Positions 1-64,000 of a DNA stretch of 64,000 bases are shown here, piece by piece. Position numbers and translations under genes: made by a program. The notes below the pieces were generated by a model, which saw only the letters and a list, made by a program, of their open reading frames with translations, searched no databases and was not told the origin of the DNA. The DNA lies in contig PDSA01000018.1 in the NCBI GenBank assembly GCA_002748285.1, positions 1 through 64,000 of the forward strand. Reading direction: 5' to 3'. Positions within the stretch are counted from its first letter, which is position 1, and each line of letters begins with the position of its first letter. Source of the stretch: Rhodobacterales bacterium. GTDB taxonomy: Bacteria > Pseudomonadota > Alphaproteobacteria > Rhodobacterales > Rhodobacteraceae.

Positions 1-1
1 G

Positions 2-178
2 GATGGCCGGATCAGGGTTGATCTGATCGAGCTGGTGTCGCCGGCACCGACGGACACGCTGGATGATTTTATTGCGGTGTGGTTTGACGATTTCACCCGT
101 CGCCTGGCGGAGATGTTCCGCGACCATCCCGACAATCTGCGCATGAGCGGCGGCTTCTGGACCGAAGTCTCAATCTAG
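2..178 (+). CDS. C-terminal end of a hypothetical protein (5' end outside the window)
   Basis: An open frame enters from the left edge and ends at TAG 176-178, giving 58 residues that finish in GGFWTEVSI. The segment is acidic and aromatic (DDFIAVWFDDFTRRLAEMF) with no signal peptide or membrane stretch. I do not recognise the family. The codon usage resembles its neighbours and there is no competing frame, so it is probably a real gene whose start lies outside the window. The ORF track omits it because it has no start codon here. Confidence 0.55.
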   Translation, partial: DGRIRVDLIELVSPAPTDTLDDFIAVWFDDFTRRLAEMFRDHPDNLRMSGGFWTEVSI

Positions 179-828
179 GGCAAAGCCCGATCAAACATGC
201 AGCACACGTCTGGATGAAGGTGGGGCCGGGGATGCCCCGGAACCGGCCAGAACCCTCCTGCGGGCAGGCTTGTGTATAGAGGCCCATGGCTGTACCCATC
301 AGCGGCCGGGGGGAGAACCCCTTTGAAAGCATCCGATTCCGAAAAATCGGCGATTCACCTTTCCATTTTCTTCGGTTTGGCGGCGATTCTGCGCTGACTC
401 CGCCCGCTTGCAGGGCAGATTCCGTGAAAATGCCGAAAAATTCAGGGGTCAACAGCCGGTTCAGAAAAAAACACGGCGGATTTTTTTGCTTTCCGATCCG
501 GTAGGATTGCAAATCCGGCGCGTATTACCAGCGTTTTTCGAGCCAATCGCCGCAAAGCGGCCAGATTGTTCATTATTAAAGCGCCTGCAAGTTGTATTCT
601 GAATTTATTTCACTTTTATTTATATTTTTTAACAATGAGTTAGCAGAAATATCGCGCATTTTTCACATCTACTTAATTTCGTACGATCCACGCCCAATTC
701 TCGCCCCAATCAAGGGGCTATATATGTTCATCCCAAGACGGACAGAGGGGCAAACAAGAGGCCGCCCCGACGAAGACCGGACAAAGGATGTGAAACTGAG
801 TAAAACGCAAAACTAAAGGAATTATACA
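179..828. other. 650-bp intergenic region, no convincing gene
   Basis: The two plus-strand ORFs here (286-504 and 592-816) have no recognisable product, no good ribosome site and overlap low-complexity DNA. The stretch around 570-690 is markedly AT-rich compared with its surroundings, which suits a promoter region for the pilin-like gene at 829. I see no tRNA or clear terminator. Confidence 0.5.
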
Positions 829-1020
829 ATGTTCAACATGATCAAAAACTTCGCTGCTGACGAATCTGGTGCCGTGACCGTAGACTGGGTTGTTCTGACC
901 GCTGCTGTTGTTGGCATGGGCCTGGGCGTTCTGACGATCGTAGACAGCGGTATCACCCAGTTGGGTGGCGACATTCAGGCCAGCTTGGACTCCGCGCACA
1001 CTTTCGCTTCTAACCCATAA
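829..1020 (+). CDS. Flp-family type IVb pilin-like small protein (copy 1)
   Basis: A 63-residue protein with a short charged N-terminus (MFNMIKNFAADESG) followed by one hydrophobic helix starting GAVTVDWVVLTAAVVG. This is the Flp mini-pilin layout: the prepilin peptidase would cut after the Gly and the helix would build the filament core. The usual Glu at +5 of mature Flp is Asp here (AVTVD). AAAGGA lies upstream of the ATG. A second, divergent copy follows at 1283. No tad assembly genes (cpaB, cpaC, tadA) are in the window, so assembly into a pilus is inferred from family resemblance only. A strong hairpin follows the gene. Confidence 0.75.
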   Translation: MFNMIKNFAADESGAVTVDWVVLTAAVVGMGLGVLTIVDSGITQLGGDIQASLDSAHTFASNP

Positions 1021-1054
1021 GTTAGGCAGAGCGCTGAAAGCTTGAAAACACTAA

Positions 1055-1087
1055 GGTCGCATCCGGGAGTGGGTGCGGCCTTTACTT
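1055..1087 (+). terminator. Probable intrinsic terminator after pilin-like copy 1
   Basis: GGTCGCATCC (1055-1064) pairs with GGGTGCGGCC (1071-1080) around a GGGAGT loop, a ten-pair stem with two G-T pairs. A modest T-rich tail (TTTACTT) follows. It would separate transcription of the two pilin-like genes. Confidence 0.65.
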
Positions 1088-1282
1088 ATGCGGTCATCGT
1101 AAAACGGGCCATTTCGCGCAGCATGCGAAAACGACAGGGTCCGCGTCCAGAGAAACCGCCCAGCAGGGGCAATTTCTTGCTTTTGCTCGAACCGCGCCAA
1201 ACTGTCGCCGCAATCAACGGGTTTTATCAGAAATAAGAAACCGGTTTATTGATTGTATTATGTCAGATGAAGGAAACCCCGA

Positions 1283-1468
1283 ATGCCGAACATGCTTGAA
1301 GAGTTTGTCACCGATGAAACCGGAGCCATTACGGTAGACTGGATGGTTTTGGCAGCATCCGTTGTCGGTATGAGTGTGGCTGTTCTGGCGTTGGTAATCA
1401 ACGCGGTGGATCCGTTTAACGACACCATCGAAGGCCAGTTAGCTCAGGCGCATCAGCTGGCACAGTAG
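1283..1468 (+). CDS. Flp-family type IVb pilin-like small protein (copy 2)
   Basis: A 61-residue paralogue of the gene at 829 with the same plan: an acidic head (MLEEFVTDETG), the GAITVDWMVLAASVVG cleavage and helix region, and a polar tail. AAGGAAA stands about seven bases before the ATG. It again has Asp rather than Glu at the +5 position. The two copies share the ...DE-G-GA-TVDW core but differ elsewhere, so this is an old duplication. A Hint-domain gene follows 125 bp downstream on the same strand. Confidence 0.72.
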   Translation: MPNMLEEFVTDETGAITVDWMVLAASVVGMSVAVLALVINAVDPFNDTIEGQLAQAHQLAQ

Positions 1469-1593
1469 GGGGTAAAATGAGTGCCCGTGGGGCCATGTTG
1501 TGCTGTTTTGGACGTAAGGATTTATCAATTTTATAGTGTCACATTCAGCGCAACAGGCCAATGTAAGGTTTGTAAAATAGTGAGGCGAGTAAC

Positions 1594-2565
1594 ATGCCAG
1601 CAGGAACATATACATATACGCTCTATACCATTTCGGGGAGCGGCAATAACACCTTTACCGTGACCGGCTCTTTTACGGTTACGGTTTACGATGCGGATGA
1701 TAATCTGGGTGTGGGGGATGATTACCCATCCACCGAAACCGGTGCCGCGCCGGTGATTGCGGCGCTTGGCCCCGGTGCGCCAGCGGGCTGGAATGTGGGC
1801 GATACGTTTTATTTCGGTGGCTCACGCGGGATTGAAAGCGGTTCGCCCACTGATGATTATCTTATTCCAAAGGTGGATGGGGGCTGGCAAACCAGCACCG
1901 CGCTTTACAGCCTTCCCGACGCATCGATTCCTTTGGAGATTGGTCAGACCTACACCCGGTCCGGGGCTGCCGGCAATGTGAATGAAGAGGTGCTGCCCTG
2001 TTTCGTGGCGGGTACACATATCCTGACCCCAAAAGGCGAGGTCAAAGTTGAGGATCTGGCCGTGGGCGATCTGGTGCTGACGGCGGATCATGGGATGCAA
2101 CCATTGCGCTGGATTGGTTCCAGCACCCGCCAGGCCGAGGGCCATCTGGCCCCGATCCTGTTTCGCAAGGGGGCGCTGGGCAATGAACGCGATTTGCTGG
2201 TGTCTCCGCAACATCGGATGCTACTCTGTGGTTGGCAGGCCGAGCTGATATTTGGCGAGACCGAGGTTTTGGTGCCTGCCAAATCTTTGCTGTCCGATCA
2301 TACGGTCATTCGCAAAATCGGCGGTCAGGTTTGCTATTATCACCTGTTGTTTGATCAGCACGAGATCATCTATGCCGAGGGGATCCCCAGCGAAAGCTAC
2401 CATCCCAATGACAAAACCATTGCCGGGTTTGACCCGCAATGTCGTGATGAGGTTCTCAGATTGTTTCCCGGGCTGGCAAATGGCGAGGATTGCGCCTATG
2501 GCGATCCGGCCCGCCCCAGTCTCAGCCATCAGGAGGCCACGGTCCTGCATGACTATCTGAGGTGA
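1594..2565 (+). CDS. Hint-domain (Hedgehog/intein-type, Hint_2) protein
   Basis: 323 residues. The N-terminal 130 or so are a Thr/Gly/Asp-rich beta-type region. A Hint domain starts at about Cys136 (CFVAGTHILTPKG), followed by VGDLVLTADHG, the LVSPQHRMLL block and FDQHEIIYAEG. This is the Hint_2 arrangement common in roseobacters. Such domains can cleave or rearrange the bond before the Cys; the biological role of the stand-alone proteins is not known. GAGGCGAG precedes the ATG. No N-terminal Sec signal is visible, so any export would need another route. Two more distant paralogues lie at 39-41.7 kb. Confidence 0.85.
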   Translation: MPAGTYTYTLYTISGSGNNTFTVTGSFTVTVYDADDNLGVGDDYPSTETGAAPVIAALGPGAPAGWNVGDTFYFGGSRGIESGSPTDDYLIPKVDGGWQTSTALYSLPDASIPLEIGQTYTRSGAAGNVNEEVLPCFVAGTHILTPKGEVKVEDLAVGDLVLTADHGMQPLRWIGSSTRQAEGHLAPILFRKGALGNERDLLVSPQHRMLLCGWQAELIFGETEVLVPAKSLLSDHTVIRKIGGQVCYYHLLFDQHEIIYAEGIPSESYHPNDKTIAGFDPQCRDEVLRLFPGLANGEDCAYGDPARPSLSHQEATVLHDYLR

Positions 2566-2719
2566 GTGTCAGCCAGATGCGACAATATCAGAGTTATAAA
2601 GTTTCAAGCATGAACCTTATTTGGTTGCATTATTGCGCGGCCAATCCTATTCCAGCATGGAAAGCATGATTGATTCTATGCTGCCCCGCGCATTTTGCGC
2701 GTGAGATTTGGAGACCCTG

Positions 2720-4006
2720 ATGACCGACACTGAAATTGCCAACTACGACGCCCCTGAAAAGGATCTGTATGAGATTGGTGAAATCCCGCCCATGGGCCAT
2801 GTGCCCAAGCAGATGTATGCCTGGGCCATCCGCCGCGAGCGCGAGGGTGACCCTGACAAGGCCATGCAACAAGAGGTGCTGGAAACCCCCAGCATCGACA
2901 GCCACGAGGTGCTGGTTCTGGTGATGGCCGCCGGGGTCAATTATAACGGCATCTGGGCGGCTCTGGGCACGCCGATTTCCACTTTTGACGTGCATGGGGC
3001 CGATTACCACATTGCCGGTTCCGACGCTGCGGGCATTGTCTGGGCCGTGGGTGACAAGGTCAATAACTGGAAAGTTGGTGACGAAGTCGTGATCCATTGC
3101 AATCAGGATGACGGCGATGATGAGGAATGCAATGGCGGCGATCCGATGTTTTCGCCCAGCCAGCGGATTTGGGGCTATGAAACCCCGGATGGCTCGTTTT
3201 CGCAATTTACCCGGGTGCAGGCACAACAGCTGATGCCCCGCCCGCGCCACCTGACCTGGGAACAAAGCGCCTGTTACACCCTGACTCTGGCCACCGCCTA
3301 CCGCATGTTGTTCGGCCATCACCCGCACGAGCTGAAGCCGGGCCAGAATGTGCTGGTCTGGGGGGCATCCGGGGGGTTGGGCTCATTCGCGATCCAGCTG
3401 ATCAACACCGCCGGTGCCAACGCCATTGGGGTGATCTCGGACGAAAGCAAGCGCGATTTCGTCATGGGGCTGGGGGCCAAAGGGGTGATCAACCGCAAGG
3501 ATTTCAACTGCTGGGGGCAAATGCCGATCGTCAACAGCCCGGAATATAAAAGCTGGTTCGCCGAGGTGCGCAAATTCGGCAAAGCGATCTGGGACATCAC
3601 CGGCAAGGGCGTCAATGTCGATATGGTGTTCGAACATCCCGGCGAGGCCACTTTCCCGGCCTCGGTATTCGTCTGTAAAAAGGGTGGCATGGTGGTGATT
3701 TGTGCCGGCACCACCGGCTATAATCTGACCATGGATGCGCGTTATTTGTGGATGCATCAAAAGCGGGTGCAGGGCAGCCATTTCGCCCATCTGAAACAGG
3801 CCGCGGCGGCCAACCGGCTGATGGTTGAGCGGCGTCTGGATCCGTCGATGTCCGAGGTCTTTACCTGGCAGGAAATTCCGGCCGCGCATATGAAAATGTG
3901 GAACAACCAGCACCAGCCGGGCAATATGGCGGTGCTGGTGCAGGCCCCGACCACCGGGCTGAGAACGCTCGAAGACGCGCTGGAAGAGGGGCCAAACCAG
4001 CGCTAA
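2720..4006 (+). CDS. ccr: Crotonyl-CoA carboxylase/reductase
   Basis: Catalyses NADPH-dependent reductive carboxylation of crotonyl-CoA to ethylmalonyl-CoA, the key step of the ethylmalonyl-CoA pathway for acetyl-CoA assimilation. 428 residues, close to the usual 430. The N-terminus (DLYEIGEIPPMGHVP) and the MDR Rossmann motif (VWGASGGLGSFAIQL) are typical, as is the DAAGIVW stretch near residue 100. The track starts at TTG 2708, but GGAG seven bases before ATG 2720 makes that the start. It is monocistronic here: a strong hairpin follows and the next gene is convergent. No other pathway gene is in the window. Confidence 0.96.
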   Translation: MTDTEIANYDAPEKDLYEIGEIPPMGHVPKQMYAWAIRREREGDPDKAMQQEVLETPSIDSHEVLVLVMAAGVNYNGIWAALGTPISTFDVHGADYHIAGSDAAGIVWAVGDKVNNWKVGDEVVIHCNQDDGDDEECNGGDPMFSPSQRIWGYETPDGSFSQFTRVQAQQLMPRPRHLTWEQSACYTLTLATAYRMLFGHHPHELKPGQNVLVWGASGGLGSFAIQLINTAGANAIGVISDESKRDFVMGLGAKGVINRKDFNCWGQMPIVNSPEYKSWFAEVRKFGKAIWDITGKGVNVDMVFEHPGEATFPASVFVCKKGGMVVICAGTTGYNLTMDARYLWMHQKRVQGSHFAHLKQAAAANRLMVERRLDPSMSEVFTWQEIPAAHMKMWNNQHQPGNMAVLVQAPTTGLRTLEDALEEGPNQR

Positions 4007-4015
4007 GCGGAATCC

Positions 4016-4050
4016 TCAGCGGGCCGGGGCGTTAACCGGCCCGCTGATTT
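4016..4050. terminator. Terminator hairpin between convergent ccr and msrB
   Basis: TCAGCGGGCCGG (4016-4027) and CCGGCCCGCTGA (4036-4047) form a perfect 12-bp stem with an eight-base loop, followed by TTTGATA. The position between two convergent genes fits a shared terminator; the short T-run makes plus-strand efficiency uncertain. Confidence 0.75.
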
Positions 4051-4093
4051 GATATACGTTCTTTAAGAAGGGCAGGGCAGTTGTCGCTCGCCC

Positions 4094-4483
4094 TCAATCA
4101 GCCTTGAACTGCAACGCCACCCCGTTGATGCAATAGCGCAGCCCGGTTGGGGCGGGGCCATCGGGGAACACATGCCCCAGATGCGCGTCACATCTGTGGC
4201 AATGCACCTCAATCCGGCGCATCCCCAGACTGTGATCGTCACTCTCGTCAATCACCTCCGAACTCAGCGGCTGGAAAAAGCTGGGCCAGCCACAGCCCGA
4301 GTCATATTTGGCCGATTGCTCAAACAGCGGCTCGCCGCAACACACGCAACAAAACCGCCCGGCGGCTTTGGGGAAGCCCGGATGGCTACCTGCGGGCTCG
4401 GTGGCGCTGTTGCGGGTGACCTGATATGCCATTTCCGACAGCTGCGCCCGCCATTCATCATCGGTTTTACGGATTTTTGCCAT
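4094..4483 (-). CDS. msrB: Peptide-methionine (R)-S-oxide reductase MsrB
   Basis: Reduces the R-epimer of methionine sulfoxide in oxidised proteins. 129 residues, the normal size for single-domain MsrB. It shows the two zinc CxxC pairs (CCVCCGEP and CHRCDAH), the WPSFFQP core and the catalytic Cys in GLRYCING near the C-terminus. I chose ATG 4483 ([11 protein letters not shown]) because AGGA lies about eight bases upstream; the longer ORF has no family similarity before this point. Cytoplasmic; no signal peptide. Confidence 0.95.
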
Positions 4484-4560
4484 CTGTTTCATCCTGTCTT
4501 GTCTGAGCATTTTGCCTGTTCCATAGTAAGCGTATTTTGAGGGGATGGAACAGGCCAAAT

Positions 4561-5283
4561 ATGCTGCTTTTTGCCAAAGGTCGTTATCAAGTGCGCCGTG
4601 CTGAACAGCCGGCCCAGATCGAGGCCGCACAGCGTTTGCGGGCGCTGGCCTTTGCCGGACAGGCGGGCGGGCGCGATGTGGACGCTTATGACGCCGACTG
4701 TGATCATATTCTGGTCGAGGAGCAAGACAGCGGCACTCTGGTGGCTTGTTACCGCTTGCTTTTCATCCCCAACGGCACCGGGATCGGGCGCTGCTATGCG
4801 GCGCAGTTTTACGATTTGGCCCGGCTGCAGCGCTATGACAAACCCCTGCTGGAACTGGGCCGTTTCTGCCTGCACCCGGATCATGCAGACCCCGAGATCG
4901 TCCGCGTCGCCTGGGCCGCCATGACCCGGATCGTCGATGGCCGCGGGGTGGGGATGCTGTTTGGCTGCTCGTCCTTTGCCGGGTGTGACCCGGCCCTGCA
5001 TCATCAGGCGCTGGCGCTGCTGCGGGCCCGGCATCTGGCCCCGGAACGCTGGGCGCCGGGGCGCAAAGCCACCGAGACCGTGGACCTGCCCGACGCCAAA
5101 GTTTCAGCCAAAGCGCTGCGCCAGATCCCCTCGCTGTTGCGCACCTATCTGGCGATGGGCGGCTGGGTGTCGGACCATGCGGTGATTGACCGGGCGCTGA
5201 ACACGCTGCATGTGTTCACCGGGGTCGAGATCAGCACCATCCCCGAAAGCCGGAAACGGATTTTACGCGCCACGGCCCGCTAG
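4561..5283 (+). CDS. olsB: L-ornithine N(alpha)-acyltransferase OlsB
   Basis: Transfers a 3-hydroxyacyl chain from acyl-ACP to ornithine, the first step of ornithine-lipid synthesis. 240 residues with the GNAT-like hemolysin-related fold: [11 protein letters not shown] at the start, then [17 protein letters not shown] and LFGCSSFAG, which are hallmark blocks of OlsB. ATG 4561 matches the family N-terminus; the track start at 4537 would add eight unsupported residues. olsA, the second enzyme, is not adjacent. The gene is separated from the ABC-F gene by only 62 bp and may be cotranscribed with it. Confidence 0.9.
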
Positions 5284-5345
5284 GCTGCGACATTTTCTGC
5301 CCCGGCTTGCTTGACCTTTGCCCCCATTGCCCGTAGCCAACCGCT

Positions 5346-7181
5346 ATGGCACGCACTCCTTTACTCCAACTGAACGAAATCGCGCTCAGCTTCGGCGGCA
5401 ATCCGGTGTTTGAGAACCTGTCTTTGGTGGTGCAACCCGGCGATCGGGTGGCGCTGGTCGGGCGCAATGGCTCGGGCAAGTCCACCCTGATGAAGGTGAT
5501 GGCCGGCCTGATCGACGTTGATCAGGGCGCGGTGGTCACATCGCCCGGGGTTCAGGTGGGATATATGGAGCAAGACCCTGATTTCAAAGGCTTTCAGACC
5601 TTGGGCGACTATGCTGCCAGCGGGCTGATGGCCGGGCAGGAATACCGGGTGGCGCAGGTGGCCGAGGGGCTTAAATTTGACCCGGAGGGCCAGGTTTCGA
5701 CCGCTTCCGGGGGCGAGCGCCGCCGGGCGGCTCTGGCCAAATTGCTGGCCGAAGCCCCCGATCTGATGCTGCTGGACGAGCCGACAAACCATCTGGACAT
5801 TCAGGCGATTGACTGGCTGGAAAGCTATCTGCGCGCCACCCGCACCGGCTATGTGTTGATCTCGCATGACCGGGCGTTTTTGCGCAATCTGACCCGGGCG
5901 ACGTTGTGGATTGATCGCGGCATGGTGCGCCGTCAGGAAAAGGGGTTTGAGGCGTTCGAGGCGTGGCGCGACAAAACCTGGCAGGACGAGGATGCCGCCC
6001 GCCACAAGCTGAAACGCAAGATCAAGGCCGAGGCCCGCTGGGCGGTTGAGGGGATCTCGGCCCGGCGCAAACGCAATCAGGGCCGGGTGCGGGCGCTGGG
6101 GGATTTGCGCAGCCAGCAGGCGGCTCAGATCAAACGTCAGGGCGCGGCCGAAATGGCGCTGGATGCCGGGCAGCAATCGGGCAAGAAGGTGATCGAGGCG
6201 GTCAATATCGGCAAGGTTTATGGCGATAAAACCATCGTTTCGGGCTTTTCGCTGACGGTGCAGCGCGGCGACTGCATCGGCTTTGTCGGGCCCAATGGGG
6301 CGGGCAAGACCACTTTGCTGAACATGCTGATTGGCCGTCTTGAGCCGGATCAGGGCCATGTGACGCTGGGCACCAATTTGCAGATTGCTCTGTTTGATCA
6401 AAACCGCGCCCAGCTGGACCCCGAGGTCAGCCTGTGGGAGAGCATGACCGGCGATGTCGGTTTGCGGGTATCGGGCAAGGCCGATCAGGTCATGGTGCGG
6501 GGCACGCCGCGCCATGTGGTGGGCTATCTGAAAGATTTTCTGTTTGATGAAAACCAGATGCGCGGCCCGGTTTCGGCGCTCTCTGGTGGCGAAAAGGCGC
6601 GGTTGCTGCTGGCGAAAATCATGGCCCGGGAAAGCAATGTGCTGGTGCTGGACGAGCCGACCAATGATCTGGATGTGGAAACGCTCGATCTGTTGCAAGA
6701 GCTGCTGACCGATTACCAAGGCACGGTTTTGCTGGTTAGCCATGATCGCGATTTTCTGGACCGTGTGGTCAAAACCACCATCGCGATGGAGGGCGATGGC
6801 CGCGCTACCATTTATGCTGGCGGCTGGTCGGATTATCAAAGCCAGCGTCAGGACAGGGCGGCGAAAAAGTCCATGGTCAAAAACGAGGTCAAAGAGAAGC
6901 CCGCAGCCGCGCCCAAGACGCCGAAAGAGAAGCAAGCTGAGGGGTTGTCTTTTGTCGAAAAGCACCGCTTGCAAGAGCTTCCGGCGGTGATGGAGCGCCT
7001 TGAGGCCGAGATCGCCAAACTGTCTGAATTCTTGTCCGACCCCGAGATGTTCACGGCCGAGCCGGTCAAGTTTCAGAAGGGCTCGCAAGCGTTAGTCGAG
7101 CGGCAGGCCGCATTGGCCGAGGCCGAGGAAGAGTGGCTGATCTTGGAGGAAAAAGCCTCCAAAACACAAGATATGCCCTAA
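5346..7181 (+). CDS. uup: ABC-F ATPase of the Uup type
   Basis: 611 residues, with two ABC ATPase domains and no membrane segments. Domain 1 has Walker A GRNGSGKST, signature SGGERRR and Walker B LMLLDEPTNHLD. Domain 2 has GPNGAGKTT, LSGGEKAR and VLVLDEPTNDLD. A charged linker separates them, and a C-terminal coiled-coil follows a Lys/Pro-rich joint (about residues 500-610). That tail is the Uup-type DNA/ribosome-binding extension. ABC-F proteins act on ribosomes, and Uup has also been linked to DNA repair intermediates. All catalytic motifs are intact. Confidence 0.9.
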   Translation: MARTPLLQLNEIALSFGGNPVFENLSLVVQPGDRVALVGRNGSGKSTLMKVMAGLIDVDQGAVVTSPGVQVGYMEQDPDFKGFQTLGDYAASGLMAGQEYRVAQVAEGLKFDPEGQVSTASGGERRRAALAKLLAEAPDLMLLDEPTNHLDIQAIDWLESYLRATRTGYVLISHDRAFLRNLTRATLWIDRGMVRRQEKGFEAFEAWRDKTWQDEDAARHKLKRKIKAEARWAVEGISARRKRNQGRVRALGDLRSQQAAQIKRQGAAEMALDAGQQSGKKVIEAVNIGKVYGDKTIVSGFSLTVQRGDCIGFVGPNGAGKTTLLNMLIGRLEPDQGHVTLGTNLQIALFDQNRAQLDPEVSLWESMTGDVGLRVSGKADQVMVRGTPRHVVGYLKDFLFDENQMRGPVSALSGGEKARLLLAKIMARESNVLVLDEPTNDLDVETLDLLQELLTDYQGTVLLVSHDRDFLDRVVKTTIAMEGDGRATIYAGGWSDYQSQRQDRAAKKSMVKNEVKEKPAAAPKTPKEKQAEGLSFVEKHRLQELPAVMERLEAEIAKLSEFLSDPEMFTAEPVKFQKGSQALVERQAALAEAEEEWLILEEKASKTQDMP

Positions 7182-7300
7182 ATCTCCGGCCAAAGCCGCT
7201 TGCTTTATATTGCCGCAGGCCCGGTTTTTCTATAAGCAATGATTCCAAATGAAACCGGTTGGTCCGGCTGCTGTCTGGCCGTGAAAACTGTTTGCGCTTT

Positions 7301-7319
7301 CAATATATTAAATATATTG
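7301..7319. promoter_or_regulatory. AT-only palindrome upstream of the tolC-like gene
   Basis: CAATATATT-A-AATATATTG is a perfect nine-base inverted repeat around one A, 65 bp before the tolC start, in otherwise GC-rich DNA. It could be a regulator site or part of a promoter; the sequence alone does not tell which. Confidence 0.4.
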
Positions 7320-7383
7320 AATGTATGGCAAGGCTATCTGTCCGGCGCAGAATATCACACCGGGTTTGAAATGAGGGATCATC

Positions 7384-8650
7384 ATGGGCTATCGAGCAAA
7401 ATCAATCCTGAGCGCCGCGATTGTCGGCACGGCTCTTGGCGTTTCGGCATTTGCCGCACAGGCTGAGACACTGGCCGGCGCGCTGGCCAAGGCGTATAAG
7501 CATTCCGGTCTGCTGGAACAAAACCGCGCCGTGTTGCGGGCCGCTGATGAGGACGTGGCGCAGGCCGTATCCAGCCTGCGCCCGGTGCTGAACTATTACG
7601 CCAACAGCAAATATACCAGCTACACGAATATGCGGCGCGAGCATCTGACGTCCAATATCGGCTTGCAGGCCAGCCTGTTGCTCTATGATGGCGGCGGGTC
7701 CAAGCTGGCGGTTGAAGGGGCCAAAGAAGCGGTGCTGTCCACCCGGCAGGCGCTGGTCAATGTTGAACAATCGGTGCTGTTACGCGCGGTGACCGCCTAT
7801 ATGAATGTGCGCCGCAGCAATGAATTCGTCGCCCTGCGCCGCAACAATGTGCGGGTTATCACTCAGCAGCTGCGGGCCGCCAAGGATCGTTTCGAGGTCG
7901 GCGAAGTCACCCGCACCGATGTTGCGCTGGCCGAATCACGCCTGTCGCTGGCCCGCGCCAATCTGGCTGCGGCCCAAGGCGAGCAGGCCCGCGCCCGCGA
8001 GGAATACCGCGCCGCCATTGGCAGCTATCCCAAATCCCTCAGCGCGGCTCCCAAGGCTCCGGCCACCGCCGCGTCACTGAAAGCCGCTCGCGCCGTGGCC
8101 TATACCAACCATCCGATGATGAAAAAAATTCAGCACGATATTTCCGCCGCGGAAATCGGTGTGAAACGGGCCAATGCGCTGATGAAGCCCAATCTGAACC
8201 TCAAGGGCAATCTGAATGTGGAATCAGGCCCGCGCTGGGTTGCACATCACCCGCCACGAGATTGCGCAGGGGGTGGGCAATGCTTGGGCCGCGCTGGCGG
8301 TGTCGCGCGCCACATTGCAGGCCAGCATCCGCCAGATCCGCGCCGCTCAGGTTGCTTTTGACGGGGTTAAGGAAGAAGCCACCTTGGGCGCCCGCACCAC
8401 GCTGGATGTGCTGGACGCGGAACAGGAATTGCTGGACGCCCGCGCCAACCGTATCTCGGCGATGACGGATCAATATGTGGCCACCTATAGCCTGCTCTCG
8501 GCTATGGGTTTGCTGACGGCGGATCATCTGAAGTTGGGCATCCACACCTATGACCCGGCGGCCTATTACAACGCGGTGAAGAACGCGCCGGCCGACAGCA
8601 GCCAGCGCAAGCGTCTGGACCGGGTGCTGCGGGCCTTGGGTAAGAAATAG
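7384..8650 (+). pseudogene. tolC: TolC-family outer membrane efflux protein, disrupted by internal deletion and frameshift
   Basis: The first part (7384 to about 8220) has a signal peptide (VSAFAAQAET) and the first TolC half, including NVEQSVLLRAVTAYMNV and FEVGEVTRTDVALAE. The homology then continues in another frame from about 8228: RAGLHITRHEIAQGVGNAW, TTLDVLDAEQELLDAR and YSLLSAMGLLTADHL. The whole span is 1267 nt, which is not a multiple of three. It lacks the stretch that normally links the two halves (SGxxxYQGG region), perhaps 40-70 codons. The product as read would be a 325-residue truncated protein unable to form a TolC barrel. A good GAGGGATC ribosome site remains. Either a real lesion or an assembly error at 8215-8235. 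Confidence 0.88.
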
Positions 8651-8742
8651 CGCCAAGGGCAAAAATCATAGAATTGTTGCTTTCTATTGTGCGGTTCTGG
8701 ATATGACGCTATCATCTCGTCGAGGTTAAATCGGGAATCCAA

Positions 8743-9753
8743 ATGTCTGATCCAGTGTCTAATGCAGAAATTGAGGACGTTCTGACGTCTATCAGAAGGC
8801 TCGTTTCCGGCGAGGCTGAGGCGTCAAAAGCATCGCAAAACAACGCTGAAAACGGGGCCGCGCACAAGCCGGTGGCCAAGCTGATCCTGACCTCGGATTT
8901 CCGAATTCCCGATGATGATGAGCTTGCCACTGATTCTGAATCTGAGACGCCCGAGGTTGCGTTCCATCACAGCGATGACGGTGCGCCGATGAACGGCGAG
9001 GGCGCAGAGACGGCCGTGTCTGGGGATCATACCGACCCGCAGCCGGAAGCAGACGAGTCCGATCAGCACAAGGCCGAAGACGGGCAAAAGCCACAGGCAG
9101 AGGATCCGGCAGATCAGATTGAAGATGCCATCATCCTGTCCGACGATTCTGGTCCGCTGCAAGAGTCCGGCGATCATAGCCTGAAAACCAAAATTGCCGA
9201 GCTGGAAAGCGCCATTGGAGCGCAGCAGGGCGGGTGGGAGCCTGATGGCAGCGCCTTTCAGGAAGACCCCGAAGCCGAGGAGCCTCTGACTCATGTCCTG
9301 ACCAGCCCCCTGACCGAGCCGGTGCAGGATGCGATTGAGGGCCACGCCCACGATCTGGCCGCCGATGCGCCAGAGGCCTCCCAGTCCGAGTCTGATCTGG
9401 CCGAGGCCACGGCAGAGCAGCCTGCCACGGATGAACACTCTGCCACGGCAGAACAGCCCGTTGATGAACATCATTCAGCTGGAACATCCGCTGAAGAGTC
9501 GCCGGTCGAGGCACCGTCCGTAGACGAGAGCTTTGCTGCTGCGGCAGCGGCGGCAGCAGCGCAATCAAACCCTGACGGGGATGTGTTCGATCTGGAAGAA
9601 GACATCATCGACGAAGAAGCCCTGCGCGATATGGTCAGCGAGATCGTCCGTCAGGAATTGCAGGGCGCGCTGGGCGAGCGCATCACCCGCAATGTGCGCA
9701 AACTGGTGCGCCGCGAGATCAACCGGATGATGACTGCCCGCGATTTCGACTAG
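8743..9753 (+). CDS. PopZ-like (DUF2497-type) acidic protein
   Basis: 336 residues. The N-terminus (SNAEIEDVLTSIRRLVSGE) resembles the PopZ/DUF2497 start, where a short helix recruits partners. A long Glu/Asp/Pro/Ala-rich spacer of low complexity follows (about 40-265), including a run of Ala. The C-terminus (EEALRDMVSEIVRQELQ...RKLVRREINRMM) matches the helical oligomerisation region of the family. In Caulobacter, PopZ forms the pole-organising matrix that anchors the chromosome origin. The tolC neighbour also fits the usual alphaproteobacterial context. The assignment rests on both ends only, so it is moderate. Confidence 0.55.
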   Translation: MSDPVSNAEIEDVLTSIRRLVSGEAEASKASQNNAENGAAHKPVAKLILTSDFRIPDDDELATDSESETPEVAFHHSDDGAPMNGEGAETAVSGDHTDPQPEADESDQHKAEDGQKPQAEDPADQIEDAIILSDDSGPLQESGDHSLKTKIAELESAIGAQQGGWEPDGSAFQEDPEAEEPLTHVLTSPLTEPVQDAIEGHAHDLAADAPEASQSESDLAEATAEQPATDEHSATAEQPVDEHHSAGTSAEESPVEAPSVDESFAAAAAAAAAQSNPDGDVFDLEEDIIDEEALRDMVSEIVRQELQGALGERITRNVRKLVRREINRMMTARDFD

Positions 9754-10230
9754 AATGTTGCCTGCTCCGGGGGGGCAGGATTGGGTCGCTAGGGCGGACG
9801 CGCGTCTGGTCGATTAGACGTGATGGCTCCCTGCGCATAACCGCATTCCATGTGAACAAATAACGCGGCCCAGCCGGGCGGTGTATGACATGCGCCAGAG
9901 CTTTTGGGCTGGCGGTGTAAAATGCCGCCTATAGCGTTTGACGAAATAGCTGATACAAAGAGCATCACTTAACGCGTTGAAATCTTTGATTTCAGGCAGC
10001 GTTAAGTGATTCAGGTTTTTAGCATAACGCTATATTCGGGAAAAATCCGTGCCAAATTGGAATTAGCTGGGGATAACCCGCAGAAAAATCTTTACAGACC
10101 CACCCCCATAGACCACCATATCTGGTAACACAAGCGGCGGCGTCCACTTGGTATAGTATAGGGCCATAGAGCAAACCGGAAGGCACATCGCCTCTGCCGG
10201 GGACCGGGGCAAGAGCAGTAGGGGTGCGGT
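9754..10230. other. 477-bp intergenic region with a nested palindromic element
   Basis: No gene is supported; the minus-strand ORF 10019-10237 has no homology that I can see. It holds a C/G hairpin just after the PopZ-like stop (CCTGC...GCAGG near 9760-9780), a GGCGG...CCGCC repeat at 9911-9929, and the palindromic element listed at 9930-10034. Confidence 0.6.
9930..10034. repeat. Nested inverted-repeat element (REP/MITE-like)
   Basis: Three concentric sets of arms are present. TATAGCGTT (9930-9938) matches AACGCTATA (10026-10034). ATCACTTAACGC (9964-9975) matches GCGTTAAGTGAT (9999-10010), a perfect 12-bp pair. TGAAATC (9978-9984) matches GATTTCA (9988-9994) with a TTT loop. The 105-bp unit is lower in GC than the genes around it and has no coding potential. 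The structure suggests a REP or miniature element rather than a simple terminator. Confidence 0.7.
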
Positions 10231-10734
10231 ATGTCACTATCAGAACAGTTCATGGATGCAGAGGATCTGCACCCGATCGACTTGGTGGAAACCTTGGCCG
10301 AGCATCACGCTTGGCAGTTCGACCGGGTGACCGATGATCAGATCGCCATGGCGGTTGAAGCCCAGTGGCGCTCTTACGCGATCACTCTGGCTTGGTCGGC
10401 GCAGGACGAAACCTTGCGCCTGATCTGCACCTTTGAAATGGAGCCCCCGGACGAAAAGCTCCCCCAGCTCTACGAAGCCCTGAACGCGGTGAATGACCGC
10501 TGCTGGGCCGGCGGTTTCACCTATTGGCAGGAACAGCGGCTGATGGTGTATCGCTATGGTCTGGTGCTGTCGGGCGGGCAAATGGCCAGCCCTGAGCAGA
10601 TTTCAACCCTGATCGAAGCCGCAGTGAATGCCGCCGAGCAATACTACCCGGCGCTGCAACTGGTGATCTGGGGCGATCAGCCGGTGGAACAAGCCATGCA
10701 GATCGCGATATCCCGGGCTTATGGCCATGCCTGA
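10231..10734 (+). CDS. YbjN domain-containing protein
   Basis: 167 residues of the YbjN type: an acidic alpha/beta protein related to type III secretion chaperones in fold, with blocks such as HAWQFDRVTDDQIAM, ICTFEMEPP and PALQLVIWG. Its molecular role is unknown; E. coli YbjN affects stress and motility phenotypes. AGGGG lies upstream of the ATG. The 3' end overlaps the start of the proC-like gene by about 14 bp in another frame, a coupling that suggests one operon (ybjN-proC-csaA-dehydrogenase). Confidence 0.85.
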   Translation: MSLSEQFMDAEDLHPIDLVETLAEHHAWQFDRVTDDQIAMAVEAQWRSYAITLAWSAQDETLRLICTFEMEPPDEKLPQLYEALNAVNDRCWAGGFTYWQEQRLMVYRYGLVLSGGQMASPEQISTLIEAAVNAAEQYYPALQLVIWGDQPVEQAMQIAISRAYGHA

Positions 10735-11390
10735 ACAGATGGAAACGCTGGCAGAGCGCGGCCTGGTGATGCTGGGCTGCGGCAAGATGGGCTCGGCGCT
10801 GCTGGAAGGCTGGGCCGGCGCTGCAAGGCTTTGGCAACAGCTCGACCCTGTTCATCAGCATCGCGGCGGGCACGCCGATTGCCGCATTTGAACAGGCCTT
10901 GGGGGTAGACAGCCCGATCATCCGGGCCATGCCGAATACGCCGGCGGCGGTGTCTCGTGGCATTACTGCCTTGATTGGTAACGAAAAAACCGACCCGGCC
11001 CAGATGGCGCTGGCGGAATCGCTGCTGGGTGCGGTCGGCCAGACCCTGCGCCTGCAAACCGAATCGCAAATGGATGCGGTCACGGCGGTGTCCGGCTCGG
11101 GCCCGGCCTATGTATTCTATCTGATCGAAACCATGGCGGCCGCCGGGATGGCGCAGGGATTGCCGGTGGAAATGGCGATGCAACTGGCCAAAGCCACTGT
11201 CGCCGGGGCTGGGCATCTGGCCGAAACCGCCGATCAAGACCCCGCCCAACTGCGCCAGAACGTCACCAGCCCGATGGGCACCACCGCCGCCGCGCTTGAG
11301 GTGCTGATGGGGAAACAATCCGGTCTGGCGCCGCTGATGCAAGCCACCATCAAGGCTGCGGCGGAGCGCTCAAAAGAGCTGTCGCAATGA
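10721..11390 (+). pseudogene. proC: Pyrroline-5-carboxylate reductase ProC, internal deletion with frameshift
   Basis: ProC makes proline from pyrroline-5-carboxylate. The start (GLVMLGCGKMGSALLEGW, Rossmann GxGxxG) is read in one frame, which stops at TGA 10889. From 10821 the ProC homology resumes in another frame: GFGNSSTLFISIAAGTPI, IRAMPNTPAAVSRG, AVSGSGPAYVF and NVTSPMGTTAAAL. Total length is 670 nt, about 223 codons against the usual 270 or so, so around 50 codons of the NADPH domain are missing at 10812-10821. The words gctggaaggct and gctgcaaggct flank the junction and could have guided a slip or a misassembly. As read, no functional ProC is made. Confidence 0.9.
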
Positions 11391-11734
11391 GCGCGCCAAT
11401 CAGCTTTGAGCAGTTTCTGGCGGTGGATATCCGGCTGGGCAAAGTGGTCGACGCACAGCCCTTCCCCGAAGCCCGCAAACCCGCGATCAAGCTGTGGCTG
11501 GATTTCGGCGATGAGATCGGGCGCAAGAAAAGCTCGGCCCAGATCACCGATCATTACCGGCCCGAGGATCTGATCGGCAAACAGCTGTTGGCGGTGGTCA
11601 ATTTCCCGCCGCGCCAGATCGGCAAATTCATGTCAGAAGTGCTGGTTCTGGGGCTGTCGGATGCCAGCGGCGCAGTAGTGCTGTTGGCCCCGGATCAGGT
11701 GTCAGAGTTGCCCTTGGGCGCGCGGGTGCATTGA
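11387..11734 (+). CDS. csaA: CsaA-like tRNA-binding (OB-fold) protein
   Basis: 115 residues, a single EMAP-II/tRNA-binding OB domain: FEQFLAVDIRLGKVVDA, LWLDFGDEIGRKKSSAQI, LIGKQLLAVVNFPPRQIGKFMSEVL. This is the CsaA/YgjH type, which binds tRNA and has been proposed to act as a secretion chaperone in Bacillus. The ATG overlaps the proC stop (ATGA), and its TGA overlaps the next start (TGATG), so it is translationally coupled on both sides. Length is normal. Confidence 0.88.
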   Translation: MSAPISFEQFLAVDIRLGKVVDAQPFPEARKPAIKLWLDFGDEIGRKKSSAQITDHYRPEDLIGKQLLAVVNFPPRQIGKFMSEVLVLGLSDASGAVVLLAPDQVSELPLGARVH

Positions 11735-12690
11735 TGGTCAGGCTGCTGGTTTCTCGTAAACTGACCGATGATGTCATGGCGCAGTTGGCGGCTGAATTTG
11801 ACATGCAGCTGCGGGAAACGACGGCACCGATGAGCGCCGATGAGGTCAGCGCTGCGCTGGCCGACTATGACGCGATATTGCCGACCTTGGGCGATCAGTT
11901 CACCGCAGAAGCGATCAACCGGGTTCAGCAGCCGCGTTGCCGGATTCTGGCCAATTTCGGGGTGGGGTATAACCATATCGACACTGTCGCGGCGGCGGCC
12001 AAAGGCATCACCGTGACCAACACGCCCGGAGCCGTCACCGACGCCACCGCCGACATCGCCATGGCGCTGATGCTGATGGGTGCGCGGCGCGCCAGTCAGG
12101 GCGAAAGGCTGTTGCGCCGGGGCGATTGGCAGGGCTGGCATCCGGTGCAGCTGTTGGGGATGCATCTGGGCGGCAAAACGGTTGGCATCATCGGCATGGG
12201 CCGGATCGGGCAGGCGATTGCCAAACGCTGTCACGCCGGTTTTGGCATGAATGTGCTGTTTTATAACCGCTCGCCCAAGGCGGATATCGGGGTGCCGGCG
12301 CGGCAGATCGAACATATGCGGCAGCTGCTGGCGGTGGCGGATGTGGTGGTGCTGGCGGTGCCGGGCTCGGCCCAGACCCATCATCTGATGGATGCGCAGG
12401 CTCTGGGCCAGATGCAGAGCCACGCCCATCTGATCAACATCTCCCGCGGGGATGTGATCGACGAAACCGCCCTGATCCGCGCCCTGAGCCACGGCCAGAT
12501 CGCCGGGGCCGGGCTGGATGTGTATGAGCACGAACCCCACATTCCGGACGCCTTGCGTGGGCTGGAAAATGTGGTGCTGTTGCCGCATCTGGGCACCAAT
12601 TCTTATGAGGTGCGCAGCAATATGGGGCAGATGGCGCGGGCCAATTTGCAGGCGTTTTTTGCCGGGCGAGAACCGGAAAATACGGTCTGA
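11734..12690 (+). CDS. D-2-hydroxyacid dehydrogenase (glyoxylate/hydroxypyruvate reductase type)
   Basis: 318 residues. It has the NAD(P) Rossmann motif GIIGMGRIGQAIAKRC, the catalytic Arg in INISRGDVIDE, the Glu in AGLDVYEHEP and the His in LLPHLGT. Close relatives reduce glyoxylate and hydroxypyruvate to glycolate and D-glycerate. The track's TTG 11731 lies inside the previous stop region; ATG 11734, overlapping that TGA by one base, is the coupled start. The exact substrate cannot be read from sequence. Confidence 0.9.
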   Translation: MVRLLVSRKLTDDVMAQLAAEFDMQLRETTAPMSADEVSAALADYDAILPTLGDQFTAEAINRVQQPRCRILANFGVGYNHIDTVAAAAKGITVTNTPGAVTDATADIAMALMLMGARRASQGERLLRRGDWQGWHPVQLLGMHLGGKTVGIIGMGRIGQAIAKRCHAGFGMNVLFYNRSPKADIGVPARQIEHMRQLLAVADVVVLAVPGSAQTHHLMDAQALGQMQSHAHLINISRGDVIDETALIRALSHGQIAGAGLDVYEHEPHIPDALRGLENVVLLPHLGTNSYEVRSNMGQMARANLQAFFAGREPENTV

Positions 12691-12933
12691 ATCATGCAGA
12701 TCACGATGGTGGCCCATCGGGCGGTCCTCCGAAACGCTCTGCCTTTTTCTGCGAGACAACTCCGTCTTGCCCAGTTCGCATCTGAGGACACCACCCAAAC
12801 CAGGAATTGAGGCCATCTCGGGTCTGAATGGCGCATGCAACGCAGACCTTGCCCGGCTCTGGCATCTGTAAACCGCAGACATATTAAAAAATGCCGATGA
12901 AGGCGTTTTACTGTGCAATTCATAAGAAAGTGT

Positions 12934-13008
12934 TGGCTGGGACGGTAGGATTCGAACCTACGATCTGCGCTACCAAAAAGCGTTGCCCTACCACTAGGCC
13001 ACGTCCCA
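12934..13008 (-). tRNA. tRNA-Gln (anticodon TTG)
   Basis: The minus strand reads TGGGACG...CGTCCCA as the acceptor stem, with an encoded CCA and the T arm GTAGG-TTCGAAT-CCTAC. The anticodon loop TTTTGGT gives the TTG anticodon with T33 in place. The anticodon stem has one outer A-C mismatch, the only irregularity. It decodes CAA, and CAG by wobble. Confidence 0.96.
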
Positions 13009-13200
13009 ACTGTCGTGCTTGCCACCCTAATTTCTAATTCAGGGCTCTGCAAATCACTTCGATGGGTAGATACGCTTCCTGAAACGACTCTGCAAGCCCC
13101 GAAACACGAAAAATTTGCCCGATTTGATGGGCACGGCAAAATTTTCACGAAAACCGGCCTCATCAGCAGCGGATTTCCGCCCCGCATTGCTGCCCGGATT

Positions 13201-14754
13201 TTACGATGCGCCGGATTCGGCATCCTCTTCCGGGGAAAAGGTCTCAAGCGTCAACGGCACCGGCGCGGTTTTTAGATCGGCGGTGCTGAGCGCGGCATTC
13301 GGGCGGGCCAGCCGGCTTTGTGTGACCCAGAACAGCCGATCCTGCGCCCGGGTGATCGCCACATAGGCCAGACGCTTCCACAACGCTTGCCCGGCCTCAA
13401 CCCGGCCCATGCGGGCGGCCACGAACAGATCGGGGGCAAAGACCTGCACATTGGGCCATTGCGAGCCCTGCGCCTTGTGAATGGTCACCGCCGCCCCGTG
13501 CAAAAACGCAGCCCCCATGCGGGCGGCATAGGGGATGAAGGGCTCATCCTGATCCGGGATCTCGATCTTGATGATCGAGGCGGCAGACACTTGCGGATCC
13601 TCGGCCCCCAGCACATGCAGCCGCGAAAAGCCCGACCGCTTGCCGGGGCCGAGATACACCACCTGCGCCCCCTTGATCAGCCCTCTTGCCTCAAGATCAA
13701 TGCGCTTTTTGCGGTGTTTCAGCGGCAATTCGATGCCATCACAGATCAGCGGTTCGCCCGGCAGCAACTGATCCGGCGGCGCTCCAAACGCTTGCCGAAA
13801 CGCCTGAATCAGCCGCACCCGGGTTTTGTTGCGCCACACCAGAACCGGGGAACGCGCCATCAGATCGGCCTGCACATTGGGGGCAAACACCACCCGTTCA
13901 TCCTTTTGCGCCGCCTGCTGCACCATCTGTTCAAAATCGTAAAAGCTCAGGCTGTCATCGGCCAGCGCATGGGCCAGATCGAGGATCGGGTTATCCGCAT
14001 CCTGACGGTGGATGCGGTGCAGGGTCAGTTTCTGATCGCCCTTGAAATCGTCAAACACCATCTTGCCAGACTGACCGACCGGAGCCAGCTGGGCGGGGTC
14101 TCCGAACAGCACCAGAGTGGGGAAAATCTCGCGCAAATCCTCCAGCTGTTTTTCATCCAGCATCGAGCTTTCATCGACAAAGCCCACATCCAGCGCCTCA
14201 TCCCGCCGTTTCCACCCCTGAATGAAATCCGAGCCCCGCAGCCCCGCCGCGGCCAGAGCGCCCGGGATAGATTTATGGGTGGCGTAAAACAGCGCGGCGC
14301 GTTCCAGGGCGGCTTCGGTCAGGCCCTCGATTTCGGGTTGCTCGCCATTTCCGGCCAGCCATTCGGCGATTTTTTCATATTCCGGGTCATAGAGCGGCGT
14401 ATACAGGATGCGGTGAATGGTGGTGGCGGGCACACCGCGATGGCGCAGCACACTGGCGGCTTTGTTGGTGGGGGCCAGAATGGCCAGACTGCGCTTGCCG
14501 CCATCGCGCTTGGGCTCGTAATCGCCCGAGACCACCTCGATCCCGGCCTCCTCCAGTGCGTGGTAAAGCCGGGCCAGAAGCAGGGTTTTGCCCGAACCGG
14601 CCTTGCCGACCACCGCAGTCACACTGTCCTCAGCCCCGGAGGGCGGCATCAGGATGCCATTGTCCAGATCAACCCCGGCGGCCTTTAGGATTTCGGCAAT
14701 CCGGTCATGGGCCTGCGCCTGATCCTCGGAGTAAATAATCGCTGTTTTGCTCAT
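13201..14754 (-). CDS. RecD-like ATP-dependent DNA helicase (SF1)
   Basis: 517 residues. An N-terminal extension precedes Walker A GKAGSGKT (near residue 50). Then come the helicase blocks LAPTNKAASVLRHRG, FVDESSMLD (Walker B), LFGDPAQLAPVG and LTLHRIHRQ, and the UvrD/RecD C-terminal motifs VTIHKAQGSQWPNV and AYVAITRAQDRLFW. It is a single-protein RecD2-like helicase; recB and recC are not nearby. The gene lies 71 bp downstream of glpK on the same strand. Its role in repair is inferred from the family. Confidence 0.9.
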   Translation of the reverse strand: MSKTAIIYSEDQAQAHDRIAEILKAAGVDLDNGILMPPSGAEDSVTAVVGKAGSGKTLLLARLYHALEEAGIEVVSGDYEPKRDGGKRSLAILAPTNKAASVLRHRGVPATTIHRILYTPLYDPEYEKIAEWLAGNGEQPEIEGLTEAALERAALFYATHKSIPGALAAAGLRGSDFIQGWKRRDEALDVGFVDESSMLDEKQLEDLREIFPTLVLFGDPAQLAPVGQSGKMVFDDFKGDQKLTLHRIHRQDADNPILDLAHALADDSLSFYDFEQMVQQAAQKDERVVFAPNVQADLMARSPVLVWRNKTRVRLIQAFRQAFGAPPDQLLPGEPLICDGIELPLKHRKKRIDLEARGLIKGAQVVYLGPGKRSGFSRLHVLGAEDPQVSAASIIKIEIPDQDEPFIPYAARMGAAFLHGAAVTIHKAQGSQWPNVQVFAPDLFVAARMGRVEAGQALWKRLAYVAITRAQDRLFWVTQSRLARPNAALSTADLKTAPVPLTLETFSPEEDAESGAS

Positions 14755-14825
14755 GCGCCAATCCTATCGCCGCGCCGGGGGGAAGGCCAGCGGCCAAATC
14801 CTGTGCCGGGGAAGATGTGTTTTGA

Positions 14826-16301
14826 TCAGTAAAGCTGTGCCGCTTTCACCGCGCGTTGCCAATCGGCATATTTCGCGGCGCGGGTTTCGGCGCTCATCTG
14901 TGGCTCAAACCGGCGCTGAAGCGCCCAGTTGCGGGCAAATTCCTGTTGTGCGGGGTAGAGCCCCGCCTTCATCCCGGCAATCCAGGCCACCCCAAGCGCC
15001 GTGGTTTCCAGCACCGGCGGGCGGTCGACCCGGCTGCCCAGAATATCGGCCAGAAACTGCATCGCCCAGTCATTGGCCGCCATGCCGCCATCCACCCGCA
15101 ACACCGCGTCTTCACAGGCCCAATCGGCCCGCATTGCTTCCAGCAGATCGCGGGTCTGATAGCCCACGCTTTGCAGCGCCGCCCGGGCCATTTCCGCCGG
15201 GCCAGAGTTGCGGGTCAGGCCAAACACCGCACCACGGCAATCCGCATTCCAATAGGGCGCGCCAAGGCCGGTAAAGGCGGGGACCAGAATGACGTTTTGC
15301 TCAGGATCGGCGCGTTCGGTCAGCGCGGTGGTCTGATCGGCGTTTTCAATCACCCCCAGCCCATCGCGCAGCCACTGCACCGCCGCGCCGGCGATAAAGA
15401 TCGACCCCTCAAGCGCATAGGTGGTCACCCCGTTGAGCTGATAGGCAATGGTGCCCAGCAGACGGTTCGAGCTCTGCACCAGCTGGTCTCCGGTATTGAG
15501 CAGCGCAAAGCAGCCGGTGCCATAGGTGGATTTCATCATGCCGGGCTCAAAACAAGCCTGACCGATGGTGGCGGCCTGCTGGTCTCCGGCGACGCCGCGG
15601 ATCGCGATCTGGCCGCCAAATGCCGCGGTTTCGCCGAAATCGGCATCGCAATCGCGCACCTCGGGCAGCATGGCCATTGGGATGTTCAGTAAATCGCAAA
15701 TCTGTTGATCCCAGCGGCCCTCGCGGATGTTATAGAGCAGGCTGCGGGCGGCGTTGGTGGCGTCGGTGGCATGAACCCGCCCTTCGGTCAGGCGCCAGAT
15801 CAGATAGCAATCCACGGTGCCAAACAGCAGGTCTCCGGCCTCGGCGCGGGGGCGGGCATCGGGGATGGTATCAAGCAGCCATTTCAGCTTGGTCGCGGAA
15901 AAATACGGGTCCAGCCGCAGGCCGGTTTTGGCGGTGATCATCGGTTCATGGCCGGCGGCGTGCAGCGTCTGACACATATCGGCGGTGCGCCGGTCCTGCC
16001 AGACAATGGCGTTGTGGATCGGCTGGCCGGTGGCTTTGTCCCAGACCAGCGTGGTTTCGCGTTGGTTGGTGATGCCGATGGCGGCAATTTCGGCGGGCGA
16101 GACCCCGGCCTGTGCGATTGCCGTGCGGGCGGTGTGGCAGACGGTTTGCCAGAGCTCTTCGGGGTCATGTTCAACCCAGCCTGAATGCGGAAAATGCTGG
16201 GCAAATTCCTGCCGCGCACTGCTGACCGGCTGCATCTGCTGATCAAACAGGATGCTGCGTGATGAGGTCGTGCCTTGGTCGATTGCCAGAATATAGGTCA
16301 T
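14826..16301 (-). CDS. glpK: Glycerol kinase
   Basis: Phosphorylates glycerol to sn-glycerol-3-phosphate. 491 residues, near the usual 495, and complete: [12 protein letters not shown] (phosphate 1), [19 protein letters not shown], the FGGY signature region [11 protein letters not shown], and [12 protein letters not shown] with the adenosine site. It stands alone; glpF, glpD and the glycerol-3-phosphate ABC transporter are not in the window. Confidence 0.97.
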
Positions 16302-16376
16302 GAGAAGCCCCCGGTTGTAACGGCCCTCATTCTATCCCCGCGCGCGCCGGATTGCACCCCCGAAATCGCGGGGGGG

Positions 16377-17057
16377 CTATTCGGTCAGTACGCCATTTTC
16401 CAGCCGCACCACCCGATCCATCCGCGCCGCCAGCTCAAGGTTATGGGTGGCGATCAGCGCGGACAAGCCGGTGTCGCGGGCCAGATCCATCAGCGCGGCA
16501 AATACCCGTTCCGAGGTCTCGGGGTCAAGATTGCCGGTGGGCTCATCCGCCAGCAGGATATGCGGCGCATTGGCCAGAGCGCGGCAAAAAGCGACCCGCT
16601 GTTGTTCGCCCCCGGACAGGGCGGCGGGGCGGTGATCGGCGCGTTGTTTCACCCCGACACTGTCCAGCAGTTGCAAGGCCCGCTGACGCGCATCGGCTTG
16701 GCTCACGCCATTGGCCAGCTGCGGCAGCACGATGTTTTCCAGCGCGGTGAACTCGGGCAGCAAATGGTGGAACTGATAGATAAAGCCAACCTGATCGCGG
16801 CGGGTGGCAGTGCGTTGGCGGTCGGAACAGCCGGTCATATCGGCTCCGGCGATTTTCACACTGCCGGCATCGGCGGTATCCAGCAGCCCGGCGATATGCA
16901 GCAAGGTGGATTTGCCGGCACCAGAGGGGGCGACCAGCGCCACGACCTCTCCGCCACAGACCTGCAAATCGGCCCCGCGCAACACGTTGATTTCGCTGGC
17001 CTTGCCGCGGTTATAGGCCTTTTGAATGCCGCTTAATTCCAACATCACTTTACTCAT
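16377..17057 (-). CDS. lolD: Lipoprotein-releasing system ATPase LolD
   Basis: 226 residues, a MacB/LolD-class ABC ATPase with Walker [11 protein letters not shown]-loop [10 protein letters not shown], signature LSGGEQQR and Walker [13 protein letters not shown]. It powers extraction of lipoproteins from the inner membrane for LolA. Its ATG overlaps the end of the lolC-type gene (17050-17057), so the pair is translationally coupled as part of proS-lolC-lolD. Confidence 0.95.
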
Positions 17058-18336
17058 AACGCAACGCCTCCACCGGGTTCATCCGTGCCGCCCGCCGCGC
17101 CGGAAAGATCGTCACCACAAAGGACAACCCCAGCGACAGCCCCACCGCCGCCGCCACATCGGCGGCTTGCAATTTCGCGGGCAATTTGTAGATGCCGCGC
17201 ACCGAAGCATCCCAGATTTCGCCCCCGGAAGCGCCGCTGACAAAAGCCAGAATCGGGTCGAAATAGATCGCAAACAAACAACCCAGCACCACGCCGAACA
17301 CGGTGCCGATCAGCCCGGTCATCGCGCCGCAGATGAAAAACACCCGCAGAACCGAGCCCTCGGACAGCCCCATGGTGCGTAAAATCCCGATGTCGCGCCC
17401 CTTGTTTTTCACTAGCATCACCAGCCCGGAAATGATGTTCATCGACGCAATCAGCACCAGCACCGACATCAGCACGAACATCACATTATCCTCGACCTTC
17501 AAGGCCCGCAAAAACGCCCCTGATGCATCGCGCCAGGTCCACAGCACGGCCCTCTCGCCCCCGGCGCGCAACAGCTCCAGCGCCAGATCGTCGATCTTTT
17601 CGGGCTCTTGCACCATCACTTCCAGCTCATCTGCCACGCCTTCGCGGTTGAAATAGCTCTGAGCCTCGGCAAAGGGCATATAAATGCGAATGTTATCAAT
17701 GTCATAGCGCCCGACGGAAAAGATATAGACCACCTCATAAACATTGACCCGCGGGCTGGTGCCAAAGGCGGTTTTGGCCCCGTTGGGCGAGATCAGCTTG
17801 ATCTTGTCGCCAATCCCCAGCCCCAACGCATTGGCGATGCCTTTGCCAATCGCCACGCCGCTGTCAAACCTGTCAATATCGCCCAGCATGTCATCGCCGG
17901 AAGCAATCCGGGGAATGGTTTTCAGATCAGCCAGCGAGATGCCAAACACCTGCGCCCCAGTGTTATAGTTCAGGTGATTGGCCATCACTTGCCCCTTGAC
18001 CAGAGGCGCCACCCGAGTCACCCCGGGGATCATACGAACACGCGCCGCCGTTTCGGCATAATCGGCCATCACCCGGCTGCCATGGCCGTTTTCATCCAGC
18101 CCGAAGCTGTTATAGACCGTCACATGCGCATTGGCGCCCAAAATCGTGTCGACAAATTCGGCGCGAAAGCCAGCCCGCACCGCCAGCGTGATGATCAGCG
18201 CCGCCACCGCCAGAGTGATCCCGATCAGGGAAATCCAGGTCATGACACTGACCCCGCCCTCGGCCCGCTTGGCGCGTAAATAGCGCCAGGCAATCAGCCA
18301 TTCAAATCGGGCAAAGGGAACGGTTTTTGTCAGCAT
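17050..18336 (-). CDS. lolC: Lipoprotein-releasing system permease LolC/LolE
   Basis: 428 residues with the LolC/E plan: a cytosolic start ([14 protein letters not shown]), the first membrane helix with [22 protein letters not shown], a large periplasmic domain (about 50-270), and three C-terminal helices of the FtsX type ([27 protein letters not shown]). Alphaproteobacteria commonly carry one LolC/E-type protein that acts as a homodimer with LolD. It lies 24 bp downstream of proS. Confidence 0.94.
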
Positions 18337-18360
18337 CTCGTTGACCTCATTTTGGGCGGC

Positions 18361-19698
18361 TTACAGATTGGCGTAAATCTCGATGATTTTGGCCACGGCC
18401 TGATCCGGTTGCATTTCGGTGTTTTCGCCGGTTTTGCGGCAGGTCAGCTCGACCACCCCGTTTTTCAGACCCCGAGGCCCAACCGTGATGCGCCATGGCA
18501 GACCGATCAGATCCATGCTGGCAAATTTGGCCCCGGCGCGTTCGTTACGATCATCATAAAGCGGCTCAAGCCCGGCATCTGTCAGCGCCTGATAGAGCGC
18601 CTCACACGCCGCATCGGCCTGTTCATCGCCCTGTTTCAGGTTGACGATGCCACAATGAAACGGCGTGACGCCTTCGGGCCAGATGATGCCTTTGTCGTCA
18701 TGGCTGGCCTCAATGATCGCCCCCAGCAGGCGCGACACGCCGATGCCATGGCTGCCCATATGCACCGGCACCCGCTCACCGCTTTCGGTGACCACAGTGG
18801 CGCCCATGGGCTCAGAATATTTGGTGCCGAAATAGAAAATCTGCCCCACCTCGATCCCGCGCGAGCTTTTGCGGCGCTCTTCGGGCACCTGCTCGAACAG
18901 CGCCGGATCGTGGGTTTCGTCGGTGCGGGCATAGGGGGTTGTCCATTCCTTGGCGATTTTGGCGCATTCGGCGACATCGTCAAAATGCACTTCGCGATCA
19001 CCGAATTTCATATCCAGAATGGCGCTGTCATAGAACACTTCGCTTTCGCCGGTTTCGGCCAGAACCAGAAATTCGTGGGTGTCCTCGCCGCCGATTGGCC
19101 CGGAATCAGCGCGCATCGGAATCGCCTGCAGGCCCATGCGCTCGTAGCTGCGCAGATAGCTGACCATATGCCGGTTATAGGCGTGGATGGCGGCGTCACG
19201 GTCGATGTCGAAATTATAGCCGTCTTTCATCAGAAACTCGCGCCCGCGCATCACGCCGAAACGGGGGCGGACTTCGTCGCGGAATTTCCACTGGATTTGG
19301 TAAAGCGTCAGCGGCAGGTCTTTGTAGCTGTTGATATGGGCGCGGAAAATATCGGTGATCTGTTCTTCATTGGTGGGGCCATAGAGCATATCGCGGCCAT
19401 GGCGGTCGGAAATCCGCAGCATTTCGGCACCGTAATCTTCATACCGACCGCTTTCGCGCCACAGATCGGCCGATTGCACGGTGGGCATCAGCACGGGCAG
19501 ATGGCCGGCGCGGGCTTGTTCTTCGTGGATGATGCGCTCGATATTGCGCAGCACTTTCAGCCCCAGAGGCAACCAGGAATAGATCCCGGCGCTGGCCTGT
19601 TTGATCATCCCGGCCCGCAGCATATAGCGGTGCGAAACGATTTTGGCCTCGGCAGGGGTTTCTTTGAGAACCGGCATAAAATAGCGGGACAGGCGCAT
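18361..19698 (-). CDS. proS: Prolyl-tRNA synthetase (short, alphaproteobacterial type)
   Basis: 445 residues from ATG 19698 ([15 protein letters not shown]), which matches the family start; the track's M at 19716 adds six residues. Class II motifs are present: motif 2 [22 protein letters not shown] and motif 3 [16 protein letters not shown]. The short length shows that the editing insertion of the bacterial long form is absent, as usual in alphaproteobacteria. It heads the proS-lolC-lolD operon. Confidence 0.97.
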
Positions 19699-19936
19699 GG
19701 GGATACCCTTTGGCAAATGTTCAAGTTGAGAAACGGTTTAGGCGAGCCCGGCGCGGCATTCAAGAGCGCATCCTGAAAGGGTAAGCGATAAGCGGTGTGG
19801 CGCGGGTGGTTTTTAATCTGGCGATATGATCGGCGGTGAGCCGTTGATCATACCTGTGCCAAATGCTCCACCCCCTCTTGAAAAAAAACCGCCTATCGGC
19901 TTTTGTATCAGCCAGAGCAACACCAAAAGGGATGAT

Positions 19937-21022
19937 ATGAGCCTGTCCGCCCATAAACAGATGCGATATTGGAGCATCGCCGCCGCGATTCTACTGCTGG
20001 TGCTGTGGTATGTGGGCGATATCGTCATGCCTTTCATTCTGGGAGGAGCCATCGCCTATTTCCTCGACCCGGTCGCCGACCGGATGGAGCAAGCCGGCCT
20101 GTCGCGGGTTCTGGCCACGGTGATCATCACCTTTTTTGCTCTGATCCTGTTCGTCTTCATCGCCCTGCTGATCATTCCCACCCTGATCGAGCAAACCATC
20201 GCCCTGATCAACGCCGCCCCGGATATGTTCAACAATCTCAAACGCTTCCTGACCGAGCGCTTCCCCTCGCTGATCGACGCAAACTCGACCCTGCGGCAAT
20301 CGCTCGACAGTCTGGGCCAGACCATTCAGGCCAAGGGCGGGCAGTTGGCCAATGGGCTGCTGTCTTCGGCGATCAGCCTGATCAATGTGGTCCTGCTGAT
20401 GGTGATCGTGCCGGTTGTGGCCTTTTACATGCTGCTGGATTGGGACAAGATGGTGCGGCAAATCAATGATCTGCTGCCCTTGGACCATGCCGACAATATC
20501 CGCCAGATCGCAGCCGATGTGGACCGCACCCTGTCTTCCTTCATCAGGGGCCAAGGCAGCGTCTGTCTGGTGATGGGCGCATTTTACGCCATTGGCCTGA
20601 TGCTGGTGGGGCTGCAATTTGGCCTGCTGGTGGGGGCGTTTGCCGGGCTGATCACTTTTATCCCCTATGTCGGTGCGCTGATTGGCGGCGCTCTTGCGCT
20701 GGGCTTGGGCGTGTTTCAGTTCTGGGGTGACTGGATGTCGCTGGGGCTGGTGGCGGTGGTGTTTGCCGCCGGGCAGGCGCTGGAAGGCAACGTGATCACG
20801 CCCAAGCTGGTCGGTGACAGTGTCGGCCTGCATCCGGTTTGGCTGATGCTGGCGCTGACGGTGTTTGGCGCTCTGTTTGGCTTTGTCGGAATGCTGGTGG
20901 CGGTGCCGGTGGCGGCGATCATCGGGGTTCTGACCCGCTTTGGCATTGCGCAATACCGGCAAGGGGCGCTTTACAAAGGCAGCGCCGGCGGGCAAACCGG
21001 GCCCGAGACCACAGACAGATAG
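19937..21022 (+). CDS. AI-2E family transporter (PerM-like permease)
   Basis: 361 residues with about eight membrane helices and the family block LEGNVITPKLVGDSVGLHPVWLML, followed by a GFVGMLVAVPVAAII helix. Members were named for AI-2 export, but several function as Na+/H+ antiporters or have no known substrate. ATG 19937 with AAAAGGG upstream is preferred; the track's 38-residue extension is proline-rich and unlike the family. Four bases separate its stop from hdaA, so the genes are one unit. Confidence 0.9.
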   Translation: MSLSAHKQMRYWSIAAAILLLVLWYVGDIVMPFILGGAIAYFLDPVADRMEQAGLSRVLATVIITFFALILFVFIALLIIPTLIEQTIALINAAPDMFNNLKRFLTERFPSLIDANSTLRQSLDSLGQTIQAKGGQLANGLLSSAISLINVVLLMVIVPVVAFYMLLDWDKMVRQINDLLPLDHADNIRQIAADVDRTLSSFIRGQGSVCLVMGAFYAIGLMLVGLQFGLLVGAFAGLITFIPYVGALIGGALALGLGVFQFWGDWMSLGLVAVVFAAGQALEGNVITPKLVGDSVGLHPVWLMLALTVFGALFGFVGMLVAVPVAAIIGVLTRFGIAQYRQGALYKGSAGGQTGPETTDR

Positions 21023-21025
21023 ACC

Positions 21026-21709
21026 ATGGCCCAACAACTGACCTTTGATCTGCCCGGCAAACCCGCCCATGGGCGCGAGGATTACTTTATATCGCCGGGC
21101 AATGCGCTGGCGGTTGAGATGCTCGAGGGCTGGCCGAACTGGCCGGCGCAGAAAATGGTGCTGGTCGGGGCCAGGGCCGCGGGCAAAACCCATCTGGCGC
21201 AGGTTTGGGCCACCGATATTGGCGCCAGCGTCACCCCGGCGACCCGGCTGGATCAGGCCGATATCCCCCGGCTGGCGCAGGCGCCTGCGGTGATCGAGGA
21301 TGTGCCCGAAATCGCCCGCAACACCGCGGCGCAAAATGCGTTGTTTCACTTGCATAATCTGATGCAGGCCGGCGGCATTCCGCTGTTGCTGACCGCCGAT
21401 TGCCCGCCCGCGCATTGGCATCTGAGCCTTGCCGATCTGCAAAGCCGCATGGCCGCAACCGGCGTCATCACCCTGCCGGACCCCGATGATGCGCTGCTGG
21501 CGGCGGTTCTGCAAAAACTGTTTGCGGATCGCCAGATTCAGGTGCCTCCCAGCACGATCAGCTATCTGCTCAAACGCATGGATCGCTCCTTTGCCGCGGC
21601 CAGTGATCTGGTGGATCGTCTGGATCAGGCCGCACTCAGCCGGGGCGGGCCGATCAGCCGCAAACTGGCCGCGCTTGTGCTGGACAAGGCGCCCTCAGAT
21701 GCGCCATAG
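21026..21709 (+). CDS. hdaA: HdaA, DnaA-related regulator of replication initiation
   Basis: 227 residues homologous to the DnaA AAA+ core without the DNA-binding helix-turn-helix. It starts QLTFDLPGKPAHGREDYF, which includes the clamp-binding QLTFDLP segment. The P-loop is LVGARAAGKTHLAQVW and the Walker B-like stretch is PAVIEDVPEI. Hda bound to the sliding clamp stimulates ATP hydrolysis by DnaA and prevents over-initiation. The VIEDV spacing and reduced acidic residues are typical of Hda. The order permease-hdaA is conserved in the group. Confidence 0.9.
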   Translation: MAQQLTFDLPGKPAHGREDYFISPGNALAVEMLEGWPNWPAQKMVLVGARAAGKTHLAQVWATDIGASVTPATRLDQADIPRLAQAPAVIEDVPEIARNTAAQNALFHLHNLMQAGGIPLLLTADCPPAHWHLSLADLQSRMAATGVITLPDPDDALLAAVLQKLFADRQIQVPPSTISYLLKRMDRSFAAASDLVDRLDQAALSRGGPISRKLAALVLDKAPSDAP

Positions 21710-21769
21710 TCGCCGCGCATTCAGCGCCCCACAGGGCAAAAGCATCACCCCAAAACCGAGGACATAGCA

Positions 21770-23194
21770 TTGATAGACACCGATCACGAAGAATTGCAGC
21801 TGTTCGGGCGACCTTTGTTCAACGACCCGTCGATGCGGGCGCTGTCGCGGGTGGGGGTTGTGGATGTGGGCTCGAACTCGGTCCGGCTGGTGGTGTTTGA
21901 CGGCGCGGCCCGCAGCCCGGCCTATTTTTACAATGAAAAGATCATGTGCGCTTTGGGCGCGGGGCTGCCGGAAACCGGCAAGCTCAACCCCAGGGGCCGC
22001 GCCCGGGCGTTGGCGGCGATCCGGCGGTTTCAGCTGCTGGCCCGGGATATGGACATCCTGCCGCTGACCGCCGTGGCCACCGCCGCCGTGCGCGATGCCG
22101 AAGACGGCCCCGAATTCTGCGCCGAAGTGTTGCAGCAAACCGGGCTGGAGCTGTTCGTGATCGACGGTCAGGAAGAAGCCCGGCTGACCTCGCAAGGGGT
22201 GCTGCTGGGCTGGCCCACCGCCAATGGGTTGGTCTGCGATATTGGCGGCTCGTCCATGGAACTGGCCGAGGTCGCCGAAGGGCAGGTGGGCCGCTGCATC
22301 ACCTCCGAGCTGGGGCCGCTGAAGCTGAGCAATATCAAGGGCGGCAAGCGCGGGTTGAAAAAACATATCGACGCGGCCCTTGAGGAGATGTTTCGCCAGA
22401 TTCCGGTGCAAAAGCAGCGGCTGTTTCTGGTCGGGGGCTCGTGGCGGGCGATTGCGCGGAGAACCGGGATCTCGGCCAGCCGGATGACGCTGGTACCCAC
22501 GGCGTGCGAGGTGCTGAAACGGCTGATCCGCAAATTCAAACCGCGCGAGATTGCGGTCTCCAGCTATGGCATTCGCGAAGGGATGCTGTATGAACAAATG
22601 CCGCAAACGCTGCGGGACCGCGATCCGCTGATCGAAGCCTGCCGCCATGCCGAAGACAAAGACGCCCGCTGGCCCGGATTTGGCAGCAAGCTGTATAAAT
22701 TCATCAGCCCTCTGTTCAAAGGTGCCAATGCTGATCGCAAACGCCTGATCCGCGCCGCCTGTCTGTTGCATGATGTCACCTGGCGGGCGCATCCCGATTA
22801 CCGGGCCGAGGTCTGTTTTGACAACGCCACCCGCGCCAATCTGGGCGGGTTGCGTCATCGCGAGCGGGTGTTTCTGGGGCTGGCGCTGTTGCATCGCTAC
22901 AAAAGCACCCCGGGCAGCAGCCGGTTTGAGCCGTTGATCGGGTTGCTGAGCGAACGTGAGGTGCGTGATGCGCAAACCGTGGGCAAGGCGATGCGCTTTG
23001 GGGCGATGCTCACCCTTGATTCGGTGCATGATCAGGCCGAGCTGCGCTATTTCCCGAAAAAGAAGCAGCTGCATCTGCGGCTGAGCGACAAGGCCACCGG
23101 GCTGTTTGGCGAAGTGGCCGAGGCCCGGTTTCAATCGTTGGCCAACACGCTGGGCGCTGAGGTCGAGATCAAGAAACTGCGCCGCAAAGGCTAG
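21770..23194 (+). CDS. ppx: Exopolyphosphatase / Ppx-GppA family phosphatase
   Basis: 474 residues. It shows the actin-like ATPase-fold motifs VGVVDVGSNSVRLVVFDG, AVATAAVRDAEDG and VCDIGGSSMELAEV, and a C-terminal HD-like helical region (LHDVTWRAHPDYRAE). It hydrolyses polyphosphate or pppGpp. The start is TTG 21770 with GAGGA about seven bases before it. In related genomes ppk (polyphosphate kinase) usually sits between hdaA and ppx; here only 60 bp separate them. Confidence 0.92.
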   Translation: MIDTDHEELQLFGRPLFNDPSMRALSRVGVVDVGSNSVRLVVFDGAARSPAYFYNEKIMCALGAGLPETGKLNPRGRARALAAIRRFQLLARDMDILPLTAVATAAVRDAEDGPEFCAEVLQQTGLELFVIDGQEEARLTSQGVLLGWPTANGLVCDIGGSSMELAEVAEGQVGRCITSELGPLKLSNIKGGKRGLKKHIDAALEEMFRQIPVQKQRLFLVGGSWRAIARRTGISASRMTLVPTACEVLKRLIRKFKPREIAVSSYGIREGMLYEQMPQTLRDRDPLIEACRHAEDKDARWPGFGSKLYKFISPLFKGANADRKRLIRAACLLHDVTWRAHPDYRAEVCFDNATRANLGGLRHRERVFLGLALLHRYKSTPGSSRFEPLIGLLSEREVRDAQTVGKAMRFGAMLTLDSVHDQAELRYFPKKKQLHLRLSDKATGLFGEVAEARFQSLANTLGAEVEIKKLRRKG

Positions 23195-23207
23195 GGGCTG
23201 CCCCGGC

Positions 23208-24581
23208 CTATTTCGGCGGCACCAGTTTGCCGGGGTTCAGGATGTCTTTGGGATCGAGCGCCTGTTTCAGCTCGCCCATCACCTGCCAGCCCGGCCCGTG
23301 TTCGGCGTCCATGTAATGCTGCTTGCCCATGCCGATGCCATGTTCGCCGGTGGCGGTGCCGCCCATGGCAAGGGCGCGTTCCACCATGCGGTTTGACAGC
23401 TGTTTGGCGATTTCTAGATCTTCGGCGTTGCCCGGCTCAACCAGCAAAATCGCGTGGTAATTGCCATCGCCCACATGGCCCAGAATTGGCCCCGGCAGGG
23501 GGCTGGCGTCGATGTCTTCGCGGCTGGCCTCGACCGCTTCGGCCAGTTTTGAGATCGGCACGCAGACATCGGTGATCAGCGCGGTCGCCCCTTTGCGCAG
23601 CGCCAGACAGGCGTAATAGGCATTGTGGCGCATTTGCCAGAGCGCGGTGCGCTCTTCGGGTTTCGAGGACCATTGAAACCCGGTGCCGCCCATATCGCGG
23701 ACAATCTCGCCGAAATTTTCCGCCTGCTCGGCCACACCGGCCTCAGAGCCGTGGAATTCGACCATCAGATGCGGAATCTCGGGCATATCGGCCCCGGCAT
23801 AGGCGTTGCAGGCGCGGGTGGCGTCCTGGTCGATGAATTCGATCCGCGCCATCGGGATACCCATCTGAATGGTGGCAATCACCGCATTGACCGCATCACT
23901 GATCTGCTCAAAACCGCACACCGCCGCCGAAACCGCCTCGGGCTGGCCGCGCAGGCGCAGGGTGAGTTCGGTGATGATGCCCAAGGTGCCCTCGGCCCCG
24001 ACAAACAGCGCCGTCAGATCGTAACCCGCCGATGATTTCCTCGCCCGGCTGCCGGTGCGGATGATCCGCCCATCGGCCAGCACCACCTCAAGCGCGATCA
24101 CATTGTCGCGCATGGTGCCGTAACGCACCGCCGTTGTGCCGCTGGCCCGGGTGCTGGCCATGCCGCCCAGCGTGGCATTGGCCCCCGGATCAACCGGAAA
24201 GAACAGCCCGGTGGCGCGCAATTCGGTGTTCAGCTCTTCCCGGGTCAGCCCCGGCTGCACCACCGCATCCATATCCTGATCATTCACCGCCAGCAGCCGG
24301 TTCATCTGTGACAGATCAATGCAGATGCCCCCCTGAGGCGCCGAGGTATGCCCCTCCAGCGACGTGCCCGCGCCGTAAGCGATCACCGGGCAATTATGCT
24401 GGTTGCAGATTTTGACGATCTGCGAAACTTCGGCGGTGTTTTGAGGATAAGCCACCGCATCCGGGGGCAGGGGGGCGAAATGGCTTTCGCTTTGACCATG
24501 GGCGTCACGTTCATGCTTGGATTGGCTCAGGTTATCGCCTAGAACAAGGCGCAGGGCGTCGATGGCAGAGGTGATGGACAT
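23208..24581 (-). CDS. FAD-linked D-lactate/glycolate-type dehydrogenase
   Basis: 457 residues. The FAD PCMH domain shows PVIAYGAGTSLEGHT and VDPGANATLGGMASTRASGTTAVRYG; the C-terminal FAD-linked oxidase domain ends with ILGHVGDGNYHAIL and GEHGIGMGK. This is the Dld/GlcD/D2HGDH class, which oxidises D-2-hydroxyacids and passes electrons to the respiratory chain. With an L-lactate-type enzyme 1.7 kb away, D-lactate is a sensible substrate, but D-2-hydroxyglutarate or glycolate cannot be excluded. It converges on ppx with only 13 bp between the stops. Confidence 0.88.
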   Translation of the reverse strand: MSITSAIDALRLVLGDNLSQSKHERDAHGQSESHFAPLPPDAVAYPQNTAEVSQIVKICNQHNCPVIAYGAGTSLEGHTSAPQGGICIDLSQMNRLLAVNDQDMDAVVQPGLTREELNTELRATGLFFPVDPGANATLGGMASTRASGTTAVRYGTMRDNVIALEVVLADGRIIRTGSRARKSSAGYDLTALFVGAEGTLGIITELTLRLRGQPEAVSAAVCGFEQISDAVNAVIATIQMGIPMARIEFIDQDATRACNAYAGADMPEIPHLMVEFHGSEAGVAEQAENFGEIVRDMGGTGFQWSSKPEERTALWQMRHNAYYACLALRKGATALITDVCVPISKLAEAVEASREDIDASPLPGPILGHVGDGNYHAILLVEPGNAEDLEIAKQLSNRMVERALAMGGTATGEHGIGMGKQHYMDAEHGPGWQVMGELKQALDPKDILNPGKLVPPK

Positions 24582-24701
24582 TGGTAAAGCCTTCAGATTG
24601 GTGTGTTACGGGACGCTGGTATTTTTACATGGATTTGAATTAGATGGGTAGAATTAACTGCGCATGAGGATGATAAAAGACAGGTTGGGGCGGCAGTCGG
24701 G

Positions 24702-26255
24702 GTGGCGTCTGGCTATGCTGCGCTGGGGTTTCGCAAAGGCATCACCGGGCTGCAAAGCTGGCTCTACGGGGCCGAAGATCTGCATATGCTGCACAGTTTC
24801 GCTGAAAATCTGCACTGGTTCTGGATCGTGCTGATCCCCACCATGGGCGGGCTGTGCGTGGGGCTGATCCTGCATTGGTTTACCTCTGATGGGGTGGTGC
24901 GCTCGGTGGCGGATGTGATCGAAGGCGCGGCGCTCAATCAGGGGCGGGTCGAGCAAAAAGAGGGCGTGGCCTCGGCATTTGCGTCGATGATCACTCTGGC
25001 CTCGGGCGGCTCCAGCGGGCGGGAAGGGCCGGTGGTGCATCTGGCCTCGGTGATCTCCAGCTGGGTGTCGAACCGGATCAATGCTGGCGGCATCACCGGG
25101 CGCGATCTGCTGGGCTGTGCGGTGGCGGCGGCGGTGTCGGTATCGTTCAACGCACCGATTGCCGGCGCACTGTTCGCGCTGGAGGTGGTGCTGCGCCATT
25201 TCGCCGTCCATGCCTTTGCGCCGATTGTAATCGCTTCGGTTGCGGGCACGGTGATCAGCCGCATCCATTTGGGCAATGTTACCGAATTTACCCTGCCCGT
25301 GGGCGGAGATCTGGCCTTTTACGCCGAATTGCCCGCGTTTTTGCTGCTGGGGCTGATCTGTGGGCTGGTGGCGGTGGTGATGATGAAATCGGTGTTCTGG
25401 TCCGAAGATCTGGCCAGCAAGCTCCAATCCACCACCCATATCCCCCGCTGGCTGCGCCCGGCGTTGGCCGGGACCACGCTGGGGGTGATTGCGATCTGGT
25501 TTCCGCATATCATCGGGGTCGGCTATGAGACCACCTCGCGGGCGCTGACCGGCGATTTGCTGCTGTCTGCGGCGCTGCTGTTTGCGGTGGTCAAGGTGGT
25601 GGCGGTGTCGATCACCATGGCCGGGCGCATGGGCGGCGGCATCTTTTCGCCTTCGCTGATGTTGGGGGCGCTGACTGGGCTCAGCTTCGGTTTTATTGCC
25701 ACCGGGGTGTTCCCGGAAAATTCGGGCTCGGAAACGCTGTACGCGCTGGCCGGCATGGGGGCAGTGGCGGCGGCGGTGCTGGGGGCGCCGATTTCCACCA
25801 CGCTGATCGTGTTTGAGCTGACCGGAGACTGGCAGACCGGCCTTGCGGTGATGGTGGCGGTGTCGATGTCGACCGCGCTGGCCAGCCGTTTGGTGCAGCG
25901 TTCATTCTTCCTCAGCCTGTTGCATCGCCGGGGCGTCAAACTGGCGGCCGGGCCGCAGAGCTATCTGTTGTCGATGTGCCGGGTGGTCAGCTCGATGCGC
26001 GCCATGGATCATGACTGCGCCGCCGATCAGGAGGCCTGCTGGGCGCTGATCGAAGACGGTTTCTACATCGACGCCAACGCCACGCTGGAACATGCCATGC
26101 CGCTGTTTGAAACCACCGCGCATGATTTCATTCCGGTGGTCACGCTGGGGGGCAAAGAGGAGGCTCCGCAATTACGCGGCGCTTTGTTCTACGTCGATGC
26201 GCTGGTGGCCTATAACCGGGCGCTCGCGGAAACGGCGGCAGAGGAGCATTCCTGA
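24702..26255 (+). CDS. ClC-family chloride channel/antiporter, apparently lacking its N-terminus
   Basis: A long ClC homologue: GGSSGREGPVVHL carries the gating Glu, then FNAPIAGALFALEV and GGGIFSPSLMLGALTG. A C-terminal cytosolic part of about 100 residues follows. The open frame can be read back as far as a TGA at 24636 and codes ...QVGAAVGVASGYAALGFR, clearly the second half of the first membrane helix, yet no ATG lies upstream in frame. GTG 24702 falls inside that helix. An out-of-frame ATGAGGATGATAAAAG at 24664 may be the original start region. I infer a loss of about 30 codons and a frame change near 24670-24700. As annotated, the protein would lack helix A and the start of helix B. Confidence 0.82.
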   Translation: MASGYAALGFRKGITGLQSWLYGAEDLHMLHSFAENLHWFWIVLIPTMGGLCVGLILHWFTSDGVVRSVADVIEGAALNQGRVEQKEGVASAFASMITLASGGSSGREGPVVHLASVISSWVSNRINAGGITGRDLLGCAVAAAVSVSFNAPIAGALFALEVVLRHFAVHAFAPIVIASVAGTVISRIHLGNVTEFTLPVGGDLAFYAELPAFLLLGLICGLVAVVMMKSVFWSEDLASKLQSTTHIPRWLRPALAGTTLGVIAIWFPHIIGVGYETTSRALTGDLLLSAALLFAVVKVVAVSITMAGRMGGGIFSPSLMLGALTGLSFGFIATGVFPENSGSETLYALAGMGAVAAAVLGAPISTTLIVFELTGDWQTGLAVMVAVSMSTALASRLVQRSFFLSLLHRRGVKLAAGPQSYLLSMCRVVSSMRAMDHDCAADQEACWALIEDGFYIDANATLEHAMPLFETTAHDFIPVVTLGGKEEAPQLRGALFYVDALVAYNRALAETAAEEHS

Positions 26256-26292
26256 CCCCCCATCATTCACACTTCCAACAAGGATCCCGCCT

Positions 26293-27444
26293 ATGCGTCT
26301 GAAACATTGCCACAATTTCCACGATTTCCGCAAGCTGGCCCGCAAGCGTCTGCCCTCGCCGATTTTCAATTATATCGACGGGGCTGCGGATGATGAGGTG
26401 ACCTACCGGCGCAACAGCGCCGCCTATGATGATGTCGATCTGGTGCCCAATGTGCTGGCCGGGGTCGAGGATGTCGATCTGTCCACCACCATCTTTGGCA
26501 AGAAAATCGACATGCCGCTTTACCTGGCCCCCACCGCCCTGCAACGGCTGTTTCACCACCATGGCGAACGCGGTGTGGCGCGGGCGGCGGAAAAATTCGG
26601 CACCATGTTCGGGGTGTCTTCGCTGGGCACGGTGTCGCTGGCAGAGATCAGTGCCCTCAGCACGGCACCGAAGATGTTTCAGTTTTACTTTCACAAGGAT
26701 CGCGGGCTGAATGACAGCATGGTTGAACAGGCCAAAGCCGCCAAATTCGACGTGATGGCCCTGACGGTGGACACCATCACCGGCGGCAATCGGGAGCGCG
26801 ATTTGCGCACCGGGTTTACCTCGCCGCCGCGTCTGACGCCGGCCAGCCTGTTCAGCTTTGTCAGCAAGCCGATGTGGGGCATCAACTATGTCACGCGCAA
26901 ATCCATGGAGCTGCCGATGTTGCAGGAGCATGTCTCGGAGGGGACCAGCACCAATACCTCGGTCGGTGAGTATTTCTCGACCATGCTGGATCAGTCGATG
27001 AGCTGGCGCGATGCTGAAAATCTGTGCGCCAAATGGGGCGGGCATTTTGCGCTCAAGGGGATTATGAGCGTCGAGGACGCCAAACGCGCGGTGGATATTG
27101 GCTGCACCGGGATCATGGTGTCGAACCATGGCGGGCGGCAGCTGGATGGCTCGCGGGCCTCTTTTGACCAGCTGGCCGAGATCGTTGACGCGGTGGGCGA
27201 TCAGATCGACGTGATTTGCGAAGGCGGCATCCAGCGCGGCACCCATGTTCTGAAAGCGCTGTCGCTGGGGGCCAAGGCGTGTTCGGGCGGGCGGCTTTAC
27301 CTCTATGCGCTGGCCGCGGCGGGGCAGGCCGGGGTTGAACGTGCATTGGGGCAATACCGGGCCGAGCTTGAGCGGGATATGAAGCTGATGGGCTGTCGAT
27401 CAGTCGATCAGTTGAGCCGCGCCAATCTGCGGTTTCGCGCATAA
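26293..27444 (+). CDS. lldD: L-lactate dehydrogenase / FMN-dependent alpha-hydroxyacid dehydrogenase
   Basis: 383 residues, full-length for the family. It has the N-terminal HNFHDFRKLARKRLPSPIFNYIDGAADDE block, FMN-binding APTALQRLFHH, and the catalytic His in GIMVSNHGGRQLDG. It oxidises L-lactate to pyruvate with electrons to quinone or cytochrome c. ATG 26293 with AAGGA upstream is the start; the track's 26092 start runs through the clc gene. The close spacing to clc (37 bp) suggests cotranscription. Confidence 0.9.
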   Translation: MRLKHCHNFHDFRKLARKRLPSPIFNYIDGAADDEVTYRRNSAAYDDVDLVPNVLAGVEDVDLSTTIFGKKIDMPLYLAPTALQRLFHHHGERGVARAAEKFGTMFGVSSLGTVSLAEISALSTAPKMFQFYFHKDRGLNDSMVEQAKAAKFDVMALTVDTITGGNRERDLRTGFTSPPRLTPASLFSFVSKPMWGINYVTRKSMELPMLQEHVSEGTSTNTSVGEYFSTMLDQSMSWRDAENLCAKWGGHFALKGIMSVEDAKRAVDIGCTGIMVSNHGGRQLDGSRASFDQLAEIVDAVGDQIDVICEGGIQRGTHVLKALSLGAKACSGGRLYLYALAAAGQAGVERALGQYRAELERDMKLMGCRSVDQLSRANLRFRA

Positions 27445-27463
27445 GGCTTTAATGTCAAACGTG

Positions 27464-27594
27464 CCGGGCTGCGCCTGCCTGGGTAGGCGCTTATGCGCGG
27501 CGTATAGATAAGCGTGGGGTGTGAATAATCCACCACATTGCATAATGTTGAAAGGCTGATTGCGCCTGCCGGGGGGCAGGCAGGCGCAGCCCGG
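27464..27594. repeat. Perfect 17-bp inverted repeat (131-bp span), with inner hairpin
   Basis: CCGGGCTGCGCCTGCCT (27464-27480) is exactly the reverse complement of AGGCAGGCGCAGCCCGG (27578-27594). A second arm, TGCGCCTGCC at 27561-27570, pairs with GGCAGGCGCA at 27579-27588, so the right arm can choose between two partners. The spacer is AT-richer and non-coding. Confidence 0.7.
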
Positions 27595-27607
27595 CCTTGC
27601 GGCCGGG
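27590..27607. terminator. Short GC hairpin, possible terminator after lldD
   Basis: CCCGGCC-TTGC-GGCCGGG forms a seven-pair stem with a tetraloop. No T-run follows on the plus strand, so termination would be weak or Rho-dependent; it may instead be part of the surrounding repeat element. Confidence 0.35.
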
Positions 27608-27615
27608 CGGGGCTG

Positions 27616-27653
27616 TTTAAAGGAACGCGACGTTATGCAGAGGTTCTTTTAAA
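27616..27653. repeat. Imperfect inverted repeat TTTAAAGGAAC / GGTTCTTTTAAA
   Basis: The arms at 27616-27626 and 27642-27653 are complementary apart from one extra base, separated by about 15 bp. Flanking GGCTG and AGCC extend the symmetry. It follows directly on the GC-rich repeats and may mark the end of the same element. Confidence 0.45.
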
Positions 27654-28014
27654 AAGCCAGATGGCCTTTATCTTGTCATGCATTTGATTTTATTTCCGAT
27701 TCATCTTCGAAAACAGGCGTTGCATTCGCCATCCACTCCGCCTCCCATTGTGAGAGCATGTGGTCTACCGGAAAATCTGCGAGGGCATGATCGTCTATCC
27801 CGAGTTTGCTTGCGCAGTAGGGAATATCCGCAAAATCATCCCTGCTCGCCTCGGCAATGTGCGTTGCCCCATCCGCAACGGCTTTTCCCGTCAGAAGGCG
27901 CGTCGCAGAAAAGCGCGTCTTTCAGGGCTTGCAATCGCCTCGATCGTGTCCTCAGCCCGGTTGTGTTCTCTTTTACAGTTCTGCCAAATGTGCCACTTGC
28001 ACATGGCCCCCGGC

Positions 28015-29490
28015 TCAGTTGTCTTCGGTCTGGGGTTGTGGCGTGGTCGGTTCTGCCGCCGGAGGGGTGGTTTCAGGCGCTGGTGCCGGGGCAAAAGCAT
28101 CATTGATCCAGTTGCCGCTTTGCTGTTGCCCGTTGGCAAAGGTCATCACCCCTTGCCCCTGGCGCTTCCCGGCCACGAACATGCCCTCGTAAACATCGCC
28201 ATTGACGTAAACCGCGCGGCCCTTGCCATCGAATTTGCCATCCTTCCAGCCGCCACTATATTTAAACCCATCGGCCATGGTGATTTCCCCCTGACCCTCG
28301 CGCTTGCCGGCAACAAAGCCGCCGGTATAAACCGTGCCGTCCTGATAGGTGGCCACGCCCTGACCGTGGCGCTCGCCGGCTTTCCAGTCGCCGCTGTATT
28401 TATAGCCGTTGGGCTGCTCCAGATCGCCCTTGCCGTCAAAGCGCGCATCCTTGAACTGCCCCTGATAGATCAGCCCCGAGGTCGAACGGGTCACGCCCTG
28501 ACCCTCGATCACGCCTTCCACCCAGTTGCCCTCATACATGCCGCCATCGGGGTAGCTGATCTTGCCGGTGCCATGGGCGACATCGTTTTTGAACTGACCA
28601 CTGTAAACCGAGCCATCGGGGTAATTCAGCTGCCCCGTGCCTTCGATATGGCCGTTGGTCCAGTCTCCGTCATAGCTGTAGCCATCGGCGCTGGTGAATT
28701 TGCCCTGACCGTGGCGGGCATCGTTTTGGAAACCGCCCACATAAACGGCGCCATTGACATAGTCCATCCGCCCCGCGCCATGGCGTTTGCCATTGCTGAA
28801 CTGGCCCTTGTAAATGTCGCCATTGGGCAGGGTCATGGTGCCTTCGCCGTCGAATTGCCCGGCCTTCCAGCCGCCTTTGTAAACCAGCCCATCGGTGTTG
28901 GTCATCGTGCCGGTGCCTTCACGCAGCCCCTGATGCAAGGTGCCCTGATAAACCGATTTATCGGGGTAGACGATCTTGCCCTCGCCCTGTTTTACACCAT
29001 CGACCCACTCGCCCTGATAGACATAGCCATTGGGGCTCTTCATGGTGCCAACCCCGTGATGCAGGCCGTTTTGAAACCCGCCCTCATAGATCACGCCATT
29101 GGGGTAGATGCGGATGCCATTGCCGGTCATCTTGCCATCGGCCAGATCGCCTTCATAGCTGCCGCCATCGACAAATTCGATCTTGCCAAAGCCTTCGATC
29201 TTGCCGTTGACAAAACTGCCCTCGTAAATCACGCCGCTGGGAAACACCGCCCGCCCGGCGCCAGTCATTTCGCCATCGCGCCATTCGCCGTTATATTCGT
29301 AACCGTTGGGCATCCGATAGCTGCCGGTGCCGTGGCGTTTGCCATCCTTGAAGGTGCCTTCATAAAGGCCACCATCATCATATTGTTTGGTTTCGATTTC
29401 GCCGGCATTCTGGCCAAACCCGGCGCTGCTGGCGCTGGCCCAGATCAGAACTGTGGCGGTGGCGGTTTTCATGGCTTTGCTGAACAACAC
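28015..29490 (-). CDS. Secreted MORN-repeat protein
   Basis: 491 residues. A signal peptide (MKTATATVLIWASASSAGFGQ) is followed by about 18 consecutive MORN repeats of 23 residues with the form YxGxWxxGxxxGxGxxxxPNG, then a Pro/Thr/Ala-rich tail (APAPAPETTPPAAEPTT). MORN repeats form an elongated beta sheet. In eukaryotes they are often lipid- or protein-binding; in bacteria the role is mostly unknown. The start is GTG 29490, because CAGGGGGG lies just upstream, while ATG 29472 has no ribosome site. It is divergent from nadE. No enzymatic domain is present. Confidence 0.9.
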   Translation of the reverse strand: MLFSKAMKTATATVLIWASASSAGFGQNAGEIETKQYDDGGLYEGTFKDGKRHGTGSYRMPNGYEYNGEWRDGEMTGAGRAVFPSGVIYEGSFVNGKIEGFGKIEFVDGGSYEGDLADGKMTGNGIRIYPNGVIYEGGFQNGLHHGVGTMKSPNGYVYQGEWVDGVKQGEGKIVYPDKSVYQGTLHQGLREGTGTMTNTDGLVYKGGWKAGQFDGEGTMTLPNGDIYKGQFSNGKRHGAGRMDYVNGAVYVGGFQNDARHGQGKFTSADGYSYDGDWTNGHIEGTGQLNYPDGSVYSGQFKNDVAHGTGKISYPDGGMYEGNWVEGVIEGQGVTRSTSGLIYQGQFKDARFDGKGDLEQPNGYKYSGDWKAGERHGQGVATYQDGTVYTGGFVAGKREGQGEITMADGFKYSGGWKDGKFDGKGRAVYVNGDVYEGMFVAGKRQGQGVMTFANGQQQSGNWINDAFAPAPAPETTPPAAEPTTPQPQTEDN

Positions 29491-29627
29491 GGTGGCCCCC
29501 CTGACGGTGTTTGGATCGAGCCTAATTCAGCCAAACGCCCCTGACAACGAAATTTTCGGGGTAAACAAGGCTTTTCCTCGGGCGTAACTCTGGTAATAAC
29601 CGGGGGGATCAGCAATAAGGATATGTG

Positions 29628-31286
29628 ATGTCGGATCAATTTCGCCTGACACTGGCACAGCTTAACCCCACGGTGGGCGCACTTGCCGACAATGCGGCCA
29701 AAGCGCGGCTGGCCTGGCAACAGGGTAAACAGGCGGGGGCCGATCTGGTGGCGTTGCCGGAAATGTTCATCACCGGCTATCAGACACAGGATCTGGTGCT
29801 GAAACCGGCCTTTTATCAGGACGCCATGGCCCATATCGAACAGCTGGCCAAAGATTGCGCCGACGGTCCGGCACTGGCCATTGGCGGGCCGTATTTCGAC
29901 GGTGAACGCCTGTTTAACGCCTATTTCATCCTGCAAGGCGGCACCATCCGGCACCGGGCGCTGAAACATCATCTGCCTAATGAAACCGTGTTTGACGAGG
30001 TCCGGTTGTTTGCCTCGGCCGATCCGGGCGGGCCTTACAGCATTGGGGGTGTGCGCATTGGCAGCCCGATTTGCGAAGACGCCTGGTATGATGACGTCAC
30101 CGAAACTCTGGCCGAAACCGGGGCCGAGATTTTGCTGGTGCCCAATGGCTCGCCCTATTACCGCGACAAGCTGGATACCCGGATGAATGTGATGGTTGAG
30201 CGGGTGGTGGAAACCGAATTGCCGCTGATTTATCTGAACATGGTCGGCGGGCAGGATGATCAGGTGTTTGATGGCGCCTCTTTCGTGCTGAACCCGGGCG
30301 GAGAGCTCGCCCTGCTGCTGCCCCCCTTTGCCGAAACCGTGGCGCATGTGGATTTTGAGCGCGGGGCACAGGGTTGGCGGGCCCGCAAAGGCGTGCTGAC
30401 CGAGCAGCCGGATCATTGGGAGCAAGACTATCAGGCCATGGTGCTGGGCTTGCGCGATTACATGGGCAAAACCGGCTTTGGCAAGGTGCTGCTGGGCATG
30501 TCTGGCGGGATTGACAGTGCGCTGGTGGCGGCCATCGCCTGTGATGCGCTGGGGGCCGAAAATGTGCGCTGTGTGATGCTGCCCTCTGAATATACCTCTC
30601 AGGCGTCGCTGGATGATGCCAGGGAAATCGCCGAAAATCTGGGCTGTCGCTATGATTTCGTGCCGATCTCTCAGGGGCGGGCGGCGATCACCGACACGCT
30701 GGCACCGCTGTTTGAAGGCACCCAGCCGGGGTTGACCGAGGAAAACATCCAATCGCGGCTGCGGGGGCTGTTGCTGATGGCCCTGTCCAATAAATTTGGC
30801 GAAATGCTGTTGACCACGGGCAATAAATCCGAAGTCGCCGTGGGCTATGCCACGATTTATGGCGATATGGCGGGGGGGTATAACCCGTTGAAAGACCTCT
30901 ATAAAACCCGGGTGTTTCAGACCTGCCGCTGGCGCAATCGCAACCGGCGCGACTGGATGTGTGGCCCAGAGGGCGAGATCATCCCGGATCGGGTGATCGA
31001 CAAACCCCCCAGCGCCGAGCTGCGGGAAGATCAGCGCGATGATGACAGCCTGCCCCCTTACGAGGTGCTGGACGCGATCCTGACCGGGCTGGTGGATGAG
31101 GAAAAATCAGTAGCAGAGCTGGTCGCGGCGGGGTTTGAGCGTGCGGTGGTGAAAAAGGTCGAGCATCTGCTTTATATCAGCGAATATAAACGCTTTCAGT
31201 CCGCCCCGGGGCCACGGCTGAGCAAACGCAGTTTCTGGCTGGACCGGCGTTACCCGATCATCAACCGCTGGCGCGATCAGGGCTGA
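29628..31286 (+). CDS. nadE: Glutamine-dependent NAD+ synthetase
   Basis: 552 residues in two domains. The nitrilase-type glutaminase (1-250) has the Glu of LPEMFITGY, Lys of LKHHLPNE and Cys of SPICEDAWYD. The NAD synthase domain has the ATP-pyrophosphatase loop MSGGIDSALVAA and TTGNKSEVAVGYATIYGDMAGG. It amidates deamido-NAD to NAD, the last step of the pathway. ATG 29628 with AAGGA six bases upstream is chosen over GTG 29625. Complete; no lesion. Confidence 0.96.
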   Translation: MSDQFRLTLAQLNPTVGALADNAAKARLAWQQGKQAGADLVALPEMFITGYQTQDLVLKPAFYQDAMAHIEQLAKDCADGPALAIGGPYFDGERLFNAYFILQGGTIRHRALKHHLPNETVFDEVRLFASADPGGPYSIGGVRIGSPICEDAWYDDVTETLAETGAEILLVPNGSPYYRDKLDTRMNVMVERVVETELPLIYLNMVGGQDDQVFDGASFVLNPGGELALLLPPFAETVAHVDFERGAQGWRARKGVLTEQPDHWEQDYQAMVLGLRDYMGKTGFGKVLLGMSGGIDSALVAAIACDALGAENVRCVMLPSEYTSQASLDDAREIAENLGCRYDFVPISQGRAAITDTLAPLFEGTQPGLTEENIQSRLRGLLLMALSNKFGEMLLTTGNKSEVAVGYATIYGDMAGGYNPLKDLYKTRVFQTCRWRNRNRRDWMCGPEGEIIPDRVIDKPPSAELREDQRDDDSLPPYEVLDAILTGLVDEEKSVAELVAAGFERAVVKKVEHLLYISEYKRFQSAPGPRLSKRSFWLDRRYPIINRWRDQG

Positions 31287-31340
31287 GGTGGTCGCGCCGT
31301 TTGGGACATAAATCGCAAGCCTTGTGGGGGAGGGGTGCCG

Positions 31341-31751
31341 TTACTCCCCGGCCTCTTTCTTCATCCGTTCCGCCTTTTTGCGCACCAGAACCGTGCGCAG
31401 ATCATGCATGGCCATCAGCAGCGGGTTGGTGATTTCTTCCAGCTGATCATCCCCGGCCTTGGATTGCGCCCATTGCGTGGTCAGGTTCAGATGATCTACC
31501 GTGCGGTGAATATCGTCGATGTCACGCAGTGCCAGCAGGGCGCGGCGCTGTTGCATCCAGTCTTCAATCGCGGCGCAGTCGGCTTCGGACAGGGTGCGGT
31601 CGCCATGGGGTTTATACTGGCCGGTCTTGATGTTGATCACCGCGATCTGGTCCATCTCGATCCGCCGCTTGCGGTTTTCAGCATCCACCCGAAACACCAC
31701 AGCGCCGTTTTCGCGCACCCGGAAATAGTATTCTGGCAGTTCCATTGTCAT
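31341..31751 (-). CDS. Conserved hypothetical protein (about 136 aa)
   Basis: A soluble 134-136-residue protein beginning MELPEYYFRVRENGAVVFRVD and containing a charged helical C-terminus (VRKKAERMKKEAGE). I do not recognise a named domain. It lies 10 bp downstream of the aspartate aminotransferase gene on the same strand, so the two are probably cotranscribed. M1 (31751) or M3 (31745) may be the start. Confidence 0.65.
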   Translation of the reverse strand: MTMELPEYYFRVRENGAVVFRVDAENRKRRIEMDQIAVINIKTGQYKPHGDRTLSEADCAAIEDWMQQRRALLALRDIDDIHRTVDHLNLTTQWAQSKAGDDQLEEITNPLLMAMHDLRTVLVRKKAERMKKEAGE

Positions 31752-31761
31752 GGCTCCGTGT

Positions 31762-33021
<1,260 letters not shown>

Positions 33022-33052
33022 TCAAGCGCTTTGCATAAGGAATGAGGGAAAT

Positions 33053-33469
33053 ATGACCGACAACCAGAGCGATGAGGACATCGGTGCCGATGGGGATTGG
33101 TTCACCGATGAACACGCCACCTTTGGCGATCGCGTGGTGGCCGCCCGGCAGGCGATGGGCTGGGCGCAAAACGATCTGGCCCGGCAGCTCGGGGTCAAGC
33201 TGAAAACCGTGCAGAGCTGGGAAGATGACCTATCCGAGCCCCGCGCCAACAAGGCGCATATGCTGGCCGGGGTTCTGAACATCTCGCTGGCTTGGCTGCT
33301 GACGGGCGAGGGGCTGGGCATCACGGATCCCGATCAGCCCAGCGTGCCGGCGCAGGTGAAAGAGGTTCTGGCCCAGATGCGTCAGCTGCGGGCGCAGATC
33401 GCCGGGCGGCTGGATCAGCTGGCGGTGCTGGAAAAACGGTTAAGTGATTTGCTGACGGAGGGGCTGTGA
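33053..33469 (+). CDS. XRE-family helix-turn-helix regulator
   Basis: 138 residues. The Cro/CI-type HTH lies at about residues 22-75 (VVAARQAMGWAQNDLARQLGVKLKTVQSWE). A short coiled-coil C-terminus follows (VKEVLAQMRQLRAQIAGRLDQLAVLEKRL), probably for dimerisation. The start is ATG 33053 with GAGGGA before it. Its stop overlaps the sdhE start (TGATG), so the two are coupled. Target genes are unknown; no operator was recognised. Confidence 0.88.
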   Translation: MTDNQSDEDIGADGDWFTDEHATFGDRVVAARQAMGWAQNDLARQLGVKLKTVQSWEDDLSEPRANKAHMLAGVLNISLAWLLTGEGLGITDPDQPSVPAQVKEVLAQMRQLRAQIAGRLDQLAVLEKRLSDLLTEGL

Positions 33470-33729
33470 TGACAGAAGCAACAAAAACCCGGCTGAAGCG
33501 GCTGAAAATGCGGTCCTGGCGGCGCGGGACCAAGGAAATGGACCTCGTTCTGGGCCCGTTCAGTGATACCGAGCTGGCCAAGCTGGAGCCAGAGCAGATC
33601 GCGCTCTATGACCAGATGCTCAATGAAAATGACCATGATCTTTACGGCTGGGTCGCCGGCCACATTCCCACGCCCGCGCCTTATCTTGATTTGATCACCC
33701 GGATCAACAAGCACGCATTCGGCCGATAG
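33469..33729 (+). CDS. sdhE: Succinate dehydrogenase flavinylation factor SdhE
   Basis: 86 residues, with the family signature RGTKEMDL (the RGxxE motif that contacts SdhA) inside a small helical bundle. SdhE promotes covalent FAD attachment to SdhA. Length is normal. The start ATG 33469 overlaps the stop of the XRE gene by one base; the earlier GTG in the track is unlikely. Confidence 0.92.
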   Translation: MTEATKTRLKRLKMRSWRRGTKEMDLVLGPFSDTELAKLEPEQIALYDQMLNENDHDLYGWVAGHIPTPAPYLDLITRINKHAFGR

Positions 33730-33886
33730 CCCAAAGGGGCTGCGGGGGGATTTGCTGCGCATCCGGGGTATTTTCCGGCGTGGTTTACGGGAAATCTCGG
33801 TCTTTTGCCATGAAAACACCCGTAGCACCCTTCCATCCGGGCTTTATGTGCCATAATTGAGAGGGCACATCTATAAAGGCGGTGCG

Positions 33887-35032
33887 ATGTCATTTTTTAA
33901 GAAGCTGAAAAACCGGTTGAGCAAGTCCTCGTCCAAATTGGAGCAGGGGCTGGAGGACATTGTTGCCGATGGCGGCACACAAGAGCAAGTCGAACCACCC
34001 GAGCCGCAAACGGTACCTGTTTCGGATGAAACGCCTGCTGCGTCCCTTCCCGAGGTAGAGGAAACCGTCACGCCCAAGGACACCGAGACCGCCGCGCCCG
34101 AGGTAAAGAAACCCGGGCTGATCGGGCGGTTGATGGGGCAAAAGAGCCCTGAGCCATCCGGGCAAAGCGCTGCCAAACCCGCCCCCAAACCGGTGACCCG
34201 GCGCAGTCTGGATGACGATATGCTCGAGCAGATCGAAGAGCTGCTGATCACCGCCGATATGGGGGTGGATACTGCGCTGCGGGTCACTGCCAATATGGCC
34301 GAGGGGCGTTTTGGCAAGAAAATGTCCACCGCCGAAATCCAGCGCCTGCTGGCGGCTGAAATCACCCGGATCATGGAGCCCGTGGCCAAGCCCCTGCCGC
34401 TCTATGCCGAGAAGCCTCAGGTGGTGCTGGTGGTCGGGGTCAATGGCTCGGGCAAGACCACCACGATTGGCAAGCTGGCCAGCCAGTTCAAGGCTGCCGG
34501 CAAGAATGTGGTGATTGCCGCCGGGGATACCTTTCGCGCCGCAGCGGTTGAGCAGTTGCAGGTTTGGGGTCAGCGCGCCGATGTGCCGGTTTTGACGGCG
34601 GCTGAAGGCTCGGACCCGGCCTCTTTGGCGTTCGAGGCAATGGGCAAGGCGCAGGAAGAGGGTGCTGATCTGTTGATGATCGACACCGCCGGGCGGCTGC
34701 AAAACCGCGCCGATCTGATGGAGGAACTGGCCAAGATCGTGCGGGTGATCAAGAAAAAAGACCCAACCGCGCCGCACAACACGCTGCTGGTGCTGGATGC
34801 GACCACGGGGCAGAATGCGTTAAATCAGGTCAAGGTGTTTCAGGAGATTTCCGAGGTTTCCGGTCTGGTAATGACCAAGCTGGACGGCACCGCCAAGGGC
34901 GGCGTTCTGGTGGCGCTGGCGGATAAATTCGGCCTGCCGATCCATGCGATCGGGGTGGGCGAGCAGATTGATGATCTGGACGCGTTTGACCCGACCGATT
35001 TTGCGCAGGCTCTGACCGGGCTGGAGGAGTGA
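33887..35032 (+). CDS. ftsY: Signal recognition particle receptor FtsY
   Basis: 381 residues. An N-terminal Lys-rich amphipathic stretch (MSFFKKLKNRLSKSSSK) is followed by an acidic A-domain rich in Glu/Pro (about 20-100), then the NG domain. The GTPase motifs are G1 GVNGSGKTTTIGKLA, DTFRAAAVEQL, G3 DTAGRLQN and G4 TKLDGTAKGG. It receives SRP-ribosome complexes at the membrane. ATG 33887 is preferred over the track start 33857. Together with the DMT gene and yciB it forms a plus-strand group. Confidence 0.96.
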   Translation: MSFFKKLKNRLSKSSSKLEQGLEDIVADGGTQEQVEPPEPQTVPVSDETPAASLPEVEETVTPKDTETAAPEVKKPGLIGRLMGQKSPEPSGQSAAKPAPKPVTRRSLDDDMLEQIEELLITADMGVDTALRVTANMAEGRFGKKMSTAEIQRLLAAEITRIMEPVAKPLPLYAEKPQVVLVVGVNGSGKTTTIGKLASQFKAAGKNVVIAAGDTFRAAAVEQLQVWGQRADVPVLTAAEGSDPASLAFEAMGKAQEEGADLLMIDTAGRLQNRADLMEELAKIVRVIKKKDPTAPHNTLLVLDATTGQNALNQVKVFQEISEVSGLVMTKLDGTAKGGVLVALADKFGLPIHAIGVGEQIDDLDAFDPTDFAQALTGLEE

Positions 35033-35106
35033 GCGCGGTCTCTCATTTTAAAGGTTTTGCCCATGGCTCTGCACTGTAACCGATTGATTTTCACCGGCAC
35101 AAAGAA

Positions 35107-36012
35107 ATGAGCGCCTGGCTGCTGTCGATCCAAGGCACGGCCTTTGGGTCTCAGATTGCGATGGGGCTGGCGCTGTGTTCGGCGTTGCTACATGCCGCCT
35201 TCGGAGCACTGCAAAAGGGGCGTCATGACCCTTGGCTCTCGCGCGGGGTGATTGATTTTTCCTATGGGGTGATGGCGCTGCCTTTTGTGATCTTTGTGGT
35301 GCCGTTTCCCCAGCCGCATATGTGGCCGATCTTTGTGATGGTGTTCCTGATTCACTGTCTTTACAAATACTTGCAGGGCATGGCCTATGCGCGGGGGGCT
35401 TATACGGTGGTCTATCCGCTGGTGCGGGGCACGGGGCCGCTCTTTGCGGTGATCGGGGCGTATTTCCTGCTGGATGAACGGCTGAGCTGGGTGCAATGGA
35501 GCGGCATTCTGGTGCTGGTGCTGGCGATTTACGGGCTGGCGGGATATAATCTGCGCTATCTGACGGTGGGGCGCGACACCCTGAAACCGGCGCTGATTTT
35601 TGCGTTTCTGACCGGGGTGATGGTGGCGGCCTATACCACTTATGATGCTTATGGCATCCGGGCCAGCGCCGATCCGTTCACCTTTCTGGCGTGGTTTTTC
35701 ATGATTGACGGGCTGATCTTCATGCCGCCGGTTGCGGCGCTGCGCTGGTATCATATGCTGAACCGCCCGGCGCTGGGGCCGCTGATGCTGCGCGGGGCGA
35801 TGGGCGGGGTGATTGCCTATCTTAGCTTCGGCGCCGTGATTTTGGCCACCTATCTGGACAGCGTCGGTCAGGCGGTGGTGCTGCGGGAAACCTCGACGGT
35901 GTTTTCGGCGCTGATCGGGGCGCTGGTGCTGAAAGAGCATATCGGCTGGCGGCGTTTTGTGCTTATGGCATTGATTGCGCTGGGCGCTGTGATAGTGGGA
36001 GTGGGCAAGTAA
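35107..36012 (+). CDS. DMT-superfamily (EamA-type) transporter
   Basis: 301 residues with ten predicted membrane helices in two EamA halves; each half ends in the typical helix pair (VYPLVRGTGPLFAVIGAYFLLDERL; VLRETSTVFSALIGALVLKEHI). Members export amino acids, nucleotides or other metabolites; no substrate can be assigned. It stands between ftsY and yciB, an order frequent in relatives, with 18 bp to yciB. Confidence 0.9.
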   Translation: MSAWLLSIQGTAFGSQIAMGLALCSALLHAAFGALQKGRHDPWLSRGVIDFSYGVMALPFVIFVVPFPQPHMWPIFVMVFLIHCLYKYLQGMAYARGAYTVVYPLVRGTGPLFAVIGAYFLLDERLSWVQWSGILVLVLAIYGLAGYNLRYLTVGRDTLKPALIFAFLTGVMVAAYTTYDAYGIRASADPFTFLAWFFMIDGLIFMPPVAALRWYHMLNRPALGPLMLRGAMGGVIAYLSFGAVILATYLDSVGQAVVLRETSTVFSALIGALVLKEHIGWRRFVLMALIALGAVIVGVGK

Positions 36013-36030
36013 CATGAGAAAGAGCCGGAT

Positions 36031-36636
36031 ATGAATGATGCGCAAAAGATCAACCCGATGCTGAAACTGCTGCTCGATCTGGGGCCATTGGTGGTGTTTT
36101 TTGTCACCTATAGCCGCTGGAAAGATCAGATATTCAGCTTTGGCGGCACTGAATATAGCGGCTTTATCGTGGTGACGGCGCTTTTCGTGCCGCTCTTGGT
36201 GCTCAGCACGTTTGTGCTGTATCGGCTGACCGGGAAAATTTCTGCCATGCAGGTCATCACTCTGGTGGTTGTGGTGGTGTTTGGTGGGCTTTCCGTGTGG
36301 TTCAATGATGAACGGTTTTTCAAGATGAAACCGACGATCATCTATCTGCTGTTTGCCGGGATTCTGGGGTTTGGCCTGCTGCGGGGGAAAAGCTATTTGC
36401 AGCTGGTGATGGAGGATGCCATGCCACTGCAACCACAGGGCTGGATGATTTTGACCAAACGTCTGGCGCTGCTGTTTGCTGGGCTGGCGCTGGCTAATGA
36501 GGTGGTGTGGCGCAGCATGTCGACGGATGTTTGGGTGAATTTCAAAGTGTTTGGACTGACGGCGGTGATGTTTGTGTTCTTTATGCTGCAAGGCAAATTG
36601 ATGCGTGATTATGCGGTTGAAGGTGAGGATATCTGA
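36031..36636 (+). CDS. yciB: Inner-membrane-spanning protein YciB (IspZ, septation protein A family)
   Basis: 201 residues with five to six membrane helices: the start LLLDLGPLVVFFVTYSRW is the family block, as is PTIIYLLFAGILGFGLLRGKSYLQLVMEDAMPL. YciB links cell envelope synthesis and division proteins in E. coli. Length and motifs are normal. A small palindrome (36716-36730) lies between its stop and the convergent folE2. Confidence 0.9.
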   Translation: MNDAQKINPMLKLLLDLGPLVVFFVTYSRWKDQIFSFGGTEYSGFIVVTALFVPLLVLSTFVLYRLTGKISAMQVITLVVVVVFGGLSVWFNDERFFKMKPTIIYLLFAGILGFGLLRGKSYLQLVMEDAMPLQPQGWMILTKRLALLFAGLALANEVVWRSMSTDVWVNFKVFGLTAVMFVFFMLQGKLMRDYAVEGEDI

Positions 36637-36715
36637 GCTTTTGGCTCGGCAGCCTGACTGATGTGTTGGCAAGGTGTTGCCAGAGTCCCCCAGAAAATTC
36701 GAATTATCTGGACAT

Positions 36716-36730
36716 AATTCTTGAAGAATT
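36716..36730. terminator. Small palindrome between convergent yciB and folE2
   Basis: AATTCTT-G-AAGAATT followed by TTTGC on the plus strand. The stem is AT-only, so it is at best a weak terminator. Confidence 0.3.
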
Positions 36731-36736
36731 TTGCTG

Positions 36737-37840
36737 CTAGCCGATATGGAACAGAGTGTTAAACAGCTTGGGATCCAGACTTTCGGCCACAAAACTGTCG
36801 CCCTCGGTCAGGATGCTGACCGCATCATGGCTGTGCAGGCTCTCCTGATGGCTGGCAATCACTCGAAAATCCGCGATCCGCTCATCGGCTTGCAGCTTTT
36901 GCGCAAACAGCCGGGCGGCGTCTTCAACAAAAATCGGATGGGCGGCGTTGAGTTCGGCAAAGGCTTGTTCGTCTTCGCGTTTGACCATCACTTGCGTTTC
37001 TGTCGGCACCGCCGCCCGGCAGATGTCGATCAAATCTTCAAACCACAGCCGATCTTCGCCGGGAATGGTTTGCACCGAGATCCGCGCCACCGAGCGTTGC
37101 GAATGTGGGGTGGCCAGTTGCCCGCGGGTTTGCCGGGCATGTTCCGCCAGCTCCAGCGAGCAGGGGCAGGTCGAGGAATAGACGTAATCCAAATGGATAA
37201 ACCGCTGCACCACCCCGCCCTTTTCCACCAGCTCCAGTGCAATATCGTAATACTGATACCCCGACAGCCCCGAACGCAGAGACTGGGTTTTCAACGGAAA
37301 CGAAAACCGCATCTGGATGCGGGCGTCAAAGCTGTCCAGATCGCTTTTATAATCATTCAGCGCCGCCGTAATCACCGCAAAGCTGAAAGTCTTTTCCGCA
37401 TGGGCGTAAAATGTGCGCATGATCCGCGACATGTTGATGCCCTTCTTTTCCGCCTCAAGGCTGACCGTGCCAGTGACCGACGTCTCCAGCCGCAGATCCC
37501 CGCCATCGCGCGAATGAAAGCGGATCGGCAGGCGAAAATTGGAAATTCCCACATGCTGGATCAGCCTTTTATCGCCCTTGATCAGGCTTTCGGGCCCGTT
37601 TTGCAGATCGGGCAGCGAAGCCTTATAGGCTTCATCCACAGTGAATTCCTCTGGGTAAGCCCGGGCCAGCGCCGGATAGTTCGAGACCTGGCGATCGGGC
37701 AACAGCCGCGAAATCGCCGGGTCCAGCTGTGCCACTTCCAAAGCCGAGACCGAACCCGCCCATTTGCGCAGCTTCTTTAACGCCTTTTCGGCCTTTTTGC
37801 GGGCTTTTGCCGCGTGCTTATCTGCGGGCTGGCTGTTCAT
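36737..37840 (-). CDS. folE2: GTP cyclohydrolase FolE2 (type IB)
   Basis: Makes 7,8-dihydroneopterin triphosphate, the first folate precursor, in place of zinc-dependent FolE. 367 residues; the active-site Cys lies in YSSTCPCSLEL, with IQHVGISNFRLPIRF and MSRIMRTFYAHAEKTF as family blocks. ATG 37840 (MNSQPADKHAAK) has AAGG upstream; the longer track ORF is not supported. FolE2 is often Zur-controlled, but no Zur box was recognised. It follows metZ by 82 bp on the same strand and may be read from it. Confidence 0.93.
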   Translation of the reverse strand: MNSQPADKHAAKARKKAEKALKKLRKWAGSVSALEVAQLDPAISRLLPDRQVSNYPALARAYPEEFTVDEAYKASLPDLQNGPESLIKGDKRLIQHVGISNFRLPIRFHSRDGGDLRLETSVTGTVSLEAEKKGINMSRIMRTFYAHAEKTFSFAVITAALNDYKSDLDSFDARIQMRFSFPLKTQSLRSGLSGYQYYDIALELVEKGGVVQRFIHLDYVYSSTCPCSLELAEHARQTRGQLATPHSQRSVARISVQTIPGEDRLWFEDLIDICRAAVPTETQVMVKREDEQAFAELNAAHPIFVEDAARLFAQKLQADERIADFRVIASHQESLHSHDAVSILTEGDSFVAESLDPKLFNTLFHIG

Positions 37841-37922
37841 CTTGCCGTCCTTGCCATTGTCTGCCGTTTCCTGAAACGGGATTTGGCCGCCCCTTAGCAA
37901 ATATCTGCGACCAATAACAACT

Positions 37923-38969
37923 CTATACCGCCGCAAGGGCGTTGTTAATATCCTTTAACAGATCGTCGGCATGTTCGATCCCGATGCTCAGACGCACCAG
38001 TCCCGGCGTGATGCCCAGATCGGCGCGGGTCTGTTCTGGTAGGCTTTGATGGGTGGTGGTGGCCGGATGGGTGATCAGGCTTTTGCAGTCGCCCAGATTG
38101 TTGGTGATGGTGAACAGCTCAAGCGCGTTGAGAAAGCGAAACGCTGCCGTCTTGCCCCCGGCAAATTCAAGCGCCAGCAGGTTGCTGCCCCCACTCATCT
38201 GGCGTTTGGCCAGCTCATATTGCGGATGGCTGGGCAGATGCGGGTAGGTGGTTTTGCTCAGCTTGGGATGCTCATCCAGCGCCTGTGCGATTTTCAACGC
38301 GCTATCGGCCATGGCCCGGCAGCGCAAATCCAGCGTTTCCAGCCCCTTGAGCATCACCCAGGCGTTAAACGGGCTGAGCGCGCCGCCGGTGTGTTTCATA
38401 AAAGGCTCGACCGTTTCGCGGATAAAGGCGCGGCTGCCCAAAATCACTCCGCCCAGACAGCGCCCCTGACCGTCAATATGTTTGGTGCTGGAATAGATCA
38501 CCACATCCGCCCCCAGATCAAACGCGTTGGAAAACACCGGGGTGGCAAACACATTATCCACCACCAGCAGCGCCCCGGCCTGCTGGCTTAGCTTGGCCAC
38601 GGCGGCGATATCGACCAGCTCAAGGGTGGGGTTGGCGATGCTTTCGACAAAAACCAGCTTGGTATCCGGGGTGATCGCCTGATCCCAGGCCGCACCGTTG
38701 ACGGCGGCCATGCCCGAGGCACAGGCAAACGCATCCTCACAGCCGTCAAGCGCGGCCATGCGCTCTTCGAACATGCGCGTGGTGGGGTTGCCGTAACGGG
38801 CATAGATGAACTCATCCTTGCCGGATTTCAAAAACCGGGCTTCGGCGGTTTCGGCACTGTCATAGACATAGCCTTGAGTCAGATAGATCGCCTCGGCCAC
38901 CTCGTTGAACTGGCTGCGTTTGATGCCGCAATGCACGGCTTTGGTGCGTTGGTTCCAGTCTTTGTCCAT
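37923..38969 (-). pseudogene. metZ: O-succinylhomoserine sulfhydrylase MetZ with an internal in-frame deletion
   Basis: MetZ joins sulfide to O-succinylhomoserine to make homocysteine. The protein starts MDKDWNQRTKAVHCG and has YSSTKHIDGQGR with the PLP Lys, TGGALSPFNAW and ATTTHQSLP. It is only 348 residues against about 395. The gap is at residue 92 (CASGMAAVNG|AAWDQAIT, about position 38695). It removes the segment that normally carries the GDHVV...ALFGSC block, including the aromatic residue that stacks on PLP. The frame stays open, so a protein is made but is probably inactive. The lesion could be an assembly artefact. A SAM-II riboswitch and terminator precede the gene. Confidence 0.85.
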
Positions 38970-39001
38970 GGTCTTTATCCTCATCCTGGCCGTCTGGGCA
39001 T

Positions 39002-39035
39002 AAAAAAACCCCGAACCGGTGAAAAGGGTTCGGGG
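39002..39035 (-). terminator. Intrinsic terminator in the metZ leader
   Basis: On the minus strand CCCCGAACC pairs perfectly with GGTTCGGGG (39035-39027 with 39017-39009), then seven T follow. The T-run ends 32 bp before the metZ ATG, so the terminator sits between the riboswitch and the gene. It is the likely expression platform for transcription attenuation. Confidence 0.88.
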
Positions 39036-39046
39036 CACAGCCCAAT

Positions 39047-39106
39047 CCTTTTAGCGGTATGTTTCAGATGGCCCGCAATCCGGCTGACAAATCGCCACAT
39101 GCGGTT
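39047..39106 (-). promoter_or_regulatory. SAM-II riboswitch upstream of metZ
   Basis: The minus strand reads GTGGCGATTTGTCAGCCGG, then ATTGCGGGCCAT, then AAACATACCGCTAAAAGG. These match the conserved blocks of the SAM-II pseudoknot: GATTT in loop 1, ATTGC, and AAA-n-GCTAAAAGG at the 3' end. GTGGC can pair with GCCAT as P1. SAM-II elements classically sit before metA, metC and metZ genes in alphaproteobacteria and shut them off when S-adenosylmethionine is plentiful. Boundaries are approximate to a few bases. Confidence 0.85.
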
Positions 39107-39165
39107 GAATAAGGTATAAGGTTTCAGGGGTCAACTGTGGGGGGGAAGGTCAAATCGGTCTTGCC

Positions 39166-40272
39166 CTAGTGTTGAAAGGACTCCAGACATGGTCGACTGT
39201 TTTTCAGATGCCTGTCGACCAGTTTCTTTTGCTGCTTTCCGCTGGGAATGAGGCGAGCGGATTGCAAGGCTGGGTTCCACGCGGCCAATTCTGGAAAAAT
39301 TGACAGAATTTCAGCGCGGGCCCCCGGTGTCAGCCCTTTGAGCGCCTGCGGACCAGTGAGCAAACTTTCACTGGGTGCGCCTTCGGCGAAGATGATTTCG
39401 TGCTGATCGAACAGCAGGTGGAAATACTCGACCGTTTCGACCTGTTCGTCGATAAAGATACCGGGCAGGTTGATCAGCTTGATGGCCGGCACCAGAACCT
39501 CTGACACATCGAACATGCGCCGGGCGACTTTGGAGCGCATCAGCATACGGTGCTGCCGCGAGACCAAAAGATCACGCTTGGGCAAGCCGTTGCCCAATGT
39601 CCCCTGAACAATCCGAATTGGGCGCAGTTTGGTGTTTTGTGCCAGTTGCCCGGCGTTGAATTTGCGTTGCCCGATCCAGCGTATGGTTTGCGGGCCGTGA
39701 TCTTTGGTCAGAACGGTATCGCCGACTCTTAGAGTTTCGATTTTTTGCAGCCCGTTTGGGGTGCTGATTTTGCAGCCCGCAGTAAAACATTGTGGTGTTG
39801 CCAGCGTATTATAGGGCGTTTCCGGGAAATCCTTGGTCGATATAACGGTCAGCGGCACACCAATCGGAGGAAACTCACCCGGCTCTCCAACAAAGGCCAG
39901 CCCTTCAACCGTGCCATAAGCATGGCCGTTGGGGTCCTGCATCGGTTCGTTGATATTAAAACCCAGCAAGGCATACAAATTTCCATCCGGATCCTTTACG
40001 ACGACTTTGTATTCGGCCTCGACCACAAGACCGGCGGCGTATTCTGTCCCATCGTAAGTGATGTCGGATGCGAGGGTTTGGCTTGGATCGTTGTCGTCGA
40101 AAATGTCGTTGTTTACATCATGGATATCGACAGTCACCCAGTTATCACTTTGAAGGGTGATTGTCTGATCGGCAAGATGCGATCCACCGCCTACCGTGTA
40201 GCCGGAGAGTTCTTTGCCCCCGGAAACCGTTACGTTGGACGCTTCCAGCGTATGAATGGTGTGAGTTTGCAT
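39166..40272 (-). CDS. Hint-domain protein, tandem copy A
   Basis: 368 residues. The N-terminal 160 form a beta-rich region (IHTLEASNVTVSGGKELSG). The Hint domain starts at Cys162 (QCFTAGCKISTPNG) with VGDTVLTKDHG, LVSRQHRMLM and FDQHEIIFAEG. The usual Thr after CFTAG is Cys here. It is a paralogue of the adjacent gene at 40555 (same length exactly) and a more distant relative of the gene at 1594. No Sec signal or enzymatic domain is visible. The C-terminal 200 residues differ from copy B at only a few positions, while the N-terminal part has drifted. Confidence 0.88.
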   Translation of the reverse strand: MQTHTIHTLEASNVTVSGGKELSGYTVGGGSHLADQTITLQSDNWVTVDIHDVNNDIFDDNDPSQTLASDITYDGTEYAAGLVVEAEYKVVVKDPDGNLYALLGFNINEPMQDPNGHAYGTVEGLAFVGEPGEFPPIGVPLTVISTKDFPETPYNTLATPQCFTAGCKISTPNGLQKIETLRVGDTVLTKDHGPQTIRWIGQRKFNAGQLAQNTKLRPIRIVQGTLGNGLPKRDLLVSRQHRMLMRSKVARRMFDVSEVLVPAIKLINLPGIFIDEQVETVEYFHLLFDQHEIIFAEGAPSESLLTGPQALKGLTPGARAEILSIFPELAAWNPALQSARLIPSGKQQKKLVDRHLKNSRPCLESFQH

Positions 40273-40343
40273 GTGGTTTACTCTTGAGTTGATGTTTTTC
40301 GGGCTTGCACTACGTCACATTGTTAGCTGTTCCGCATTTTTTT

Positions 40344-40383
40344 TCGCTTAAGGATTGAGCGCGGATTTTATTACAATTTTCAC
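40344..40383 (-). promoter_or_regulatory. Upstream block shared by both tandem Hint genes (copy A)
   Basis: Minus strand TGAAAATT..TA.TAAA.TCCGCGC.CAAT.CTTAAGCGAA lies about 70-110 bp before the start codon. A near-identical block sits at the same distance before copy B. Conservation beyond the coding region suggests a promoter or regulator site containing CTTAAG. Confidence 0.5.
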
Positions 40384-40554
40384 CTTCCGACGGGTGTGCC
40401 TCCGTTCCTTTCGTGGCCTCGTGCTGTTTTGCGTTGTTTCGATGGACCGCGCTCACATGCATGGCGGTTTCATTCCGATGACATACAACCGGTGGTGCCG
40501 CCCGTTCGAAAAAAGCCACATTCGCCACATCAACGGCGATACCGGGCTTTGCGC

Positions 40555-41661
40555 CTAACATGAAAACACCTCCAGACATGGCCGGCTGTTTTTCAGATGC
40601 CTGTAGACCAGTTTCTTTTGCTGCTTTCCGCTGGGAATGAGGCGGGCGGATCGCAAGGCTGGGTTCCATTCGGCCAATTCCGGAAAAATTGACAGAATTT
40701 CAGCGCGTGCCTCCGGTGTCAGCCCTTTGAGCGCCTGCGGACCGGTGAGCAAACTTTCACTGGGTGCGCCTTCGGCGAAGATGATTTCGTGCTGATCGAA
40801 CAGCAGGTGGAAATATTCGACCGTTTCGACCTGTTCGTCGATAAAGATACCGGGAAGGTTGATCAGCTTGATGGCCGGTACCAGAACCTCTGACACATCG
40901 AACATGCGCCGGGCGATTTTTGAACGCATCAGCATACGGTGTTGCCGCGAGACCAAAAGATCACGCTTGGGCAAGCCGTTGCCCAATGCCTCCTTAACAA
41001 TCCGAATTGGGCGCAGTTTGGTGTTTTGTGCCAGTTGCCCGGCGCTGAATTTGCGCTGCCCGATCCAGCGTATGGTTTGCGGGCCGTGATCTTTGGTCAG
41101 AACAGTATCGCCGACTCTTAGAGTTTCGATTTTTTGCAGCCCATTTGGGGTGCTGATTTCACAGCCCGCGGTAAAACATTGCGGCGTTACGAGCGAATCA
41201 TAGGGTGTATCCGGGTAATCTTCGGTCGAGATAACGGTGAGCGGCACACCAATCGGAGGAAACCCGCCAGGCTCTCCGACAAAGGCCAGTCCTTCAACCG
41301 TGCCATAAGCATCGACACCGGGTGGCTGTACCGCTTCATTGATGTTAAAGCCTTGTAGTGTATATATATTTCCGTCCGGATCCTGCACCTCAACCGTGTA
41401 TTCCGGCGTGACAACAAGCCCGGCGTCATGTGTCTCGCCGTTATAGGTGGTCTCCGAGACAAGCGTTTGGTCGGTGTCCCAATCCTCAAAACGGTCGTTG
41501 GAGGTGTCATTGATTTCAACGGCAACCCAGTTGTTGTTGTTCAGGGTGATTGTTTCACCCTCAAGCTGCGATCCATCACCCTCCCAGTACCCGGAAAGCT
41601 CCTTGCCCCCGGATACCGTTATGTTGGAAGCTTCGAGCGTGTAAACAGTGTAAGCCGACAT
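40555..41661 (-). CDS. Hint-domain protein, tandem copy B
   Basis: 368 residues from ATG 41661 (MSAYTVYTLEASNITVSGG); the track's GTG 41709 adds 16 residues absent from copy A. The layout is the same as copy A: beta-rich N-terminus, then a Hint domain beginning QCFTAGCEISTPNG. Start and stop are each exactly 1389 bp from those of copy A, so the repeat unit is gene plus 282 bp of leader. The weak ribosome site (AAGAG-TAAAACAC) is also shared. Function unknown; the same family is often found near secreted repeat proteins in roseobacters. Confidence 0.88.
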   Translation of the reverse strand: MSAYTVYTLEASNITVSGGKELSGYWEGDGSQLEGETITLNNNNWVAVEINDTSNDRFEDWDTDQTLVSETTYNGETHDAGLVVTPEYTVEVQDPDGNIYTLQGFNINEAVQPPGVDAYGTVEGLAFVGEPGGFPPIGVPLTVISTEDYPDTPYDSLVTPQCFTAGCEISTPNGLQKIETLRVGDTVLTKDHGPQTIRWIGQRKFSAGQLAQNTKLRPIRIVKEALGNGLPKRDLLVSRQHRMLMRSKIARRMFDVSEVLVPAIKLINLPGIFIDEQVETVEYFHLLFDQHEIIFAEGAPSESLLTGPQALKGLTPEARAEILSIFPELAEWNPALRSARLIPSGKQQKKLVYRHLKNSRPCLEVFSC

Positions 41662-42237
41662 GTGTTTTACTCTTAAATTTACATTCTTGGAACGTGCATG
41701 ACACCGCACAGCTAGCAGGCGATGATCTATATTCGCTTAAGAATTGGGCGCGGAGTTTAATAGAATTTTCATCGCTTGACGGGTCTTCGCCCCACCTGAA
41801 ACGCAGCTTTTGTATTGTGCCTCGGAGAGGAAAAATCGTCTAGATATTGTGTTTTTGCTCGTTTTCAGCGCGACAGGTGGTATGCCTCATCCCCAAAGCG
41901 CCTGGGTGGCCCGATTGCAGGTCACATTTTGGGTGGCGGCTTTTGCGCATTGGTCGGGCGGGTTGCTCGGATCAGGAAAATACCAATGTTTTTTGTTAAA
42001 TCCTGCTTTTAACAGGGTGCATGATGTGCAGGGCCGGGTGGCGCTGGACGGGGGCGTCTGGCCTGTCGCGGGAAAAACTTTTGAGATATGGTGTGCGGCC
42101 AGGGCGAGTGTGTGGGGTGCAACAGACATTATCAATTTTTCCAGAGACGAGGCAAAGCGGTGGATTGATCTTGCCGCCACCGACTCCGCAGTGCAAATGC
42201 GCTTGACAGCTCGGCTGTGGCGAACCAAACCTTGCCT
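41662..42237. other. 576-bp region between Hint copy B and trkH
   Basis: It contains the divergent leaders. The conserved Hint-leader block recurs at about 41732-41771. The ORF 41810-42259 has no recognisable product, mixed codon use and no ribosome site, so I leave it out. A perfect TTGACA at 42203 has no matching -10 at normal spacing. Confidence 0.5.
41732..41771 (-). promoter_or_regulatory. Upstream block shared by both tandem Hint genes (copy B)
   Basis: Equivalent of the block at 40344, offset by the same 1.39 kb as the genes. It retains TCCGCGC, CAAT and CTTAAGCGAA while the bases between this block and the start codon have diverged, which points to selection on the site. Confidence 0.5.
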
Positions 42238-43686
42238 ATGTTTGATCTGCGCCCTGTAGGATATGTTATTGGCCTGATGGTTGCCATTCTTGGGCTGACC
42301 ATGCTGATCCCTATGGGGTTTGATATTTATTATCAGAACGATCACTGGCCGGTCTTTTTGCAAAGCAGCCTGTTTGTAACGGCTTTCGGAGGCCTCACCG
42401 CGCTGGCCACGGCCAAGCAGTCGCGCAAGGGCTTGGGCGTGCAGCAAACCTTTTTGCTGACCACCGGGGTGTGGTTGGCGCTGCCGATCTTTGGCGCGAT
42501 TCCCTTCATGCTGGGCCCACCCGAAGCGCGGGTGGTGGATGCGTTTTTTGAGGCCATGTCGGGGCTGACCACCACCGGAGCCACCGTATTCAGCGGGCTG
42601 GATGATCTGCCCGAAGGGGTGTTGCTGTGGCGCTCCATGCTGCAATGGTTTGGCGGCATCGGCATCATTGTGGTGGCGATGGTGTTCCTGCCGGAACTGC
42701 GGATTGGGGGGATGCAGATTTTCCGCTCAGAAGCCTTTGATACCATGGGCAAAATCCTGCCCCGCGCCGCCCAGATTGCCGCGCATATTTCGCTGATCTA
42801 TCTGGGGCTGACGGTGGCCTGTTTCATCACCTATGTGGCTTTCGACATGCCCCGCTTCATGGCGCTGAACCATGCGCTGACCACCATGTCCACCGGCGGG
42901 TTTTCCACCCATGATGCGTCCTTTGGCACCTATCAGGGGGCACCGGAATATGTGGCTTCGGTCTATATGATCTTGGCCAGCCTGCCTTTCGTGCGCTATG
43001 TGCAGCTGGTAGCTGGGGTCTCGCGCCCGATTTTTACCGACAGCCAGATCCGCGCCTATCTGATGACCATCGCGACGCTGGTGCTGTGCCTGCTGGTTTA
43101 TCGGGTGGTGGTCAATCAGGACCATCTGGAACATGCATTTCGAGAAGCCCTGTTCAACGTGACCTCGATCATTTCCGGCACCGGCTATGCCAGCGTGGAT
43201 TATCAGCTCTGGGGGGCGTTCCCTGTGGTGTTGTTCTTTTTTATCGGTCTGATTGGCGGTTGTGCGGGCTCAACCGCCTGTTCGGTCAAGATATTCCGCT
43301 ATCAGCTACTGTTTTCGGCTGTTCGGGCGCAGATCGGCAAAATCCACTCGCCGCATGGGGTGTTCAGCACCCGATATGATGGACGTCCGGTGAGTGAAGA
43401 GGTTATGTCTTCGGTGATGGCGTTTTTTGTGATGTTTGTGGTCAGTGTCGGGGTGTTGTCGGTGCTGTTGGGCAGCACCGGGCTGGATTTTGTCACGTCA
43501 GTTTCCGGCGCGGCCACGGCGCTGGCCAATATCGGCCCTGGTTTGGGGGATGTGATCGGGCCGGCGGGCAATTTTTCCAGCCTCGGAGACACCGCGAAAT
43601 GGCTGCTGGCCGCAGGGATGCTGATTGGCCGGCTGGAGCTGATGGTGGTCTATATGATCCTGACGCTGAAATTCTGGCGCGGTTAG
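42238..43686 (+). CDS. trkH: TrkH-family potassium uptake channel subunit
   Basis: 482 residues from ATG 42238 (MFDLRPVGYVIGL, the family start); GTG 42217 would add seven residues. It has ten or so membrane helices and the four filter loops of the SKT family: GLTTTGATV, TTMSTGGFSTH, SIISGTGYAS and ATALANIGPGLG. It takes up K+ with TrkA, which is not in the window. The IGGCAGSTACSVKIFR block is typical. Intact. Confidence 0.93.
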   Translation: MFDLRPVGYVIGLMVAILGLTMLIPMGFDIYYQNDHWPVFLQSSLFVTAFGGLTALATAKQSRKGLGVQQTFLLTTGVWLALPIFGAIPFMLGPPEARVVDAFFEAMSGLTTTGATVFSGLDDLPEGVLLWRSMLQWFGGIGIIVVAMVFLPELRIGGMQIFRSEAFDTMGKILPRAAQIAAHISLIYLGLTVACFITYVAFDMPRFMALNHALTTMSTGGFSTHDASFGTYQGAPEYVASVYMILASLPFVRYVQLVAGVSRPIFTDSQIRAYLMTIATLVLCLLVYRVVVNQDHLEHAFREALFNVTSIISGTGYASVDYQLWGAFPVVLFFFIGLIGGCAGSTACSVKIFRYQLLFSAVRAQIGKIHSPHGVFSTRYDGRPVSEEVMSSVMAFFVMFVVSVGVLSVLLGSTGLDFVTSVSGAATALANIGPGLGDVIGPAGNFSSLGDTAKWLLAAGMLIGRLELMVVYMILTLKFWRG

Positions 43687-43698
43687 AGCGATTTCTCC

Positions 43699-44370
43699 CT
43701 AAAACCACGGCAAAAGCCGCCCGGCGCGAGCCTGATAATCGGTATATTCTGTGCCGAATTGCTGCACCATCATCGCTTCTTCTTTGGGGATGCGCAGAAT
43801 ACACATGGCAGCAAAGGCCGGGATCACCAGCAGCCCGGCAATGCCGTTTTGCAACAGCAAACCCTGCGAGAACGCCGCAACCCAGATCGCGCTATACATC
43901 GGGTGACGTATCTTACGATAGATGCCGGTGGTGACCAGCGTATGCTGTTCGCGCAATTCCAGGCCGGGGCTCCAATTGCGGCCCAGATCGGCATGGCTGC
44001 GCCAGAACAGCCACAGATAGGGCAGTTGCAGCAGCGCACCCAGAATGCTGGCCCAGAGGGGCAGCTGGTAATCGGCAAAATTCATCACCGGAGCCACCAG
44101 ATAAAGCAGCGGCAAAACCATCATGGTGGCAAACATCGCGGTTAGCACGATGGTCTCTGCGCGGTCATTATGGCTGTCGGTGATGGTGTTTTGCCGGTTT
44201 TGCATCGTATAGGGCATTCGGATCAAAACGCTGAGCAAAAAACCCGCCAGCCAGACCATATGTTCCCAGCGAAATTTCTGCCAGCCCAGACTGATACCGA
44301 TTAATATGAGGACGATAAACCCCAATGCTATGGCGATTGATCTGTCCTTAAGCAGTTTTTCATCCTGCAT
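43699..44370 (-). CDS. Membrane methyltransferase of the isoprenylcysteine methyltransferase (ICMT/PEMT) type
   Basis: 223 residues with five or so membrane helices and the C-terminal cofactor region GIYRKIRHPMYSAIW plus PKEEAMMVQQFGTEYTDY, the ICMT/PEMT SAM-binding signature. Substrates in bacteria are generally unknown. AGAGGTG lies six bases before the ATG. It converges with trkH, 12 bp between stops. Confidence 0.85.
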   Translation of the reverse strand: MQDEKLLKDRSIAIALGFIVLILIGISLGWQKFRWEHMVWLAGFLLSVLIRMPYTMQNRQNTITDSHNDRAETIVLTAMFATMMVLPLLYLVAPVMNFADYQLPLWASILGALLQLPYLWLFWRSHADLGRNWSPGLELREQHTLVTTGIYRKIRHPMYSAIWVAAFSQGLLLQNGIAGLLVIPAFAAMCILRIPKEEAMMVQQFGTEYTDYQARAGRLLPWF

Positions 44371-44519
44371 CCCGCACCTCTTATCCGTTGATGTGAAAGG
44401 GCTGGCGCAGATCGGCTGGCAATTCTGGAGGCAGGCTAGCAGCTCTGATGGCGGGGTTCAATAACGCTTCAGGGCCCGCGCGGGGCCCTGAAATCATGCG
44501 TTTGGGATGTAGTGGCCGC

Positions 44520-46265
44520 TCAGTTCCAGCATTGCACCAGCACGGTCAGATCACGGCCCAGATCGGTCAGATCTTCGGGGGCCATGGCGCCAACCGATTG
44601 ATGCACGGAAATGCTGATGCCGTTCTCGGCCAGAATTTCCCCCAGTGCTTCGGCGCTGAGCGCGAAATTGACATTGCCGGGCAGGGCTTTGCCATTCCCC
44701 TGCACTTTGGGCAGCAACATGCCCAGCACCCGGCCGCCCATATCAAACACCGGCCCGCCCACATCGCCATCTTGCGTGTTCAGCATCAGGCGGCGCAGCT
44801 GTGGTTCTCCGTTCAGCCCGCGAATGTCAGACAACCGGCCAAAGGTCATGGTCGCCGCGCCCAATGCGCCCTCATAGGAATACCCAGCCACGGCCACTTC
44901 GGAATTCAGCCGTGGCACCTGACTGCGGAAATCAGCATGGGCATCGGGAAACAGGTTCTGGCCCGGGCTCAGCAGGGCGATGCCCAGAGCCTCATCGGCA
45001 AAAGACACCTTGGCCGCGAACCCATCCAGCGTGATGCGCTGACAGTTCTGTACTGCGTCATAGGTGGTCAGCGCCTTGCCCGCGCCATCGACATAAAAAC
45101 CCGAGCGCGACAGGCTGGGTTGGCGGATTTCCAGCCCGGCCAGCAAATCAATGCGTTGTTCTTGGTGATGCGCCCCCAGACTGTCATCCAGCGCGGTCTC
45201 GCCGATGGCTTTAAAGCTGGCCTTCATCGCCTTGACCACATGGGCGCGGCGTTTTTCATCATTTTGCGGCCAGATCAGGGTAAAGCCCTTGATCATCCCG
45301 CCTTTGAGCGCAGCATAGGTGTAGGAATGGATCTTGTCATTCTGACCGCTCAGCTCAAAGCTGGATTTCTTGCGCTCACGCGCCCCCTGCATCGGTACGA
45401 TTTCCAGAGTCTGCATGATGTCATACAGCCCAAACAGGCTATCCTGATCGCCGGCTTGCGAGATCAGCAGCACTTTGACACCGCTATCGGTTTTGGAATC
45501 GTAATGCACAAAAGGCGGCTCGTATCGGCCAAACCCAACCAGCGCGGTGGGCATGTCAATCTCGATCCCGGCCTGCTCATCCAGAACCGTTTTCATGCCA
45601 ATGCTGGACAGCACTCGCGTATAGGATTTCACCAACTCATCGCGCTGTTTGCTGGTCAGAATGCCGGTGGGCTCATAGCCCATATGCTGTTGATAAGCGG
45701 CCATCGAACGTCTTGTGCCGCGGCCAAAGGCACCATCAATGGCGGCGTTATAAAACCCCTCCCATTGCAGGGCGGTTTGCAGCAATTTGCGCTGCTCGCG
45801 GCTCAGCTTTTGTTCGCTTCTGCGGGCCTGTTTCGGGGTTTCATCCGGCAGGGCCGCAGGCTGAGGGGCGGCTGTGTTGCTGTCTGCAACCGGGGGCGTA
45901 ACGGCCACCGGGGGTTGCAGGCGGGTATTGGCACCGACCGGCCAGAATTGCTGGCGAAAGGTTTTGCCATCAACCACAAAGCTGTCCCGTGGGATCAGAT
46001 TTTCGCGGCGCAGCTGGAGGCGGCGCAGTCTCGCCCCCTCTTCGGTGAACGGGCCAAGCACGATCGCATACCAGCCCGAGCCAATGGCAAAGCCGTTCAC
46101 GTTCTGAAATACGCCGGCATAAGCCTGCGAGCGGCTTTTGGCCTGACGCAAAGAAGGCTGCGCTTCGATCTGAATCCATGAATTCTGCGTGGTTTGTTGC
46201 GCCTCAACGCTGGCGGCAAAGTTCGCCATGACGGCAAACATCACCCAAAAGAAAAACTGTTTCAT
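44520..46265 (-). CDS. Secreted trypsin-fold protein with SPOR-like and peptidoglycan-binding domains, catalytic residues apparently lost
   Basis: 581 residues from ATG 46265, preceded by AGGAGGGG. Signal peptide MKQFFFWVMFAVMANFAASVEA; then a SPOR-like repeat (WIQIEAQ...YAIVLGPF), a PG_binding_1 domain (LQTALQWEGFYNAAIDGAFGRGTR, about 130-190) and a C-terminal chymotrypsin-like domain. Where active enzymes have TAHV the sequence reads TTYDAVQNC, and the GDSGGP motif reads GDVGGPVFD. Catalytic His and Ser are therefore missing. It is likely a cell-wall-associated binding protein rather than a protease. The domain order is typical of a family found in Rhodobacteraceae. Confidence 0.85.
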   Translation of the reverse strand: MKQFFFWVMFAVMANFAASVEAQQTTQNSWIQIEAQPSLRQAKSRSQAYAGVFQNVNGFAIGSGWYAIVLGPFTEEGARLRRLQLRRENLIPRDSFVVDGKTFRQQFWPVGANTRLQPPVAVTPPVADSNTAAPQPAALPDETPKQARRSEQKLSREQRKLLQTALQWEGFYNAAIDGAFGRGTRRSMAAYQQHMGYEPTGILTSKQRDELVKSYTRVLSSIGMKTVLDEQAGIEIDMPTALVGFGRYEPPFVHYDSKTDSGVKVLLISQAGDQDSLFGLYDIMQTLEIVPMQGARERKKSSFELSGQNDKIHSYTYAALKGGMIKGFTLIWPQNDEKRRAHVVKAMKASFKAIGETALDDSLGAHHQEQRIDLLAGLEIRQPSLSRSGFYVDGAGKALTTYDAVQNCQRITLDGFAAKVSFADEALGIALLSPGQNLFPDAHADFRSQVPRLNSEVAVAGYSYEGALGAATMTFGRLSDIRGLNGEPQLRRLMLNTQDGDVGGPVFDMGGRVLGMLLPKVQGNGKALPGNVNFALSAEALGEILAENGISISVHQSVGAMAPEDLTDLGRDLTVLVQCWN

Positions 46266-46401
46266 TACCCCTCCTGTTCGCTTCTGCCGGGCAGCTTCCC
46301 CTTGCCCTTTGCGAGTCACTGAACTTCTCATTAGCGCCCTGTGCCGGGCTTTGCACCCAAAATATCGCATTACCGGGCCAAACCGGCCCCAAATGTGGTA
46401 A

Positions 46402-47706
46402 TCAACCCTCATTCAGACGGTCCAGACGCGCCCGCACCGATAACCCATGCGCTTGCAGGCTCTCGGAAATCGCCAGAGTTTCGGCCGCCGGGCCGATGGC
46501 GGCCAGCGATTGCGGGCTCATTTTTGACAGCGTGGTGCGTTTGAGGAAATCCATCACCGAAAGGCCAGAGGAAAATCGGGCCGAGCGCGCCGTGGGCAGC
46601 ACATGGTTTGGCCCGCCGACATAATCACCGATTGCTTCGGGCGTCCAGGCACCGATGAAAATCGCCCCGGCATGGTTGATTTTCTCGGCCATGGCTTCGG
46701 CATCGTGCAGGCACAGTTCCAGATGCTCGGGCGCGATCCGGTCGGAAAGTTCTGCGGCCTGATCCATGTTCTGCACGGTGATCACCGCCCCGAATTCCTG
46801 CCAGCTGGCGCGGGCAATCTCGCGCCGTTCAAGGCTTTGCAGACGGGTGTCAACCGCCGCCGCCACCGCCTGACCAAACGCGGCATCATCGGTGATCAGA
46901 ATCGCCTGCGCACTGGCATCATGTTCGGCCTGGCTGAGCAGATCAACCGCGATCCAATCCGGGTCATTGTCTTTATCGGCAATCACCAGAATTTCGCTGG
47001 GTCCGGCGATCATATCAATCCCGACCTTGCCAAAAACCCGCCGTTTGGCGGCGGCGACAAACGCATTGCCGGGGCCGGTGATTTTATCCACCGGAGCAAT
47101 GGTTTGTGTGCCATAGGCCAGTGCGGCAATTGCCTGAGCGCCGCCGATTTTATAAATCTCATCCACCCCAGCGATTTTCGCCGCCAGCAGCACCAGCGGG
47201 TTACATTTCCCATCCGGGGTAGGCACGGCAATCGCCAGCCGTTTGACTCCGGCGACTTTGGCAGGGATGGCGTTCATCAACACGCTGGAGGGGTAGGACG
47301 CCAGCCCGCCCGGCACATAAAGCCCCGCCGCCGACACCGGCCCCCAGCGCCAGCCCAAAGTCGCGCCGCTATCATCCGTCCAGCTGGCGTCTTGGGGCAG
47401 CTGGCGGCTGTGATAGGCGTGGATGCGCTCGGCGGCCAGTTCCAGCGCAGCGCGTTCGGGGGCGGGGACTTTGGCGCATTCGGCTTCGATTTCGGCGGGC
47501 GTAAAGGCCATGCTCTGCGGGGTCAGCCGCACGCGGTCGAATTTCTCGGTTAGCTCCAGCACCGCCGCATCGCCACGGGCGCGCACATCGGAGATGATCT
47601 CGGCAACCACCGCATCCACATCCGGGGAATCTTCGCGTTTGGTGGCCAGAAAGGCGGTGAATTGGGCCTGAAAATCGGCCTGTTCTATGTTCAGGAAAAT
47701 CGGCAA
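46402..47706 (-). CDS. hisD: Histidinol dehydrogenase
   Basis: Oxidises L-histidinol to histidine in two NAD+-dependent steps. 434 residues. Blocks include GLYVPGGLASYPSSVLMNAIPAKVAGV, the IDMIAGPSEILVIAD motif, the zinc-binding and catalytic Glu/His pair in RIAPEHLELC, and GDYVGGPNHVLPT. TTG 47706 (LPIFLNIEQADF) matches the family start; the track's M at 47766 runs into the DUF2948 gene. Only four bases separate it from the DUF2948 stop. This murA-DUF2948-hisD order is normal for the group. Confidence 0.94.
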   Translation of the reverse strand: MPIFLNIEQADFQAQFTAFLATKREDSPDVDAVVAEIISDVRARGDAAVLELTEKFDRVRLTPQSMAFTPAEIEAECAKVPAPERAALELAAERIHAYHSRQLPQDASWTDDSGATLGWRWGPVSAAGLYVPGGLASYPSSVLMNAIPAKVAGVKRLAIAVPTPDGKCNPLVLLAAKIAGVDEIYKIGGAQAIAALAYGTQTIAPVDKITGPGNAFVAAAKRRVFGKVGIDMIAGPSEILVIADKDNDPDWIAVDLLSQAEHDASAQAILITDDAAFGQAVAAAVDTRLQSLERREIARASWQEFGAVITVQNMDQAAELSDRIAPEHLELCLHDAEAMAEKINHAGAIFIGAWTPEAIGDYVGGPNHVLPTARSARFSSGLSVMDFLKRTTLSKMSPQSLAAIGPAAETLAISESLQAHGLSVRARLDRLNEG

Positions 47707-47710
47707 AGGT

Positions 47711-48190
47711 CTATTCCGGGTGTTGTGGGCGTGAATGTGAGGGCGCGATATAGGGGCGGGTGACATCCTGAAGGCTCAGATCAAGGCATTCGACATTCAG
47801 CCGGATCGCCCCATCCCCGGCAAAGGTCAGGATCAGCCCCCCGGTGCCATCCGCGCCGGGTTCAAAATCGAGCGACAGCAGCGACAGGATGGTATCGGCA
47901 TCGCCGCGCTGGATGCCTTGGGATTGCACCGACATCACATCATGGATCAGCAGCACCGACTGCACCCGCTCATAGGGGCGTTTGCGTTTCTCGGCATTGG
48001 CGCTGTCCTCCCAACGAAACCGGTTGAGCAGCAGGGCAAAGCGGCGCTGCGCCGGTTGCCAGCTGATCTCATTGGCCGGCAGCACCGCATCCTGCACCAA
48101 GGCCGCCAGCACTTTCAGATCATCGTCATCACGGGCCAGCAGGCGCAGGGGGGATTCGCGGACGTCTTCAAAACGTGCGTCTTCAACCAT
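47711..48190 (-). CDS. DUF2948 family protein
   Basis: 159 residues from ATG 48190 ([35 protein letters not shown]). The family is small, soluble and of unknown function, found between murA and hisD in Rhodobacteraceae and relatives. Its ATG overlaps the end of murA (stop 48183-48185), an eight-base overlap that indicates coupling. Length normal. Confidence 0.88.
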
Positions 48191-49454
48191 GGTCGTGGAT
48201 CCGCTCGACCGTGGCCCCGACTCCGCGCAGTTTGGCCACAACATGTTCATAGCCGCGGTCCAGATGGTAAACCCGGCTGACCACCGTATCGCCTTTGGCC
48301 GCCAGACCGGCCAGAATCAGCGACACCGAGGCCCGCAGATCCGTGGCCATCACCGGCGCGCCTTTCAGCTGTTTCACCCCGGTCACTGTGGCCAGCCCGC
48401 CATGGACCTCGATATCGGCCCCCATGCGGATCAGCTCGGGCGCGTGCATGAAGCGGTTTTCGAAAATCTTTTCCTCAAGATGGCTGACCCCTTGGGCGGT
48501 GCAAAGCAGCGCCATCATTTGCGCCTGCAAATCGGTGGGAAAGCCGGGAAACGGTTCGGTCACCACATCCACCGCCTTGATCGGTCCGCCATGGCGTTTG
48601 ACCAGCAGGCCGTTTTTGGTCTGGCTAACGTCGATCCCGGCCTGATCCAGCTTCTCGACAAAAGCGCCGATCAGATCCAGCCGCCCGCCCAGCAGTTCGA
48701 CTTCGCCGCCGGCAATGGCGGGGGCCAGCATATAGGTGCCCAGCTCGATCCGGTCGGTGATCACCGGATGGGTGGCTCCGTGCAGACGCTCAACGCCATC
48801 AATGGTGATGCTGGAGCTGCCGTCGCCGCTGATCTGGGCCCCCATCTTGCGCAAACAATCCGCCAGATCGACGATTTCGGGTTCACGGGCCGCGTTGTTG
48901 ATCACCGTGCTGCCTTTGGCCAGGGTCGCGGCCATCATGATGTTTTCCGTCGCCCCGACCGAGGCAAACGGGAAGTCAATCACCGCCCCTTTCAGCCCCT
49001 TGGGGGCGCGGGCGTGCAGATAGCCCTCTTTCAGCTCGATCTCGGCCCCCATGGCTTCGAGCGCGTGGATGTGGATATCCATTGGCCGTGCGCCAATCGC
49101 ACAGCCCCCGGGCAGGGACACCGTGGCTTGACCATGGCGGGCCAGCAACGGCCCCAGCACCAGATTTGAGGCGCGCATTTTGCGCACGATGTCATAATGG
49201 GCCAGCGGATTGTCGGCCTTGTGGCTGGACAGGATGATCACATGTCCGTCATCCAGGGTGGACACTTCGGCCCCCAGTGATTCGAGCAGCTGGGTCATGG
49301 TGGCAATGTCTGAAAGCCGCGGCGCGTTGGTCAGCGTCAGCGGTTCTTCGGAAAGCAAGGTGGCGGGCATCAGCGCCAGGCAGGCGTTTTTCGCCCCTGC
49401 AATTGGAATTTGGCCTTTGAGCGCGCCGCCACCTGTTACAACTATCGAATCCAT
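48183..49454 (-). CDS. murA: UDP-N-acetylglucosamine 1-carboxyvinyltransferase
   Basis: First committed step of peptidoglycan synthesis: enolpyruvyl transfer from PEP to UDP-GlcNAc. 423 residues; [13 protein letters not shown] with the catalytic Lys, the fosfomycin-target Cys in [15 protein letters not shown], and [17 protein letters not shown]. It lies two bases downstream of a small basic ORF. Confidence 0.97.
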
Positions 49455-49456
49455 CT

Positions 49457-49642
49457 CTACTCGGCCTTTCCTTGGTCGCGATTTACCGGCGCTTTGCGGG
49501 CCCGAAGCTGGGCTTTGCGCCGTTTCATGTTCTCTTTGAGCGCGGCTTTCAGGCGTTTCTCGCGGTCTGATTGTATTTGCGCTTTGCCAGAGGGGCCGGA
49601 ACTGGTTTTTTCCGGGTTTTTATCGCTTGTTTTCTGTTTCAT
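49457..49642 (-). CDS. Small basic hypothetical protein upstream of murA
   Basis: 61 residues, strongly charged ([25 protein letters not shown]), with no hydrophobic segment. Similar small Lys/Arg-rich ORFs precede murA in relatives, and only two bases separate it from the murA start. Probably real and cotranscribed; function unknown. Confidence 0.6.
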
Positions 49643-49729
49643 AGGCCACTGTCTATAGAACTGTCGGGTTTTGGTCCAGATTGCGCTTGCGTCAAATGTA
49701 AAATAGCCCTATTGAGCCCCTCACCGGAG

Positions 49730-49804
<75 letters not shown>

Positions 49805-49923
49805 TTTTCCCAAGACTTTGTTTTTAAAGAAAATAGCCCGTCTGGTGGTCTGCGTTTGTGATTGTTTTACCGCGGGAAAATACCCAGTTCAGTGCGGCGC
49901 ACTGATTCTGCTCTTGCCTGCGC

Positions 49924-50745
49924 CTATCGTCTGGCCGACCAACTGGCTGAGGCGTGTTTTCGGGTGTAAAATTCGCCCATCAGGCCAATCATGATCAGGA
50001 CGACTCCCAAAATCAGCGGATAGCTGATCGAGGTGTAATGCGGGTTGTAATTCAAAAAGGTAAAGCCGCGGGCCTGATCAATGCTATGAAACAGCGGGTT
50101 CCAGTCAAACAGATTGCGCCGTTCGGGCGGTAAGTTGTTGGCCAGAAACATTTTGCCCGAGGCAATCATGTTGGCGCGTGAGTAAACCGACGAAGCCACC
50201 CCGACAAAGGCTGGAAACCAGGGCTTGGCGGCCAGAAACACCATCCCGATCGCCACCCCAGTGAACCATGCCACCAGCAACATGCCCATCGCCCGCACCG
50301 GATCGAGGATGTAAACTGGGGTAAAGGCCACATGATAGACGAACAGCACCACAAACAACGATAATATCTGGATATAGAGCGACCCAAGGGCCGCCGCGCT
50401 GATCGCAACCAGCGTGTTCATCGGCGCGTGTTTCATCATCGGCGAGGCCGGCCCTTCTGATCCCACAACCGCGCCTAGTGCCTTGATGTGGGTCAGAAAC
50501 AGGAAAATGCCGGACATGATGTAAATCAGGAAATCACCGCGCACCGCCAGCGATTTCAGCCCCAAAATCGAGAACATGACGTAAAACGCCATCACGAAAA
50601 CCACGGTTTGCAAAATGTTCATGAACAGCGCCATAAAGGCATTGCCATGGCTTTGCCGCACACTGCGGACCGTGGCGTGATAGACCAGTTCGGCCAGCCT
50701 CAGGCCCGAGGAGAGGGTGCTCTGGTTGGTTTTATACTCAAACAT
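49924..50745 (-). CDS. ABC-2-type polysaccharide export permease (KpsM/Wzm-like)
   Basis: 273 residues with six membrane helices and a cytosolic N-terminus (LAELVYHATVRSVRQSHGNAFMALFMNI) typical of capsule/O-antigen export permeases. The C-terminus shows PLFHSIDQARGFTF...NPHYTSISYPL, a family block. The ATPase partner and outer-membrane export proteins are not in the window. It diverges from cysQ; the position at the edge of the glycan genes supports a role in exporting that polymer. Confidence 0.88.
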   Translation of the reverse strand: MFEYKTNQSTLSSGLRLAELVYHATVRSVRQSHGNAFMALFMNILQTVVFVMAFYVMFSILGLKSLAVRGDFLIYIMSGIFLFLTHIKALGAVVGSEGPASPMMKHAPMNTLVAISAAALGSLYIQILSLFVVLFVYHVAFTPVYILDPVRAMGMLLVAWFTGVAIGMVFLAAKPWFPAFVGVASSVYSRANMIASGKMFLANNLPPERRNLFDWNPLFHSIDQARGFTFLNYNPHYTSISYPLILGVVLIMIGLMGEFYTRKHASASWSARR

Positions 50746-50886
50746 GGGCGTTCTGACCTGCTGATGGCTGCTGTTTGACCGTTATGACAAGAAATTCTTG
50801 CTGTTTCTTTACCGTAGCATCATAAAAGGCAGATAAAGATAATACAATAACTGCGCAGATAGCAGGCAAATCAAGGAGAGCGAGCT

Positions 50887-51684
50887 GTGAGTAAAGACGG
50901 GATGAGCCGTGTTTTTCGTCGTTTGGCGCTGGAGGCCGGGGCGAAAATCATGGAAATCTATGGGCAGGATGATTTTCAGGTCAAAACCAAATCCGATGAC
51001 AGCCCGGTGACCATCGCCGATGTGGCTGCGGATGCGATCATTTCGGCGGGGTTGCGCCGTGCTTTTCCCGATATTCTGCTGGTGACCGAAGAGCAGGTGG
51101 ATTCTCACAGCGCCACGGCGGATAATTTCATCATCGTTGATCCGCTGGATGGCACCAAGGAATTCATCAACCGCCGCGGCGATTTCACGGTGAATATCGC
51201 CTATGTGGAAAACGGAGTGCCGGTGGCCGGGGTGGTGTATGCTCCGGCGCGGGGGCGGCTGTTTTATACCGATGACAGTGGGCAATCGGTTGAGGAAAGC
51301 GGCGATTTTACGCTTGAGACCCCGGGGCCGACCCAGCCGATTTCGGTGTCAAAACCGGATAATGCGGCGCTGGTGATTGTGGCGTCTAAATCGCATCGGG
51401 ATCAGTCCACCGATGACTATATCAACAAATATGCGGTGAAGGCGTCCAAAACGGCTGGGTCGTCCTTGAAATTCTGTCTGGTTGCCACGGGCGAGGCCGA
51501 TCTTTACCCGCGCATCGGGCGCACGATGGAGTGGGATACGGCGGCGGGCCATGCAGTTCTGGCCGGGGCCGGGGGCGATGTGGTGCGCTTTGATGACCAC
51601 AGCCCGCTGCGCTATGGCAAGCCCGATTACGCCAATCCGTTCTTCATCGCGCTCGCGTTAGGGGTTGATTTGAAAAAGCCATAG
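50887..51684 (+). CDS. cysQ: 3'(2'),5'-bisphosphate nucleotidase CysQ
   Basis: 265 residues of the inositol-monophosphatase fold: metal motif IIVDPLDGTKEFINRRGDF and the C-terminal MEWDTAAGHAVLAGAGG. It removes PAP, the by-product of sulfotransferases and of PAPS reduction. The GTG start is supported by AAGGAG about eight bases upstream. In this setting, beside galU and a sulfotransferase-like gene, it probably clears PAP made during polymer sulfation. Confidence 0.94.
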   Translation: MSKDGMSRVFRRLALEAGAKIMEIYGQDDFQVKTKSDDSPVTIADVAADAIISAGLRRAFPDILLVTEEQVDSHSATADNFIIVDPLDGTKEFINRRGDFTVNIAYVENGVPVAGVVYAPARGRLFYTDDSGQSVEESGDFTLETPGPTQPISVSKPDNAALVIVASKSHRDQSTDDYINKYAVKASKTAGSSLKFCLVATGEADLYPRIGRTMEWDTAAGHAVLAGAGGDVVRFDDHSPLRYGKPDYANPFFIALALGVDLKKP

Positions 51685-51860
51685 CAACCCTTGGTTGATT
51701 TTCTTCCGGATCGGTGGCAGCTCCTTTGCGGGAACGGCGAAAAAAAACCACAATTCTGCCCGATATTTCGTCAATTCTGCAAGTACCGCTGTGATGTTAA
51801 CGATTTAGGCGCTACGATACCCTTGCGTGCCTGATATTTCAAAAAAACGGGCCAAACATA

Positions 51861-52766
51861 ATGAGTGCAACAATGAGAGCGAAAGTTACAAAAGCAATTT
51901 TTCCGGTCGCCGGGATGGGAACGCGGTTTTTGCCTGCGACCAAATCGGTACCCAAAGAAATTATGACATTGGTCGATCGGCCGTTGATTCAATACGCCAT
52001 TGACGAGGCCCGTGCCGCCGGGATCAAGGAATTCATCTTTGTCACCTCGCGGGGCAAGGGGGCGTTGGAAGATTATTTTGACATCGCGCCCACGCTTGAG
52101 GCCAGCCTGCGCAGATCCGGCAAGACCGATCTGCTGAAGATCCTCAAAGACACCAATATGGAAAGCGGTGCGATTGCCTATATCCGCCAGCACAAGGCTT
52201 TGGGTCTGGGGCATGCGGTATGGTGTGCCCGCCGTTTGATTGCCAATGAACCCTTTGCGGTGATCCTGCCCGATGATGTGATTGCCGCCGAAAAGCCCTG
52301 CCTCAAGCAGATGGTTGAGGCACACAGGGAAACCGGCGGCTGTGTGGTGGCGGCCATGGAAGTGCCGCGCGAAAAGGCGGGTTCTTATGGGATTTTGGAC
52401 GTCAAGAAAAACACCGATCCGATGGTGCCGGTCAAGGGGATGGTGGAAAAGCCGGCTCCGGGCACCGCACCGTCCAATCTGGCGGTGATCGGGCGTTATA
52501 TTCTGACCCCGAATGTGTTGCGCAATCTGAACAAGATCAAGCAGGGCGCGGGCGGTGAAATTCAGTTGACCGATGCGATTGCCAAAGAAATTGATCAGGG
52601 GCGCGATGTTTACGGCTATCGGTTCCGCGGGCAGCGTTTTGATTGTGGTTCCAAGGCTGGTTTTCTGCAAGCCACGGTGGCGTTCGGTCTGGCCCGTCCT
52701 GAGCTGCATGATGAATTCGCGGATTATCTGAGCGACATCATGTCGATGAAACAGGCCGCGCAATAA
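51861..52766 (+). CDS. galU: UTP-glucose-1-phosphate uridylyltransferase
   Basis: 301 residues; nucleotide-binding start KAIFPVAGMGTRFLPATKSVPKEIM, LGLGHAVWCAR, and the metal site VILPDDVI. It produces UDP-glucose for exopolysaccharide synthesis. ATG 51861 or the internal ATG four codons later may be used; both fit the family. The downstream glycosyltransferase genes follow after 148 bp of non-coding DNA. Confidence 0.95.
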   Translation: MSATMRAKVTKAIFPVAGMGTRFLPATKSVPKEIMTLVDRPLIQYAIDEARAAGIKEFIFVTSRGKGALEDYFDIAPTLEASLRRSGKTDLLKILKDTNMESGAIAYIRQHKALGLGHAVWCARRLIANEPFAVILPDDVIAAEKPCLKQMVEAHRETGGCVVAAMEVPREKAGSYGILDVKKNTDPMVPVKGMVEKPAPGTAPSNLAVIGRYILTPNVLRNLNKIKQGAGGEIQLTDAIAKEIDQGRDVYGYRFRGQRFDCGSKAGFLQATVAFGLARPELHDEFADYLSDIMSMKQAAQ

Positions 52767-52914
52767 TCCGCCGGGGATGAGGCTATGACCCGGCTTGACA
52801 CCTCCCGCTCTGGTTTTGACGGCTGCGGGGTGGGCCTTGCCAGAATGGCCGGGCATGTCAAAGGCGTGGTGTTTGCCATGATGAGTGGCGTCACGGGGCT
52901 GTCCTGTGCAATAG

Positions 52915-53967
52915 ATGGTCAGGGGCATGTGGGATATCTGGACAGCCTATAGAATGCGCCTGCGGCGGCGCTATTTCCTCTATCGGGGTCTGAGAAAGCG
53001 CCACCAGCTGCGCCCCCGGTGCAATCGTAGCAAACAGATCGCACCGGGGGCTATTCTGGCTTTTACCACCCTGCGCAATGAACGGGTCAGGCTGGAGTAT
53101 TTCCTGAACTATTACCGCCAGCTGGGGGTCGACCATTTTTTGATGGTGGATAATGCCAGCACCGATGGCTCGGCTGAATATCTGGCCGAGCAGCCGGATG
53201 TTTCGCTCTGGACCACCCCGAAAAGCTACAAGAAATCCCGTTTCGGGGTCGATTGGCTGACCTGGCTGCAAATCCGATATGGGCACAAGCATTGGTGCCT
53301 GACGGTGGATGCCGACGAAATTCTGGTTTACCCGCATTGCGACAGCCGCGATCTGCGCCAGCTCACCGGCTGGCTGGATCAGCGTGCGATCCCCTCATTT
53401 GGCACCATCATGCTGGATATGTATCCCAAGGGGGCGCTGAACGAACAGAGTTACCACGCCGGCCAGAACCCGTTTGAGATTTTGCGCTGGTTTGATGCCA
53501 GCAATTTCCGCAGCCAGATGCAGCCGCATTTGCAAAATCTGTGGGTGCAGGGCGGGGTGCGGGACCGGGTGTTTTTCTCTGACCGGCCCGAACGCGCCCC
53601 GACCCTGAACAAAACCCCTCTGGTCAAATGGAACCGCCGCTTTGCTTATGTGATGTCGACCCATTCGCTGCTGCCGCGCCGCCTGAACCATGTGTTCGGA
53701 CCCCAAGCGACCACCGGCGCGTTGCTGCACAGCAAATTCCTGCCAATGATCAGTGAAAAATCCGCCGAGGAAAAACAGCGCCGGGAGCATTTCGCCAATA
53801 GCAGCCTCTATGACAGCTATTACGAGCGGCTGACCCAAAGCCCGGATTTGTGGTGCGAAAACTCGGTTGAATATAAAGACTGGCGTCAGCTTGAGGCATT
53901 AGGGCTGATGTCCCGGGGGCTCTGGGATGGGGCATCGCCCAAACCGCCGGGGCTGATTTTCACCTGA
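52915..53967 (+). CDS. Glycosyltransferase family 2 protein (paralogue 1)
   Basis: 350 residues. GT-A fold of the Glyco_tranf_2_4 type: AFTTLRNERVRLEYFLNYYRQLGVDHFLMVDNASTDGS, with the DxD-like CLTVDADEILVYP, and LDMYPKGAL. It shares the blocks SLWTTPxSYKKSRFGVDWL and YGHKHW with the next gene. No signal peptide; cytosolic. The exact start among ATG 52915, 52927 and later Met is uncertain. Sugar and acceptor cannot be inferred. Confidence 0.87.
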   Translation: MVRGMWDIWTAYRMRLRRRYFLYRGLRKRHQLRPRCNRSKQIAPGAILAFTTLRNERVRLEYFLNYYRQLGVDHFLMVDNASTDGSAEYLAEQPDVSLWTTPKSYKKSRFGVDWLTWLQIRYGHKHWCLTVDADEILVYPHCDSRDLRQLTGWLDQRAIPSFGTIMLDMYPKGALNEQSYHAGQNPFEILRWFDASNFRSQMQPHLQNLWVQGGVRDRVFFSDRPERAPTLNKTPLVKWNRRFAYVMSTHSLLPRRLNHVFGPQATTGALLHSKFLPMISEKSAEEKQRREHFANSSLYDSYYERLTQSPDLWCENSVEYKDWRQLEALGLMSRGLWDGASPKPPGLIFT

Positions 53968-54182
53968 ATTGCCCACGGAAATTGATTTCCCATTTACGAA
54001 TGCCGGCTCAGGCAGTATCCTTGCCGGCAATAACAAGAATAATCGCCGTCATTTCGAGTTGAAATCGCAAGAGGGCCGTATCGTTTCTGGGCTGTATCGG
54101 GTTTGTCAACCTATGGTTAAGGATGAGCTGATAGCACAGGATCAGGCAATGCAGGCTTTATCGCACCACGAACAGGTTTAAG

Positions 54183-55193
54183 TTGGGTTTGTTAACGGCA
54201 TATGGGCTACGGGTGAGACGCCAGCGCTGGCGGGCGCGGGCGCTTTTGAAATCGCGTGAGCTGCGTCCGGTTGCTTTGCGGGTGGATCAGATCAAACCCA
54301 GCGATATCCTCCTGTTTTCCACAATGCGCAATGAACGCATCCGTCTGCCCTATTTCCTGCGCTATTACCGGGATCTTGGCATTAACCATTTTATCTTTGT
54401 CGATAATGACAGCGATGACGGCTCGCGCGATTTTCTGGCTGAACAAACGGATGTGTCGCTGTGGACCACGCCCAACAGCTATAAAAAATCGCGTTTCGGG
54501 GTTGATTGGCTGAACTATCTGCAATCGAAATACGGCCACAAACACTGGACTCTGATCGTGGATGTGGATGAATTTCTGGTCTACCCGTTCAGCGACACCC
54601 GCCCGCTGGGGGCGTTGACGGATTGGCTGGATGCGTCCTCGATCCCTTCGTTCGGGGCGATGCTGCTGGATATGTATCCCAAAGGGCAGATGGATGCGGT
54701 GCCGTATCGTTCGGGGCAGGATCCGTTTGAGATCGCCTGTTGGTTTGACAGCGGCAATTACACCATCAGGAAAAACGACTATTATCACAATCTGTGGATT
54801 CAGGGTGGCCCAAGGCTGCGCAATTTCTTTCGCCAAGACCCGGAAAACGCCCCGGCGATGAACAAAATTCCGCTGGTGAAATGGGATCGCAAATATACCT
54901 TTGTCAGCTCGACCCACACCCTGCTGCCCCGCGGCCTGAATCAGGTCTATCAGGAATGGGGCGGCGAGCAGATTTCCGGCTGCCTGCTGCACGCCAAATT
55001 TCTGGATACCTTTGGCGCCAAGGCCAAAGAAGAGCTGGAGCGCGGCCAGCATTACGCCAACAGCCATGAATACAAAGCCTATCACAACGTCATGCAGGAC
55101 AACCCCGATCTGTGGTGCAAATGGAGCGAGAAATACATCAACTGGCGGCAACTGGAAATTTTGGGCCTGATGTCCAAGGGGAACTGGGCATGA
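54183..55193 (+). CDS. Glycosyltransferase family 2 protein (paralogue 2)
   Basis: 336 residues, collinear with the gene at 52915 along nearly its whole length: FSTMRNERIRLPYFLRYYRDLGINHFIFVDNDSDDGS, TLIVDVDEFLVYP, MLLDMYPKGQM. The start is TTG 54183, since no ATG lies upstream in frame near homology. A 215-bp non-coding gap separates it from paralogue 1. The stop overlaps the next start (ATGA), so it is coupled to the branching enzyme gene. The pair looks like an old tandem duplication. Confidence 0.86.
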   Translation: MGLLTAYGLRVRRQRWRARALLKSRELRPVALRVDQIKPSDILLFSTMRNERIRLPYFLRYYRDLGINHFIFVDNDSDDGSRDFLAEQTDVSLWTTPNSYKKSRFGVDWLNYLQSKYGHKHWTLIVDVDEFLVYPFSDTRPLGALTDWLDASSIPSFGAMLLDMYPKGQMDAVPYRSGQDPFEIACWFDSGNYTIRKNDYYHNLWIQGGPRLRNFFRQDPENAPAMNKIPLVKWDRKYTFVSSTHTLLPRGLNQVYQEWGGEQISGCLLHAKFLDTFGAKAKEELERGQHYANSHEYKAYHNVMQDNPDLWCKWSEKYINWRQLEILGLMSKGNWA

Positions 55194-56902
55194 GCGGCTC
55201 GGTCGGCATTGTCATGCTGGTGCATAATGCGCTGGATCGGGCGGCGCAGGTGGCGCGGCATTGGGCCGTCAATGGCTGCCCGGTGGTGATCCATGTCGAT
55301 CAGCAGGTCTCGGAGGACGCGTATGAGGCCTTTTCCAGCCAGCTTTCCGATCTGCCCAACCTGCTGTTTTGTGATCGCCATCGCTGCGAATGGGGCAGTT
55401 GGTCGCTGGTGCAGGCCTCGCAAACCGCGGCGCAGCTGATGCTGGAGCGCTTTGGCGCGGTGCGCCATGTCTATCTGGCCTCAGGTTCGTGCCTGCCTTT
55501 GCGCCCGGTGCAGGAGCTGGTCGACTATCTCGACGAACGCCCGCATACCGATTTCATCGAATCCGCTACAACGGATGACGTGCGCTGGGCCGTGGGGGGG
55601 CTGGATGCCGAACGCTTTACCCTGCGCTTTCCGTTTTCGTGGAAACGCCAGCGCCGGTTATTTGACGGCTATGTGCGCCTGCAACGCCGACTGGGCTATA
55701 AGCGCAGAATCCCGGCCGGGCTGGTGCCACATCTGGGCTCGCAATGGTGGTGCCTGACCCGGCGCACCCTGACCGCGATTTTAGAGGATGAAGATCGCGC
55801 GATATTTGATCGCTATTTCAAACGAGTATGGATCCCCGATGAATCCTATTATCAAAGTCTGGTGCGGCTTTATTCCACCAATATCGAAAGCCGCTCGCTG
55901 ACGCTGTCGAAATTCGATTTTCAGGGCAAGCCGCACACTTTTTACGACGACCATCTACAGCTGCTGCGCCGCTCGGATTGCTTTGTGGCGCGCAAAATCT
56001 GGCCCCATGCCAACCGGCTTTATGATGCGTTTCTGGGCGATAACGGTCAGGCAATGAAACGGGCCGAGCCCAACCCGGGCAAGATCGACCGCATCTTTGC
56101 CAAGGCTGTGCAGCGGCGCACCCGGGGCCGCGCCGGGCTTTACATGCAGAGCAGCTTTCCGCGCGAGGATTGGGAACGCGGCACGACCCCGTCGGGTTTT
56201 TCGATGTTTCAGGGCTATACCGAGCTGTTCGAAGATTTCGAGCCTTGGCTGGCCCGCACCACCGGCGCCACGGTGCATGGGCATCTGTTTGCCCCCGATA
56301 AGGTCGAATTTGCCCATGGGCAAAAGATTTATAATGGTTGCCTGACGGATTCGCCTCAGGTCCGGGATTATGACCTGAAGGGCTTTATCACCAATCTGAT
56401 CTGGAACACCCGTGGCCAGCGGCAGTGTTTCCAGTTCGGCCCCAATGACGTGCAGGGGCTGAACTGGTTTATCGCCAAAGACCCCAACGCCACGATCTGG
56501 GTGATCACCGGGGCTTGGGTGGTGCCGCTGTTTCATTCCGGCCTCAGCTTTGCCGAAATCCGCAAACAGGCTGCGCGGCTGCAAAAGATCGAAAGCAAGC
56601 ATATGGAGGTGTTGCAGACCGTCTATGCCAAGGCGCGGATCAACGTCATGACCATGGCCGAGTTTATCGAGGCACCGATGGAGCCCCTGCAATCCATTCT
56701 GGATGAAATCGGCCCGCGCAAATCCCATGTTCTGTCCGAAGCGCCCAGGATGGTGAATTTGAACGGGTTTGGTGAATTTCTGCAAAACCTGAAAAATCAG
56801 GGGATGCACCCGCATCTGATGGGCGATTTCCCAACCGGCAGCGACCTTGCCCCGGCCGCTTCCAAACCTCGTAAACCTTATCTGGTAAAGAGTAGACGCT
56901 GA
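55190..56902 (+). CDS. Core-2/I-branching-type beta-glycosyltransferase with extra C-terminal domain
   Basis: 570 residues from ATG 55190. The N-terminal 300 resemble the bacterial Core-2/I-branching (beta-1,6-GlcNAc / xylosyltransferase-like) enzymes: GIVMLVHNALDRAAQVARH, the VIHVDQQVS stretch, EWGSWSLVQA, YLASGSCLPL and WIPDESYYQSL. The C-terminal 270 residues are a separate, uncharacterised domain that roseobacters carry behind this enzyme. The track start at 55112 lies inside the previous gene. It sits between GT2 paralogue 2 and the sulfotransferase gene with overlapping stops and starts, so the three act as one operon. Confidence 0.84.
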   Translation: MSGSVGIVMLVHNALDRAAQVARHWAVNGCPVVIHVDQQVSEDAYEAFSSQLSDLPNLLFCDRHRCEWGSWSLVQASQTAAQLMLERFGAVRHVYLASGSCLPLRPVQELVDYLDERPHTDFIESATTDDVRWAVGGLDAERFTLRFPFSWKRQRRLFDGYVRLQRRLGYKRRIPAGLVPHLGSQWWCLTRRTLTAILEDEDRAIFDRYFKRVWIPDESYYQSLVRLYSTNIESRSLTLSKFDFQGKPHTFYDDHLQLLRRSDCFVARKIWPHANRLYDAFLGDNGQAMKRAEPNPGKIDRIFAKAVQRRTRGRAGLYMQSSFPREDWERGTTPSGFSMFQGYTELFEDFEPWLARTTGATVHGHLFAPDKVEFAHGQKIYNGCLTDSPQVRDYDLKGFITNLIWNTRGQRQCFQFGPNDVQGLNWFIAKDPNATIWVITGAWVVPLFHSGLSFAEIRKQAARLQKIESKHMEVLQTVYAKARINVMTMAEFIEAPMEPLQSILDEIGPRKSHVLSEAPRMVNLNGFGEFLQNLKNQGMHPHLMGDFPTGSDLAPAASKPRKPYLVKSRR

Positions 56903-58320
56903 TGACCAAATCCTTTGATTATTTCGTTGTGCTGGCCGAAATGCGCACCGGGTCCAATTTTCTGGAAAGCAATATCAACAGCATTGATGGGCTGACATGC
57001 TATGGCGAGGCGTATAACCCGGCCTTTATCGGCTACCCCAGCAAGGCTGATCTGCTGGGCGTGACCAAGGCAATGCGCGATGCTGATCCGGTGCGTTTGC
57101 TTGAGGTGATGAAGGACAAAACCGAGGGCCTGCCCGGGTTCCGGTTTTTCCACAATCACGATCAGCGGATGATCAAACAATTCCTGCCGGATGCGCGCTG
57201 TGCCAAGGTGATCCTCACCCGCAACCCGCTGGAAAGCTATGTGTCGTGGAAGATTGCTCAGGCCACGGATCAGTGGAAGCTGACCAATTTCAAGAACCAG
57301 CGCACGGCGCAGATCGTGTTTGATAAAGCCGAGTTCACCGCCCATCTGGACGCGCTGAAAGCGTTTCAGCTGCGCTTGCTCAAGGGATTGCAGATCAGCG
57401 GCCAGAGCGCGTTTTACATCGCTTACGAAGACATCCCGGATATTGAGGTTCTCAACGGTCTGGCGGCGTTTCTGGGGGTTGAGGGGCGGATCAAGCAGGT
57501 CTCGAAATCGTTGAAACGCCAGAACCCGGCACCGTTGCGTGATAAGGTGCAGAATTATGATGAAATGGTTGCCGCGCTGACTGATATTGATCATTTCAAC
57601 CTGAACCACACCCCCAATTTCGAACCCCGCCGCGGCCCGGTTGTGCCCAGCTATCTGGCGGCGCCGGATGCGCCGCTGATGTATATGCCGATCAAGGGCG
57701 CGGCGGATCAGCATATTCGGAAATGGTTGACTTCGTTTGGCGAGCAGAGCGAATTGCTGGCCGATTTCACCCAGAAAACCCTGCGCAAATGGAAACGCAG
57801 CCACCCGGGGCACCGCAGCTTTACCGTGGTGCGCCATCCGGTGTTGCGGGCCCATGCGGCGTTTTGTGATTATATCCTGTCCACCGGTCCCGGCAGCTAT
57901 GCAGAAATTCGCGATCGTCTGCGGCAGAATTACGATTTGCCGATCCCGGAGGGGGCGGTGGATGACAGCTATGACCGGCGGGCGCATCGGGCGGCGTTTC
58001 TGGCGTTTCTGCGCTTTTTAAAGGACAATCTGACCGGGCAGACCAGCATTCGGATTGATCCGGCCTGGTGCAGTCAGGCGCAGGTGTTGCAGGGGTTCAG
58101 CAATTTCATGTCACCGGATATGGTGCTGCGCCATGAACAGTTGCCGCAGGGGCTGGAGCAGCTGGTGCAGCAAATCGGCGTGTCGATGCCAACGCTGCCG
58201 GATGAGGAAACCGATCATCCGGTGCCGCTGAGCGACATTTACGATGCCGGAATCGAGACCGCCACCCGCGAGGTTTATCAGCGCGACTATATGATGTTCG
58301 GCTACCGGGCGTTGCAGTAG
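56902..58320 (+). CDS. NodH/Stf0-like sulfotransferase with a second degenerate sulfotransferase-like half
   Basis: 472 residues. The N-terminal half has the PAPS 5'-phosphosulfate loop EMRTGSNFLESNI and 3'-phosphate site LTRNPLESYVSWKIAQ, as in Stf0/NodH enzymes. The second half (about 250-470) again looks like a sulfotransferase: TVVRHPVLRAHAAFCDYI matches the 3'-phosphate site, but the 5' loop reads MPIKGAADQHIRKWL and lacks the usual T/S after KxG. The first half is likely active, the second probably not or altered. Start ATG overlaps the previous TGA. It likely sulfates the polymer made by the upstream genes. Confidence 0.83.
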   Translation: MTKSFDYFVVLAEMRTGSNFLESNINSIDGLTCYGEAYNPAFIGYPSKADLLGVTKAMRDADPVRLLEVMKDKTEGLPGFRFFHNHDQRMIKQFLPDARCAKVILTRNPLESYVSWKIAQATDQWKLTNFKNQRTAQIVFDKAEFTAHLDALKAFQLRLLKGLQISGQSAFYIAYEDIPDIEVLNGLAAFLGVEGRIKQVSKSLKRQNPAPLRDKVQNYDEMVAALTDIDHFNLNHTPNFEPRRGPVVPSYLAAPDAPLMYMPIKGAADQHIRKWLTSFGEQSELLADFTQKTLRKWKRSHPGHRSFTVVRHPVLRAHAAFCDYILSTGPGSYAEIRDRLRQNYDLPIPEGAVDDSYDRRAHRAAFLAFLRFLKDNLTGQTSIRIDPAWCSQAQVLQGFSNFMSPDMVLRHEQLPQGLEQLVQQIGVSMPTLPDEETDHPVPLSDIYDAGIETATREVYQRDYMMFGYRALQ

Positions 58321-58323
58321 GGG

Positions 58324-58350
58324 GCTTTGGCCTGACCAAAGCGCTTTTGC
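58324..58350 (+). terminator. Hairpin after the sulfotransferase gene
   Basis: GCTTTGG-CCTGA-CCAAAGC (58324-58342) followed by GCTTTTGC. A seven-pair stem with a short T-rich tail; a plausible but not strong terminator for the glycan operon. Confidence 0.45.
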
Positions 58351-58462
58351 TTACGACCTCTGCCACAAGTAAGGTTGCGCCCCTCTGAGCTGCCCCGCCC
58401 CGCGGCATATGCCGGGTATATATCGAGAAATGCCACAATCAAAATGGTGTCGCGTGGCCATA

Positions 58463-59231
58463 TCAGGACACCGCCCGCGCCCCGGTTCGGGTCAGCACCA
58501 GCGGCGCTTTGTGCCCATGCACAAACATCCGATTCCCCCTGATCGAAACCCCTTTGCGCCATTGCCGCTGATCCTTCAGCCGCGGATACAGCGCATGATA
58601 ATCGCGATAACGGTCATTGGTCACGATTCTGGCGTTGCGCAGCCGTTGCAGGGTTTCGATGATATATTTATCCGCATCCGTGCTGCTGGGCACCACATAG
58701 ATTTCGTGGCACCTCAGATCAAAGATTTCCTCCAACAGGCTCACCGAAAACCGCGCCTTTGGGGCAATATCGCCATTCTCGTGCAGCCGGTAATAGATAT
58801 TGGCGTCAAAGAAACACACAATCTGCTGCGGCTGCTGGCGCATCAGCAAAATCACCAGCTCCAGCGCGGTTGTGCCTACCTGATTGTCCATCCCCAGATG
58901 CAGGATGTTGTTGCCATCCAGTAAAACAGTCTTTTGCGCTTTCCGCAGCATCCGGATCGCGCCAAACTGATCGCCCGCCCGCAAGAAATCGACCTTTGCG
59001 TGCGGGGCGGCGTGGGCGGATTGGGGCGAGCTGTGCCGCCACCCGGCGCAGATTGAGCGCTGTAAACCAGATCAGACAGATGATGCTGATTGCGCCGCCA
59101 AACCAGAGGCTTTCAAAAGCTAGCCAGAACATCACCCCCAGCGCCAGGCTGGAAAAAATCTGCGCCGGGCGGGGCCATAAGGAGCCGGCCGGCCTGCGCC
59201 TGGCTCCAGAGGGTTTGCGGGGGGTGCCCAT
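58463..59231 (-). pseudogene. Membrane-anchored NYN/Zc3h12a-like nuclease, frameshifted
   Basis: Two minus-strand frames belong to one gene. The upstream frame (from 59231) begins MGTPRKPSGARRR and has two hydrophobic helices (SSLALGVMFWLAFESLWFG; ISIICLIWFTALNL). The downstream frame (ending 58463) carries the nuclease fold: TVLLDGNNILHLG with the first catalytic Asp, QIVCFFDANIYY, VPSSTDADKYIIETL and IVTNDRYRDY. The frame change falls at about 58985-59035 in a GC-rich stretch, where the downstream frame reads PHAKVDFLRAGDQFGAIRML. Zc3h12a-type domains are RNases. It may be a real frameshift or a sequencing indel; a start inside the second frame could still give a soluble nuclease. Confidence 0.72.
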
Positions 59232-59342
59232 GATCTGCCTTCAATTATGTGGTGTTATAGGCTATTGCATATGCAATCAGATTTAGAAAAGCCAATGGTT
59301 TTTGTTCCCGGAAAACGGGCGGGCCGGGCAGATCGGAGGACC

Positions 59343-59645
59343 ATGTATAAAGCAATCGCCATCAGCAGCCTGTGCGTGGCTGTGCTCGCCAGCTGCGACA
59401 GCCCGCACCCGGCCTTTGCCGGGGTGGCCAAGAAAACGATCACCGTGCAGGGTAGCGTTTTTCATGTGCGCATCAAGGGCGACCAGGCCGAAGCCATCCG
59501 CACGAATTTCGAGCGCATCCCCAAAATCGGCGAAACCTTCCCCAAAGCCGCGGCCGCCATTGAGCAGGCCAGCGGCTGCAGGGTCCGGCCCAATTCGCTG
59601 ACCGGTGATCCGGCGCGGATGACCGCCCTGCTGGATTGTAACTGA
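59343..59645 (+). CDS. Small putative lipoprotein
   Basis: 100 residues from ATG 59343 with GGAGG four to five bases upstream. The signal sequence ends in a lipobox (VAVLASC), then a compact domain with TVQGSVFHVRIKGDQAEA and two Cys (GCRVRP...LLDCN). No known family recognised. The longer ORF from 59247 is not supported. Confidence 0.75.
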   Translation: MYKAIAISSLCVAVLASCDSPHPAFAGVAKKTITVQGSVFHVRIKGDQAEAIRTNFERIPKIGETFPKAAAAIEQASGCRVRPNSLTGDPARMTALLDCN

Positions 59646-59753
59646 GGCGGTCTTGGGGCAGGGGCGGCTATGGGGCAGGGGCTATCGCTGACAAAACCTT
59701 GCCGCCGGGGATCAGGCTGTTATGCTCTGGCCGATACCTGACAGGCAAATGCC

Positions 59754-60290
59754 ATGCTCGACATCCAGAATCTGCGCCGCCTGATGGTCGGCCCGCTCAG
59801 CCTGACGTTGCAAGACGGCGAATGCGCCGCGCTTGGCGGGGCCTCGGGCGCGATAGGTTCGGGCGCACGCGATCAGATGAGCGCGACCGAATGGCGCAAG
59901 CGGGTGGCGTTGCTGCCGGCCAATAGCGGCTGGTGGCTGGATCGGGTGAGGGGGCATTTTCAGAATCCTGAGGCCATTCGCGGCCAGCTGGATCAGCTGG
60001 ATTTGCCGCCGCAAATTCTGGACTGGCGCGTCAACCGGCTGTCGACCGGCGAAAAGCACCGGCTGGCGCTGTTGCGCTGTCTGGAAAACGCCCCCGAAGT
60101 GCTGCTGATGGACGAACCCACCGCCGCGCTGGACCCCGACACCACGCTGAAGGTCGAAGCACTGCTCAAACAGCAGCTGGCCAACGGGGTGAGCGTGTTG
60201 TTGATCACCCATGACCAGCAACAGCCGCGCCGGATTGCCCACCGGCTGTTGCACCTTCAAGACGGCCAAATCCACGAGGCCGCGCCATGA
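59754..60290 (+). pseudogene. fetA: FetA/YbbL-like ABC ATPase lacking its Walker A segment
   Basis: 178 residues, about 25-30 short for the family. It starts LDIQNLRRLMVGPLSLTLQDGECAAL and keeps signature LSTGEKHRLALLR, Walker B VLLMDEPTAALD and the H-loop ITHDQQQ. Where GASGAGKS and the following helix should be, the frame reads GASGAIGSGARDQMSA (about 59850-59870). The P-loop Lys and Ser and roughly 25 residues after them are missing, while the frame stays open. Without Walker A it cannot bind ATP normally. The ATGA overlap with fetB shows the operon is otherwise intact. Confidence 0.82.
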
Positions 60291-61102
60291 GCCAATATGT
60301 CAGTCTTGATTATGCCGATCTGCTGCTGGCGTCGTGTTTTTTGCTGATCAATGGCGGGCTGTCGCTGGCGCTCAATCTGGGGCTGGAACGCAGGCTGATC
60401 ATCGCGGCGCTGCGGATGAGCGCTCAGCTGCTGCTGGTCGGGCTGTTGTTAAAGAGCCTGTTTGCGCTGGCCTCGCCATGGGTCACTCTACTGGTGGCGG
60501 TGGCCATGGGGCTGTTTGCGGGCCGCGAGATTTGGGCGCGGCAGAACCGGCGGCTGCGCGGGGGCTGGGGTTTTGGGCTGGGCGCGGCGGCGATGAGCTT
60601 CGCCGGGGCCAGCGTCACCCTGATCGCGCTGCTGTCGATGATCGGCACCCAGCCTTGGTGGGCGCCGCGCTATGCTTTGCCGTTGTTTGGCATGATTTTG
60701 GGCAATGCGATGACCGGCATCAGCCTGGCCCAAGACAGCCTGCATTCCGCCGTGGTGCGTGATCAGGCGGCGATTGAGGCCCGGTTGCTGCTGGGGGCGA
60801 CCCGCTGGCAGGCCCTGCATTCGGTGATGCGCCGGGCGCTGAGGGCTGGGTTCATTCCCACGATCAACGGCATGGCCGCCACCGGAATCGTGTTTTTACC
60901 TGGCATGATGACGGGGCAGATATTGTCCGGGATTGATCCGCCCGAGGCGGTGAAATATCAGCTGCTGATCATGTTCCTGATCGCGGGAGCCACCGGGCTG
61001 GGGGTATTGCTGGCCACGCTTGGTTCGGTCTGGCGGCTCAGCGATGAGCGCCACCGCCTGCGTCTGGACCGGTTGAGCGAGCCAGAGGATAGCCGGGGGT
61101 AG
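60287..61102 (+). CDS. fetB: FetB-like ABC permease (UPF0014, metal/iron export)
   Basis: 271 residues with seven or so membrane helices and the family blocks ALRMSAQLLLVGLLLKSLF, MILGNAMTGISLAQDSL and INGMAATGIVFLPGMMTGQILSG. FetAB in E. coli enhances iron efflux under oxidative stress. It overlaps its ATPase gene by four bases (ATGA). Intact; its partner appears damaged. Confidence 0.9.
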   Translation: MSQYVSLDYADLLLASCFLLINGGLSLALNLGLERRLIIAALRMSAQLLLVGLLLKSLFALASPWVTLLVAVAMGLFAGREIWARQNRRLRGGWGFGLGAAAMSFAGASVTLIALLSMIGTQPWWAPRYALPLFGMILGNAMTGISLAQDSLHSAVVRDQAAIEARLLLGATRWQALHSVMRRALRAGFIPTINGMAATGIVFLPGMMTGQILSGIDPPEAVKYQLLIMFLIAGATGLGVLLATLGSVWRLSDERHRLRLDRLSEPEDSRG

Positions 61103-61121
61103 GGGCAAAGCCCACCCGCCG

Positions 61122-61511
<390 letters not shown>

Positions 61512-61668
61512 TTACCATAGGCGAATAGCGGCGCGAGGCCGATAAATCACTGTATTTTTGCCGCCGCAGCGGGCAGTTTTTCGACGTGCTGCGGCGCGGA
61601 TGGCTTGATCCTCTGGCTGCAAACGGGCATCAAGCCAGATGAAACCATCCTCAACAGCCGAGCCAAAC

Positions 61669-62238
61669 ATGACCCCTGCCATCCGATTGCCACTGATATT
61701 TGGCCTCAGCGCACTGTCATTGGTGGCGTGTCAGAAAGTGCCGCCGGTGGTGGTTGCGCCCATCGGCACCATCGAGATGATCTCGTCGCAAAAAACCGAG
61801 CCAGCCAAAAAACGGCCGGGCCAGTGCTGGGGGCAAGACAGCACCCCGGCCGTGGTGGAAACGGTGCGGGAAAGAGTTTTGGTCCGGCCGGCAAGGAATG
61901 TGGCAGTGGCCGCCCCGGACGGAGCCCCGACCTATCGCACCGTAAAACATGAAGCGGTTTACAAAACCGTCACCCGGCAAAAGATCATCAAACCGCGGCG
62001 CGAGTTCTGGTTTCAGGTGCCTTGTGCCGAAGCCCTCACCCCCGATTTTTTCGCCAGCCTGCAACGGGCGCTGAAATCGCGCGGGCTGTTTCAGGGGGCA
62101 CCGAGCGGCAAAATGGATCGCAAGACCAAAAAGGCGGTGCGCCGCTATCAGAAAGAACACGGGCTGGACAGCGCCATTTTGTCGCTTGAGGCCGCCCGGC
62201 AGCTGGGTTTGGTGGCGTATTTCAGCCCGACGGATTAG
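61669..62238 (+). CDS. Lipoprotein with a peptidoglycan-binding domain
   Basis: 189 residues from ATG 61669, which gives a proper lipoprotein signal (MTPAIRLPLIFGLSALSLVAC). A middle region with VVETVRERVLVRPAR and YKTVTRQKIIKPRREFW is followed by a PG_binding_1 domain (LQRALKSRGLFQGAPSGKMDRKTKKAVRRYQKEHGLD). Probably an envelope protein tethering the outer membrane and wall. ATG 61639 is an alternative but would place the lipobox 10 residues further in. Neither start has a clear ribosome site. Confidence 0.82.
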   Translation: MTPAIRLPLIFGLSALSLVACQKVPPVVVAPIGTIEMISSQKTEPAKKRPGQCWGQDSTPAVVETVRERVLVRPARNVAVAAPDGAPTYRTVKHEAVYKTVTRQKIIKPRREFWFQVPCAEALTPDFFASLQRALKSRGLFQGAPSGKMDRKTKKAVRRYQKEHGLDSAILSLEAARQLGLVAYFSPTD

Positions 62239-62416
62239 CAGCTATGCGCAGGCAGGTTGAGGAATGCAGCCGCCGAAAAAACTGGCCCCGATGCCAGAGC
62301 CAGCGCTGGAAACGGCATTGAACAACCTTAAACGCTCCGACTCCAGCGCGTTTGACGGAACCGCTGGGCAAATCACCTGCCGGCAAACGCGGATTGGCCC
62401 AACCATCGCCTCGATA

Positions 62417-62890
62417 TCAACTGGCCGCAGCTGACGCACAGGCGCGTGGCAGTGCGGGCCGCATCCCGAGCAACTCGGACAAACCACAATTGCCCTGCAC
62501 CAGATCCTGCAATGTCACCATGTCCAGCTCGTGAAAAAACGCCTCTTGCGCCCGCGCCAAATAGCTGTGCAAGCGACATATGGGCGCAAGCGGGCAGGTG
62601 TTCGTGTCGGGATCGAAACACTCGGCAATCGGAATATTGGCCTCGAACTGCCGCATGACAGATCCGATCGAGATCCGATCCATCGGCTTGGCAAGCCGTA
62701 TCCCACCGCCGCGCCCACGCAGGGTAACGATGTTGCCAGTCGCATGTAACTGCTGCACCACATGCGCCGCATGATGTGCCGAACAATTGCAGCTTCGGGA
62801 GATTTCCGCAGTTGTGACCAACCGGCCCGGATTGCAGGCACAATACATCAAAATACGAACAGCAAGGTTGGTTCTGGTTGTCACACGCAT
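62417..62890 (-). CDS. nsrR: Rrf2-family regulator, NsrR-like
   Basis: 157 residues from ATG 62890 (MRVTTRTNLAVRILMYCA). Winged HTH (LVTTAEISRSCNCSAHHAAHVVQQL) and GGGIRLAKP wing, then three Cys as CFDPDTNTCPLAPIC, the Fe-S ligand pattern of NsrR-type Rrf2 regulators. NsrR senses nitric oxide through its cluster. Its position divergent from cydD suggests control of cytochrome bd assembly, since bd oxidase is NO-tolerant. The longer ORF from 62926 is less likely. Confidence 0.82.
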   Translation of the reverse strand: MRVTTRTNLAVRILMYCACNPGRLVTTAEISRSCNCSAHHAAHVVQQLHATGNIVTLRGRGGGIRLAKPMDRISIGSVMRQFEANIPIAECFDPDTNTCPLAPICRLHSYLARAQEAFFHELDMVTLQDLVQGNCGLSELLGMRPALPRACASAAAS

Positions 62891-62920
62891 GTCACATTCT
62901 TTCCTTGTGGCCCGCATATG

Positions 62921-62938
62921 TTGCATTTAAAATCCGGA
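62921..62938. promoter_or_regulatory. Possible NsrR-type site
   Basis: TTGCATTTAAAATCCGGA matches the left half and centre of the published proteobacterial NsrR consensus (gATGyATTTaAAATrCATc) but the right half (CCGGA) does not. It lies 31 bp upstream of the nsrR start, suited to autoregulation. A degenerate site, so confidence is limited. Confidence 0.4.
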
Positions 62939-62944
62939 ATTTGT

Positions 62945-62958
62945 TTGACAGAGATCAA
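62945..62958. promoter_or_regulatory. Fnr/FnrL box upstream of cydD
   Basis: TTGAC-AGAG-ATCAA is a near-consensus Fnr palindrome (TTGAT-N4-ATCAA), ending 53 bp before the cydD ATG and between the divergent promoters. It fits oxygen control of the cyd operon. Confidence 0.75.
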
Positions 62959-63011
62959 ATCCGCGGTTTTTGTGTCGCGCTTGATCCTATCGGGAAATTG
63001 GAAATCGCAAA

Positions 63012-64000
63012 ATGAAACGCAACATGCCATCGGATACCCCTTCTATACGGGTGCGGTCAGATCGTTTGGGGGCGGGGCTATCTCTGGTCGCATCGCTGAT
63101 CTGGCCGGTGCAGGCGGCGTTGATCGCGGCCACTCTGGCTGGGCTGTTGTCCTCCGGGGGGGCGGTGTCGCCGTTGCTGGCCATGATGGGCTATTTTTGC
63201 CTTGCGGTGCTGCGCGGCTGGGTTGAGGTGCTTGCCCAGCGGCGTCTGTCCGATCAGGCCGAGGCCGAACTGACGCGCTGGCGCAGCCGGATCGTGCAGG
63301 CCGAGGCCCGCGCTGCCCGGCCCTCATCGGCGGGGGATGCGGGTGCATTGGCGGCAATGGCGGCGGAAAAGCTTGAGGCGCTGCGCCCCTACATGCTGCA
63401 TTATCGCCCGGCGCGGCTGCGCACTTTGGTGATGCCGTTGGTGATTCTGGCTCTGTCGTTGTGGTATAGCTGGGCGGTGGCGCTGGTGCTGCTGGTGGCC
63501 GGGCCGCTGATTCCGGTCTTTATGGCGCTGGTCGGCTGGGCCGCGAAAGAAGCCAGCGCCCGGCAGATGGCCGAGGTCGGTTCGCTCAGCGACTTGCTGG
63601 TGGACCGCATCGCCGCCCTGTCCGAGCTGCGGCTGATGGGGGCCGGGCCCGCAGTGGTTGACGGGTTTCACACGGCCAGTGAGTCTCTGCGCCAACGCAC
63701 CATGGCGGTGTTGCGCATCGCTTTCCTGTCCTCGACCGTGCTGGAGCTGTTCGCCGCGCTGGGCGTGGCGATGGTCGCGGTCTGGGTCGGGTTCTCGCTG
63801 CTGGGGGTGCTGGACTGGGGTGCCTGGGGTGCGCCGCTGACGCCCTTTGCCGGGATCTTCCTGCTGCTGCTGGCCCCGGACTATTTCCAGCCTTTGCGCG
63901 ACCTGGCGGCCTCGTGGCATGACAAGGCCGGGGCCGAGGCGGTGCTGGACGAGTTGACCGCCTGGTATCATGAAGACCGGCCCGAGATCATGGGGCAGGG
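63012..64000 (+). CDS. cydD: Thiol reductant ABC exporter subunit CydD (3' end beyond the window)
   Basis: The open frame from ATG 63012 to the window end gives about 329 residues: membrane domain with LSLVASLIWPVQAALIAATLAG, GYFCLAVLRGWVEVLAQRRL, AAEKLEALRPY, the GPLIPVFMALVGWAAKEAS block and FLSSTVLELFAALGVAMVAVWVGFSLLG. These are typical of CydD, which with CydC exports glutathione/cysteine for cytochrome bd assembly. The ATPase domain lies outside the window. The ORF track has no entry because it is open-ended. Confidence 0.93.
   Translation, partial: MKRNMPSDTPSIRVRSDRLGAGLSLVASLIWPVQAALIAATLAGLLSSGGAVSPLLAMMGYFCLAVLRGWVEVLAQRRLSDQAEAELTRWRSRIVQAEARAARPSSAGDAGALAAMAAEKLEALRPYMLHYRPARLRTLVMPLVILALSLWYSWAVALVLLVAGPLIPVFMALVGWAAKEASARQMAEVGSLSDLLVDRIAALSELRLMGAGPAVVDGFHTASESLRQRTMAVLRIAFLSSTVLELFAALGVAMVAVWVGFSLLGVLDWGAWGAPLTPFAGIFLLLLAPDYFQPLRDLAASWHDKAGAEAVLDELTAWYHEDRPEIMGQ

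Follow-up and report, generated by a model that had tools for sequence, protein, structure and literature searches.

A mosaic tandem pair of Hint_2 genes in a Rhodobacterales bacterium, probably shaped by recombination between the copies

The gene pair and its surroundings

We analysed a stretch of 64,000 nucleotides, hereafter the window, from the draft genome of a Rhodobacterales bacterium (2.58 Mb, 57 contigs). Positions 39166-41661 correspond exactly to two genes on the minus strand, gene A (40555..41661), the upstream copy, and gene B (39166..40272), the downstream copy. The initial annotation had given both a length of 368 codons and an offset of 1389 bp; both open reading frames were confirmed and align with each other from end to end without a gap. 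The two 368-residue products have the same architecture, a domain of about 160 residues, then a Hint_2 domain and then a tail of 61 residues. The N-terminal domain of A (residues 1-159, 41185..41661, minus strand) is all-beta and has no Pfam family; its counterpart in B (residues 1-159, 39796..40272, minus strand) shares 65% of its residues. The Hint_2 domains (40741..41178 in A, 39352..39789 in B, both on the minus strand) are 96% identical and were assigned from the Pfam profile, the catalytic residues and a Hint fold in Foldseek searches. In the Pfam profile search, PF13403 matched residues 162-307 in A (E = 1.1e-55) and in B (E = 3.5e-55), covering model positions 2-146/147 with scores of 186.9 and 188.5 bits for the pair, against a curated cut-off of 28.4 bits. 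The tail of A (residues 308-368, 40555..40740, minus strand) is helical, of a type named RHLKN here, and has no assigned Pfam domain; that of B (39166..39351, minus strand) was recognized in alignments and trees.

The spacer between the genes (40273..40554) includes the upstream region of B. About 120 bp 5' of the two start codons could be aligned pairwise at some 68% identity, which indicates that the promoter regions were duplicated as well. Pairwise alignment detected no similarity between the copies 3' of their stop codons.

In three relatives of the same genus in which the block was fully read (G001, G002 and G003), the gene order is ftsY-EamA-yciB-metZ-folE2-trkH, with no A/B-like Hint gene in that block. 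In the window, metZ-folE2 (36737-39023) is inverted relative to these genomes, and the Hint pair lies at the metZ/trkH junction. The GC content of the pair (0.53) is below that of the window (0.59), a composition that would be compatible with acquisition. The metZ gene itself (O-succinylhomoserine sulfhydrylase-like, 37923-39023, minus strand) lacks 45 internal residues in frame when compared with G003, owing to either a real deletion or an assembly error. A TolC-like gene at 7384-8660 (plus strand) shifts frame around 8230-8290 and apparently lacks some sequence; it is possibly a pseudogene, possibly an assembly error.

The shortened metZ nearby, the frameshifted TolC-like gene and the draft state of the assembly speak for an artefact, in which a single locus of a metagenomic bin was doubled or pieced together as a chimera of strain variants. 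We nevertheless consider such an origin of the pair highly unlikely. A and B differ from each other at many sites in both halves, their flanks differ, and both copies are intact, align without gaps and lie within the continuous 64 kb of the window.

Divergence along the two copies

Protein identity between A and B was 0.65 over residues 1-159, 0.96 in the Hint domain and 0.89 in the tail. The proposal that the C-terminal 200 or so residues, Hint domain included, are nearly identical was thus borne out for the Hint protein sequence, and also at the DNA level. Identity along the nucleotides was far from uniform: the best segmentation by BIC gave 67% for codons 1-117, 86% for codons 118-168, 96% for codons 169-364 and 47% from codon 365 to the stop. 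A maximum chi-square of 107 was observed over all sites, with values of at most 18 in 2000 permutations (0/2000 reached the observed one); for third positions alone, it was 49, compared with at most 16 in the permutations. The contrast between the N- and C-terminal parts was therefore far beyond chance, but a mosaic with one break at residue 160, as first described, did not hold since the change is stepped.

The same contrast appeared at silent sites. Synonymous divergence (dS) between the copies was 1.01 (CI 0.67-1.53) over codons 1-160 and 0.133 (CI 0.07-0.20) over codons 161-364, with estimates of 0.13-0.15 over the part past codon 160, a 7-fold fall along the gene. Constraint at the protein level does not explain the mosaic, since silent sites follow it too. 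This also bears on positive selection, which the initial annotation had considered in the form of diversifying change of the N-terminal part. The lower protein identity of the N-terminal domain compared with a constrained Hint domain is what such selection would produce. However, dN/dS between A and B was 0.17 (codons 1-116) to 0.23 (codons 1-160) with an upper bound of 0.33-0.35, it stayed within 0.11-0.26 in sliding windows over the N-terminal domain, and the N-terminal domains of B and of the nearest relative yielded 0.15. These values correspond to strong purifying selection. Taken together with the silent sites and with the better conservation of the N-terminal domain than of the Hint domain across the family (see below), they make diversifying selection a most unlikely explanation. 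Purifying selection still acts on both copies, and each is presumably functional.

The nearest relative of A and B, G245, comes from a metagenomic bin and matches PDOZ01000015 (DOLZORAL124_62_15). It is the sole close relative, and its Hint domain is interrupted, with about 44 codons gone and a change of frame (L067, around 6169-6172). We divided the distance between A and B by the mean distance of the two to this relative, a scaling that removes regional rate effects. The ratio was 1.13 (0.95-1.32) for the N-terminal domain and 0.13 (0.08-0.18) for the Hint domain, and the intervals do not overlap. In the triplet of A, B and G245, 126 informative sites of the Hint domain and tail united A with B and 4 united B with G245. 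Trees were discordant as well, (A,(B,G245)) for the N-terminal domain and ((A,B),G245) for the Hint domain, with bootstrap values of 93-100. AU tests did not reject A and B as sisters in the N-terminal domain (p 0.10-0.25), nor B with G245 in the Hint domain (p 0.11).

The drop in dS and the non-overlapping ratios together give good support to recombination, or a variant thereof, between the tandem copies. The initial annotation had already suspected gene conversion of the Hint part, which is in line with both the 7-fold lower dS and the fall of the ratio from 1.13 to 0.13. We consider it probable that A and B are tandem duplicates of a gene and its upstream region, each encoding a beta domain, an autoprocessing Hint_2 domain and a tail, and that their 3' two-thirds were recently homogenised. 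The duplication would be old and the homogenisation of the back two-thirds recent. Homologous recombination between the direct repeats would have carried it out by gene conversion. Two or more nested tracts can be made out, and the latest would span approximately codons 169-364. In A this tract lies at 40570..41157 (minus strand), with 96% DNA identity to B, as delimited by the segmentation and the triplet sites; in B, the segmentation places it at 39181..39768 (minus strand), where it forms the direct repeat D1 with a spacing of 1389. The steps of 67, 86 and 96% in the aligned copies suggest that conversion was repeated.

The main rival reverses the order of events: the whole gene would have been duplicated recently in tandem, and the 5' half of one copy, N-terminal domain and upstream region, replaced from a diverged relative. 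Such a replacement fits both trees equally well, the AU tests fix neither the order of events nor which half moved, and Hint modules and N-terminal domains have demonstrably recombined in other species. We still hold it to be distinctly the less probable course. The upstream regions are as diverged as the N-terminal domains and yet alignable, and the 3' homology ends at the identical place in both copies; an old duplication in place accounts for both and needs no donor, and none was found among the searched genomes. The stepped profile, too, points to repeated conversion. Recombination between the copies is thus the simplest reading, and the mosaic, though clear and well supported, is an ordinary gene conversion in a domain family that is already known. 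It shares with concerted evolution of tandem paralogues by gene conversion a segment homogenised at silent sites, a diverged flanking segment and discordant trees. It departs from the ordinary case in that the homogenised part corresponds approximately to a domain that other members of the family exchange between proteins.

Hint modules and N-terminal domains in the family

Pairwise identities among 54 full-length homologues had medians of 0.53 for the N-terminal domain, 0.43 for the Hint domain and 0.24 for the tail, and Hint identity exceeded N-terminal identity in just 7.8% of the pairs. The N-terminal parts of A and B, initially described as widely diverged, are in fact closer to each other (65%) than the family median of 53%. 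What sets the two genes apart is the excess of Hint over N-terminal identity (+0.305), the highest of 1,431 pairs, the next largest value being 0.191. Since conservation across the family is higher in the N-terminal domain than in Hint, a variable N-terminal part joined to a constant Hint domain reverses the family pattern and is peculiar to A and B.

Clustered Hint_2 genes do not evolve in concert as a rule: 21 other clustered pairs are not homogenised (Hint identity 0.33-0.75, median 0.54), and the event in A and B was therefore local. The other tandem pair carrying the same N-terminal domain (G155, L077) had identities of 0.61 in this domain and 0.59 in Hint, hence no Hint excess. The closest approach to A and B came from two neighbouring Hint_2 genes in L189 (1194-5262 and 5563-6688), with an identity of 0.75 in Hint compared with 0.38 upstream of it; this is possibly a second, older homogenised pair. 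Several genes that combine this N-terminal domain with Hint have another Hint gene behind them, which lies downstream as a tandem neighbour in L115, L133, L142 and L156 and in convergent orientation in L108 and L112.

In the Hint tree, A, B and G245 fall into one clade, which includes RHLKN-tail types and is supported at 100/100. On the tree of the N-terminal domain the members of this clade are scattered, corresponding to at least five changes of Hint type, as for instance between L137 and its close N-terminal sister L136. Weak branches could reduce the count of five; support is nevertheless 100/98-99 for the A/B/G245 group and for the pair of L136 and L137. Recombination between Hint and N-terminal domains has thus taken place repeatedly in the family.

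Hint_2 domains were present in 89 of 101 sampled Rhodobacteraceae genomes, usually in several copies, and A and B resemble these PF13403 proteins in the domain and in its C-terminal placement; they differ from them in sharing a single N-terminal domain family and near-identical Hint halves. The genome studied here has 12 Hint_2 genes. All 12 proteins end 185-212 residues past the start of Hint, irrespective of the part that precedes it, which indicates that Hint and tail act as a C-terminal module. A third Hint_2 gene of the window (1594-2565, plus strand) has an apparently unrelated N-terminal domain, and its Hint domain groups with that of paralogue C11, at a distance from those of A and B.

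The N-terminal domain of A was modelled by AF2 with a pLDDT of 90.8 and a pTM of 0.86. Profile and fold searches of PDB sequences and solved structures gave nothing significant, nor did viral folds; Pfam had no match for A and only single-member chance matches among 38 relatives. With a fold that is unmatched despite a confident model, this domain is the least ordinary part of A and B. Relatives of the domain occurred in 69 of 397 genomes of the family (about 17%). It was absent from the genus relatives, and hhalign did not link it to the N-terminal domains of two other Hint_2 paralogues in the genome. Those relatives that have named records belong to the Rhodobacterales, apart from one bin labelled Alphaproteobacteria only; plasmid-borne relatives all had less than 60% identity, and a scan of viral_contigs with gene A yielded none. 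Weak matches to the domain lie in very large open reading frames (G018:C15, G263, G420 and G256), the first of these (L087 3523-6727) at the N-terminal end of a Hint protein with RTX repeats. The domain may have an extracellular or adhesive role.

Predicted chemistry of the Hint part

In the 54 sequences, C162, S238, H241, R242, H285, H291 and E302 show no variation, and S303 shows almost none. This invariance supports well the earlier prediction that Cys162 would be the reactive residue. The Hint domain was modelled by AF2 with a pLDDT of 87, and the best Foldseek matches were BIL domains and inteins, among them 2lwy and Tetrahymena BIL2 6y75 (E about 1e-4, target TM 0.58-0.68). Inteins and BIL-A domains terminate in a conserved His-Asn (PMC7765530). 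Where inteins have this pair, the present family conserves Glu302-Ser303, and the C-terminal Asn is absent. Splicing is not expected, since both this Asn and a C-terminal partner are missing.

Given the established chemistry of Hint domains (PMC7664689), an N-S acyl shift at Cys162, followed by hydrolysis or transfer, would be expected. From residues and fold, cleavage or transfer at Gln161-Cys162 without splicing is the likely chemistry of A and B. An N-S acyl shift assisted by His241 would convert this bond into a thioester of the N-terminal domain, which water or another nucleophile would resolve. Residues 1-161 would thereby be freed or attached elsewhere, and the Hint part would be left behind.

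With BIL domains of types A and B, the two proteins share the Hint fold, Cys1, the block-B His, which is His241 here, and the expected N-terminal cleavage. They differ from type A in having Glu-Ser followed by a 61-residue tail in place of the C-terminal His-Asn, whereas their motif pattern is compatible with type B, which has the intein motifs minus the C-terminal one. Unlike inteins, they have neither His-Asn nor an extein-like C-terminal domain. Hedgehog/Hog proteins likewise combine an N-terminal cargo, a Hint domain and an extra C-terminal region, and need the first acyl shift alone, but their cargo is unrelated.

More speculatively, and with doubt on our side, Hint_2 and its tail might be an exchangeable processing, perhaps export, cassette of Rhodobacteraceae, moved between unrelated cargos, homogenised separately and transferring the freed cargo to an acceptor. 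The N-terminal domain of A and B would then be one such cargo, with a fold unseen in solved structures. If so, Hint_2 would resemble Hedgehog, which passes its cargo to cholesterol, and would do more than merely cut.

A delivery module for a toxin or adhesin, the function first suggested for the pair, found no support in this form. Polymorphic toxins of the Hint type carry the toxin C-terminal to Hint. The RTX-like repeats of several paralogues, and the known occurrence of Hint domains ahead of toxins in such systems, would suit a Hint pre-toxin domain in a polymorphic toxin or in a protein for contact-dependent delivery. In A and B, however, Hint is itself C-terminal with just the 61-residue tail behind it, nothing toxin-like follows, and it is the N-terminal domain that varies as cargo. 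Toxin, immunity and defence families were unmatched, and the tail had no match in Pfam (above cut-off), NCBIfam or PADLOC. The uniform end of the Hint_2 proteins (12/12 within 185-212 residues of the Hint start) adds to this, and we judge the toxin reading very improbable. Membership of a defence system was rejected, as PADLOC had no match for A and B.

Rhodobacteraceae genomes encode numerous Hint_2 proteins whose autoprocessing site is invariant, and experimental literature on them is very scarce, with PF13403 mentioned by two papers of the library searched; A and B belong to a large, little-studied protein family. A cargo domain that is common to many species and found on Hint modules of different clades offers a convenient system for testing module function. 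Hint and RTX domains are reported to be over-represented in fast-growing bloom Rhodobacteraceae (PMC12487129). Pfam matched no glycine-aspartate calcium-binding RTX repeats in A or B, and a single type I secretion ATPase of the genome scores above the cut-off of NCBIfam.
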